Source of the DNA: an uncultured Verrucomicrobiota bacterium
GTDB lineage: Bacteria; Verrucomicrobiota; Verrucomicrobiia; Verrucomicrobiales; Akkermansiaceae
NCBI GenBank assembly: GCA_937867415.1
Contig: CALMKO010000295.1
Coordinates: 1-44,899, forward strand
DNA: 44,899 nucleotides
Reading direction: 5' to 3'
The translations under genes and the position numbers were made by a program. The number at the start of each line of letters is the position of its first letter. The first letter of the stretch is position 1. Below are positions 1-44,899 of the stretch, piece after piece. The notes under the pieces are model-generated. The model made no database searches. It saw nothing but the letters and a program-made list of their open reading frames with translations, and was not told the DNA's origin.

Positions 1-904
1 CCTGGTGGCATGGGGATTTTTGTTTGATCCCATTTCGCGGATCAACACGCTGGCACAGACGTTCACCCGCGGCATCGTCTCGGCAGAGCGGGTGTTTAAA
101 ATCATCGACAGCCCGGATGAGACGAATCTAACGGAAGGCCTGCGTCCAAGCGGGATGAAGGGGCACGTGCGCTTTGAGAACGTCTCATTCTGCTACTCCG
201 ACGAGACACCGACGATCAACGATCTATCACTGGAAGCATTGCCCGGGCAGACCATCGCCTTGGTGGGAGCGACTGGAGCGGGCAAGTCAACGGTTCTAAA
301 TTTGCTCACCCGGTTTTACGAGCCGACAGAAGGCCGGATCCTGGTGGACGGGGTCCCGCTGGAAGGGGTGTCGAAGGAGTGGTTGAGAGATCAGCTCGGT
401 TATGTGACCCAGGAGAGTTTTCTTTTCAACACCACGCTTCGGGAAAATCTTCAGCTCGCCAAGCAGGATGCCACGGACGATGAAATCTGGAGCGCGCTGG
501 AGGCGGCGAATGCGGCGTATTTCGTGAAAGCAAGCGCAGATGGCTTGGATACCATCGCCGGTGAACGTGGGAGCCGCTTCTCGGGAGGTGAAAAACAGCG
601 GCTTTCGATCGCACGGGCATTGTTGAAGAACCCGCCGCTACTTTTGTTAGATGAAGCAACCTCGGCACTGGACAACCAAACCGAGCGCCTCGTGCAGGAG
701 GCGCTCGAGAATTTGCGTTCCGACCGGACATGCTTTGTCATTGCGCATCGCCTTTCCACCGTCCAGAAAGCGGACCGGATTTGCGTCCTTCATCACGGAA
801 AACTCATCGAGCAAGGCTCGCATGCCGAGCTTCTTGCACTTGGCGGAGCCTACGCCAAACTCTGCGAAGCAACTTTCTCAAACGATTCTAGACCCCACGC
901 TTAA
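1..904 (+). CDS. ABC exporter, fused permease/ATPase (MsbA-like), 3' part
   Basis: The reading frame is open to the left edge, so this is the C-terminal part of a half-transporter that uses ATP hydrolysis to move lipids or other substrates across the inner membrane. Visible residues begin in the last transmembrane helix, then a linker, then a full nucleotide-binding domain. It has Walker A GATGAGKST near visible residue 89, Q-loop Gln at about 136, signature FSGGEKQR near 192 (LSGGQ in most homologues), Walker B LLLLDEATSALD near 212 and the switch His in IAHRLST near 248. The spacing fits the MsbA/MdlB exporter family. The substrate cannot be deduced from the domain alone. The next gene lies 42 bp downstream with no evident functional link. 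Confidence 0.93.
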   Translation, partial: LVAWGFLFDPISRINTLAQTFTRGIVSAERVFKIIDSPDETNLTEGLRPSGMKGHVRFENVSFCYSDETPTINDLSLEALPGQTIALVGATGAGKSTVLNLLTRFYEPTEGRILVDGVPLEGVSKEWLRDQLGYVTQESFLFNTTLRENLQLAKQDATDDEIWSALEAANAAYFVKASADGLDTIAGERGSRFSGGEKQRLSIARALLKNPPLLLLDEATSALDNQTERLVQEALENLRSDRTCFVIAHRLSTVQKADRICVLHHGKLIEQGSHAELLALGGAYAKLCEATFSNDSRPHA

Positions 905-946
905 AATCCCTTACTCTCCGGCGTATTCACTTTCACCCACCCCATT

Positions 947-1249
947 ATGGAAACACTCCTCAAGCTTCCCGACAACTCTGCTCCCAGCACCATTTCCGAA
1001 ATCCTGTCCTCGCTCCGCAAGGAACACTTCGAGCCGCGGCACGAAGCCAAGGCGTGGGGCGACTGGATTTATCTGTCAACCTACACCACGGTCATCAGCA
1101 TCGAGTGTAACAACGGGCTGAGCAGCACCGCCACCATCGAACACGGTGAAGGCGAAGAAGAAGGCGAGCCAATCCCATCCCTCTACCGCGCCTTTGGAAG
1201 ACTTGGCTGGCTCGGAGTCGATAGCGACGGCGAGTTTTCGTTAGATTGA
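947..1249 (+). CDS. Small acidic protein of unknown function
   Basis: A 100-residue protein starting at an ATG 42 bp after the ABC exporter stop. It has no signal peptide or membrane segment and carries a short acidic patch (EGEEEGE) near residue 68. The C-terminal half (LYRAFGRLGWLGV) looks like an amphipathic helix plus strand. I do not recognise the family. It is kept because it fills the gap after the transporter, has ordinary codon use and no better frame overlaps it. It could be co-transcribed with the exporter, but nothing in the sequence ties it to transport. Confidence 0.6.
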   Translation: METLLKLPDNSAPSTISEILSSLRKEHFEPRHEAKAWGDWIYLSTYTTVISIECNNGLSSTATIEHGEGEEEGEPIPSLYRAFGRLGWLGVDSDGEFSLD

Positions 1250-1528
1250 ACCCAGATCCCTTGCCAAGCCGACGGGCTCAAGCAACTGTGTGAATACGAT
1301 CGAAGGCAGGGACCGATACTCGAGGCGTTCCGGCCTTCTGTTTCACGTTTCATTCACATCTAACCCATCGGTCCGCTCAGGGAGACAATCCCCGTCATCT
1401 CAAGACGGTCGCTGATATCGGTCCGGACAGGGCACGCGGTGATTCCCAAGCGTGCGGCAGCTGGATGGCGACAGCCTTCTCTTCAAGCAATGCCGCTTTC
1501 ACTGCGGGGATCGATTCCTGCGATGCCC

Positions 1529-1729
1529 CTACCCTCCGGCCGCCAGCGTCACGATCTCGACACAAGACCCCTCGCGGATCAGGCACTTCGTATAATCTCT
1601 TGGAAAAACAGCTTCTTGGTTGAGCTCGACCACACACGGTTTACCACCGAATCCGATGCTCTCGAGAAAGCGATCCACGGTGACTTCCTGTTCGATTTCG
1701 TGCTCCTGGCCATTGAGTCGGATATTCAT
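1529..1729 (-). CDS. thiS: Sulfur carrier protein ThiS
   Basis: A 66-residue beta-grasp protein that starts MNIRLNGQ and ends in Gly-Gly. In the ThiS family the terminal glycine is adenylylated and thiocarboxylated, and the sulfur is used to build the thiazole of thiamine. The size and the GG tail are the main evidence. It is the last gene of a minus-strand run and starts 17 bp after the DUF2851 gene stop. The expected partners thiG, thiF and thiH are not in the window, so the rest of the pathway lies elsewhere. A MoaD-like role is less likely given the N-terminal RLNGQ pattern. Confidence 0.88.
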   Translation of the reverse strand: MNIRLNGQEHEIEQEVTVDRFLESIGFGGKPCVVELNQEAVFPRDYTKCLIREGSCVEIVTLAAGG

Positions 1730-1745
1730 GATCGTAGGGGGCAGC

Positions 1746-3119
1746 TTATCTCCACTGCGCGAGTTGTTCAGGGAACGGACATTTGTCGCAGTCCGAAAAA
1801 TCTTCCAGACAAAAATCCTGATAGATCTGCAACAGCGCCTGATGGTGGGAGATCCGTCTCATCCACGGTTGGGCGGCCTTGATCGAGCCGAACAACCGGA
1901 TCCCACATCGCTTGACCTTGTCGTTCGCTGCGGAGTTCCGCAGCTTGTGAAACTCCGCAAAGGTCATGCCATCCTCATGCATGGCCAGTGGGGCGAGGTG
2001 ATTCGCCACCAGCTCCAATGCCTGCGTCCGCCCGAACAGGGCAACCTTCGAGGTGGCCGCCGCAGACGTCAACGTGTGTCGGTAACTCCAGAACGGATGC
2101 TCCAGGGTCTGGAGAAAATCAATCAAGGGCTTGGCTGCGAATGGACGCGCCAGTGCCAGGCGGCGATACTGCGGCCAAACCTTCACCAACTCCACCAAGG
2201 CCCCCACCCGCCGGTGCGGGTGGTTCGCCGGGCGCTGGCCGTGGGTCTTCCACGGAATCGCCCGGCTCCCCGTGGCCTCACAACGCGCCCGGTTTTTCCA
2301 CCAGGTATCCCACAGCCCCCGCAAATAATCACGGGTGTCCAACGGAGCCAATTCATGCAGCTCCGCCGATAAAAATCCAGCCGTTCCGAAGAGCAGGGCC
2401 TCAGCCGCATCGCCCTCCGCCTTGAGCAGGGACAAGGGTGCCCGCTGGGCCAACAGCCGCATGGCAAGCGCATTCCCCCGATACCCCAGCGTCTCGGCAG
2501 TCGCCTGAAAAAGGGCGGCATCCCGGCCGTGGGCGTCGGCAGTGCGCAGCCAGCGCGCCGCCTTGTTCACGGCCCGATAGACGGACGCCTCGCCTAACAG
2601 ACGCCCCACCGCCCCCGGCGGCAAGCCCTTCAACGGCGCAACACAGCGCCCCGGATGGGCGATCGCCACTTCCCGTTGCGGCCGGTTCAACGCGTCTGAC
2701 AGCAACACTTCCGTAATCACCACTTGCGGCACCTCGCCATGCTCCAAAGTCCTGGTAAAGGCACGCCGTGCGTCCGAGCGGAAAACCACGTGCAGCACCA
2801 CATCGCGAAAAGCAGGATTCGTCCCATGCCCGTGCAACTCCCAGTCTCCCGCCTCAGGATCCAACTCGAGTGGTCCGGTGCGCAACTCACCGTCGATCTC
2901 GACCGCCGTTTGGATGAAGTCCGGTCCAGCTCCACGGTTCCACTCGCCAAACTGGACGATCTTCACCGCCTTGCCAGTCGTGGTGCGGAAATCCCTTCCA
3001 AATGCGCCGGCAAACCACAGCGCCTGCAACTCCAACTCAGAGGGCAACGATTGCGTGGAAGCCTCCTCAAACGCAAGTGGCGGATGCCAAATAGATTCTA
3101 ACAAAAATCCGTAGGTCAT
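1746..3119 (-). CDS. DUF2851 family protein
   Basis: A protein of about 457 residues matching the DUF2851 family: N-terminal LLESIWHPP, then LQALWFAGAFGRDFRT and the conserved segment GAGPDFIQTAVEIDG near residue 65. Family function is unknown. The N-terminal half (strands and D/E/Q residues around GAGPDF and LELDPEAGDWELHGH) recalls nuclease-like folds, but that is inference. The C-terminus has four cysteines (C-x8-C-x2-C style, ending SDCDKCPFPEQL), possibly a metal site. The ATG at 3119 is preferred over 3131 because family members begin at MTYGFLLES or similar. It lies 18 bp after the TIGR03790 gene and 17 bp before thiS, in the same operon. Confidence 0.82.
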   Translation of the reverse strand: MTYGFLLESIWHPPLAFEEASTQSLPSELELQALWFAGAFGRDFRTTTGKAVKIVQFGEWNRGAGPDFIQTAVEIDGELRTGPLELDPEAGDWELHGHGTNPAFRDVVLHVVFRSDARRAFTRTLEHGEVPQVVITEVLLSDALNRPQREVAIAHPGRCVAPLKGLPPGAVGRLLGEASVYRAVNKAARWLRTADAHGRDAALFQATAETLGYRGNALAMRLLAQRAPLSLLKAEGDAAEALLFGTAGFLSAELHELAPLDTRDYLRGLWDTWWKNRARCEATGSRAIPWKTHGQRPANHPHRRVGALVELVKVWPQYRRLALARPFAAKPLIDFLQTLEHPFWSYRHTLTSAAATSKVALFGRTQALELVANHLAPLAMHEDGMTFAEFHKLRNSAANDKVKRCGIRLFGSIKAAQPWMRRISHHQALLQIYQDFCLEDFSDCDKCPFPEQLAQWR

Positions 3120-3136
3120 TGGAAATCTCAATCGCT

Positions 3137-4717
3137 TCAGGGTTGCTTGACAGGCGGTGCTTTCGTCGGATCGGCAGGCGGCGGAGCAGGAGGATCAAGG
3201 ATATCAAGCCAGCCCTTCAAGGCATCCGCTTCCGGGATTCCGCTGTAAAGTGTCTGCGCATCCCGCAGGCCACGCACCGCCAAATCCTTGCGATCGCCCG
3301 CCCGGTCGATGCTGATGATTTGAAAATCCTGCCGCAGCTTGTCATCGATCTTCGGATAATACGTCTTGGCCGTCCGGAAGGCGGTCGCCGCTCCACCAAA
3401 ATCCTTGCGCTGCAAGCGATCGAGCGCCACCGCCTCGGCGATGACGCCGCTTTTCATCCGCTCGGCCGCTTTTTCCAACTGATTCTGCCGCACCTGCGCA
3501 TCTAACTTCCACTCAAGCACCGCGGCCCGCAGGGCACGGAACTCGATGTCCTGGTCCTGCATCACCCCCGTGCCGTCGAAGCGCTTGAACGGCCGGTAAA
3601 GCGGATCCCCCAAGACCACGCCCTGCCAGGAAGTCACCGGCATCGCACTCCAGCAAGCTTCCACCCACGTCGATCCATCGAGCAGCTTCTGATGGAGGAT
3701 TCCGAAATCATGGGTGAGATGCAGGTATGGCTCGAACACGTTTCCAACCGTGGCCGCCGCCCCTTTTTCCAACAAGGGCCCGCACCAGTTCTTCGTTCCA
3801 TCAGCCAGCTGTTGGGCACTGAAGGAATGGAGGTGGACCGCAATCGCCCCCTGACGGAACTGGAACCGGGGATTGAGAAAGGGACCGCTCACATTGCCAT
3901 CATACCAGCCGAAATACAACGAGGCATCCGTCATGGGATAATTCTTCGGCAAAGTGTCATGATAGGAGTCGACCACCGTGGGAATGCCCGCTGCGTCACT
4001 TGCCTTTGCGACTGCGGCGAGCCATTGGTCGCCCTGTGGAAACTTGTTGGCGATATCCACATAGGCACGCCCCCAGAGCCCTGTTTTTTCGACTTCCACG
4101 GCGTCCCGGATCATTCGCTCGCAGGTGGCAAACGTCGGGGCATCGATTCGTGAAGTCAAAACGAGGAACGGCATCTTCGCTTCGGAAAATGCAACCGCGC
4201 TTTGATAGAACTTGTTTTTCAGAATGCCATCGGTGGGTAGATTCTCCACGCCAAACATGGCCAACTCCGAATCGACGGACGCCTCGTCATGCCCCGCCAC
4301 GGGATTCTGCGGGTCCAGGGGCGCTGGACTCATCCCTTCCGGCAGAGGCTTCGCGTTGATCCGCAATGGCACGCCACGCATCACCACCAACACCTGGATG
4401 CGGTTCACCGTCGGCACAATCACCCCAGCCTTGTCCACCTGCCGTTCCCACCAGGCACGTCTCTCGAACTCGCTGCGCAAGGGCGCAAGAATCCATTTTT
4501 CATACTCCGCCCGCGAGATATCCGCAGTGGTCGGCATGTCGAGCGCGATGAGATTCTCCTGCGGGATGTCGCGGGAAATCCGATACAGGTCGGCCAGCTT
4601 GCGGGATTCAGGCACTGCGGAGTTGTAAAGCACCGCGACGGCTTCCGGAGAAATCGCCGCGCACAATTTCAGAGGAAATCCCACGAAGATCAGCAGCAGG
4701 CATACGAACATTCTCAT
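3137..4717 (-). CDS. TIGR03790 family secreted protein
   Basis: About 526 residues. The start at 4717 gives MRMFVCLLLIFVGFPLKLCA, a good export signal; longer starts would run into the upstream hydrolase gene. The mature protein begins with the TIGR03790 hallmark (AVLYNSAVPESRKLADLYRISRDIP followed by ENLIALDMP), then VLVVMRGVPLRI and SVDSELAMFG. Function of the family is unknown; members are typical of planctomycetes, verrucomicrobia and related bacteria and are thought to be exported. The C-terminal part is helical and TPR-like. It lies in the operon between the hydrolase (50 bp) and DUF2851 (18 bp). Confidence 0.85.
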   Translation of the reverse strand: MRMFVCLLLIFVGFPLKLCAAISPEAVAVLYNSAVPESRKLADLYRISRDIPQENLIALDMPTTADISRAEYEKWILAPLRSEFERRAWWERQVDKAGVIVPTVNRIQVLVVMRGVPLRINAKPLPEGMSPAPLDPQNPVAGHDEASVDSELAMFGVENLPTDGILKNKFYQSAVAFSEAKMPFLVLTSRIDAPTFATCERMIRDAVEVEKTGLWGRAYVDIANKFPQGDQWLAAVAKASDAAGIPTVVDSYHDTLPKNYPMTDASLYFGWYDGNVSGPFLNPRFQFRQGAIAVHLHSFSAQQLADGTKNWCGPLLEKGAAATVGNVFEPYLHLTHDFGILHQKLLDGSTWVEACWSAMPVTSWQGVVLGDPLYRPFKRFDGTGVMQDQDIEFRALRAAVLEWKLDAQVRQNQLEKAAERMKSGVIAEAVALDRLQRKDFGGAATAFRTAKTYYPKIDDKLRQDFQIISIDRAGDRKDLAVRGLRDAQTLYSGIPEADALKGWLDILDPPAPPPADPTKAPPVKQP

Positions 4718-4766
4718 CGCGGGAGAGAATGCCCAGTTGGCGGCATGATGCAAGAACCAGCGACGT

Positions 4767-5549
4767 TCAGAGCGAAATCCGTAAACCATCCCACGCCATG
4801 CGCACTCCCTGCGGAAGCTCACGCACTACGGACTCCATCACATATTCATGACTCAAGTGGGTCAACCAGGTCTCCCGCGCGCCCACCTCCTCCGCTGCCG
4901 CCAAGGCCTCCGCGAGCGTGAAATGCGTCGGATGGTCGGCATGTCGAAGCGCATCCACAATCAGAATGTCCACCCCCTTGAGAAGATCCATGGTCTCGTC
5001 GGGGATCGATTTCACATCCGGCAGATAGGCGATGCTGCCCGCATCCGGGTATTGAAAGAGAAACCCGATCGTTTCCACTGCGGCATGCCTGACCGGCAAA
5101 GGCGTTACCTTGAGGTCACCGTAATAAAATGGACCATCGATGAGCCGCGGTCCGGGTCTGACGTAACCACCGATGACCTGCTCCGGGAAAAACGCCCACC
5201 GGAACATTTCCTCAAGCGTCTGCATGCATCCCTTGGTGGCGTGAAGTGGCAGCGGCCCCGCCTTGTGCCAGCAGAAGGCCCGCAACTCGTCAAAGCCCGC
5301 GACGTGGTCCAGGTGCCCGTGCGTGTAAATCACCGCGTCGATCTCGGTCAACCCTTCGCGCAGCGCCTGCATCCGCAAGTCAGGACCGGAATCCACCAGC
5401 AGCGTGTGCCCGCCTGCCCGAACCACCACCGAGGAACGAAAACGCTTGTTCCGAGGATCCTCCGAGCTGCACACCGCGCACTTGCAGCCAATCACCGGCA
5501 CCCCCACCGAGGTGCCCGTACCAAGAAATGTTAAGGAAAAATCCGACAC
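4767..5549 (-). CDS. Metallo-beta-lactamase-fold hydrolase, PhnP-like
   Basis: A 260-residue cytoplasmic protein with the metallo-beta-lactamase core: LGTGTSVGVPVIGC near the N-terminus, the metal-binding THGHLDH near residue 77, and later His and Asp residues (LPVRHAA, AYLPDV, DALRHADHPTHF). The early GCKCAVCSS cysteines and overall layout resemble PhnP, the phosphodiesterase that hydrolyses cyclic ribose phosphates, and the RNase Z-related group. There are no phn genes here, so a general phosphodiesterase role is safer. It lies 69 bp downstream of ftsK in the same operon. Confidence 0.88.
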   Translation of the reverse strand: MSDFSLTFLGTGTSVGVPVIGCKCAVCSSEDPRNKRFRSSVVVRAGGHTLLVDSGPDLRMQALREGLTEIDAVIYTHGHLDHVAGFDELRAFCWHKAGPLPLHATKGCMQTLEEMFRWAFFPEQVIGGYVRPGPRLIDGPFYYGDLKVTPLPVRHAAVETIGFLFQYPDAGSIAYLPDVKSIPDETMDLLKGVDILIVDALRHADHPTHFTLAEALAAAEEVGARETWLTHLSHEYVMESVVRELPQGVRMAWDGLRISL

Positions 5550-5617
5550 GCGCAGACCCTAGTCAGCAAATCCCATGCCGCGCAACCCATCCGTGTCGAT
5601 CAAACACCGCCACCGCA

Positions 5618-8080
5618 CTATTTCAGGAAGACCTCCCGCGCCTTGGCTCCTTCTCCCGGGCCTACAATGCCGCGTTGTTCGAGAATATCGACCATCCGGG
5701 CAGCTCTTGTGTAACCGAGTCTGAGACGGCGCTGGAGCAACGAAGTGCTGGCCTTCTGCTCCTGACGCACGACCTCGATGCATTTCATGATGAGTTCTTC
5801 ATCGGCTTGTGAGACGTCATCATCCTCATCCTCGTCGTCGGCACTGTTGATCGAAGCCTGGATGTCGGTCTCGAACTTGGGCTTACCCTGCTTGGCACAG
5901 TGGTCGATGATCCGCTCGATCTCGGCGTCGGTGACGTAGGCTCCCTGGGCGCGTTCCAGCTTGGCGGAACCCGGCGGGAGGTAGAGCATGTCCCCCTTGC
6001 CCACGAGTTTATCCGCCCCCTTGGTGTCAAGGATGACGCGGGAATCCAGCGCGGAAGAAACCTGGAAGGCGATCCGGCACGGGATGTTGGCCTTGATGAT
6101 ACCGGTCACCACGTCGGCACGGGGTGTCTGGGTGGCGATGATGAGGTGGATGCCCGCAGCCCGCGCCTTCTGGGCGATCCGGGCGATGCACATCTCGACA
6201 TCGGCCGGGGCCGTTTGCATGAGGTCGGCGAGCTCGTCGATGAGCACGACGATGTAGGGGAAGCGATCGGGGATTTTTTCTTCGAAGATTTCCTCATCCT
6301 CGGGGTCTTCTTCGGGCCCGAGTTCGCCGGACTCGAGGGCGAGAGCCATGGCTTCCAGTTCTTCGTCCGTGACGAGCACTTCCGGCTCCGGGGCGGCTTC
6401 TTCCTCGGCGACTTCAGACACCTCGGGGCGGGGCCGGCCGTTGAAGCTGTCGAAGTTCCGGACCCCGATTTTCGCGAAGATGCGGTAGCGCTTCTCCATT
6501 TCGTTCACCACCCACTTGAGGGCTGCCACGGTCTTTTTGGGATCGGTGACGACGGGGACGACCAGGTGCGGAAGACGGTTGTACATCTGCATTTCCACCA
6601 CCTTGGGATCGACCATGATGAAGCGCAGTTCATCCGGGCCGAACTTGAAGAGCATGGAGGCGATGATCGAGTTGATACAAACCGATTTACCGGAACCGGT
6701 GGCACCGGCGACAAGGCAGTGAGGCATGGCCGCGAGATCGCCGATGACCGTCTTGCCGTAGACATCCTTACCGAGGGCGAGCGGGATCTTCTTTTTCGCC
6801 GAGCGGAACTCGGGATCATGCAGCAGTTCGTGAAGGGGTACGGCGACTTTTTGCGAGTTGGCGATTTCGATGCCTACGGTGTCTTTACCGGGAATGGGTG
6901 CTAGGATATTGATGCGCTCGGCACAGGTCGCGCGGGCCAGGTCGGCTTCCAACTGGGAGATCCTTGAAACCCGCAGGCCGGTGGACGGATAGATTTCATA
7001 ACGGGTAATCGTCGGTCCTCGGGTGATGTCCCCGGCGGTGACTTCGATGCCGAAGGCTTGAAGGGTCTCGATGATGGTGCGCTGGGTGTAGAGCAGCTCT
7101 TCGCGATTGGCCTCGGGCGCTTCGGCGGATTCATCGACATCGAGGAGGTCGAAGCCCGGCAATTCGTAATTCTCGAATCCAGTGACGGATAGAAACTGAT
7201 GGCCTGCGGGTTTTTTGCGTTCGAAAGGCGCGGCGCCGGGCACATGGGGTTCGTTAGCCCGGCGTTGAGAGGCATCAATGATCTGCGGCGGAGGAGTCTC
7301 GCGGAGAGGCAGGACTGCCTGGGGGTCCTCGGCGGCGGCGGTCTTGGCGCTGGAGGACTTGGCATTTTCCCGCTCCGCGCGGCGCTGCTCGCGCTGGCGT
7401 TCACGCTCGGCGAGCATTTCCGCCTCGCGGGCGGCGATTTTACCGGATTCCGAGCGGCTTGCCTGCCATTCGCTGAATTGATAACGGGCGAGACGGTAGC
7501 AGGTTTTGGTAAAGTGCAGGGGCTGCTGTCCGGTGATGAGAATGAGGGCGACCAGGTAAGCGGCGCTCGTGAGGATCAAGGTGCCGGCGCGCCCGACGGC
7601 GTAGGTTGAGGTCAATCCGCCCAAGGCATCACCAATGACGCCTCCAGGGCCGGGCAGGTTGCAACTCTGTGACCAGGCTTTGAAAAAATAATCCGCGGCA
7701 TCCAGCCAGACGGCACCTGCTACCAAAAGCACACTGAAGCCAATCACCGCCCGCGGCCAAATCCGCTGGTCAAAGGCCAACTTGATGACTCCAAACCAGA
7801 TGAATCCGACAGGCAATAGATACCCCGCGGCACCAAACAAAAGAACCTGCAAAAACCCGAGAATGCCACCGAACGGACCGATGAGATTTTCACCAGCCTC
7901 GCCGGACTTCCCTGCGAAAGCCTCCAACAGCCCCCATCTCGGCAGGTCTGCCGGACTATACTTCACCAACGAGAGCAGCAGCAGCAATCCAGCCACCATC
8001 CAGATGATCCCGGTGATCTCGTTGGACCACCGCGTCGGCTCGACGACTTCACCACGTTTCTTGTTATCCTTGCTTGCCAT
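5618..8080 (-). CDS. ftsK: DNA translocase FtsK/SpoIIIE
   Basis: An 820-residue chromosome pump acting at the division septum. The start at 8080 (MASKDNKKRG) has AGAGGAG just upstream; the frame continues further but without homology. Four membrane segments lie in the first 190 residues, followed by a charged linker rich in Glu, Arg and Ala. The motor has Walker A GATGSGKS near residue 460, VDPKVVEMQMYN, Walker B VVLIDELADL near 613 and ATQTPRADVVTGIIKANIPCRIAF. The C-terminal gamma winged helix (LLQRRLRLGYTRAARMVDILEQRGIV) reads KOPS-type sites. An acidic insertion of about 60 residues sits between Walker A and B, genomic 6262-6440. It is the first gene of a five-gene operon. Confidence 0.95.
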   Translation of the reverse strand: MASKDNKKRGEVVEPTRWSNEITGIIWMVAGLLLLLSLVKYSPADLPRWGLLEAFAGKSGEAGENLIGPFGGILGFLQVLLFGAAGYLLPVGFIWFGVIKLAFDQRIWPRAVIGFSVLLVAGAVWLDAADYFFKAWSQSCNLPGPGGVIGDALGGLTSTYAVGRAGTLILTSAAYLVALILITGQQPLHFTKTCYRLARYQFSEWQASRSESGKIAAREAEMLAERERQREQRRAERENAKSSSAKTAAAEDPQAVLPLRETPPPQIIDASQRRANEPHVPGAAPFERKKPAGHQFLSVTGFENYELPGFDLLDVDESAEAPEANREELLYTQRTIIETLQAFGIEVTAGDITRGPTITRYEIYPSTGLRVSRISQLEADLARATCAERINILAPIPGKDTVGIEIANSQKVAVPLHELLHDPEFRSAKKKIPLALGKDVYGKTVIGDLAAMPHCLVAGATGSGKSVCINSIIASMLFKFGPDELRFIMVDPKVVEMQMYNRLPHLVVPVVTDPKKTVAALKWVVNEMEKRYRIFAKIGVRNFDSFNGRPRPEVSEVAEEEAAPEPEVLVTDEELEAMALALESGELGPEEDPEDEEIFEEKIPDRFPYIVVLIDELADLMQTAPADVEMCIARIAQKARAAGIHLIIATQTPRADVVTGIIKANIPCRIAFQVSSALDSRVILDTKGADKLVGKGDMLYLPPGSAKLERAQGAYVTDAEIERIIDHCAKQGKPKFETDIQASINSADDEDEDDDVSQADEELIMKCIEVVRQEQKASTSLLQRRLRLGYTRAARMVDILEQRGIVGPGEGAKAREVFLK

Positions 8081-8209
8081 CCAATCTCCTCTGCGGAGAG
8101 CATCTCCCGACTTGCGCCCGGGGGCAAGATTGTTTTCAGACCCGTAAAATAAACGATTACAAAACAATCGGCGCTTGGATGCGACCCGACTGCGGTTCAA
8201 TTTGCACTC

Positions 8210-8791
8210 GTGCGCCTGCTTACCCTGAAGATCCAAGAACCTCTGCCCGGCCATGTGCTACCACAAATGGCGGTGGATCATGGCCCAGAGGAGGCCGCGC
8301 GCCGCTATCGAGCCATCGTGATCACCACGCTGAGGCAGCTGCGCGGACTGGCCGACGCTCGATTGCGCCTGGATATCGATCCACCCGACGCCGACGAAGC
8401 GGTGCGCTTCTGGCTGCTCCCGCGCTTGGCCAAGCAGTGGCATGCGCATGACTCGGTCTACCGCTCGGAAGGATGGGTGATTGATTTTGGTGGGGATTCA
8501 GAAAATTTTCAGATTCAGGCAGTTGGCGAGATTCTGTGTCCAAATCTAGGTGCGCGCTGGGTCCATGCCGCGCTGCTGGGACTGGGGCATGGCACTCACC
8601 GGATTCTCGGGCCGGCCCGGGAGGGTGGGCACTATCTCCGCGCTCAAGCGGCTGACACGTCGGAGAACGTGCCGACACGCTTGCTCCCCGAACTGCCAAT
8701 CATCCAGTCCAGCGCTCACTGGTCCGAAGCGCTTGACAGCCCCCTCGGCCCTGCGCTCAAGCGCGCCTGGGAGGAAGAGGAGGCGAACTGA
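8210..8791 (+). CDS. DUF2064-like protein (degenerate TIGR04282 glycosyltransferase relative)
   Basis: 193 residues from a GTG at 8210, divergent from ftsK. The order of elements matches DUF2064/TIGR04282: N-terminal LLTLKIQEPLPG, GPEEAARRYRAIVITTLRQL, a central Gln/Gly-Glu region and LGPAREGGHYL near the C-terminus (LGPAxDGGYYL in the family). The family has a GT-A nucleotidyl/glycosyltransferase fold. Here the usual KTRL after PG is replaced by LPQM, and the DCP metal motif is not apparent, so activity is doubtful. It precedes the UbiA gene by 9 bp and is probably co-transcribed with it. Confidence 0.68.
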   Translation: MRLLTLKIQEPLPGHVLPQMAVDHGPEEAARRYRAIVITTLRQLRGLADARLRLDIDPPDADEAVRFWLLPRLAKQWHAHDSVYRSEGWVIDFGGDSENFQIQAVGEILCPNLGARWVHAALLGLGHGTHRILGPAREGGHYLRAQAADTSENVPTRLLPELPIIQSSAHWSEALDSPLGPALKRAWEEEEAN

Positions 8792-8800
8792 TCCAAGCCC

Positions 8801-9754
8801 ATGCGCCCTCACGGAAAAATCCATGCCCTCTGCGCCACCGCACGGATAGCCAATCTGCCCAGCGTGATCAGTAACGTCTGGGTCGGGGCGATGATTCACG
8901 GCTGTTTTGTCAATCCATTCCTGGACGGGCGCTCCATGACCTGCGTGATGGCAGCTGGGATGTGCCTCTATCTCGCGGGAAATTTTCTGAATGACTGGAT
9001 GGATCGAGCGTGGGATTCCCGGAACCGGCCCGAGCGGGCATTGCCGCGTGGGTTGTTTACTCCGGGGACCTATCTCGGCGTGGCGGTGATCCTTTCCGCG
9101 GGAGGGATCACCGCAGCATTCACTGCACAGCGGTTGGCGGGGGCGACCGCGCTTGGAATCCTATCCTTCATCGTGATTTACACCGTCTGGCACAAACGCA
9201 GTCCTTGGATGGTGATTCCCATGGGGCTCTGCCGGGGCTTGCTACCGGTGATGGGCGCACTTGGAATGATGCGCTGGCCATCCGCCCCGGGGAGCCTTCA
9301 AACGAGCGCCACCATGGCCGCACTCGCGGGCGGAGCTTTGTTTTTTTACATCGCCGGACTTTCCCTGAGCGCACGGAGTGAAGCGAATCCCACCGCCGGG
9401 AGATCTCCGAGGGTCCTGTCGCTGTGGTGCTTCTCGATCAGCGCGCTGCTTGTTTTCCCCCATTTTCTCTCCATCGAAAAGCCGGGTTGGTGGTGCTTGA
9501 GTCCCCTGCCCTTCCTCGGTTGGTGGGCTCTTTGCCAAACCCGCTACCGGAAAACGGTATCAAGTTATGTCTCGGCACTTCTGGCGGGAATTCCATTCAT
9601 CGACTCGATCACCTTGATTCCGCTCGCGCTTTGGATCTTGGCCACTCCTGCTTCGAATGAAGACTTCCGACTCATCGCGATGATCAGCCTGAGTCTGCCG
9701 CCACTCGCATTCCTCTCCGCACTGGCACTGCAAAGACTTGCCCCCGCGACTTGA
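8801..9754 (+). CDS. UbiA-family prenyltransferase (EboC-like possible)
   Basis: A 317-residue integral membrane protein with about eight to nine hydrophobic helices. The first Asp-rich motif is NDWMDRAWDSRNRP near residue 64, matching the NDxxDxxxD signature that binds Mg-prenyl diphosphate. The second motif is weaker (GIPFIDSITLIPLALW near residue 275), with one clear Asp. UbiA enzymes attach isoprenoid chains to aromatic or other acceptors in the membrane. The length and HALCATARIANLPSVISNVWVG start resemble the EboC branch, but no other ebo genes are visible, so the acceptor is unknown. It lies between a DUF2064-like gene and a sufE-like gene on the same strand. Confidence 0.85.
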   Translation: MRPHGKIHALCATARIANLPSVISNVWVGAMIHGCFVNPFLDGRSMTCVMAAGMCLYLAGNFLNDWMDRAWDSRNRPERALPRGLFTPGTYLGVAVILSAGGITAAFTAQRLAGATALGILSFIVIYTVWHKRSPWMVIPMGLCRGLLPVMGALGMMRWPSAPGSLQTSATMAALAGGALFFYIAGLSLSARSEANPTAGRSPRVLSLWCFSISALLVFPHFLSIEKPGWWCLSPLPFLGWWALCQTRYRKTVSSYVSALLAGIPFIDSITLIPLALWILATPASNEDFRLIAMISLSLPPLAFLSALALQRLAPAT

Positions 9755-9800
9755 TCAGGGCTTGCGGGAAGCCGCTTCCCGCGCTCCACTCCCGCGAACC

Positions 9801-10217
9801 ATGAGCATCGCAGAAAAACAGGAACTCCTCATCGAGGAACTCGGCCTTTTCCAAGACTGGACCGAGCGTTACGAATACGTCATCGGGCTGGGAAAAAAGC
9901 TCGCGCCCATGGCCGAGTCATCCAGGACGCCGGAACATTTGATCAAAGGCTGTCAATCCCAGGTATGGATCGACGCCACCAGCGACGGCACAAAGATTCA
10001 CTATACCGCCGATTCGGACTCGTTGATCACCAAGGGGATGATCGCCCTTTTCGTGAGGGTGCTCGACGGCGAGACCCCGGACGACATCCTGACCGCCGAC
10101 ATGAGCTTCATCGACCGCACCGGCCTGAAAGAACACCTGGCACCCACCCGGGCGAACGCCTTGAACCTGATGGCCAATCAAATGAAAAAACGGGCGCTGG
10201 ACTTCACCCGTTCCTGA
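9801..10217 (+). CDS. sufE: SufE-family cysteine desulfurase activator
   Basis: 138 residues from the ATG at 9801 (MSIAEKQELL); the frame is open further upstream but only this start fits the family. SufE receives persulfide sulfur from SufS for Fe-S cluster assembly. Visible hallmarks are the N-terminal LIEELGLFQDWTERYEYVI, the acceptor cysteine in LIKGCQSQVW near residue 50, and the core SDSLITKGMIALFVRVLDG. No suf genes are adjacent. It ends 8 bp before the stop of the convergent kinase-like gene. Confidence 0.92.
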   Translation: MSIAEKQELLIEELGLFQDWTERYEYVIGLGKKLAPMAESSRTPEHLIKGCQSQVWIDATSDGTKIHYTADSDSLITKGMIALFVRVLDGETPDDILTADMSFIDRTGLKEHLAPTRANALNLMANQMKKRALDFTRS

Positions 10218-10225
10218 GCCGCGGC

Positions 10226-12778
10226 CTACTTCAAATCATCCAAGCGCTGGCGGCACCACGCGAGCCCCTCGCTGTATTCCTCACTCCCTGGCCGGGATTT
10301 CAGCAGACCTTCCCAGAGCGTCACGGCATCCGAGAAAATTTGGCGCGCTTTTTCCTTCTGGTCTGCCATCTGCAAGGCATGACCGAGATCCCCTAACAAG
10401 TAGGCTCCCGCGCTCTGGAGTTGATCGGGACGCGGGCCACGGGAAGAGCTCCCGGTCTCCAACTGACTCAGCATATCACCCGCCCGGGAAATCAGCTTGA
10501 TCTCTTCATCACGGCTTCCCGCCATTCCCAACATCCGTCCTTTTTGCCAAAGAAGCAGGGCAAGACGATACGACACCATCGCGTCAGCCGGGGCGGACAC
10601 GCGGATGGCCTCCAGCATCCGGATCCCTTCTTCATAATCCCGCAACGCCTCATCCGCCAGTCCGCGGTCGCGCTTGATCCCGGCTCGCAATCCAAGTTGG
10701 GAAGCCTTTCGTGATACCGCATCCGCATGATCCGGCTGCTCGACGACCAGGCGATCGAGCAGTTTCATCGCCTCTTTCGAAATCGATTCCGCACCGGAAA
10801 CATCCGCCGCGAGCAATGCCGCTTCCGCCATCGCCGAATAACAACCCGCAAGCTCCAGCCTGAGGTCGAAATCATCAGGTGTCTTTTCTAACAATCCAAC
10901 CAATTCCACCGATGCCAGATTCCTGACCTCCCGCGCATCGCCCAGTTTACCCATCCCCTCAAGGATGGTTGAGGATGACAGGTAGCAGGCCGCGAGCTCG
11001 GAGCGCAGAACCGCCGCATCCGGACGTTGATCGGCGATGCGGTTGAGCGTCTGCGTCGCGCGCATCAGTTGATCAAGCGCCTTGGCATTTTCCCCCTTGG
11101 CAGCAAGTGACTTCGCCTCGTGGAAATCCAGGATCGCCAACAACTGGTTCAAGCGATCCGTATCCACTTCTGCCTGCGGCACGTTCATGAGATTCGTTCG
11201 CGCCGTGACAAACGCCGCGTCAGCTTGAGGATCGGCGTTTGATTGGTGGAGCAGGGCAAGCAGAAGGGAATTGGTCGCCATCCGGAGCTTGAACTCGCCA
11301 TTCATCGGCAATTCCTTCCAAGCATCCATGGTTTCACCCAATCGCCTGCCCGCCCTGGAAGTATCACCGGCAGCGAGAGAGACCTCCGCGAGCTGCAAGC
11401 GCACCCGCGCCCGTTCATCCACCAATGCGGGATTGCCTTCGGAGCGGGTGAGAAATTCATTAAAATACTGCTCCAAGCGCTTCAGACGCAACTCCCGGCC
11501 ATCCAGCGGAGGAAGCCGCCGATTCCCTTTTTCCAGCGCCCATCCGAAAAGCAGGTCCCCAATCAAGCGTGACGATTCGAGCCGGGCCAACGACACCTCC
11601 CGCTCATAGGTGAGCGCCTGCTCGGCCTTGGTGAGTTGCTGCCCGGACTCCTTTTGCTGCCGCTCCGCATCGGACTTGGCGGCTTTTGCCACTTCGACGG
11701 AGGATTTTAAAACGTCGATCTCAAGCGCCTGCTGCCTGCCTGCGATGATCGCCTGGGAGTTGGACAGCTGCCAGAGCGCTCCCAGTGTCAGCGCGGCTGT
11801 GACCGAAGCACCCGTTAGGAAAAGGCTCCGCCATGCGCGCCGCTCGGCCCTGCGCCTTTGGTCCATGAGCATCTCCCGCTCGCGGGCCACCTCATCCTTG
11901 ATCTCCGCGGCCTCGAAACCCGCGACCACTTCCATCATCGTCGCGGGACGCCCCATGGGGTCAAGCAGCAGACAACGGTCGATCCACTCGCGGAACCCCC
12001 TTTCAAGCGCATCATGCGGCGCGGTTTCCCAGGCGACTTCAGGCTCGTTTTCAAGATTTCTTGCGATCTTGGCCAAGTCCGCCTGCAGCCCTTCCCTGCG
12101 GGTCTCTCCAGCTTGTGGAGCGACCAAATCGAAGGTCCGGTGACAGCGAGGAAATTTCCCGGTTAGAATTCGATAAGCCAGCACGCCGAATGCGAAAACA
12201 TCCCAGCGATAGCCAGCCTCATTCAAGTAGCCCGCTGGATTCCTAAGCTGCTCGGGCGGCTGATAGAGCACCGCATCCGTGAAGTGGAACTCCTTGTCTC
12301 CCGGCAGATTCCCCATCGCCCAATCGCTCAAGAGCACCTGCTTGTCGTTGTTGAAAAAAATATTCCCCGGCTTGAGATTCCCATGCGCCACCCGGTGCGA
12401 GTGCATCCCTGCAAGCGCATTGGCGATTCCTTTCACCACCCTCCAGGAATCCAGACCGGGATACTCGTTCATCAGCATTTGCAGACTCTGGGGCACGGGA
12501 ACCCGCTCCGGATCCCCTTTGAGAAAAAGCGGAGTCATCCAAAACGAGTGGCCCGGGTCGAAGTCCCCTGCAAACACAGGCATCACCCCGTCCGGCCACC
12601 CTCCCGTCTCGAGGCGCCGGGTCATCCTGCCTAACAACTCAGCGGACACCGCCTTGCGGTCAAATACCTTGACCACACACTCCACCCCCGCCGCGTCTTG
12701 CGCTCGGTAAACTTTCCCACAGCCGCCAAAGCCGATGAGTTCACCCACCACAAATCCATCCAACAACGGCACGTTCAT
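10226..12778 (-). CDS. Membrane-anchored Ser/Thr kinase-like protein, probable pseudokinase, with TPR-like tail
   Basis: 850 residues. The N-terminal kinase fold has a glycine loop GFGGCGKV at 16-23 and the ATP Lys at 37 (CVVKVF). The catalytic loop reads HGNLKPGN at 132-139, so the HRD aspartate is Asn134, and DFG is replaced by SDW at 151-153. The substrate-binding YQPPEQ and a Trp-Asp-x-Phe-Ala-Phe-Gly helix F are kept. One transmembrane segment lies at about 316-338 (SLFLTGASVTAALTLGALW). The remainder (about 500 residues) is Ala/Leu-rich helical with TPR-like repeats. The loss of the catalytic Asp suggests phosphotransfer is lost or weak and that it acts as a sensor or scaffold. It is divergent from the DUF1501 gene. 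Confidence 0.87.
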   Translation of the reverse strand: MNVPLLDGFVVGELIGFGGCGKVYRAQDAAGVECVVKVFDRKAVSAELLGRMTRRLETGGWPDGVMPVFAGDFDPGHSFWMTPLFLKGDPERVPVPQSLQMLMNEYPGLDSWRVVKGIANALAGMHSHRVAHGNLKPGNIFFNNDKQVLLSDWAMGNLPGDKEFHFTDAVLYQPPEQLRNPAGYLNEAGYRWDVFAFGVLAYRILTGKFPRCHRTFDLVAPQAGETRREGLQADLAKIARNLENEPEVAWETAPHDALERGFREWIDRCLLLDPMGRPATMMEVVAGFEAAEIKDEVAREREMLMDQRRRAERRAWRSLFLTGASVTAALTLGALWQLSNSQAIIAGRQQALEIDVLKSSVEVAKAAKSDAERQQKESGQQLTKAEQALTYEREVSLARLESSRLIGDLLFGWALEKGNRRLPPLDGRELRLKRLEQYFNEFLTRSEGNPALVDERARVRLQLAEVSLAAGDTSRAGRRLGETMDAWKELPMNGEFKLRMATNSLLLALLHQSNADPQADAAFVTARTNLMNVPQAEVDTDRLNQLLAILDFHEAKSLAAKGENAKALDQLMRATQTLNRIADQRPDAAVLRSELAACYLSSSTILEGMGKLGDAREVRNLASVELVGLLEKTPDDFDLRLELAGCYSAMAEAALLAADVSGAESISKEAMKLLDRLVVEQPDHADAVSRKASQLGLRAGIKRDRGLADEALRDYEEGIRMLEAIRVSAPADAMVSYRLALLLWQKGRMLGMAGSRDEEIKLISRAGDMLSQLETGSSSRGPRPDQLQSAGAYLLGDLGHALQMADQKEKARQIFSDAVTLWEGLLKSRPGSEEYSEGLAWCRQRLDDLK

Positions 12779-12964
12779 GTGGCTGGAACCCTAGATCAAA
12801 AATCTTTTCAAGCCAATCCTTAAGGTGAACTCATCCGAAATTCAGCCGCTTGCTCGCGATCTCCCCCAAGTTGCCCGACACCTGAAACAATTTTCAATTT
12901 TTTGACACGATTCCAAACGAGGCTGCGTAATCCTCCGCTAAGCCAAAAACCCTACCCTCGTGCC

Positions 12965-14296
12965 ATGAACCACCAATGCCCCGGAAATCCGCTTGAACGA
13001 TATTCCTCTCGTCGCGAGTTCTTCTACGTCGGCCTGCTCGGCGGCATCGGCCTGACCCTGCCCCAGTTCCTCAGGAATCAAGCGTTCGGCGACACCAAAT
13101 CCTTTGAAAAACACCAACCCGTCGCACAGGGGATCATCCACATTTTCCTGCCGGGGGGCCTGGCACATCAGGAATCATTCGATCCCAAGCCCTTCGCCCC
13201 GGCCGAATACCGCGGCCCCTTCGGCGCGATCAACACCAAGCTCCCCGGCATCCAGTTCGGGGAGTTCATGAAGGAAACCGCGCAAATCGCCGACAAGGTC
13301 ACCCTGATTCGCTCGATGTCCCACGGCGAGGCCGCCCACGAGCGTGGCACGCACAACATGTTCACGGGCTACCGTCCATCCCCCGCGCTCGAGTATCCAT
13401 CCATCGGCTCGGTGATTTCAAACCAACTCGGTCCGCGCAATGATCTCCCGCCCTATGTCTGCGTCCCTGCCGTCCCCAATGAATACGCCAATTCCGGATA
13501 CTTGTCCTCCGCCTTCGGCCCCTTCGCCCTGGGTGCGGATCCAGCACAGGGAAATTTCCAAGTCCGCGACCTCAATCTCCCGAAAGGAGTCGATGATGCG
13601 CGCTTCTCACGCAGGCAATCATTGTTAGAGACAGTCGATCACCACTTCCGCGCACTGGAAGAATCGGATGCCATCGACTCGATGGATGCCTTTTATCAAC
13701 ACGCCTACAAACTCATCTCCTCGCAGAAAGCCCGTGAAGCGTTCGATCTCAAAGCCGAGCCGGAGGCCCTCAAGGATGAATACGGTCGCAGCGCCGCCGG
13801 CCAGCGCATGTTGCTCGCAAGGCGGCTCATCGAGGGCGGGGTCCGCTTCGTCTCGCTCACGGCGGGAAGCTGGGACCACCATGACAACTTGAAATCCGGT
13901 ATCCAGAATGAGCTCCCCCAGACGGACAAGGCCATCGCCACCCTCATCCGGGATCTGGACCGCCGCGGGATGTTGGAGTCCACGCTCGTCATGGTCACCA
14001 CCGAGTTCGGGCGCAGTCCCAAGATCAACCCCACCGCCGGTCGCGACCATTGGCCACGCGTCTTTTCCACACTCCTCGCAGGCGGCGGAACCAAGCAAGG
14101 CTACGTCCACGGCGCTTCGGACGCCCTCGGTGGCGAGGTGGATACCGATGGCGTGAGCGTCGCAGACCTCGCCAGCACGATCTATCACCAGATCGGCATC
14201 AACTCGAACAGCGAACTCATGTCGCCCGGAAACCGGCCGATCGAAATCGTCGACGGCGGCCAGGTTCTCGACTCCCTTCTCGCCAAAAAGGCCTGA
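12965..14296 (+). CDS. DUF1501 family protein, Tat-exported
   Basis: About 443 residues from the ATG at 12965. The N-terminus has a twin-arginine signal (SSRREFFYVGLLGGIGLTLP). The mature part matches DUF1501, a sulfatase/alkaline phosphatase-like fold: IHIFLPGGLAHQESFDPK, VTLIRSMSHGEAAHERGTHNMFTGY, then SLTAGSWDHHDN and VMVTTEFGRSPKIN, and a His/Arg-containing AGRDHWP segment that would sit at the metal-site end of the fold. DUF1501 proteins are abundant in planctomycetes and verrucomicrobia, often beside secreted cytochrome or PPC proteins. Function is unproven. The stop is 4 bp before the next gene, so the two are surely co-expressed. Confidence 0.92.
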   Translation: MNHQCPGNPLERYSSRREFFYVGLLGGIGLTLPQFLRNQAFGDTKSFEKHQPVAQGIIHIFLPGGLAHQESFDPKPFAPAEYRGPFGAINTKLPGIQFGEFMKETAQIADKVTLIRSMSHGEAAHERGTHNMFTGYRPSPALEYPSIGSVISNQLGPRNDLPPYVCVPAVPNEYANSGYLSSAFGPFALGADPAQGNFQVRDLNLPKGVDDARFSRRQSLLETVDHHFRALEESDAIDSMDAFYQHAYKLISSQKAREAFDLKAEPEALKDEYGRSAAGQRMLLARRLIEGGVRFVSLTAGSWDHHDNLKSGIQNELPQTDKAIATLIRDLDRRGMLESTLVMVTTEFGRSPKINPTAGRDHWPRVFSTLLAGGGTKQGYVHGASDALGGEVDTDGVSVADLASTIYHQIGINSNSELMSPGNRPIEIVDGGQVLDSLLAKKA

Positions 14297-14300
14297 ATCC

Positions 14301-16697
14301 GTGTTCCGCCCGACCACCATCCTCCTGCTCGCCTCACTCCTGCCGCTTGCCGGATTTTCACCGGAGCTCGCTCTGGTCAATCCCCGCGGCGGCCAACGCG
14401 GCACAGAAATGGAGGTTCACTTCCACGGTGAGCGCCTCGCGGATATCACCGGCGCGCTTTTCTACCAGCCCGGCCTCAGCTTGTCCGACATCACCACCAA
14501 GGACGGCAAACACGTGACCGCCAAGCTCGCCATCGCCGCAGACGCATCTTTGGGCGAACACTCGTTAAGACTTCACAGTCCCGGCGGCTTGACCGAGCTG
14601 CGCTCCTTCTGGGTGAGCCAGTTTCCCACCATCCCCGAGGTCGAGCCCAACTCCACCTTCGACCAAGCGCAACGGATCCCGCTCAACCATACCGTCGAGG
14701 GCATCGCCGCGAACGAGGATGAGGACTACTATGTTTGTAGTCTCAAAAAAGGCGAGCGCCTCTCCGTGGAGATCGAAGCCATGCGCCTAGGCAGGGTCAT
14801 GTTCGACGCCTACATTGCCATCCTCGATCCCAGGAAATTTGAAATCGCCTCCTGCGATGACAGTCCCCTGCTCCGGAACGACGCCTTCCTTTCCATCCTC
14901 GCTCCTGCCGATGGCGACTACCGGATCGTGGTTCGGGAAGCCGCCTATGAAGGCAATGAAAACTGCCAATACCGCCTCCACATCGGCACCTTCCCTCGCC
15001 CCTGCGCGGTCTTTCCCACGGGCGGAAAACCCGGAGAAACCATCGAATTCAAATTCATCGGCGACCCCGCCGGGCCCATTTTGCAAACCATCCCCCTCCC
15101 GCCTCACGAGGATACCAGCTTTGCCATCTTTCCAGTCCACAACAACCTCTCCGCGCCGTCGCCCCACTGGATCACGGTATCTCCGTTAGAGTCTGCTAGA
15201 GAGACGCAGGATAATCACACCCTTGCCCAGGCAGCCCCTGCTCCGCCGCTGCCCTGCGCTCTTCACGGCATCATCGATGGCCCGTCGCCCGAGGATTGGT
15301 TCAGATTCACCGCGAAAAAAGACCAAAACCTCGTCGTCCAAGTCCTCGCGCGCAGCCACCGGTCCCGCCTCGACTCGTTGATTTCCATCCATCAGCTCGA
15401 TGGCAAGCAAGTCGCGGCAAACGACGACCAAGGCGCTCCCGACAGCCTCATCACCTGGACCTGCCCGGCAGACGGTGACTACGCGCTGAAAATCTGCGAC
15501 CAACTCCGGCGCACCGGCCCGGATTTCACCTATCGCATCGAGATCTCCCCGAAGACCCCCCGCCTCGCTGCCAGCCTCCCGACCATTGAGCGTGTTCAGA
15601 CGCAGAAATGGAAAACCTTCCCCGTGCCACGCGGGAATCGCTACGCGGCGGTCATCAATCTCACCCGGGAAAACTCCTCCTGCGACGCGATTTTCGAGGC
15701 CGGCTCACTGCCCGCCGGCATCACCCTTCACAGCCCGCCGATCCCCCGATCCATCACCACCTTTCCCGTGGTGTTCGAGGCCGCGCCGGAGGCACCTGTT
15801 AGCGGACTTCTTTCTTCCTTCACCCTCCGCTCCACCGGCGATGGGCCGGCTCTCAGCGCATCCCTAACAGACACGATTCATCATGTGGATGTCAACAATG
15901 AGGGCCCTTATCATTCCGCTTCATTCGACCGCATTGCCACCGCGGTCACCACCGAGGCCCCGTTCAAGATCGACCTCTTACCCCCCGCCGCTCCCATCGT
16001 CAAAAACGGCACCGCCCGCCTGAAGGTGCGCGCCACCCGCAGCGCCGGCTATGCGGAAAAAATCACGGTTCGTTTCCTTTGGAACCCACCCGGAATCAGC
16101 GGCCCCGTCACCGTGGAAATCCCGGGCGACCAGTCGGAAGCCGACTACGAGCTTAACGCCAGCGCCGACGCCACGCCCGCCGATTGGCAGGTCTGCGTGC
16201 TTGCAGAAGCCAACACCCCGCAAGGCCCGGTGCTGGTGGCATCCGGTCTCATACCTCTTAAAATTGCCGAGCCCTACGTGAGTCTCACCCTCGATCTCGC
16301 CGCCACTGAGCAAGGCAAAGCCACCTTCATGGCCGGAAAAATCGAGACCACGCACCCGTTCGAAGGATCCGCGCAAGTCGAACTGCAGGGACTCCCGTTT
16401 GGCAGCAGCTGCCCGCCTCTTACCTTCACCAAAGACCAGACCACCATCAACTTCCCCATCGCCATCGCCGCCGATGCCAAAGTCGGAAAACACAACGGCG
16501 TCTTCTGCAAGGTCCTGATCCCGGAAAACAACACGACGATTCTTCATCAAACCGCCATGGGAAGCACCCTGCGCATCGACGCCCCAAGCCCGACTCCCAG
16601 CGCCCAGCCAGCATCCAAGCCCGCCGCCACCGCCACCCCGGATCCAGCGGCCAAGCCGCTCTCCCGCCTCGAACAACTCCGCCAGCAGGCGAAGTAA
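14301..16697 (+). CDS. Secreted PPC-domain (pre-peptidase C-terminal) protein
   Basis: 798 residues from a GTG at 14301, 4 bp after the DUF1501 stop. It has an export signal (TTILLLASLLPLAGFS), an IPT/TIG-like beta domain (PRGGQRGTEMEVHFHGERLADI) and then two PPC-like domains beginning with the typical EVEPNSTFDQAQ and DNHTLAQAA leads, each with PADGDY plus a Tyr-Arg end. Further beta-sandwich segments follow. The last 50 residues are Ala/Pro/Thr-rich (PTPSAQPASKPAATATPDPA) and could be a spacer. PPC domains are non-catalytic surface or secreted modules; together with DUF1501 this suggests a cell-surface or periplasmic role in polymer handling. Confidence 0.88.
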   Translation: MFRPTTILLLASLLPLAGFSPELALVNPRGGQRGTEMEVHFHGERLADITGALFYQPGLSLSDITTKDGKHVTAKLAIAADASLGEHSLRLHSPGGLTELRSFWVSQFPTIPEVEPNSTFDQAQRIPLNHTVEGIAANEDEDYYVCSLKKGERLSVEIEAMRLGRVMFDAYIAILDPRKFEIASCDDSPLLRNDAFLSILAPADGDYRIVVREAAYEGNENCQYRLHIGTFPRPCAVFPTGGKPGETIEFKFIGDPAGPILQTIPLPPHEDTSFAIFPVHNNLSAPSPHWITVSPLESARETQDNHTLAQAAPAPPLPCALHGIIDGPSPEDWFRFTAKKDQNLVVQVLARSHRSRLDSLISIHQLDGKQVAANDDQGAPDSLITWTCPADGDYALKICDQLRRTGPDFTYRIEISPKTPRLAASLPTIERVQTQKWKTFPVPRGNRYAAVINLTRENSSCDAIFEAGSLPAGITLHSPPIPRSITTFPVVFEAAPEAPVSGLLSSFTLRSTGDGPALSASLTDTIHHVDVNNEGPYHSASFDRIATAVTTEAPFKIDLLPPAAPIVKNGTARLKVRATRSAGYAEKITVRFLWNPPGISGPVTVEIPGDQSEADYELNASADATPADWQVCVLAEANTPQGPVLVASGLIPLKIAEPYVSLTLDLAATEQGKATFMAGKIETTHPFEGSAQVELQGLPFGSSCPPLTFTKDQTTINFPIAIAADAKVGKHNGVFCKVLIPENNTTILHQTAMGSTLRIDAPSPTPSAQPASKPAATATPDPAAKPLSRLEQLRQQAK

Positions 16698-16784
16698 GCC
16701 ACACCCGCGGACTCACGAAGCTTTTCCCGCGATTTCCTGCGCACTGCCTGCTTTAAGATTGGCTCGCGGCACCGGCGAATCAAA

Positions 16785-18233
16785 ATGCGGAGGATGACTA
16801 TCGATTTCATGAAAACGGATGCCACAAGCGCAGCTGATTTACCGCCGATCATTCAAGGAGGCATGGGCGTGGGCGTCTCGGGTTGGCGCTTGGCCCGGGC
16901 CGTGGCCAGCGAGGGCCAGCTCGGAGTCGTCTCGGGAACCGCGCTGGATATCTTACTCACCCGCCAGCTCCAACTCGGTGACATCGGCGGGCATCTCCGC
17001 CGCGCCCTCGCGGCTTTCCCCTACCCGGAAATCGCAGCCAAAATCCTCGATCGCTTTTTCATCCCCGATGGAAAACCAGACGATGCCACCTTCAAGACCC
17101 CGGCGATGATTTCCCATGAACCATCACGCGCGACCCAGGAATTGGTCATCGCCTCCAGCTTCGTGGCCGTCCACCTCGCCAAGGAAGGCCACTCGGGCGT
17201 CGTCGGCCTGAACCTGCTCGAAAAAATCCAACCCCCCACCCTGCTCGCGCTCTACGGGGCCATGCTTGCCGGTGTGAATGTCGTGCTCATGGGCGCAGGC
17301 ATCCCCCGACAAATCCCGAAAATCCTCGACGACCTCGCCGCCGGCCAAGCCACCGAAATGCGCCTCGACGTCAGCGGCGGCAGCACCCCCGTCGCCATCC
17401 ACATCAACCCGGCCGACTACGGCCCGCCCCCCGCTCTCCGCCGCCCGATCTTCCTCGCGATCGTCTCATCACCCGTGCTGGCGGAGAACCTCCGCCGCAA
17501 GTCATCCGGCCGGGTCGACGGCTTCGTCGTGGAAGCCTCCATCGCCGGTGGCCACAACGCCCCACCCCGCGGGCCCATGCAACTCACCCCCGACGGCGAG
17601 CCGATCTATGGCGAACGCGACCGGATCGATCCCGCGAAATTCGCCGAAATCGGCCTGCCGTTCTGGTTGGCTGGCGGCTACGGTCGGATTGGAAAACTCC
17701 GCGAAGCCCAAGCGCTCGGCGCAAAAGGCATCCAAGTGGGGACAGCCTTCGCCTTCTGCGACGAGTCCGGCTTCGCTCCCAGCGTCAAGGAAAGCGTCAT
17801 CTCCCAAGTGAAAAACGGTTCCCTGAAAATCCATACCGACGCCGTCGCCTCGCCTACCGGATTTCCCTTCAAGGTCGCCCGGATCCCAGGCAGCATCGCC
17901 GATCCCGCCGTCTATGACGAACGCGAGCGGGTTTGCGATCTCGGCGTCCTGCGCGAGACCTATCAGAAGCCCGACGGCAGCCTCGGCTTCCGCTGCTCCG
18001 CCGAGCCGGCCGCCATCTACGCCTCCAAAGGCGGCGACCCCTCGCAGACCGCCGGGCGCATCTGCCTCTGCAACTCCCTCACCGCCTCAGCTGGCGTCGC
18101 ACAAGTCCGTCACGGTCTGATAGAACCCCAGCTCATCACCCTCGGTGATGACCTCGAAGCCGTGAAAGAGTCCCTCCTCCAAGGCCGCGACCACTACACC
18201 GCCAAGGACGTGATCGAGCGCCTGCTCGCCTGA
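16785..18233 (+). CDS. Nitronate monooxygenase / NPD-type FMN protein, long form
   Basis: 482 residues. A TIM-barrel flavoprotein of the 2-nitropropane dioxygenase group: PPIIQGGMGVGVSGWRLARAVA near the N-terminus, VVLMGAGIPRQIPKIL, the FMN phosphate-binding DGFVVEASIAGGHNAPP with the family His, and WLAGGYGRIGKLREAQALGAKGIQVGTAFAF. The extra C-terminal 120 residues contain several Cys (RCSAEPAAIYASKGG, GRICLCNSLTAS), as in the long-form homologues related to PfaD. Substrate is unknown. The start is uncertain: ATGs at 16785, 16794 and 16809 are in frame, and a GGAGG lies between the first two. Confidence 0.86.
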   Translation: MRRMTIDFMKTDATSAADLPPIIQGGMGVGVSGWRLARAVASEGQLGVVSGTALDILLTRQLQLGDIGGHLRRALAAFPYPEIAAKILDRFFIPDGKPDDATFKTPAMISHEPSRATQELVIASSFVAVHLAKEGHSGVVGLNLLEKIQPPTLLALYGAMLAGVNVVLMGAGIPRQIPKILDDLAAGQATEMRLDVSGGSTPVAIHINPADYGPPPALRRPIFLAIVSSPVLAENLRRKSSGRVDGFVVEASIAGGHNAPPRGPMQLTPDGEPIYGERDRIDPAKFAEIGLPFWLAGGYGRIGKLREAQALGAKGIQVGTAFAFCDESGFAPSVKESVISQVKNGSLKIHTDAVASPTGFPFKVARIPGSIADPAVYDERERVCDLGVLRETYQKPDGSLGFRCSAEPAAIYASKGGDPSQTAGRICLCNSLTASAGVAQVRHGLIEPQLITLGDDLEAVKESLLQGRDHYTAKDVIERLLA

Positions 18234-18358
18234 ACCCGGAGCGGAGGAGAGAGCCCGCGCGCATCGGGTGCATTCAGCGGCTTCCCGAGAGAACCAACCG
18301 GGCATCACCGTTTCTTCATTGGATTCCTCGCGAAACGTGCTTAGGAATTCAGCAACCC

Positions 18359-19909
18359 ATGATGAAGAAATTGCTATTCACTTTCATGATTTCAACATCA
18401 GCGTTCTGCGCTGAGGCTGAGCAGCCGTGGGTAAGTCTGGGCGCGGATGGCCGCTTGATTTACCGTTCCGATCCGCAGGGCAACCGCATCCCGAATTTCA
18501 GCGGAGTGGGCTACGGCACGGGAAATTGTCCACTACCTCTCGTGCCGGTGCGGCTTACGCTCAGACCTTGGAGTGGTGACCAGACAAAGCGCATCCAAGA
18601 CTCGCTCGACACCCTTGCCAAGTTACCACTCGCAGCAGACGGATTTCGCGGCACCCTGGTGCTCAAACGGGGGGAGTACCCGGTGAGCGGCACCATTTTC
18701 ATCCGCGCCAGCGGCATCGTGCTGCGCGGCGAAGGTCAGGACTTGAAAACAGGCACGGTGATTCGCGATACGGGCAAGGACAAAGACCCCCTCATCCTGA
18801 TCTGCGGCGCAGGCAAACCCGAGCTTGAGAAGATCCCCCGCAAGATCCTCGATGCCTATGTGCCGGTAGGCGCGAACACCGTGCGGCTTGACGGGATCAA
18901 CGGGCTTTCCGTGGGCGACACGGTGATGCTAACACGCGGCAGCAACGAACAGTGGATCAAATTCATCGGGGCTGACAAGCCGGGCGTCGACTGGCCGGTG
19001 CGCTTCGCGGAAGTGAAGTGGGATCGCGTGATCACAGCCATCCGGGGCGACACCGTCCAGCTCGACGCGCCGGTGACCACCGCGATCGAGGAGCGCTTCG
19101 GCGGCGCGGTGCTTGCCCGGTATTCATGGCCCGGCCGCATCGAGAAATGCGGCGTGGAGAACCTCATCGCCATCAGCGATCACACGAACCCGAAAGACGA
19201 GGATCACTCGTGGCGTGCGGTGGACATCGCCAACGCGCAGCACGTTTTTGTTAGAAACTTCGTCGCCCAGCACTTCGCCTATTCCGCAGTCCACATCGCC
19301 ACGACGTCAAAGTGGGTGACCGTGACCGATTGCAAGAGCATCGACCCCATCTCCACGATCGCGGGTGGAAGGCGCTACTCGTTCTGCATGGATGGCCAGC
19401 TCTCACTCATGCGCCGCTGTCTCGCAAGCAAGGGGCGGCACGATTTCGTGTGCAACGAATACAAGGTCGCCGGGCCGAATGTTTTTCTCGATTGCAAGGC
19501 GGTCAACGCCTACTCGGAGAGCGGGCCACACCGGCATTGGACCAGCGGCGTGCTGTGGGACAACGTCACCATCTCCGACCGACTCAGTTTCTACCACCGT
19601 AAAAACTACGGGCGCCGACATAAGAAACCGCCCTACCACCTGGGCCACGGCTGGGCTGCGGCGAACTGCGTGGCGTGGAACTGCACCATCGCCAAGCAGC
19701 TCATCGTCGAGAGCCCGCCCGGCGCACATAATTGGGCGATCGGCTGCAAGGCGGGCTCTTTCGTCACAAACGGTCCGGAGCGTGGGGTGAAAAAGGGTGC
19801 CGGCCAATTTCAATCAAAAAACCAACCCGTCGCGATTCGCAGCCTCTACGAAGCCCAACTCGCGGAGCGTATGCGCACAAGCGGCAGCGGGACGCAGATG
19901 ATCCGCTGA
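18359..19909 (+). CDS. Secreted right-handed beta-helix protein (pectate-lyase-like fold)
   Basis: 516 residues with a signal peptide (KKLLFTFMISTSAFCAEA). After an N-terminal block (FSGVGYGTGNCPLPLVPV) the sequence turns into short strands with repeated Ile/Val/Gly coils, including GTIFIRASGIVLRGEGQD, typical of parallel beta-helix carbohydrate-active proteins. Catalytic residues cannot be assigned by eye. WRAVDIANAQHVFVRNFVAQHFAYSAVHI and a conserved ESGPHRHWTSGVLWD suggest a sugar-binding cleft. The role would be binding or cleaving a polysaccharide outside the cell. No carbohydrate operon surrounds it; a 315-bp gap follows. Confidence 0.78.
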   Translation: MMKKLLFTFMISTSAFCAEAEQPWVSLGADGRLIYRSDPQGNRIPNFSGVGYGTGNCPLPLVPVRLTLRPWSGDQTKRIQDSLDTLAKLPLAADGFRGTLVLKRGEYPVSGTIFIRASGIVLRGEGQDLKTGTVIRDTGKDKDPLILICGAGKPELEKIPRKILDAYVPVGANTVRLDGINGLSVGDTVMLTRGSNEQWIKFIGADKPGVDWPVRFAEVKWDRVITAIRGDTVQLDAPVTTAIEERFGGAVLARYSWPGRIEKCGVENLIAISDHTNPKDEDHSWRAVDIANAQHVFVRNFVAQHFAYSAVHIATTSKWVTVTDCKSIDPISTIAGGRRYSFCMDGQLSLMRRCLASKGRHDFVCNEYKVAGPNVFLDCKAVNAYSESGPHRHWTSGVLWDNVTISDRLSFYHRKNYGRRHKKPPYHLGHGWAAANCVAWNCTIAKQLIVESPPGAHNWAIGCKAGSFVTNGPERGVKKGAGQFQSKNQPVAIRSLYEAQLAERMRTSGSGTQMIR

Positions 19910-20224
19910 GCTCCCAAAGCGGGGTCAACCGTCACGGCAAGCTCCGCCACAGGCTGACATTTTACGACCTTGGAAGAGCGGGAGATCCACGGAAAAGAAC
20001 CTCAAAGAACGCAAGTTCCGGGAAATCATCCCGGCCGCCGACCTTGGAAACCCACCCCACGCGGGGCTGTCCGCCCGCCATCCCACTACCGCTGACGGCT
20101 TGGCCTGCATGAAAAAACAAGCATTGTCGGCACTACTACCCAGATTCCAGCTCCCGAGCGGCCCTTCCTCATCATCGCAAAAACAGTTGCCACCCCGCAC
20201 GCTAAGGATACCCTGCCCCCCTCC
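19910..20224. other. Intergenic region, no gene seen
   Basis: No convincing coding frame, RNA gene or strong repeat is visible in these 315 bp. Short GC-rich inverted segments occur (for example CCACGCGGGG around 20055) without a U-run that would make a clear terminator. The last 30 bp must hold the promoter or ribosome site of fabV; AAGGATA lies about 15 bp upstream of its ATG. Confidence 0.5.
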
Positions 20225-21418
20225 ATGATTATTGCACCGAAAATCCGCGGATTCATCTGCACCACCGCGCACCCCGACGGCTGCGCGCAACATGTTGCCG
20301 AGCAAATCGCCGTCGTCAAAAGCCGAGGCCCTATCGAAAACGGACCCAAGCGGGTATTGGTGATCGGCTCGTCCACGGGCTATGGCCTTTCCTCAAGAAT
20401 CGCCGCCGCATTCGGGGCGAACGCCTCGACCATCGGCGTGTTTTTCGAGCGCCCCGGCTCGGCCGACAGCACCGCAACCGCTGGATTTTACAATACCCGG
20501 GCCTTCGAAATCCAAGCCAAGGCCGCAGGCCTTTACGCCCGCTCCTTCAACGGGGACGCCTTCTCGGATGCCGTCAAATCGGAAGTCATCGAGGCCATCA
20601 AGGCGGACCTCGGCCAAGTGGATCTGGTCATTTATAGCCTCGCATCCCCACGCCGCACCGACCCAAAAACCGGGGAGGTTTACAAATCCGTACTCAAGCC
20701 GATCGGTCAAAGCTACACCAACAAAAACCTCAATACCTCCACCGGCGTCGTCAATGAGGTCACCATCGAGCCTGCCGACCAGGACGAAATCCAGCAGACC
20801 ATCCATGTCATGGGCGGTGAGGATTGGGAACTCTGGACGGATGCACTGCTGGAAGCCGGAGTGCTCGCCCACGGGGTGCAGTCCGTGGCCTACTCCTACA
20901 TCGGCCCGTCCATGACCTGGCCCATTTACAAAAATGGCACCATCGGATGCGCCAAGGAAGATCTCGAGCGGGCGCAGCGCTCGCTGGATGCCAAGCTTGC
21001 CCCGCTCGCTGGCAAGGCATGGGTCTCGGTCAACAAGGCACTTGTCACCCAGGCCAGCTCCGCCATCCCCGTCGTGCCACTCTACATCTCGCTGCTCTAC
21101 AAGGTCATGAAGGACGAGGGGACCCACGAAGACACCATCGAACAAATGGATCGCCTGTTCCGCGACCGGCTATACAACGGAAATCCCCAACCCGACGAAG
21201 CGGGACGCATCCGTGTGGACGACTGGGAAATGACTCCCGAAGTCCAGCAGATCATCGCCGAGCGCTGGGCTGCGGTGAATACCGAAAACTTCAAGGACAT
21301 CGGTGATTTCGAGGGCTACCAATCCAGCTTCCTGCGCCTCTTCGGCTTCGGGCTTGCCGGCGTGGATTATTCCGCTGATACCGATGCTTCAGTGGGCATC
21401 CCCTCCCTGACAGCCTGA
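20225..21418 (+). CDS. fabV: Enoyl-ACP reductase FabV (trans-2-enoyl reductase, NADH)
   Basis: 397 residues. FabV carries out the last reduction of each round of fatty-acid synthesis and is insensitive to triclosan in known cases. Family marks seen: N-terminal IIAPKIRGFICTTAHP, the NAD-binding VLVIGSSTGYGL near residue 44, GFYNTRAFE, and the catalytic Tyr-x8-Lys in IYKNGTIGCAK near residues 235-244, preceded by SYIGPSMTWP. Full length for the family, with the C-terminal FGFGLAGVDY. It stands alone between unrelated genes. Confidence 0.96.
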   Translation: MIIAPKIRGFICTTAHPDGCAQHVAEQIAVVKSRGPIENGPKRVLVIGSSTGYGLSSRIAAAFGANASTIGVFFERPGSADSTATAGFYNTRAFEIQAKAAGLYARSFNGDAFSDAVKSEVIEAIKADLGQVDLVIYSLASPRRTDPKTGEVYKSVLKPIGQSYTNKNLNTSTGVVNEVTIEPADQDEIQQTIHVMGGEDWELWTDALLEAGVLAHGVQSVAYSYIGPSMTWPIYKNGTIGCAKEDLERAQRSLDAKLAPLAGKAWVSVNKALVTQASSAIPVVPLYISLLYKVMKDEGTHEDTIEQMDRLFRDRLYNGNPQPDEAGRIRVDDWEMTPEVQQIIAERWAAVNTENFKDIGDFEGYQSSFLRLFGFGLAGVDYSADTDASVGIPSLTA

Positions 21419-21438
21419 TTCCGCCAAGCGCGCGCTCG

Positions 21439-22266
21439 ATGAAAAGGAAACAGGTCGAGATTCTGGCAACTCTGCCCAGTCTCAGCTGGCTCGCCTTGTT
21501 TGTCCTCGTTCCCAGTCTGATGGTCTTGACCATCGCCTTCCGCAACACCGATCCCGCCGGGGGGATCGGCGCGGGATGGACTTGGGAACAGTTCAGCGTG
21601 TTCGCGGAAAAGAGCACCCTCACCCTCGTGTGGCGGACTCTATGGATCAGCGCGCTGACCACCCTGCTCTGCCTCATTCTCGCACTCCCGGTCGCATGGC
21701 GGATCGCGCGGGCCAGCGGCAAATGGCGCTCCCGCCTGCTGCTGTTGGTCATCGTGCCGTTTTGGACGAATTTCCTCATCCGCGTCTTTGCGTGGAACCA
21801 GATCCTCCACTCGGAAGGAGCACTCGCCAGGTTTTTCCGGGCTATAAATCTGTTAGGCGAAAACGATTCGCTCCTCTTCAACTCGGGAGCGGTCTTGTTA
21901 GTCAGCGTCTATACCTATCTGCCCTTTGCGATTCTGCCGCTCTACGCCGCCGCGGAAAAGTTCGACTTCGGGCTCCTGGATGCCGCCCGTGATCTTGGTG
22001 CGACGGCCTTCCAAGCGTTTGGGTCGGTATTCCTGCCGGGAATCCGCAAAGGCCTCAGCACCGCGCTGTTGATCGTTTTCATTCCCATGCTCGGCTCCTA
22101 CGTCGTCCCCGATCTGGTCGGAGGAACAGACGGCCAAATGCTCGGAAACAAGATCGCACAGCGCAATTTTGCGGATCGCAACCTGCCCGCCGCCTCAGCC
22201 ATGGCGGCGGTTCTCACTTTGTTCGTGCTAGCCCCGATCGCCTTCCGGAAACGGGCAAACGCCTGA
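21439..22266 (+). CDS. ABC transporter permease, PotB-like, without partner genes
   Basis: 275 residues with six hydrophobic helices. The cytoplasmic EAA loop reads DAARDLGATAFQAFGSVFLPGIRKG near residue 180, where it would dock on an ATPase, and the fold matches spermidine/putrescine PotB. The helix WTNFLIRVFAWNQIL also fits that group. A PotABCD operon would include an ATPase, a second permease and a binding protein, but none is adjacent: fabV is 20 bp upstream and an amidohydrolase starts 8 bp downstream. Partners must be elsewhere, or the gene is a relic. No frameshift is seen. Confidence 0.87.
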   Translation: MKRKQVEILATLPSLSWLALFVLVPSLMVLTIAFRNTDPAGGIGAGWTWEQFSVFAEKSTLTLVWRTLWISALTTLLCLILALPVAWRIARASGKWRSRLLLLVIVPFWTNFLIRVFAWNQILHSEGALARFFRAINLLGENDSLLFNSGAVLLVSVYTYLPFAILPLYAAAEKFDFGLLDAARDLGATAFQAFGSVFLPGIRKGLSTALLIVFIPMLGSYVVPDLVGGTDGQMLGNKIAQRNFADRNLPAASAMAAVLTLFVLAPIAFRKRANA

Positions 22267-22273
22267 AACCCTC

Positions 22274-23260
22274 ATGACACCCCGGCAATCACCTCCGAAG
22301 ATAGACGGTCACGTGCACTTGGTCGGAAACGGCCTCACCGGCAGTGGCTGCTGGCTCAGAATGACCGGCTGGCACCGAATGATGGGCGGCATGATGGCCA
22401 AAATGGTCGGCATGCCGGTCAGCTTCACTCACGCCACCTTCGATCAGATCTACGTCGAGCGCCTCGTCTCGATGATCCAGACATCCTCACTCGACCATGC
22501 ACTCCTGTTAGCCCAGGATGAGGTCTTCAATGAAGACGGCACCAAACGGGATTTCGGCTCCTTCCATGTGCCTAACGACTATCTTTTTTCCGTTTGCGAG
22601 CGGCACCCTGAGTTCTTTCCCGCCGCCTCGATCCACCCGGCGCGGCGCGATGCCTTGGAAGAGCTGGACCACTCGCTCGCGCGCGGAGCAAGGGCCTTGA
22701 AGCTCTTGCCGAATTGTCACAACGTCAATTGCTCACTCCCCCAGTATGATCGTTTCTGGGAAAAAATGGCAGCAGCAGGCCTTCCATTGCTCGCCCACAC
22801 CGGCGGCGAAATGACAGTCCCCGTTGCCAACAAGCTTTACGAAAATCCCGAGTATCTCCGCCGCCCGTTAGAGATCGGCGTCAAAGTCATCGCCGCCCAT
22901 GTCGCCAGCCGCAGCTCATGGTTTGACCCGGACTACTTCGAGCACCTGGCCGCCATGATGCTGGAGTTCCCGCAGCTCTACGCGGACACGAGCGCGCTCA
23001 ACACCCCCTTCCGCAGCGCAGCCTTCAGCAAGGTGCTCGAGCACCCGCTCCAGGAGCGATTCCTGCATGGCAGCGACTACCCCGTGCCCATCGGCTCCTG
23101 GTATGCGAGGCTCCGCGGCCTCATCCCCCCGGATGTCCGTAAAAAGGCGGCTCAAATCGGCAATCTCATCGAGCGGGATTACTACATCAAATCCGAGATC
23201 GGCTTCGACCCGAAGCACTTCACACAAATCAACTCCGTCCTGAGAACGCCCCACCGGTGA
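22274..23260 (+). CDS. Amidohydrolase family 2 (TIM-barrel metal-dependent hydrolase)
   Basis: 328 residues. The N-terminal KIDGHVHLVGNG gives the HxH metal ligands, followed by a TIM barrel with AASIHPARRD, LLPNCHNVN, LLAHTGGEM (His), VIAAHVASRS (His) and FLHGSDYPVPIGSW (Asp), the pattern of the Amidohydro_2 family of decarboxylases and lactonases. The substrate cannot be told. It starts 8 bp after the PotB-like permease and is probably translated from the same message, which would fit uptake and breakdown of the same compound, but that is inference. Confidence 0.85.
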   Translation: MTPRQSPPKIDGHVHLVGNGLTGSGCWLRMTGWHRMMGGMMAKMVGMPVSFTHATFDQIYVERLVSMIQTSSLDHALLLAQDEVFNEDGTKRDFGSFHVPNDYLFSVCERHPEFFPAASIHPARRDALEELDHSLARGARALKLLPNCHNVNCSLPQYDRFWEKMAAAGLPLLAHTGGEMTVPVANKLYENPEYLRRPLEIGVKVIAAHVASRSSWFDPDYFEHLAAMMLEFPQLYADTSALNTPFRSAAFSKVLEHPLQERFLHGSDYPVPIGSWYARLRGLIPPDVRKKAAQIGNLIERDYYIKSEIGFDPKHFTQINSVLRTPHR

Positions 23261-23317
23261 GCCACAACAATTTGGCTTCGCGCAGCGTGCCGCAGGTGCT
23301 TAGATACCGACCAGACC

Positions 23318-23881
23318 ATGCTCTGCCCTTTCTGCCAAACCACCCTTAAAGCAGACGCCCCCGAGTGCCCCGCTTGCCGCCTGACATTCCCCCGCACCAG
23401 CGCCCTCGTCGGCGCATTGCCAAGGCTCGGCGCGGTGGTGGCGGACACCACGCATCAACTCAGCGCCCAAGACCTGGTAAGATTAAAAAAACGCATCCAC
23501 TCCATCCAGCGCCGCTTCCCCCAACTCGTCTTGCAGGTGGTCATGCATGTCTTCCCACCGGATCATCCATTCTCCATGCACGTTTTCTGGCTTTTCAATG
23601 CGGGAAACTTCGCCGGTGACAGCAAGCGCGGAAAAGAAAATCACGCCCTGCTGATCGCTCTCGATCCGAACCGCAGTGAAGCCGCCATCATGCCAGGCTA
23701 CGGCTTGGAAGCATTCCTGAAACCCGAAACCCTCGATCACTTGTTAGAGCTCGCGGGACCGGCCTGGCAAGGCTCCCAATGGGCGTCAGGCATCCTGCAT
23801 GTCCTCGACGGGCTCGACCAACTGCTCGAATCCATCGCCATTCCCGAAAAAGCAACCGGCACAACCCCGGGCGATTTTTAA
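23318..23881 (+). CDS. Zinc-ribbon protein with TPM-like domain
   Basis: 187 residues. The start MLCPFCQTTLKADAPECPACRLTF is a zinc ribbon (CxxC-x10-CxxC). The rest resembles the TPM fold (TLP18.3/Psb32/MOLO-1): HQLSAQDLVRLKKRIHSIQRRFPQLVLQVVMHVF, then HALLIALDPNRSEAAIMPGYGLEAFL, the region where TPM proteins carry GYGLE, and a helical end. Many TPM proteins are membrane-associated; here no membrane segment is seen. Function unknown. It ends 8 bp before the stop of a convergent gene. Confidence 0.72.
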   Translation: MLCPFCQTTLKADAPECPACRLTFPRTSALVGALPRLGAVVADTTHQLSAQDLVRLKKRIHSIQRRFPQLVLQVVMHVFPPDHPFSMHVFWLFNAGNFAGDSKRGKENHALLIALDPNRSEAAIMPGYGLEAFLKPETLDHLLELAGPAWQGSQWASGILHVLDGLDQLLESIAIPEKATGTTPGDF

Positions 23882-23889
23882 ATGGCAGG

Positions 23890-25014
23890 TCAATCCTCCG
23901 CGTATAAAAACTCCGGCAGGCTTCCCGCCACTCCGGCTAAGCGCGGATTCGCCTCCCAGCTTTCCCGCTTGCCCACCACCCGGGCTAACATCCGCTTCAA
24001 ATACTCGGTTGTGGCGGCATCCTCGACATAGCCCCTCCGCAGGCGGTCTCCTTGGGAATCGGTGTCGATCACCCATGAGTCGACCAAGCGACTGTCCACC
24101 ATCCCTTTTTTACTCCCCCAGGTCCTGAACTCAGGCGGCCGCAGATCGCCCACCCAAGCGCCTTTGGCATGAGGCCGTGCCAGCCACCAGCCATCGGTCA
24201 CCGCCATGATCGTCTTGACCTCCCTCAGCCCCGCAACCTTGGCGAGAGCCGCCTCGCCCTTGGGATACACCGTCCACCTAACCGGTGAAGAGGGCAGCTC
24301 GAACACACTGCGGTAGCCCACCCGGAACTGATCTCCATGATCCACGACCGCACGCCAAAAAAGCGGACTAGCCCCCGCGGGCGACTGCGTCTGCCGCTGC
24401 GGCACGAGCCCCCGGCGCGCCAGGTCCGCCTGGAAGCCCGCCGTGACCCAGAACTTCAAGCCCAAACAGGTTAAAGCATACAACGCACTCGCGCACAGCC
24501 ACCCTACATACCGCCTCCTGTGGCTCGCCGCCGGTGCCACCGACTTGCCACGGGTCTTCTTCACCGCGGGTTCCCGCTGAATCACCCGAATCATCACCGC
24601 CACCACCATCGGCAGCGCGAAGAGCACATCCCCTGAGTCCAGAAACGCGAAGGCCAACCTTGTTTGAGAAACCGGCCAGAACAAGGCCGCTCCCTTGACC
24701 GAAAAGCAATCCACCGCAACATGCGCCGCCCATACCCCAAAAACAAATCCACCTGCCTGCCGTTTGGTGATGTTTTCCCGGCGCCAGAGCTTGACCAAGG
24801 CCTGCGCGATCCCCCAGGAACCCAGGGCCATCACCAGCAGCGAGTGACTCGCACCACGCTCCGCAGCCAACTCCCGCGCGGTATCGAAAAAACCCGCAAC
24901 AAACACCCCCAACCCGGGCAATACGCCGAAAAACGCCCCCCACGCAAGCGCCCGGTTCCCCAGCCTCCTACCAAGAAGCCAGTCACCCGTTACCGCGCCC
25001 AGCGCTGCGTGCAT
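23890..25014 (-). CDS. YdjM/DUF457-like membrane-bound metal-dependent hydrolase
   Basis: About 374 residues from the ATG at 25014 (MHAALGAVTGDW). The N-terminal half has five to six membrane segments with conserved His and Asp residues (GASHSLLVMA, AAHVAVDCFSVKG), the pattern of the DUF457/YdjM family of inner-membrane hydrolases. The C-terminal half after residue 200 is soluble and not recognised; it has many charged residues and ends at EFLYAED. A longer frame to 25200 exists but would overlap ilvD on the other strand and lacks homology. The promoter is shared divergently with ilvD in about 100 bp. Confidence 0.78.
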   Translation of the reverse strand: MHAALGAVTGDWLLGRRLGNRALAWGAFFGVLPGLGVFVAGFFDTARELAAERGASHSLLVMALGSWGIAQALVKLWRRENITKRQAGGFVFGVWAAHVAVDCFSVKGAALFWPVSQTRLAFAFLDSGDVLFALPMVVAVMIRVIQREPAVKKTRGKSVAPAASHRRRYVGWLCASALYALTCLGLKFWVTAGFQADLARRGLVPQRQTQSPAGASPLFWRAVVDHGDQFRVGYRSVFELPSSPVRWTVYPKGEAALAKVAGLREVKTIMAVTDGWWLARPHAKGAWVGDLRPPEFRTWGSKKGMVDSRLVDSWVIDTDSQGDRLRRGYVEDAATTEYLKRMLARVVGKRESWEANPRLAGVAGSLPEFLYAED

Positions 25015-25117
25015 CAACCATTCCACCGCGCCAAGATGACCACAATCCACCTTTCGGAAATCCCAAATCTGAAAATTCTTCTTCTCCTTGCCTTGACGTC
25101 CACCCCCCGCACGCAAG

Positions 25118-26830
25118 ATGCTCATGCCGATGAACTGCTCCACACGCCCATTCTCCAGCCAGATCGTAGACGGACCCGACCGCGCTCCCAGCCGCGCCAT
25201 GCTCTATGCTGTCGGCTTCAAAAAAGACGACTTCGCCAAGCCCCAAATCGGCGTCGCTTCCACCTGGAGCCAGGTAACTCCCTGCAACATCCACATCGAT
25301 AAACTCGCCATCGAGACTTCCAAAGGCGTCAACGCCGCCGGCGGCAAAGGCATCATCTTCAACACCATCACCATCTCCGACGGGATCTCAATGGGAACCG
25401 AGGGCATGAAATACTCCCTCGTCTCACGCGAGGTCATCGCCGACTCCATCGAGACCGTCGTCGGCTGCGAAGGCATGGACGGCTTCGTCGCCATCGGCGG
25501 CTGCGACAAAAACATGCCTGGCTGCCTCATGGCCATGGCACGCATGAACCGCCCTTCGGTTTTTGTTTACGGCGGCACCATCCTTCCCGGCTGCGCCACC
25601 GTCCAGGGAGAAAAGAAGGACCTCGACATCGTTTCCGTTTTCGAGGCCGTCGGTAAACACGCCAACGGTGAGTTCACCGATGAAGAACTGGAACTTGTGG
25701 AGTCCAATGCCATCCCCGGCCCCGGCTCCTGCGGCGGAATGTATACCGCCAACACCATGGCCTCCGCCATCGAGGCTCTCGGCATGTCCCTCCCGAACGG
25801 CTCCGCGCAAAACGCCATCTCGGATGACAAGATGCGCGACTGCTTCGACTCCGGTGCCGCCGTGCTCAACCTCATCAAGCTCGGCATCAAGCCGCGCGAC
25901 ATCCTCACCAAAAAAGCCTTCGAGAACGCCATCACCGTGCTCATCGCTCTCGGCGGCTCCACCAATGCCACCCTCCACATCCCCGCCATCGCCCACTCGG
26001 CTGGCGTGGACATCACCATCGACGACTTCGAACGCATCGGCAAAAACGTGCCCGTGCTCGCCGATCTCAAGCCCTCCGGAAAATACTCCATGTCCGACCT
26101 CGTCGCCATCGGCGGCACCATGCCACTGCTCAAGATGCTGCTTGATGCCGGACTGCTCCACGGCGACTGCATGACCGTCACCGGACGCACCATGCGGGAA
26201 AACATCCAGAATTTCACCACCCCCTACCCCGAGGGCCAGCAGATCATCCGTCCGCTTTCCAACCCGATCAAAAAAGACAGCCACCTCCGCATCCTTTATG
26301 GAAACCTCGCGGAAGGCGGCTCGGTTGCCAAAATCTCCGGCAAAGAAGGCGAACTCTTCACCGGCACCGCCCGCGTGTATAACTCCGAGGACGATGCCAT
26401 GAAATCCATCCTCTCCAAGCAGATCAACAAGGGCGACGTCATCGTCATCCGCATGGAGGGCCCCAAGGGCGGCCCTGGGATGCGCGAGATGTTAGGACCC
26501 ACCAGCGCCGTCATGGGCATGGGCCTCGGCAAGGAGGTCGCCCTCATCACCGACGGCAGGTTCTCCGGCGGCAGCCACGGCTTCGTCGTCGGCCACATCA
26601 CCCCCGAGGCTTTCTGCGGCGGCACCATCGGCATCCTTCAGGACGGTGATCAAGTCACCATCGACGCAGTGAACAACCGCATCGACGTCAACCTTAGCGC
26701 GGAGGAAATCGCCACGCGCAAAGCCGCCTGGGTCCAGCCCGCGCCCCGCTACACCGAGGGTGTGCTCGCGAAATACGCCAAGCTCGTGGCCACTGCCAGC
26801 GAAGGCGCGGTGACGGACAAATACCTCTGA
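25118..26830 (+). CDS. ilvD: Dihydroxy-acid dehydratase IlvD
   Basis: 570 residues, full length. Catalyses the dehydration of 2,3-dihydroxy acids in valine, leucine and isoleucine synthesis. Hallmarks: PDRAPSRAML near the N-terminus, Fe-S cysteines in GGCDKNMPGC near residue 127 and GPGSCGGMYTANTM near residue 200, GGSTNATLH, and the C-terminal GRFSGGSHGFVVGHITPEA. Start ATGs at 25118, 25124 and 25130 are all in frame; the first is used. No other ilv genes are near. Confidence 0.96.
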   Translation: MLMPMNCSTRPFSSQIVDGPDRAPSRAMLYAVGFKKDDFAKPQIGVASTWSQVTPCNIHIDKLAIETSKGVNAAGGKGIIFNTITISDGISMGTEGMKYSLVSREVIADSIETVVGCEGMDGFVAIGGCDKNMPGCLMAMARMNRPSVFVYGGTILPGCATVQGEKKDLDIVSVFEAVGKHANGEFTDEELELVESNAIPGPGSCGGMYTANTMASAIEALGMSLPNGSAQNAISDDKMRDCFDSGAAVLNLIKLGIKPRDILTKKAFENAITVLIALGGSTNATLHIPAIAHSAGVDITIDDFERIGKNVPVLADLKPSGKYSMSDLVAIGGTMPLLKMLLDAGLLHGDCMTVTGRTMRENIQNFTTPYPEGQQIIRPLSNPIKKDSHLRILYGNLAEGGSVAKISGKEGELFTGTARVYNSEDDAMKSILSKQINKGDVIVIRMEGPKGGPGMREMLGPTSAVMGMGLGKEVALITDGRFSGGSHGFVVGHITPEAFCGGTIGILQDGDQVTIDAVNNRIDVNLSAEEIATRKAAWVQPAPRYTEGVLAKYAKLVATASEGAVTDKYL

Positions 26831-27045
26831 TCACCTGGCCGCAAAGTCGCGCGGATGGTGAGGCTGGAGTGGGGCGTGATGGCTCCGCTCCCGCTTGGTT
26901 TTTTCGCGTGTTCCGTTGACCCATGATTTCCGGCCCCCGGAAAATCGATGGGGTCCCCACACCATCCACGGGCACCTCCGGAAAGCTCGCTCCGGTAGAA
27001 ACGAACACTTCCCCTTCACGAGGATTCCTGCAATGAGTCCTGCCC

Positions 27046-27777
27046 GTGACCCGCTTCATTCATTCATCCCTCGGCCTTGCCATGGGCCTTCTTCTCGCTT
27101 CCTGCGCCACACCTGGCAAATCATCCTCACTCGGCCGCGACGTCTACGGTCACCGCCCCGGCCCGCAGGGCTTCCGCACCGTCATCATCGACGCCGGCCA
27201 TGGGGGCAAGGACAGTGGTGCCGTATCCGCCCACACCCGCCAGAAAGAAAAAGACCTTGCGCTCGACACCGCCCAACGCATTGCCAAACAACTCCAAGGC
27301 GACTTCAAAGTCATCATGATGCGCGGCGATGACACTTTCATCGACCTCGACGAGCGCGTCATCCGCGCCAACCGCCACGGTGAAGCCATCCTCATCAGCG
27401 TCCACTACAACAGCGGCCCTTCAAGCATCCGCGGTCCTGAGACCTATTACTGGCGTGTCGACAGTCATGGCCTTGCCACCCGCCTGCAACGCGCCATGGC
27501 ATCCGCCAGCCCCGCAGAGAATGGCAACCGCGGCCTCGTCCGCAGGCGCGTCCGCCTGACCCGCAATCCGGAAATTCCCTGCGTTCTGTTAGAAGGCGGC
27601 TACCTCAGCAACGCCGCGGAAAGCCAGCTCATCAGCGATCTGGGATACCGGCAGAAGCTTGCGGTAAACATTGCCAGCGCCATCCGCACCCAAGCCGCCA
27701 TCGGCGATCAAGGGACAGGCCCGCTTCCCCGCCCGATTGATTCCCCGCCGAGCCGCCCGACGGATGCTCCCGAGTAA
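27046..27777 (+). CDS. N-acetylmuramoyl-L-alanine amidase (Amidase_3), lipoprotein
   Basis: 243 residues from a GTG at 27046. The N-terminus (GLAMGLLLASCATP) is a lipoprotein signal with Cys in the lipobox LASC. The Amidase_3 core follows: VIIDAGHGGKDSGAV with the zinc His near residue 53, a Glu at KEKDLALDTAQRI, ILISVHYNSG with the second His, and VLLEGGYLSN with the catalytic Glu. It cleaves the amide between muramic acid and the stem peptide and is probably anchored in the outer membrane or periplasm. The tail after residue 220 is Pro/Ser-rich. It is the last backbone gene before the island. Confidence 0.92.
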   Translation: MTRFIHSSLGLAMGLLLASCATPGKSSSLGRDVYGHRPGPQGFRTVIIDAGHGGKDSGAVSAHTRQKEKDLALDTAQRIAKQLQGDFKVIMMRGDDTFIDLDERVIRANRHGEAILISVHYNSGPSSIRGPETYYWRVDSHGLATRLQRAMASASPAENGNRGLVRRRVRLTRNPEIPCVLLEGGYLSNAAESQLISDLGYRQKLAVNIASAIRTQAAIGDQGTGPLPRPIDSPPSRPTDAPE

Positions 27778-27904
27778 AAGCCGGAACCCACGTAACTGGC
27801 GAGCAACCAGATCAGCCTCGACTCTCGAAAGGATGGGGGAATCCCTCACCAAGCCTGTTAGCTACGAAAAAAAATCAAACCCCTTTGACACTTGAGGTTT
27901 TAAA

Positions 27905-27948
27905 GGTGGCCCGAGACGGATTTGAACCGCCGACACGTGAATTTTCAA
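27905..27948 (-). other. tRNA-Phe 3' half: left attachment site of the genomic island
   Basis: On the minus strand the anticodon loop TTGAAAA (anticodon GAA), stem TTCAC, variable loop GTGTC, T-arm GGCGG-TTCAAAT-CCGTC and acceptor TCGGGCC plus A73 are present, the layout of bacterial tRNA-Phe. The 5' anticodon stem that would pair (GTGAA) is missing: upstream of the loop the sequence is unrelated, so the match begins in the anticodon loop. This is what tyrosine recombinases leave at one end of an island inserted in a tRNA gene. The intact gene should be at the other end, outside this window. The 347-bp gap 27778-28124 holds this site and otherwise nothing clear. Confidence 0.75.
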
Positions 27949-28124
27949 ACGGCGTTTTGCTCCTTATGCTCATAAGGATCAATGGGTTAACTTCCGAAAA
28001 GAAAGTCATATTCCGTTTATTCTCGCCTTTTAACTGCGATATCGCACAATCCCCGCAAGCCTAACAGTGACACAGGGAAGAGCGCCGGAAAAGGTGTGTC
28101 GCTAACCCACTCGCAGGCCATTAA

Positions 28125-29354
28125 ATGCCAAGAACCGCCGAACTCGACTACCGCAAAACCCCCAAGGGATGGCTCGTCAATGTGCCAGGAAGCCTATCAG
28201 ACACCGGGCGATTCCGTCGCCGATATTTCCAGACACGTGACAAGGCAAAATCAGAATGCCAGCGACTCAAGGAAATTCAGAAGGGGCAGCGTGGACTCGC
28301 TGCCGATATCACCACGGCGACCGCTGAGGACGCAATCAAGGCCCGCGATTTGCTGGCAGGCCACGACGTGACGCTGGCACAAGCGGCAGCGTTCTACGTG
28401 CTGCATCACGACAAGCGAGCAAAGGCACCCACCATGCGGGACGCTTGGAAATCCGCAATCGAACACCGGAAGAATCACCGCAAGGCCACCTTGGAGTCAT
28501 ACCGGAAGATGGAAAAGAAACTTCCGAGCTGGTTCATGGATATGAATTGCCACGACATCACGCCAGATCACATCAGGAAAGCATTGAACGAATACACGCC
28601 CGGAGCAACCGCATGGAAAAACGGACGAGCTTACATTTCGAGCGTGATGGGCGACCTTGTGAAGCTGGAACTCATTCCCGAGAATCCCACAAAGAAGATG
28701 ATGGTGGCCCGTGCCGAGGAAACCGACGACGAGGTTGTCATTTACACGCCGGACGAACTCAAGAACCTCTTTGCCGCCTGCATCGACTATCCAACGATGG
28801 GAGAAGCTGACAGGCTTTGCTCGGAATGCGTGGCACCGTTCGCGTTCATGGCGTTTGCTGGAATTCGTCCCGTGGAAATCACAAAGCTAAAATGGGAAAA
28901 CGTCTCTCTTGAACTCCGAAACATTCGGATCGGTTCTACCATTGCCAAGAAGCTGTATCGAAGAAACGTCCGTATCAATGAAACACTGGCAGCATGGATT
29001 TCCTCCATTCCCGAGGACAAGCGGAAAGGCAAAATCATTCCCGCCCGCTGGCGATACAAAGCTGCCAAGGTCCGCATCAATGCGGGGATCGACGGACGGG
29101 AAATGCAGGACGCCCTGCGGCATTCATTCGGCACCTACACGCTCGCCGTTGAGAACGATCTGGACATGCTCAAGAGCGACATGGGACACGGCACCACCGC
29201 CGTTTATTTCGACCACTACCACAAGGCCGTCACGAAAGCCGAGGCAATCCCCTACTGGCACGTCCTCCCGCCCGGTGTGGAGCTCCCCACCATCGCCGCC
29301 GTGGCATCCCGGCCGACACCCGCAACCATTCAACCCGTGGAATCAGTCGCATAA
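28125..29354 (+). CDS. Tyrosine-type site-specific recombinase/integrase
   Basis: 409 residues starting 176 bp from the tRNA-Phe half. The N-terminal part is an arm-type DNA-binding plus core-binding region (TLAQAAAFYVLHHDKRAKAP to NEYTPGATAW). The catalytic domain has Arg248 in GIRPVEI, box II as DALRHS with Arg332 (the usual His of HxxR is Asp here), His355 in DMGHGT and a nucleophile candidate Tyr365 in FDHYHK (Tyr361 also nearby). It would integrate and excise an element at a tRNA gene. A truncated frame and a tRNA-Ser half lie just downstream. Confidence 0.92.
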   Translation: MPRTAELDYRKTPKGWLVNVPGSLSDTGRFRRRYFQTRDKAKSECQRLKEIQKGQRGLAADITTATAEDAIKARDLLAGHDVTLAQAAAFYVLHHDKRAKAPTMRDAWKSAIEHRKNHRKATLESYRKMEKKLPSWFMDMNCHDITPDHIRKALNEYTPGATAWKNGRAYISSVMGDLVKLELIPENPTKKMMVARAEETDDEVVIYTPDELKNLFAACIDYPTMGEADRLCSECVAPFAFMAFAGIRPVEITKLKWENVSLELRNIRIGSTIAKKLYRRNVRINETLAAWISSIPEDKRKGKIIPARWRYKAAKVRINAGIDGREMQDALRHSFGTYTLAVENDLDMLKSDMGHGTTAVYFDHYHKAVTKAEAIPYWHVLPPGVELPTIAAVASRPTPATIQPVESVA

Positions 29355-29355
29355 A

Positions 29356-29784
29356 ACAAACCACGAACAAACCACGAAAACCGCCACCGCCCGCGCCGCC
29401 CTGCAAACCCTTCACCGCTGCGCCGGACTCGAAGGCGACGCCGGAACGGTTGAGGCAATCCGAGATATTGCGTTGCAGGCAATCGCTAGCCTAGAAAGCC
29501 TCACCCGCGTTTCACCGGGGCACCCCGAGATTCCCAAGGCTATTCAGGCGGGCGTAACTGCCGCGCATGACGTCGCCCGACATTCCTCCCACTGGCCCGT
29601 GGCGTGGGATGCAATCCAAGAGGAAGCTACCCGAGGCCGTGAGGTTGTCACCTGTCGCACTCTCAGGACCAGCGTGGAAGTCCACACCCGCCCGTTCAAC
29701 CTCCAACTTTCGACGAATGGAGCAGAATTCACAAGGGACGTTTCCAACCGATCAATCATCACACGGATTCGAAATCAGACGTAG
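29356..29784 (+). pseudogene. Truncated reading frame after the integrase
   Basis: A frame of about 140 codons follows the integrase stop with no ATG; the first plausible start is a CTG at 29401. The middle looks coding (VEAIRDIALQAIASLE, AIQAGVTAAHDVARHSSHW, then PVAWDAIQEEATRGREVV), and the C-terminus runs into the tRNA-Ser half, where it ends at 29784. I read it as a short accessory gene of the integrase element that has lost its start and whose 3' end was set by the attachment site. The function is unknown. Confidence 0.45.
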
Positions 29785-29825
29785 TGTAACAGCTACCTTG
29801 GGTTCAAATCCCAACCTATCCTCCA
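29768..29825 (+). other. tRNA-Ser(CGA)-like 3' half: second attachment site
   Basis: Starting at the anticodon loop TTCGAAA (29768-29774), the sequence continues with stem TCAGA, a long variable arm (GTAG, 8-nt loop, CTAC), T-arm TTGGG-TTCAAAT-CCCAA and acceptor CCTATCC, T, CCA. The long variable arm plus CGA anticodon point to tRNA-Ser, although position 73 would be T where Ser tRNAs normally have G. The 5' half and matching anticodon stem are absent. It is oriented away from the integrase, opposite to the tRNA-Phe half, so the two halves flank the integrase facing outward. Confidence 0.65.
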
Positions 29826-29922
29826 TTCATTTTCAGCAAGTTATGAAAATAAAAATCTAGCTGTATTCCTAGCAGAGAAACACGGCAATTGCCGAGTACT
29901 TGCCGAATCACACGCAAGTGAC

Positions 29923-30093
29923 TTACGTTAGCACCTTCCTCCCCCACGCGCTCGCGGGCGAGAAGCCGCCTTGCATCGGATAGCTTTCGATCACTTCGAC
30001 CTCGATCAATCCGTTAATCGCAGCCTTCTCAAGAAAAGCCGCCGCGCGATGCCTCCCCCCACCTCGATTGTTTGCACTCCCCAACTTGATCAC
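29923..30093 (-). pseudogene. Possible gene remnant in the 29826-30172 gap
   Basis: A minus-strand frame of 56 codons from a GTG at 30093, ending at TAA, reads as plausible protein (VIKLGSANNRGGGRHRAAAF, LEKAAINGLIEVEVIESYPM). It is closed upstream by a stop about 20 bp before the GTG, so it would be a very small gene or the tail of a broken one. No family is recognised. A perfect 12-bp palindrome CGGCAATTGCCG lies beside it at 29883-29894. The rest of this 347-bp gap shows nothing clear. Confidence 0.3.
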
Positions 30094-30172
30094 GGTGACT
30101 CGACCGCCTACACTTTAATGTTGAATGTTAAGGGTATGACGTCTATCAAGAAAGCCGAAACAAAACACCGGC

Positions 30173-30910
30173 ATGTCAACCAGTAAACAGCAGCTTCATC
30201 AACCGGATCCGGCCAAACGCAAAAAGATGTCGGGCAAATTCGACACAGACGATTTTGAACCGGTGATCTGGAGCACTCTCGCCTTGAATCCACAACTGGC
30301 CGAGGTTGATAAGGATTTCTTGAAGAAAGAAGATTGCTCACCAGATATCTACACCAAGAATTGGCTTGAGGTCCTTACCTGCCAAAAACGAATTGTCAGA
30401 ATTCCAAGTAAGGACAAGCCCCTCCCTTTGCCCGAACTTTATCCACCCCAAGGGATCATCCCAGATAAAGGTGTGACAGCGGAAAGAATACTTCTACCGG
30501 TGGCTATACTCCTCGCCCGCCCTGTTCATGTGTTATACGGGTTAGGTGCCTCTTTCGAAGGAGAACACCGAAAATGGATTGTCAATGATGTGGACACGAA
30601 GGGTATCAGCCGGAGATGCGCCCAAGCCGCGCTGGGTGCGGCGTGGAAAGGATTTGGCAAAGGCGGAATCAATTTCCCGGCAATCGAATCTGCATCGTTC
30701 AAATTCGCCGTCTCCTACCGAACCCTTGGCGTCAATACAGCTAACCCTCAGGAGGTCACCATGTTGCGTGATGTGGCCCTCTGGATCCACTGGGATATTT
30801 GGGAGCGAAACAAACTTACTCTCGTGAAACGCACGGAAATCCTCAATTCTTGGGGCTACAAATGCACCCCCAAGGCCGTCAAACGGGTGGTTGAGAAAGT
30901 CCTTGGATGA
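30173..30910 (+). CDS. Hypothetical island protein (245 aa)
   Basis: No family recognised. It starts MSTSKQQLHQ with a Lys-rich N-terminus, has a DDFEPVIWSTLALNPQLAEVDKDF segment, a central TAERILLPVAILLARPVHVLYGLG that is hydrophobic enough to be a buried helix, and a C-terminus with a possible helix-turn-helix-like end (EILNSWGYKCTPKAVKRVVEKVLG). No signal peptide. Base composition is lower in GC than the backbone genes, in keeping with transfer. It is convergent with the ParB-like gene, 59 bp apart. It could be a DNA-binding protein of the element, but that is only a guess. Confidence 0.6.
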   Translation: MSTSKQQLHQPDPAKRKKMSGKFDTDDFEPVIWSTLALNPQLAEVDKDFLKKEDCSPDIYTKNWLEVLTCQKRIVRIPSKDKPLPLPELYPPQGIIPDKGVTAERILLPVAILLARPVHVLYGLGASFEGEHRKWIVNDVDTKGISRRCAQAALGAAWKGFGKGGINFPAIESASFKFAVSYRTLGVNTANPQEVTMLRDVALWIHWDIWERNKLTLVKRTEILNSWGYKCTPKAVKRVVEKVLG

Positions 30911-30969
30911 GGTTCATTCCGCAATCATCTCTCCTCTGATCGAGTCGAGTTCACTTGCATTCTTAGAGC

Positions 30970-31632
30970 CTACACGGCGGCCTTTAGGCTCCTGAACGCC
31001 ATTTCAACCATTTCGAAACTCACCTCCTCGCGGGACAGTTCCCTCTTCACAATCAGGTCGTGGAGACGCTCGATACGCGCCAGGATTTCAGCTTTCTTGT
31101 CCGGCTTCTTTTCGGGCTTTTCATCGTCATCGTCACCGTCACCGAGAATCTGTTTCACCGCCGCTTCGACGTCCTTTTGTTTGGGCTTGCGATTTTCAAC
31201 CGACCCGAGGGCCAACTTCCAGGATTTCACGATTTCGTCATCCGAGAGTGAAGGACCCAATGGCCGGATCTGCCACTCGCTGGCGGGATACTCGGAATCA
31301 GGTAGATCTTGAAGGGTGTTCCGAATCACTTCATCGGCCCGTGCGGCCTGAATGATGCGGTTGGCACGCTTACTAGAACCGCCGCGCAATTCGCAGTATT
31401 TGACCCACCCGCTGGTAATTTCTTTCCAGAGTTCCTCGGATTTGATGCGACGCAACGCCTGTCCGACTATTCGGAAAGAACGCAGATCGTCCACGACAAT
31501 GCTGTCTAACATCGTGAAGGTCGAGGCGCGCGTTTTGATTTCCTCTTGGGTTGTTGCAATTTGAGGTTGCTCACGATCAGTTGCGTTAGTATGATCGTGT
31601 GTGTCGTTGGTTTGTGTTGTTTGGTCGCTCAT
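30970..31632 (-). CDS. ParB-like DNA-binding protein (HTH plus SExQxRPL-type motif)
   Basis: 220 residues. After a polar N-terminus comes a helical region with a helix-turn-helix-like segment (WVKYCELRGGSSKRANRIIQ, residues 76-95) followed by the motif SEWQIRPLGPSLSDDEIVKSW at 118-138. That motif and the later KPKQKDVEAAVKQIL match the DNA-binding part of ParB/KorB-like proteins from plasmids and integrative elements. The C-terminus is acidic (GDGDDDDEKPEKK) then coiled. There is no ParB N-terminal nuclease/CTPase box and no parA beside it. The 400-bp region directly upstream carries three palindromic repeats, a likely binding array. The role would be partition, copy control or autoregulation (inference). 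Confidence 0.6.
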   Translation of the reverse strand: MSDQTTQTNDTHDHTNATDREQPQIATTQEEIKTRASTFTMLDSIVVDDLRSFRIVGQALRRIKSEELWKEITSGWVKYCELRGGSSKRANRIIQAARADEVIRNTLQDLPDSEYPASEWQIRPLGPSLSDDEIVKSWKLALGSVENRKPKQKDVEAAVKQILGDGDDDDEKPEKKPDKKAEILARIERLHDLIVKRELSREEVSFEMVEMAFRSLKAAV

Positions 31633-31743
31633 GGCAACCTGTTAAATGACACCCTCAGACGGGATTGAAACTGAGCTCCCCTAAAAGCAGGCCTGATTTG
31701 GGGGTTTCCGGAGCGGCTTGGAAATTCGCCCCCTTGGACTGCG

Positions 31744-31892
31744 CCGACCGGTCCGATCGCCCCCACCTTTGTAGTCATGTTCTAACCCGAATGGGTTCCA
31801 TCCGACCGCACCGACCGGTCCGATAACTTCAACCTCTACCGTCGTAATCAAACTCAAATGCGCTCCGCCTCAACCGGACCGACCGGTCCGGT
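31744..31892. repeat. Three GACCGGTC-centred palindromes, 67-68 bp apart
   Basis: CCGACCGGTCCGAT occurs at 31744-31757 and 31811-31824, and CCGACCGGTCCGGT at 31879-31892, giving spacings of 67 and 68 bp. The stretches between are weakly alike, so this may be a decayed tandem repeat. A fourth copy, GGACCGGTCC, lies at 34392-34401 inside the start of the 808-aa gene. The array fills the gap 31633-32036 upstream of the ParB-like gene, as expected for iterons, a centromere site or operators. No long coding frame is present in this gap. Confidence 0.7.
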
Positions 31893-32036
31893 TTTGATCC
31901 AATTTTGACCTGATATCAGCGGTCACATCACAGGCGCGATTGTCGCAGTGAGGTCTATCCAGCATCAGTTTTTCAATATTGGCACAGCCTCCGTTAAACT
32001 CAGATCGTGGCCGCTATGTGATGAGGTCGCGGCCTA

Positions 32037-34463
32037 TCAAATTTTGGGCTGTTCGCCCTGAGTAGATTTTTGTGGATCCGGCGGAGCCATCACCTGCGTA
32101 GGATCCTCCGGCCAATTACCGATCACTTTCCGCAATTCTTCAGCGAGAGCAGGTTCCTGACTATCAATTATCGGCAGCGCTTTTTTCATCAAGACAGCAC
32201 GCCGGTCATATTCATCCTTCAGGACCGACTTCATCTCCTCCTCATTTTCTTTCGACTCAATGACGTCACTCGCCGCGCCTTTTCCAAATAGGTAGCGGCT
32301 AAGACCCACAAGAGCCACTTTCGTTTGTGCGGCAACTCCACTTTGGAACTTTCCAGCCTCGCTCTGAATCTCCGCGCGCAGTGCCGCTTCATCCATGCTG
32401 TCATGTTCGGGTGTCCGTCCACCGCGAATTTCCCCGAGGCTGTCCCGGAGTGCTTCAACGCGGGCCTGGTTTTGGAAGTCTGAGATCACCGCTGGAAGAT
32501 TATCGACCGTGGGCTCCCGATTCACGCCCCCCAATGCCTCGAAAACTCGCTTCACGAATCCGCGTTTTTCCCCTTCCAAAACTTCCTCTAGTTCTAACGC
32601 CACTTCTTTTGCTGCTTTTTTTCGCGGCAACCGTTTTGCCACACTTTGGAATACCTTCTTCCAAATTTTCTCCTCCACACTTTTCCGGAACGTACCTATG
32701 CCGGATACAATCTCCTCTCGCAACTTTTCCACTCCTCGCCCTATCGCATCGCGTTCAAACAAATACTCGATTGCCAGCCTGAGTCCACTTGCCTCTGCCG
32801 CAGCCTCCTTGGCGGGAAGGGCGGCTTCCCTTTGGGAAACTGCTGTTTCGCGAGATATGACCGCCGAAAGCTTCAGGTTCGCCATCCCGAGAATAGTAGC
32901 AGCCTTTCTCTCAGCCTCGGCTTCCGCAACTTCCTTGGCAGTTACGGCCAGCCGTCGATCAAGCTCTGCCTCGTGAAGGACTTGCTTTGCTGCTGCGGCT
33001 TCCGCTGTCGCATCATTTCTCAGGCGCTCCAATTCTGTCCGTATGATATCAGCCTCGGCTTTCGCCTTCATGACGTCTGCTGCTACCTCCGACAAAACTT
33101 TCAGTTCGCTGGCAGCTGCTGCCCGATAGTTTTTGGCTCTAGTCAGGGCTCTCTTCGCTATTTTCTTCACCTTCTCCGTATCCTCAGGCGTCTTCAGTTT
33201 GACGCCCGTTGTCCCGGCCTTGTATGCCTCAATGAGGTGGTCACGATATTGTTGCCGCCCCTTTTCGACAAACTCTGCGGGTAATGCGTTTGCCAGAAGT
33301 TCATCAATTTCCTGATGGATTCGGACATCCCGAGCGAAGTCATCGGGCGGGCGGATCCATTCATTGGGAACTTCCCCTTTTTCCTCTTTCTTGCGGGAAA
33401 CCTGCTTTTCGTGTTCTTCCCGCGCACGCTTCCGACAACTCTCCATGGCCTGGGTGCAAACAAGCTCCGTGAATTTTGCTCGCTCGGCAGCCTCTGGTTC
33501 AGTTTTTGCGAGTTCGTCCAGGTCTCCCAGAACATCCAAATGCCGCTTCCAAAAAACAATTCCGGGGCCTGGTCCATGATGACAAAGCGCCTTCGCATCC
33601 CAAAATCGCACCGGAATCGGAAGCCGCTCACACCCATGCTCTGCCTCGGCGAGGTAGGTCGAATGGACCCACAAATCGACATGAAAGTGACCGTCCTTTT
33701 CCTGGATGTGGGGAACCGCCGATGTCACCTTAGCGCCAGCTTTCGGCCCTCGAAACATTGACTCATATTTTTTCCCGAGAGGTTCCAGAATCGACTCAAT
33801 CGCCGCCCGGGCCTCTTCGATCCGACCGACGTTCACCATGAGTTCAAGTGCGCGTGAGAGCCCTGGAGAAACTCCGATGGTGTCCCTAATTGTGACCGAA
33901 TCAGCCTTTGCTTTAATCTGTGCGACGATGCCACCACCCACATCCACCAGTTTTGTCGACTCTGCGTGAAATGAGCGCACATAGGGAATCCCTCCTACCC
34001 ATGTGACTCGGTCAAAAGTTTCCAAGAGTGAATCCATCCGGTTACCCAGTTTCAAAAAGTCAGCCGTATCCTTCGGCCGCACCCAGCCAGCCACGCCCGC
34101 ATCAATGTCCGGCTCGCCTGGCCGGATCTCTCGATAGGGCATCTTGATCTTCCTCTTTGCCCCTGGCCGCTTCTTCTTCTTTTTCTTTCTACCTCTCGCA
34201 TCGACCGGCTCCCCGGGCACGACCTTCGGGATTCGATAGCCCATGTTGTCAGTTTCATCCCGCCGCAAGGCTCCAAAGTTTGATGGAAACGCTGCGAGTT
34301 CCGCAGCGTCGGGATCCGGCACCGCGATGAATTTTTGGGTGGTCCTCTTCGCGAATTTTTTCAGTTGCCCGATATCAGCGAGCTGCTTTTTGGACCGGTC
34401 CGTGCCGTGTCCGCGGCTACCTCGATTACCTCGGCCCCGTGTCGTGTTAGTCCCTTTGCCCAT
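32037..34463 (-). CDS. Putative HUH-type relaxase/replication protein with long coiled coil (808 aa)
   Basis: The first 110 residues are basic and low-complexity (TNTTRGRGNRGSRGHGTDRS; a run of six Lys near 93-98). A globular region at about 110-320 holds PHIQEKDGHFHVDLWVHSTY, giving His259-Phe260-His261 with Asp263 and His267 near, then KALCHHGPGPGIVFWKRHLD. His-hydrophobe-His after a strand is the metal site of HUH nucleases (Mob/Rep). From about 420 to 550 the sequence is a long Ala/Glu/Arg coiled coil, like MobV/Pre relaxases, with a helical tail. No clear catalytic Tyr motif could be placed and no family is recognised, so nuclease function is inference. Its upstream region is the structured hairpin region 34486-34746. 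Confidence 0.5.
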   Translation of the reverse strand: MGKGTNTTRGRGNRGSRGHGTDRSKKQLADIGQLKKFAKRTTQKFIAVPDPDAAELAAFPSNFGALRRDETDNMGYRIPKVVPGEPVDARGRKKKKKKRPGAKRKIKMPYREIRPGEPDIDAGVAGWVRPKDTADFLKLGNRMDSLLETFDRVTWVGGIPYVRSFHAESTKLVDVGGGIVAQIKAKADSVTIRDTIGVSPGLSRALELMVNVGRIEEARAAIESILEPLGKKYESMFRGPKAGAKVTSAVPHIQEKDGHFHVDLWVHSTYLAEAEHGCERLPIPVRFWDAKALCHHGPGPGIVFWKRHLDVLGDLDELAKTEPEAAERAKFTELVCTQAMESCRKRAREEHEKQVSRKKEEKGEVPNEWIRPPDDFARDVRIHQEIDELLANALPAEFVEKGRQQYRDHLIEAYKAGTTGVKLKTPEDTEKVKKIAKRALTRAKNYRAAAASELKVLSEVAADVMKAKAEADIIRTELERLRNDATAEAAAAKQVLHEAELDRRLAVTAKEVAEAEAERKAATILGMANLKLSAVISRETAVSQREAALPAKEAAAEASGLRLAIEYLFERDAIGRGVEKLREEIVSGIGTFRKSVEEKIWKKVFQSVAKRLPRKKAAKEVALELEEVLEGEKRGFVKRVFEALGGVNREPTVDNLPAVISDFQNQARVEALRDSLGEIRGGRTPEHDSMDEAALRAEIQSEAGKFQSGVAAQTKVALVGLSRYLFGKGAASDVIESKENEEEMKSVLKDEYDRRAVLMKKALPIIDSQEPALAEELRKVIGNWPEDPTQVMAPPDPQKSTQGEQPKI

Positions 34464-34485
34464 GGGTAGATTTCAGCATATTTAG

Positions 34486-34504
34486 CGGGCCGATTCAAGG
34501 CCCG
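34486..34504. promoter_or_regulatory. Hairpin in the leader of the 808-aa gene
   Basis: CGGGCC at 34486-34491 and GGCCCG at 34499-34504 pair around a 7-base loop (GATTCAA). It sits 23 bp upstream of the 808-aa gene start. It may affect translation or be part of the neighbouring structured origin-like region. Confidence 0.45.
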
Positions 34505-34525
34505 ATTAATTGTTTACGGCAAGCA

Positions 34526-34587
34526 CAAGCCGACTAAATACCCACTTCGTGGCCGCCACCCTTCGGGGGCTGTATTTAGTCGGCTTG
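34526..34587. repeat. 16-bp perfect inverted repeat with two hairpins in its loop (origin-like)
   Basis: CAAGCCGACTAAATAC (34526-34541) is the exact reverse complement of 34572-34587. The 30-base loop contains CCAC-TTC-GTGG (34542-34552) and CCC-TTC-GGG (34559-34567), so the whole can fold as a Y or cross. It lies between two divergent genes, so it is not a terminator. Structures like this next to HUH proteins serve as oriT or as rolling-circle origins; the role here is inferred from position and fold. Confidence 0.6.
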
Positions 34588-34722
34588 GCGCAGCCCCTAC
34601 CGGGTCTGCTTGCTTGCTCTCCGAGGGCCGCGGGAGCGCGGAATGTAGGGTATCTCGCTGAACGCTCGAACCTTTGCCAAATGATGCCCGAGCCGTCTTT
34701 AGGCAGATAGAAAGAACCTGAT

Positions 34723-34746
34723 CTCCCGTTTGAGGTGAAACGGGAG
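34723..34746. promoter_or_regulatory. 9-bp stem hairpin in the divergent intergenic region
   Basis: CTCCCGTTT (34723-34731) pairs perfectly with AAACGGGAG (34738-34746) over a GAGGTG loop. No T-run follows on either strand, so it is not a typical terminator. It adds to the structured nature of the 497-bp gap 34464-34960, which otherwise has no convincing gene. Confidence 0.45.
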
Positions 34747-34847
34747 GAAACCCGGATCGCGCCCAGCGAGTGAATCGCATGCTCGTGATTGAGCCTTCCA
34801 AAAAGCTTCTGTCATTCGATTTGAACTAACGGACAGGCCAAATTACA

Positions 34848-34924
34848 CTAATAAAACTATCAATTTTTGATACAATAATGAATGACGTGAGAACAATTTT
34901 CAATGAGATTGATTGTTTTATTAG
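34848..34924. promoter_or_regulatory. AT-rich nested inverted repeats upstream of the 690-aa gene
   Basis: CTAATAAAAC at 34848-34857 is the reverse complement of GTTTTATTAG at 34915-34924. Inside lie TATCAA-TTT-TTGATA (34858-34872) and CAATGAGATTG (about 34901-34911). TACAAT at 34871-34876 could be a -10 box but has no good -35. This looks like an operator region or unwinding element controlling the gene that starts about 37 bp downstream. Confidence 0.4.
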
Positions 34925-34960
34925 ATTACCAAAACGAAATATTGCCGAAAGTTGTCTGTT

Positions 34961-37024
34961 ATGGTATCAAACCACATGCCCGACCGTGTACATCTCCCAG
35001 AATCCAGACGAAGCGGGTCGTGTTGGAGACCAGGGGGACGCTGGAAATCCCCGAGTTTGGAGGGTGCCGAACGGGAGCGTCTTCTCGCTGATCTGGGCAG
35101 GTCTGAGTCGAAGTCCGTAGGACGCCGCGCGAAACTGCACCCGATTGAACAACGAGTTCGCGATCTCCTTTCGGCCCGGCAAATAGAACTCCGAGACAAA
35201 GGCAAGGATCGGTTCCGGGAGTTTCGGTCAGAACTTGCCCTGCTTTATTTGGGCGGATTTTCTCCCACCTTTGCGCGGGATTTGTTGTGTGACGTATTTC
35301 CTCAAATGGTCGGCAAGCCCGGAGTCCACACGATCAATTCCGCCTATGACAAGGTCTGCAATGGTTTGGTGCAGGGCGGCCTGGCTGACCAACTCGATCC
35401 TTCGGGGCTTCGCCTATTGGAAGAGCATCAGACTGGCCCGTGGGATCCAGAAGCTCCTCCTTGGCTGAGGAGGGTTTTCAATCTTCCCGTATCGAGCGCT
35501 TTGACCGGCGGTGTTTCGGCTGCAACCGCAGCCCCATACGATGCGGGAGATGTTCCTGTTCCCAGGGAGCCGGCTCCCTCAAATCCAGCCATTGACGGCG
35601 TCGAGACATTTGTCAGGCAGTGGGAGATGGTGAAGCGTGTGAAGCCTTCCTTGGGAGAGCCTACAACTGCCGAGCTTCGGATCGGAATCGCCAAGGGTAT
35701 CGATGAGGTTTTGAAAATGAGGGCAAATCTCGAACTGGCACCCTCCGAGCCGGTAACGGAGATCTCTGCCACCTTTTCCCTAAGCGGAGTGTCATTGGAG
35801 GACTCCACCGCGCCCGCCGAGCGCGCGGTCGATTCTAGTTCTGAGAATATCGCAGCTACGCACAATGACCACATTCTGCCACATGAGATGACAGAATATC
35901 CGGCTCCCGTGGAACCGGTTGTCGGCACCGTTGATTCTTCGATTCCGGCCGGCGATCCGATTTCCCCTTCCACCCCAGTCTTGCCATCGACCGTTTCCCG
36001 GCCGGCTCTCTCGGAAATGGCCGCACTCGCGGGGTTTGATGAATGGCCCCCGGGCTGGGGCGAGGAAGACCAGGTGCTTTACGAGCCAATGCATGAACTG
36101 CTCTGCCGCTCTGCTGACTCTCTGATCCTAGACGGGCATGAGACGTTTTTCCCGGAACTTCCCGAAATCCCGCTGGAACCCAATCCTCAGATCGAGTTGC
36201 CGGTCTTCGCGTGGAAAGAAATCACCGAAGGCTCGCGCCCCGTCGAAGTCCCGCCTGGCTTCGGGCTATTTGGTTTCGATGAACTGTGGCATTTGTCCAT
36301 GCCCATGAGCGGCTACACACAGGAGGACTGTCACGGGGAGAAGATTCCAGACATAGCTTGGATCTGCACCCTTGTGGCGGAAGGTATTGTCGAACGGGCC
36401 TTCGGATTGACAAAAGGCACCGAGTCACCATCTGGCCGACGTTACTTGCAATATGGACCACTCTGGAGCGAATCCTTAGCTAGGAAAATGCTCGATATGA
36501 ACTGCCCGAATTGGTTTTACGCAGTGAATCCCAATCGGGTGGAACAGCGAAAACCCCTGTGTTTCGAGGATGTTCCCAAGGACTGCACATGGGTCCCAGG
36601 TTGGGGCTTGTATCCAACAGAGTATTTGAAACGAGTGTTGGCGGCTGATCGGCAAGGCCTTTGCCTCATCTCCACTAATGAGGATCTCCAGAGGAATGAG
36701 GTGCATTTCTACGGCAAGCTGACCCAGGCCCTCGGACCTGCCGGAGTTGAAAACAACGCGAGCGCCTTTCGCTATCGGAAGCCCAAATGGAAGGGCTTCG
36801 TCCCTTTTGCCTTCGGTGCGAGTTTTCGGGATTGCGCGGAGGCATCCACCGATTGGATCAATTTTGCCGACCTGAACGTTTGGTCGGAACAGAATCCCGG
36901 AGCAGAGCCGTTGTTGAAAGCCTTGGCTTCAATCCCGACTGCGATTCACAGAAGTTCCGCTGGCGATGTCGCTCGCGCGATCTCCTCATCGGTTTGGAAA
37001 CGGCGCGATGGCGCACGCCCATGA
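34961..37024 (+). CDS. Large hypothetical island protein (about 687 aa)
   Basis: No family recognised. Start options are TTG 34952, ATG 34961 and ATG 34976; ATG 34961 is used. The N-terminal 140 residues are basic and helical (IEQRVRDLLSARQIELRDKG; FREFRSELALLYLGGFSPTFARDLL), suggesting a DNA- or protein-binding region. A Pro/Ser/Thr-rich acidic linker runs from about 185 to 385. The C-terminal 300 residues are Trp-rich and globular (FGLFGFDELWHLSMPMSGY, NCPNWFYAVNPNRVEQRKP, CTWVPGWGLYPTEYLKRVL). No membrane segments. It is divergent from the HUH-like gene and may belong to the same replication/transfer module. Confidence 0.6.
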   Translation: MVSNHMPDRVHLPESRRSGSCWRPGGRWKSPSLEGAERERLLADLGRSESKSVGRRAKLHPIEQRVRDLLSARQIELRDKGKDRFREFRSELALLYLGGFSPTFARDLLCDVFPQMVGKPGVHTINSAYDKVCNGLVQGGLADQLDPSGLRLLEEHQTGPWDPEAPPWLRRVFNLPVSSALTGGVSAATAAPYDAGDVPVPREPAPSNPAIDGVETFVRQWEMVKRVKPSLGEPTTAELRIGIAKGIDEVLKMRANLELAPSEPVTEISATFSLSGVSLEDSTAPAERAVDSSSENIAATHNDHILPHEMTEYPAPVEPVVGTVDSSIPAGDPISPSTPVLPSTVSRPALSEMAALAGFDEWPPGWGEEDQVLYEPMHELLCRSADSLILDGHETFFPELPEIPLEPNPQIELPVFAWKEITEGSRPVEVPPGFGLFGFDELWHLSMPMSGYTQEDCHGEKIPDIAWICTLVAEGIVERAFGLTKGTESPSGRRYLQYGPLWSESLARKMLDMNCPNWFYAVNPNRVEQRKPLCFEDVPKDCTWVPGWGLYPTEYLKRVLAADRQGLCLISTNEDLQRNEVHFYGKLTQALGPAGVENNASAFRYRKPKWKGFVPFAFGASFRDCAEASTDWINFADLNVWSEQNPGAEPLLKALASIPTAIHRSSAGDVARAISSSVWKRRDGARP

Positions 37025-37073
37025 TGGCTCATCACGAAAATTACGCAGTAGAAGAAACTACAGCAAAAACAAA

Positions 37074-37101
37074 TTGACATCAGCGGTCATTTCTTTATGA
37101 T
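37074..37101 (+). promoter_or_regulatory. Sigma-70-type promoter candidate for the defence operon
   Basis: TTGACA (37074-37079), 16-bp spacer, TATGAT (37096-37101): a perfect -35 and a five-of-six -10. Transcription would start near 37108 and read into the operon beginning at 37283. The spacer holds ATCAGCGGTCA, also present at 31915-31925. Confidence 0.5.
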
Positions 37102-37111
37102 GATCTCGTTC

Positions 37112-37160
37112 TTGGGTAATTCTGCCCAAAAATAAAGGCCCCGGGGTGACCGGGACCTTT
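37112..37160. terminator. Two hairpins in the 5' leader (possible attenuator or terminator)
   Basis: TTGGG/CCCAA (37112-37129) is followed by a stronger stem AAAGG-CCCGG/CCGGG-CCTTT (37134-37160, one C-A mismatch). On the minus strand the second stem is followed by TTTATTTTT-like bases, so it could end minus-strand transcription; on the plus strand there is no T-run. Because it lies just after the candidate promoter, it could also attenuate the defence operon. Confidence 0.4.
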
Positions 37161-37282
37161 GTTGGCGATTCGCTTCCTGAAGAAGCAATTCACACGTGTT
37201 GCAGCGGTTGGATGTCATTCGGGGGGCAACTCGTCAAGCCTGTAACTGAAACAGCTGGGAGTCACCCCTGGCATCTAAACAA

Positions 37283-37975
37283 ATGGCTAGTACCAATGAT
37301 ACAACCAGCCGCAGAGGATCGGAAGCATCCTCAATACTCGTAAGCCTAACGGATTTCGTGGACTTCGTGTCCAAGTCAGGCCGCCCCAAGCTGACCCACG
37401 TCCAAGAAGTCAAATGGCGTCCAGCCTATGACCCAGCAACCGACTTCTGGCGCGCTTTGCGAGAGGAAATCGCCGACTACCATCGCACCAACCAAATGGT
37501 GAAATCTCGCTTGGATCGCGTGATGAACGGCATTACCCACCCTCCCAAACTCAAGGCCTACCCAGTCGCGCTGAAGGGTTACAAGGCATTCCTAGGGAAA
37601 AAACTGTTCCAAGGTATGCCTGCGAAGCGTGCCACATGGAACTATGGTTCACTCAATGTTCAGGTAAATCCAGAGCTTTCAGCAACCATCCAAGGTGTTC
37701 CCCATGTCATCAAACTCTACTTCCGTGCGGAGCCTCTCGCCAAAAAGCACGCGGAGTTGATCCTTTTGCTGATGGCGGACTCACTTCAGGGCGAGGTCGC
37801 CTGCGGCACGGTGATCGGGTTGTTGGATGTTCAACGCGGAAAACTCTACACCACGATGGTTGCGGACACACGTCTCAAGCCCCTTCTTCAGGGCGAGGCT
37901 TCCAGCTTCGAAACCATGTGGAACCAGATTCCCGCGCAACGCCCGATGAAGATCAAAAAGTCAGACGCAGCGTAA
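37283..37975 (+). CDS. Hypothetical protein, first gene of the restriction-modification operon (230 aa)
   Basis: No family recognised. N-terminus polar, then SILVSLTDFVDFVSKSGRPKLTHV, a helical part rich in Lys/Arg, and a beta-rich C-terminal half (NVQVNPELSATIQGVPHVIKLYFRAEPLAK; GTVIGLLDVQRGKLYTTMV). The pattern of strands with E, D and K residues (IKLYF, LLDVQRGKL) could fit a PD-(D/E)XK-like fold, but I cannot place a full motif. It stops 1 bp before the half-size hsdS, so it is translated in the same unit and likely works with it. Confidence 0.6.
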   Translation: MASTNDTTSRRGSEASSILVSLTDFVDFVSKSGRPKLTHVQEVKWRPAYDPATDFWRALREEIADYHRTNQMVKSRLDRVMNGITHPPKLKAYPVALKGYKAFLGKKLFQGMPAKRATWNYGSLNVQVNPELSATIQGVPHVIKLYFRAEPLAKKHAELILLLMADSLQGEVACGTVIGLLDVQRGKLYTTMVADTRLKPLLQGEASSFETMWNQIPAQRPMKIKKSDAA

Positions 37976-37976
37976 C

Positions 37977-38564
37977 ATGGTAAAATCCCCGTCAGTCCCG
38001 CTTGCTGATCTTGCCCGCATTCTGACGGGGTACACATTCCGTGCTCGTATCGAGAACGATCCGGGCGGGTCCTTCCGTGTGATTCAAGGGAAGGACATCC
38101 GCTCGGACCGCTCGCTCGACGCCCAAAACCTCACCCGCATCCACCTTCCTGATCGCTCCTGGTCGGATCCGGAGAAATGGGTGAAGCCCGGTGACGTCCT
38201 ACTCATGACCCGCGGCGACCACAACTATGCCGTCTTCATCGAGACCGCTCTGCCTCCCACCGTCACCCAGAACTCCTTCTGCACTCTGCGTGTGACCGAT
38301 GAATCTGTCCTTCTTTCCGACTACCTCGCCACTATCCTCAACCAGCCCGCCCTCCAGGCCCGGCTGAAGGCACTCCGCTCCGGCAGTTCCATCCCGAACA
38401 TCACCCTCGGCGCGCTCAAGAATCTCGAAATCCCCCTGCCGCCTCTTCCCATCCAGCGCGAAATCGTCACCCTGTCCCGCTTGATCCACCGCGAGAAAGC
38501 CCTCGCCGACCAGATCCATGCCGCCCGCCTGCGCCAGCTCGACACCCTCGCCGCCTCACTCTAG
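37977..38564 (+). CDS. Half-size type I specificity subunit (single TRD HsdS)
   Basis: 195 residues, about half of a normal HsdS. One target-recognition domain (LADLARILTGYTFRARIEND, VIQGKDIRSDRSLD, KWVKPGDVLLMTRGDHNYAVF) ends in LEIPLPPLPIQREIVTLSRLI and one conserved helix (REKALADQIHAARLRQLDTLA). Single-TRD S proteins are known to pair as dimers so that the methyltransferase reads a palindromic bipartite site. It sits 1 bp after the 230-aa gene and 14 bp before hsdM. A second, two-TRD HsdS lies at the end of the window. Confidence 0.82.
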   Translation: MVKSPSVPLADLARILTGYTFRARIENDPGGSFRVIQGKDIRSDRSLDAQNLTRIHLPDRSWSDPEKWVKPGDVLLMTRGDHNYAVFIETALPPTVTQNSFCTLRVTDESVLLSDYLATILNQPALQARLKALRSGSSIPNITLGALKNLEIPLPPLPIQREIVTLSRLIHREKALADQIHAARLRQLDTLAASL

Positions 38565-38578
38565 CCACACTTCCCATC

Positions 38579-40105
38579 ATGCCCAAAATCCCCACCGCCA
38601 ATCAGGACGAAATCAACGACATCGTCTGGAAAGCCTGCGACACCTTCCGCGGTGTCATGTCGTCCGACCAATACAAAGACTACATCCTCATCTTCCTGTT
38701 CCTGAAATACCTCTCCGACGTCATCAAGGAGAGACGCGAGGACCTAGAAAAGCAATTCCCCGGCAAGCCGGAAATGGTCAAGCGCCGCCTCGAACGCGAG
38801 CGCTTCCAGGTCCCCGCCGGCTGCGATTTCGACAGCCTCTACCGCCAGCGCGACGCCGACAACCTCGGGGAAATCATCGACCGCGCGCTCTGGGACATTG
38901 AGGATGCGAACAAAGCCAAGCTCGAAGGCGTGCTCCACACCGTGTCCTTCAACGACGAGAAACGGTTGGGTGAAACGAAAGATCGAAACGCTCGTCTCAA
39001 ACACTTGCTTAATGACTTCCACGATCCCCGCTTGGACCTCCGCCCCTCGCGCATCGGCAACCTCGACGTCATCGGCAACTGCTACGAATATCTCATCGCA
39101 CGCTTCGCCTCCGAGGGTGGCAAGAAGGGTGGCGAGTTCTTCACACCTCCCGAGGTTTCTACCCTCATGGCGAAACTCGTGAATCCCCAGCCCGGTCACC
39201 GCATCTGCGATCCCACGTGCGGCTCCGGTTCGCTGCTGGTCAAGGTGGCCCGTGAGATCCGCGAGTCGATGGGCAAGGTTTCCCAGGATTTCTCCCTCTT
39301 CGGCCAGGAAATCAACAGCGGCACCTACGCGCTTTGCCGGATGAATATGTTCCTCCACGGCATCGACAGCGCCCGCATCGTCTGGGGTGACACCCTGAAC
39401 AACCCCAAGTTGCTGGAAGATGACACCCTCAGCCAGTTCGACATCGTCGTCGCCAATCCTCCCTTCTCCCTCGACAAGTGGGGTGCGGACAAAGCCACCA
39501 ACGACCGCTTCGGCCGCTTCAAGCGCGGCATCCCGCCGAAATCGAAGGCCGATTTCGCCTTCATCCTCCACATGATCGAGACCGCCAAGCCCGGCTCCGG
39601 CCGCGTGGCGGTGGTCGTTCCCCACGGTGTCCTGTTCCGCGGTGCCGCCGAGGGAGCCATCCGCCGCCAGCTCATCGAAGAAAACCTGCTGGATTGCGTC
39701 ATCGGTCTGCCCGCCAACCTGTTTTTCGGCACCGGCATCCCCGCCGCCATCCTGCTTTTCGACAAAGGGAAAAAGCACAAGGACACCCTGTTCATCGACG
39801 CCAAGGAGCACTTCGCCCAAGGCACCAACCAGAACAAGCTCCGCCCCGAGGACATCGACCTCATCGTTTCCACCCACCGCGCCTTCAAGTCCGTCGAGAA
39901 ATTCGCCTACCGCGCCACCCTGGAGGAAATCCGGGAGAACGACTACAACCTGAACATCCCCCGCTACGTCGATACCTTCGAGGAAGCCGCCGTCATCGAC
40001 CTCCCGGCCGTCCAGCAGGAAATCGACGACCTCGAATCCCAACTCACCACCGTCCGGACGGAAATGCGGGGCCACCTGAAAAAGCTCGGCCTTACCCCAA
40101 AATAG
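38579..40105 (+). CDS. hsdM: Type I DNA methyltransferase HsdM (N6-adenine)
   Basis: 508 residues. The N-terminal HsdM_N helical domain (DEINDIVWKACDTFRGVM, ILIFLFLKYLSDVIKERRED) is followed by the catalytic domain: GGEFFTPPEVSTLMAKLV, SAM motif I DPTCGSGSLL at 211-220, motif IV NPPF at 293-296 and a C-terminal helix for S binding (PAVQQEIDDLESQLTTVRTEM). It transfers methyl to adenine at the site chosen by HsdS. It is downstream of the half-size S gene and is followed by an AT-rich gap of 115 bp. Confidence 0.95.
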   Translation: MPKIPTANQDEINDIVWKACDTFRGVMSSDQYKDYILIFLFLKYLSDVIKERREDLEKQFPGKPEMVKRRLERERFQVPAGCDFDSLYRQRDADNLGEIIDRALWDIEDANKAKLEGVLHTVSFNDEKRLGETKDRNARLKHLLNDFHDPRLDLRPSRIGNLDVIGNCYEYLIARFASEGGKKGGEFFTPPEVSTLMAKLVNPQPGHRICDPTCGSGSLLVKVAREIRESMGKVSQDFSLFGQEINSGTYALCRMNMFLHGIDSARIVWGDTLNNPKLLEDDTLSQFDIVVANPPFSLDKWGADKATNDRFGRFKRGIPPKSKADFAFILHMIETAKPGSGRVAVVVPHGVLFRGAAEGAIRRQLIEENLLDCVIGLPANLFFGTGIPAAILLFDKGKKHKDTLFIDAKEHFAQGTNQNKLRPEDIDLIVSTHRAFKSVEKFAYRATLEEIRENDYNLNIPRYVDTFEEAAVIDLPAVQQEIDDLESQLTTVRTEMRGHLKKLGLTPK

Positions 40106-40180
40106 CGATCAAACAGCCATCATGGATGATTGAGCACGATTTTAAAAAATCTATAGATCATAGCCCAACCATTTAAAAAC

Positions 40181-40209
40181 TTGCAAAATTATCTAAATAA
40201 AGATATTTT
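40181..40209 (+). promoter_or_regulatory. Weak promoter candidate before the nucleotidyltransferase pair
   Basis: In an AT-rich gap after hsdM, TTGCAA (40181-40186), 17 bp, TATTTT (40204-40209) precede the GTG start at 40221. The gap is far richer in A/T than its neighbours, so the pair may be transcribed on its own. Confidence 0.28.
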
Positions 40210-40220
40210 CACAATACTTC

Positions 40221-40814
40221 GTGAGCGAACTTACTGAAAACACCTTGGAACAGACACTCAGTCTTCTCGGCACCCTGCTTGAGGAGACCGGAGTCACTTA
40301 CTCGCTGGTCGTCGCAGGTGGGAGCGCCCTTTTGGCTCAGAAAATCACCTCCCGCAACACCCACGACGTCGATGTGATCGCCCTGGATGGAGGCGACACG
40401 CGCGCTCACCCCTTGCCCCAGACGCTCACCGACGCTGCTGCACGGGTGGCCAAGGAATTGGATCTGGACTCCAACTGGCTCAACAGCTCCGTGTCTTTGT
40501 TCATCGGTCGCGATCAGTTGCCCGAACTCACGTGGTGGAGCTTCGACACCCGCACCTACGGCTCCTGCCTCCGCGTCAGCTACATCCGCAGGAACGGACT
40601 CATCCTCCTCAAACTCCACGCGGCGCTGGACCGTGATGAACCTCGCGATCTCACCGACCTCACCGCCCTCAATCCCTCTGCGGAGGAAACCGCGCGTCAC
40701 CTCGATTGGATCCTGAGGGAAATCCTCGGACAAACCACGCACCCAAAAATTTCACAGATCCTCAACCACCTTGGCCATGGCCATCTCCTTTCCAGATACC
40801 AGACAGCACCTTGA
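40221..40814 (+). CDS. Nucleotidyltransferase-fold protein, AbiEii-like toxin candidate
   Basis: 197 residues from a GTG at 40221. The N-terminal part carries the nucleotidyltransferase signature VAGGSALLAQ (GGS at 33-35) followed by NTHDVDVIAL with Asp49 and Asp51 as metal ligands. The helical rest (RLDWILREILG-like end, with DEPRDLTDLTALNPSAEE) agrees with DUF6036/AbiEii proteins. AbiEii-type enzymes transfer nucleotides to tRNA or other targets and act as toxins in type IV systems. The stop lies 38 bp inside the next gene, so the two are translationally coupled. Confidence 0.72.
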   Translation: MSELTENTLEQTLSLLGTLLEETGVTYSLVVAGGSALLAQKITSRNTHDVDVIALDGGDTRAHPLPQTLTDAAARVAKELDLDSNWLNSSVSLFIGRDQLPELTWWSFDTRTYGSCLRVSYIRRNGLILLKLHAALDRDEPRDLTDLTALNPSAEETARHLDWILREILGQTTHPKISQILNHLGHGHLLSRYQTAP

Positions 40815-41811
40815 CGAATTGGCCGTCAATTTCCTCTGGCGCCAGTGGTCTTCCATCGGCGTCGCCGGTGGCGCGCGCTCCAGCGATACCTGGATGATCG
40901 ATCCCGAGGCGCTGGTGCTCGCCACTTCGCGCTACGGTCGCCACGACCCACGCCTGATGGATGAGTCGCTCGACTGGCTCGCCCGCAACGGTCTCCGGAT
41001 CAACGTGCTTCGCCTGCGCTCGCTCGATCAAGCATGGCCCGGCGTCGCCGATGGTCGCGTGCTCGCCGCCATCTCCGGCATTCTGGGGAAGCAATCGGTC
41101 CTGCGCAAATGGCGGGACCTCGGTCAGCCTGCATCTTCGGATGCCGAGCCGGAGCCACTCTTCTATTCCGCCAAGGGCGGCTACCTGCCAGTTCTTGGCG
41201 AGCCCGACCCTACCTTCCAAGCCGCCGGCCTTCTGCGCGGTGCCGTGGAGCATCGCGGCATGAGCAAGGCTCCCGATGCCCGCGTGTCCGGAAACCTGAT
41301 CTTCCTCCTTCGCTCCCTCTTCGGGGTGAACGCCCGGGCGGAGATCTTCGCCTGGCTTCTGGTGCATGGCAGCGGAAACCCCACCGCCATCGCGCGGGAT
41401 ACCGGCTACTTCTTCAAATCCGTCCAGCTCACACTCAACGAGCTGGAGGAATCCTGCCAGATCCTCTCCTCCCGCCAGGGCCGGGAGAAAATCTATCGGG
41501 TCCCCGCCGATTCCTGGCACTTCCTGCTCGCCCCCCACGGGAGCGCGAAGGACGAACGCGTCTTCCCCGTCTGGCTCGATTGGATGCCCGTCTTCGCCAT
41601 CCTCACCCGCCTCTCGGAAACCCTCGCCATTCCCGGCCTCGACGAAAAGTCCGAGAGCTTCCAGGCCATCAAGTTCCGCGACGCGCTGGAATCGCTCCAG
41701 CCCGCCATCGACCGCGTCGCCGTCGCCCACGGCTGGCGCACCACTCCCGACCTCCGCGGCGCGGGTCTCATTCAATCCCTGCTCGCCGATCTCGATTCCC
41801 TCCTCGACTAA
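40777..41811 (+). CDS. Winged-helix regulator, partner of the nucleotidyltransferase (AbiEi-like antitoxin candidate)
   Basis: 344 residues from the ATG at 40777 (MAISFPDTRQHLDELA); the frame could also start at TTG 40771. The N-terminal half is mixed alpha/beta with a conserved NFLWRQWSSIGVAGG. A winged helix follows at about 185-255 (ARAEIFAWLLVHGSGNPTAIA, then FKSVQLTLNELEESCQI), and the rest is helical. It overlaps the upstream gene by 38 bp. This layout (nucleotidyltransferase plus wHTH) fits an AbiE-like toxin-antitoxin or abortive-infection pair, here inside a type I RM locus. The gene order is toxin first, opposite to canonical abiEi-abiEii. Confidence 0.65.
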   Translation: MAISFPDTRQHLDELAVNFLWRQWSSIGVAGGARSSDTWMIDPEALVLATSRYGRHDPRLMDESLDWLARNGLRINVLRLRSLDQAWPGVADGRVLAAISGILGKQSVLRKWRDLGQPASSDAEPEPLFYSAKGGYLPVLGEPDPTFQAAGLLRGAVEHRGMSKAPDARVSGNLIFLLRSLFGVNARAEIFAWLLVHGSGNPTAIARDTGYFFKSVQLTLNELEESCQILSSRQGREKIYRVPADSWHFLLAPHGSAKDERVFPVWLDWMPVFAILTRLSETLAIPGLDEKSESFQAIKFRDALESLQPAIDRVAVAHGWRTTPDLRGAGLIQSLLADLDSLLD

Positions 41812-41843
41812 CCTCTCTTCCTCTAACTCCTATTTGTTTACCC

Positions 41844-43232
41844 ATGGGTCTTGACCTCACAAAGACGCAAAAACGCATCCGAGGGATGTTTTGGCTTCCT
41901 GAACAGGAGGACAAAACATTCAGCGGAATCCTGCGTTTGAAAGCAGGGAAATCCGCGCGACTGGACACCGCGTCCTTCAACAACGAAGGCATGGCCAACT
42001 GGTTCCCAAACCGGCCCAAGCCTGAGAAAGGGAAAACCATCACGCTGACGGGAGACGATTTCTACAAGGCGATGAGCCTCCCCTCGCCGAAGATTATCCA
42101 CGGGCACGATGAACAGGGTGCGCCGGTCACGTTGCTCAACTGCCACGCCGGTTCATCCCACAGCACCCTGGCAATGGCGAGCCATAGGTTTTCATGCAAT
42201 GCGGCGATCTTGGGCGTTCATTTGCAAAAAGACGACCTCAACTGCCACGGGATCAGGCTGCACCTCGACCATCTTGACACTTGGGTCGCACGACGTGCGT
42301 TCCAGAAATACTCGGAATCCTATGAGACCGAGGATGGCGAACGAAAGCTTTCCAAGCTCACCATTCCGATCTCCCGCAGCCTTTCAATTCCGCTCGCCCT
42401 CCCTGGTTACTCGAAAAGTGAATTTTTCTGTGCCTGGAGTCTCAAAGACGGCGAGACGGAACTCAGCCTGAAAAGCCGGGTTTATCTCGACCGCTACTTC
42501 GACACCCCACGCGATTGGTCCGAAGTGCTCCATGAAGTCCACCGCTGGCAGTGGCTTCTGAGCCTCGCTACCCGGCGTGCCGTGGATGTCAGGGAGTTCG
42601 CTCTCTATCGTTCGGATGTCAGGCATCCCATCGGTAAGGAGTCGATGAGACCCTGCCATGTTTGGATGAAACGCGACCACTCCCGGAAAGCACCCGAATC
42701 AAGAAGCTCTGGCTACGACTTCCATTTCACCTATTCCGATGTGGAAAACGTCTTTCCTGCGTTGATCGAAAAATGGAACCAAATGCACAAACCCTGGGCC
42801 GCAGTCCTGCATCGCTTCTTTGCCATCAGTCATCGCCGCGGTCTTTGGCTCAACGAGGAATTCCTCTTCCTCGCGCAGGCAGTTGAATCACTGCACCGCG
42901 CCCGCTCTGGCGACACGGATGGCAAAGGAATCGTTGATCGCGCCGCCAAATCAGCCTATTTGAACTCCCCGACAGAACTTCAGGAACTGCTCGGGGACCG
43001 TGGAACCTTCATCCGCTTGTTTCGCAAGACCCGCAACTACTGGACCCACTACGGAGAACCATCGCCCGAAACCGATCCCGAGGTCCTCGACGATCTCGAT
43101 CTTCACGACTTCAGTCAAAAACTCCGCTGGATCGTTGAATCCGCACTCCTTCACGAACTCGGCGTTCCTGACCACTGCATCTCCAAAGTCTGGAGCCACC
43201 AATGGAGAGGCCGCATCGTCACTTTCGATTGA
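41844..43232 (+). CDS. ApeA-like anti-phage HEPN protein
   Basis: 462 residues from the ATG at 41844. The N-terminal beta-rich domain (FWLPEQEDKTFSGILRLKAG; IIHGHDEQGAPVTLLNCHAG; ILGVHLQKDD) matches the ApeA N-terminal domain. The C-terminal helical part contains the HEPN RNase motif: KTRNYWTHYG with Arg397 and His402 (R-x4-H). ApeA proteins are single-gene phage defences thought to cut RNA, probably tRNA, on infection. It follows the winged-helix gene by 32 bp and lies upstream of hsdS. Confidence 0.8.
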   Translation: MGLDLTKTQKRIRGMFWLPEQEDKTFSGILRLKAGKSARLDTASFNNEGMANWFPNRPKPEKGKTITLTGDDFYKAMSLPSPKIIHGHDEQGAPVTLLNCHAGSSHSTLAMASHRFSCNAAILGVHLQKDDLNCHGIRLHLDHLDTWVARRAFQKYSESYETEDGERKLSKLTIPISRSLSIPLALPGYSKSEFFCAWSLKDGETELSLKSRVYLDRYFDTPRDWSEVLHEVHRWQWLLSLATRRAVDVREFALYRSDVRHPIGKESMRPCHVWMKRDHSRKAPESRSSGYDFHFTYSDVENVFPALIEKWNQMHKPWAAVLHRFFAISHRRGLWLNEEFLFLAQAVESLHRARSGDTDGKGIVDRAAKSAYLNSPTELQELLGDRGTFIRLFRKTRNYWTHYGEPSPETDPEVLDDLDLHDFSQKLRWIVESALLHELGVPDHCISKVWSHQWRGRIVTFD

Positions 43233-43287
43233 AACGAATTCACATCTTTCCAGCCACCTCAATTCCCTCCTCGGCTAACCACCCGCC

Positions 43288-43367
43288 ATGCCCAAGCTCT
43301 CCCTCAACGCCTCGAAGAAAACCAAACACACCCCCGCCGGGGAAATCCCGGTGGATTGGGGGTGGGC
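43288..43367 (+). pseudogene. Truncated duplicate of the hsdS start (80 bp)
   Basis: These 80 bp are identical to 43737-43816, the first 26 codons of the two-TRD hsdS (MPKLSLNASKKTKHTPAGEI and on). After 43367 the sequence leaves hsdS and turns into repeat-rich DNA. The frame stays open by chance to 43716 but is not protein-like. The copy sits at the normal distance after the ApeA-like gene, so it is probably the original hsdS start, cut off by an insertion or duplication of 449 bp. Confidence 0.85.
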
Positions 43368-43575
43368 GGATATTTCGCGAACGGCGTTGGCGATGGTTTG
43401 GATGATTGCGCAAACCGCATCGAGGATGATTCGGGCCATTCCGCGGACCGCATCGGGGGACGTTTCGGCACCAGGGCATCGGGATTTGGCGGTTTCATTT
43501 GCGATTCCATGGCCCTCGCATTCACACCCTCAGCCCTTCGCTAGGTTCCCATGGCCCTTCAGGCCATCCACCCGG

Positions 43576-43647
43576 CCCAACAGGTCGTCCCATTCTCGTC
43601 CCAACGGGTCGCCTCTGTCCCGGCCCAACGGGTCGAAAGAACCCAGC
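43576..43647. repeat. Three 24-bp tandem units with conserved CCCAACRGGTCG
   Basis: CCCAACAGGTCG at 43576, CCCAACGGGTCG at 43600 and again at 43624: exact 24-bp spacing with 12 conserved and 12 variable bases. They lie in the 369-bp segment between the two hsdS starts. Confidence 0.75.
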
Positions 43648-43713
43648 CCGGGGCTGAGCAAAGCGATGCCCCGGGTTCCCATCCCATTCACATACTGCGC
43701 CCTGAAGGGGCGC
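43647..43713. repeat. REP-like hairpins before hsdS
   Basis: CCCGGGGC (43647-43654) pairs with GCCCCGGG (43668-43675) over 13 bases, and GCGCCC (43697-43702) with GGGCGC (43708-43713) over TGAAG. Such GC-rich palindromes are common as dispersed intergenic repeats in this phylum. They lie 23-90 bp upstream of the hsdS ATG and may damp or alter its expression. Confidence 0.55.
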
Positions 43714-43736
43714 TAGAAAACGCTGAATCGCTAACC

Positions 43737-44899
43737 ATGCCCAAGCTCTCCCTCAACGCCTCGAAGAAAACCAAACACACCCCCGCCGGGGAAATCCCGG
43801 TGGATTGGGGGTGGGCCGAATTGAAAACGCTTGCAAGTATTCGAAGCGGCAGCACCCCATCCAAAGAAAACTCCTTCTACTGGAATGGCCATATACCTTG
43901 GCTGAGCGCGAAAGACCTCAAGTGGTCGAGGGTCAGCACCTCAATCGACAGAGTCACTGATAAAGCGGTCAAAGACGGAGCACGTTTAGTTCCGGCTGGC
44001 TCGATACTCGTACTGGTCAGAGGCATGACACTGTTGAAGCGCTTTCCCGTCGCACTCACCACTGTTCCAGTGACGTTCAATCAAGACCTCAAGGCAATAG
44101 TCCCGAATGAAAATAAGGTGACGGGACAATACCTTGCATATTTTTTGGACACCTCAGGCGACGACATTCGAGCAGGCGCTACGATAGCAGGACATGGCAC
44201 TGGGCGTCTTGCCCTAGATGTCCTAACTGAGTTCCCCATCCCTCTCCCCCCGCTCCCCGAGCAACGCCGAATCGCGGACATCCTCACCACCTGGGACCGG
44301 GCCATCGAGACGCTGGAATCCCTCATCTCCGCCAAAGAACGCCGCAAGCAAGCGCTCATGGAGCAGCTTCTCTCGGGCAGGAAACGTCTCCCGGGCTTCA
44401 AAGGCAAATGGGGCAAAGTCAAATTGTCGGAATTGCTAACGCCAATCATCAGAGCAACCGCGAAGCCATCATCGCCGTTTCTGGCAGCAGGAATCCGATG
44501 CCATGGGCGAGGAGTTTTCCTGAAGCCTGATTTCAAGCCCGCCGACATCATGCTCGACGAACTCTACGAGATTCAAACCAATGACCTCGTGGTGAACATC
44601 ACCTTCGCATGGGAAGGTGCCATCGCGATTGTTCCGGAGGAAGCGAACGGCGCACTCGTCTCGCACCGTTTCCCGACCTATCTGTTCAAACAGGATCTCA
44701 CCTGCTCGGAGTTCTTTCGCCACGTCATTCAAACCCACGGATTTGTCTTCGAATGCGGCCTTGCCTCTCCCGGCGGCGCTGGACGCAATCGAGTGTTGAG
44801 TAAAAAGAACTTCCTCAAGATCGCAATTCCCTGTCCGGATCTTCAAGAACAACAAGCCATCGCCGCCATCCTCGACACCGCCGACCGCGAACTCACCCT
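43737..44899 (+). CDS. hsdS: Type I specificity subunit HsdS with two TRDs, cut by the window end
   Basis: 387 residues visible, open to the right edge. The first 26 residues are the duplicated segment. TRD1 follows (IPVDWGWAELKTLASIRSGS, WLSAKDLKW, VPAGSILVLVRGMTLLKR) to EFPIPLPPLPEQRRIADILT and the conserved helix WDRAIETLESLISAKERRKQ. A second TRD (GKVKLSELLTPIIRA; LYEIQTNDLVVNITFAWEGA) ends in IAIPCPDLQEQQAIAAILDT. This is the standard two-TRD layout for asymmetric bipartite sites. hsdR is expected downstream outside the window. Confidence 0.9.
   Translation, partial: MPKLSLNASKKTKHTPAGEIPVDWGWAELKTLASIRSGSTPSKENSFYWNGHIPWLSAKDLKWSRVSTSIDRVTDKAVKDGARLVPAGSILVLVRGMTLLKRFPVALTTVPVTFNQDLKAIVPNENKVTGQYLAYFLDTSGDDIRAGATIAGHGTGRLALDVLTEFPIPLPPLPEQRRIADILTTWDRAIETLESLISAKERRKQALMEQLLSGRKRLPGFKGKWGKVKLSELLTPIIRATAKPSSPFLAAGIRCHGRGVFLKPDFKPADIMLDELYEIQTNDLVVNITFAWEGAIAIVPEEANGALVSHRFPTYLFKQDLTCSEFFRHVIQTHGFVFECGLASPGGAGRNRVLSKKNFLKIAIPCPDLQEQQAIAAILDTADRELT

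Follow-up and report, generated by a model that had tools for sequence, protein, structure and literature searches.

A probable HUH-type relaxase of verrucomicrobial mobile elements, absent from the protein family libraries searched

Plasmids and integrative elements are classified by their relaxase, which also decides whether they are regarded as mobilizable. The accessible part of PMC12857230 describes a catalytic His in MOBV relaxases, as well as the MOB-HEN group (ColE1 MbeA), whose members are active relaxases with an altered motif III. The MOBL family (RelLS20 of pLS20) is presented in the accessible part of PMC5313138 as a relaxase family invisible to domain databases, which was found via a 17-residue stretch around motif III.

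The stretch of DNA analysed here (the window; 44,899 nucleotides, contig CALMKO010000295.1 of an uncultured Akkermansiaceae bacterium) encodes an 808-aa protein, initiated at an ATG codon, which a sequence-only reading had placed in a possible new relaxase or replication family reminiscent of MobV/Pre or Rep proteins. A relaxase-type family is the best-supported part of that proposal, and membership of MobV/Pre or Rep could not be shown. We consider the protein to be probably the relaxase of an integrative mobilizable element, representing an HUH-type family that the searched libraries do not contain. This is the best reading because a motif, a conserved upstream repeat and a mobile context come together at the locus. 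The features of the window are listed in Table 1; G066, G378, G061 and G202 denote the genomes holding the other members of the family.

Table 1. Features of the window around the gene for the 808-aa protein
Feature	Position	Strand	Remarks
Tyrosine recombinase, likely integrase of the element	28125..29354	+	PF00589, 33 bits vs cut-off 27.1; phrog_1, E 1.1e-23
245-aa ORF	30173..30910	+	No family named
220-aa ORF	30970..31632	-	No family named
808-aa candidate relaxase	32037..34463	-	ORF; relatives in G066, G378
C-terminal module, residues 657-808	32040..32495	-	Common to G378, 47% identity
HUH-like-motif domain, residues 184-316	33516..33914	-	40% identity to G066
Candidate motif III, residues 252-263 (H252, H259, H261, D263)	33675..33710	-	Shuffles, alignments
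Tyr161, leading candidate catalytic residue	33981..33983	-	Also in G066; 91 residues ahead of H252
Inverted repeat, gene-side arm	34526..34541	.	CTTG end on - strand (34526-34529)
Inverted repeat, distal arm	34572..34587	.
15-mer common to window and G061 gene upstream	34614..34628	-
Divergent 690-aa ORF, TTG start	34952..37024	+	No family over cut-off
Probable cargo	37977..44897	+	Type I restriction and ApeA-like genes
HsdS-like piece	37977-38564	+
HsdM	38579-40105	+
ApeA-like HEPN protein	41034-43232	+	ApeA_NTD1 134 bits, HEPN_Apea 45 bits; PADLOC PDC-S58, Cas13-ApeA
Second HsdS	43551-	+	Runs off contig

The 808-aa protein and its relatives

The protein has few relatives, and every one detected belongs to a genome of the window's order (Verrucomicrobia). 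The window protein matched 3 of 195 family genomes and 4 of 386 order genomes, its own genome counted in both. With the G378 protein as the query, matches were obtained in 3 of 254 genomes, and the G061 protein matched 2 of the 73 genomes of its genus; a profile of these two proteins matched 3 of 386 genomes of the order, the query genomes again being counted. A further profile (A2), run against 387 genomes of the phylum, matched the window's own genome only. No relative was found in genome contigs searched with the window protein, nor in viral contigs or phages, and none among plasmids when the window, G378, G066 and G061 proteins served as tblastn queries. The distinct members are the window, G066, G378, G061 and G202 proteins; a contig-edge fragment in G182 (65% over residues 117-153, lacking the motif region) was excluded from the member counts. 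The G066 contig is identical to CAKZNV010000240.1 of a Rubritalea MAG. The GTDB family of the window's genome and Rubritalea also holds Akkermansia and Luteolibacter.

Searches of Pfam, PHROGs and NCBIfam returned no relaxase or Rep match to the 808-aa protein, in agreement with the earlier impression that the whole matches no known family. The only PHROG match was weak (a PHROG of unknown function, residues 405-456, E 0.002), and the sole NCBIfam row lay far under its cut-off (13.4 vs 204 bits). The Pfam relaxase models gave no match at E <= 1 for the window, G066, G378 and G202 proteins, or at E <= 0.5 for G061, and the Pfam rows of the G378 and G202 proteins were under cut-offs and on other parts or folds. 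An identity with Mob_Pre (MobV/Pre) was dropped, since it had no Pfam match at E <= 1. Sequence searches of the PDB gave a best E of only 0.03 or worse. Membership of a named MOB family is not supported. Among the titles listed from the largely open literature searched, none dealt with a relaxase family like this one.

Several features reported for the protein were confirmed in the sequence. HFHVD occupies residues 259-263, and more His and Gly residues follow in the stretch ALCHHGPGPG (residues 292-301), which aligns with ALCHYGSGQG of G066. The start, described as Lys-rich, has K or R at 13 of the first 60 positions, and the proposed long coiled coil is reflected in residues 401-640, where A, E, K, R, L and Q make up 60-70% and the best heptad windows start at about 454-459 according to a crude script, which is not a coiled-coil predictor. 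The HUH string as such is unremarkable by chance (491 of 5000 shuffles of the protein). The longer pattern His-x5-8-His-U-His, with a third His ahead (the 3H motif; H252 before HFH in the window protein), is rare by chance, being found in 28 of 5000 shuffles, and it is rare also for the G378 and G061 proteins (18 to 61 of 5000).

The domain occurs in two forms. The first, formed by the window and G066 proteins, carries the motif G-[HQ]-[FL]-H-V-D-L-W-x-H, of which H-V-D-L-W-x-H is conserved between the two genera; H-(x6 or x8)-H-V-D is retained in both proteins, on a strand of the same type. The G066 motif reads GQLHVDLW, with Gln at the first His of HFH and H187 standing ahead of QLH; therefore, the conserved pair of this form is His-Val-Asp, and both proteins have Asp in place of His at the third motif position. 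The HUH-like motif reported earlier thus holds for the window as HFH and is less canonical than claimed. The second form comprises the G378, G061 and G202 proteins (41% identity between G378 and G061), to which the clean HUH is confined (H-x7-H-x-H, as HIH or HVH). Here VHRM-x3-D-x-H-[IV]-H-[IV]-QYTM, a textbook three-His HUH motif, is invariant in all three members. Judged by pairwise comparison, the two forms are hardly more alike in sequence than expected by chance, the cross-form scores being matched in 9 (window-G378), 66 (window-G061), 22 (G378-G066) and 391 (G061-G066) of 500 shuffles. The form-versus-form profile score of 34.2 was reached in none of 300 column shuffles (best shuffle 29.9, reversed control 21.2), and a three-row version of the profile scored 33.2 (0 of 200 shuffles, reversed control 15.3). 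The hhalign probability between the forms was 5-22%, MAFFT and hhalign disagreed on which window His faces which G378 His, and the stretch after the motif revealed no link. The related C-termini of the window and G378 proteins do link the forms. Taken on sequence alone, the connection between the two forms is weak. The forms are joined by the weak profile similarity, this C-terminal module and the upstream DNA described below.

The suggested search for a catalytic Tyr brought up Tyr161, the first candidate for the catalytic residue, which is conserved in G066. In all five members a Tyr is found 72-100 residues ahead of the first His, but these Tyr residues do not align as one motif, and no Tyr was shown to be conserved across the five. 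Y414, which follows the motif in the stretch lacking a cross-form link, was also considered.

Upstream DNA and mobile context

The region that the gene faces had been pointed out as a hairpin fit to be the target of the protein. It contains an inverted repeat, predicted to be part of the most likely target, whose 16-bp arms pair perfectly and stand 30 nt apart; the arm on the gene side ends 62 bp short of the start codon. When 121 nt around the repeat were folded as single-stranded DNA, z-scores of -7.0 (+) and -7.4 (-) were obtained, and none of 200 shuffles equalled them on either strand. A second full copy of the repeat was not found in the window's genome, where the other matches were pieces of 14-23 bases. 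In the relatives, the distance from the end of an inverted repeat to the start codon is 55 bp in G378, 57 bp in G061, 82 bp in G066 (where the arms measure 15 bp and the loop 3 nt) and, with a one-base bulge allowed, 58 bp in G202, whose repeat the ungapped script did not list. The tetranucleotide CTTG ends 62 and 56 bp (window), 56 bp (G378), 53 bp (G061), 55 bp (G202) and 74 bp (G066) before the start, the G061 distances being taken from the ATG at L014:7865 (39 and 35 bp from a TTG 18 bases earlier). In the window, G378, G061 and G202, CTTG lies at the outer end of the repeat closest to these positions. CTTG is unique in the intergenic stretch of G378 and of G066. The sequence of the repeat differs between the elements, and its place before the gene is kept. 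Other repeats were seen at 236 bp in G061 (slightly stronger), 268 bp in G202, 384 bp in the window and 240 bp in G378. When the last 250 bp were shuffled, a repeat with its end at 50-65 bp arose in 1 (window), 0 (G378) and 2 (G061) of 400, and none of the shuffled repeats had CTTG at its end (400 shuffles for each of the three), both the 50-65 bp span and CTTG having been picked after the data were seen. The repeat with its CTTG is the pattern that would be expected of an oriT beside a relaxase gene. It may also be an autoregulation operator; operator and oriT can be the same DNA.

A 15-mer, GCCCTCGGAGAGCAA, is located 150 bp (window) and 135 bp (G061) upstream of the genes on the same strand. 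This is one of six pairs compared; shuffling gave a shared 15-mer 1 time in 200 in a first run, and 7 (same strand) and 10 (opposite strand) times in 20000 in a larger one. The 15-mer is absent from G378, G066 and G202. It was detected in 8 of 254 family genomes (reversed control, 1 of 254); the six places besides the window and G061 lie inside chromosomal-looking ORFs, two of them in the same gene of two species, and the G061 copy also falls inside a mechanically called 104-aa ORF of the intergenic stretch. The GCCCTC within it resembles the RSF1010 nic site, a likeness given no weight here. The same intergenic region of the window holds a second short hairpin at 34723-34746 (CTCCCGTTT / AAACGGGAG, 6-nt loop) and a near-perfect 17-bp repeat (34848-34864 / 34908-34924).

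The candidate genes adjoin tyrosine recombinase, serine recombinase or IncQ-type replication genes. We read this part of the window as an integrated element with defence cargo: it has a tyrosine recombinase as its likely integrase, ordinary chromosome (dihydroxy-acid dehydratase, amidase) lies to its left, and it extends past the contig end. A 230-aa ORF is located between the 690-aa ORF and the type I restriction genes. These restriction genes are interrupted, as the ApeA-like gene sits between HsdM and the second HsdS. A PF02534 coupling protein was not found in the window's draft genome (95.75% complete) or in G378, G061 and G182; G066 and 5 of the 14 control genomes did give a match. With none detected in the draft genome, transfer would need a helper.

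The window neighbours (690, 245, 220 and 230 aa) showed no detectable kinship to the accessory genes of G378, G061 and G066. Among these three, the divergent small genes next to the candidate show kinship for the pairs G378-G061 and G061-G066 (0 of 500 shuffles), and less clearly for G378-G066 (4 and 24 of 500). ParA neighbours were not used as a link, because only that of G066 exceeded the Pfam cut-off (MipZ), that of G061 being weakly like it (2 of 500) and that of G378 like neither. The G202 element has a serine recombinase (Resolvase, 63.6 bits). An IS21-like pair (transposase-like and IstB-like ATPase ORFs, named by eye) lies beside the G378 candidate at L006 11447-13666. MmeI-type restriction-methylase genes are present on both IncQ-like elements, at L014 1272-4085 (G061) and L009 1791-4505 (G066).

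Relaxase, replication protein or DNA-binding protein

The G066 contig (14.6 kb, 36% GC) has no terminal overlap, so its circularity is not shown. A RepC-like gene that passes the Pfam cut-off and an AAA_25 gene are present on it, both separate from the candidate gene. Tandem 22-bp repeats at L009 10300-10408 adjoin these two genes and are probably an IncQ-like replication origin of the Rubritalea contig. The same contig holds the hairpin GCCAACTCAA / TTGAGTTGGC twice, at L009 8895-8946 and 12631-12682, 3.7 kb apart, perhaps as terminators. In G061, a RepC-like match under the cut-off and AAA_25 genes likewise stand apart from the candidate. RepC was sought in five genomes, of which only G066 and G061 were positive; the window's own genome had no match. 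This replicon context bears on the possibility that the 808-aa protein serves replication, either as a rolling-circle Rep nicking the hairpin to replicate the excised element or as a primase or initiator replacing IncQ RepB at a single-strand initiation hairpin. The HUH motif is common to Rep proteins and the hairpin folds strongly as a single strand. IncQ replicons need a primase, and no other relaxase or primase was seen on the G066 contig in 13 scanned of 14 listed ORFs of at least 100 aa. However, G066 and G061 possess replication genes of their own, G066 together with the 22-bp repeats, apart from the candidate; the repeat varies in sequence between the elements at a constant position before the gene, and a basic N-terminus with a long C-terminal part would fit a relaxase better. 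We regard a replication role as unlikely.

Structure prediction, proposed earlier for residues 110-330, was run on residues 96-474 of the window protein with a two-sequence alignment. The model reached a pLDDT of 49.2, with the motif strand under 50, and the G066 model (two sequences) reached 47.1, with most of the motif stretch 129-201 above 60. Both poor models placed the motif on a strand following strand-helix-strand. At E <= 0.001, Foldseek returned nothing for either model in the PDB, nor for the G066 model in the viral library. In a second look at the G066 model with VIA, 9 of the 50 listed rows touched the domain before residue 356; six of these were HUH enzymes (five F TraI, one ISDra2 TnpA; Z 4.3-4.7, 89-138 residues aligned), and the remaining three were HMG-CoA reductases with similar scores (Z 4.3-4.5). 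None of the 50 rows listed for the window model was HUH. Because the models are poor, weak or missing fold-search rows were not counted as evidence, and we infer the HUH fold, which such models do not show.

These models leave some room for a non-HUH DNA-binding or segregation protein that autoregulates at the upstream repeat and whose His-rich strand is fortuitous. The frequency of the HUH string in shuffles, the QLH of G066 and the fact that a repeat before a gene may be a mere operator all agree with such a protein. On the other hand, the three-His spacing is kept in all members of the second form and is rare in shuffles of G378 and G061, and H-V-D-L-W-x-H has been conserved between genera. 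We consider such a protein unlikely. That the window form is a degenerate, inactive relaxase descendant kept as a binding protein is very unlikely: the Asp at the third motif position of both its members would suit this idea, but the motif block has been conserved in two genera along with the sequence around it, and active relaxases with an altered motif III are described in the accessible part of PMC12857230 (MOB-HEN).

The 808-aa protein as a relaxase would bind the inverted repeat upstream of its own gene and nick one strand near the CTTG at which the gene-side arm ends, using a divalent metal coordinated by motif III (H252, H261 and D263, perhaps H259). It would stay covalently on the 5' end after the nick, perhaps through Tyr161, and the C-terminal module might lead it to the conjugation channel of another element, so that transfer would take place in trans. 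In the best reading, an oriT would lie beside the gene, and the element would be mobilizable and carry the type I restriction and ApeA-like genes. The broader proposal, in which our confidence is evenly divided, is that verrucomicrobial mobile elements carry a new family of relaxases. One of its branches would have swapped the His-U-His metal site for His-U-Asp while its oriT stayed of the same type, with a repeat that ends in CTTG about 55-62 bp ahead of the gene, and elements would have traded catalytic domains and C-terminal modules with one another. A family that current models miss would make verrucomicrobial plasmids and islands seem immobile. The element would then serve to spread a type I restriction system and an ApeA-like defence gene. 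A His-U-Asp metal site in an active relaxase would be interesting mechanistically, and the idea can be put to a direct test through the proposed oriT.

Comparison with known systems

The family resembles the MOBP, MOBQ and MOBV relaxases in the three-His motif with HUH of G378, G061 and G202, as that motif is given in the accessible parts of PMC12857230 and PMC5313138. Further likenesses are a Tyr 72-100 residues ahead in all five members, the repeat near the gene and the mobile context. Unlike in those families, none of the five members is matched by a Pfam relaxase model, the domain is not placed right at the N-terminus, and the window and G066 proteins have His-U-Asp. With the IncQ-type plasmids (RSF1010 group), G066 shares a RepC match over the cut-off, AAA_25 and tandem 22-bp repeats, and G061 a sub-cut-off RepC match and AAA_25; in contrast to these plasmids, the candidate has no MOBQ match, no RepB primase was seen and the window's genome lacks a RepC match. 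MOB-HEN, compared by description only from the accessible part of its source, is similar in that motif III departs from three His, and differs in having HEN where H-H-D is found here. MOBL, described in the accessible part of PMC5313138 as nearly confined to Firmicutes and set beside the five members by description only, provides the precedent for a relaxase family missed by domain databases.
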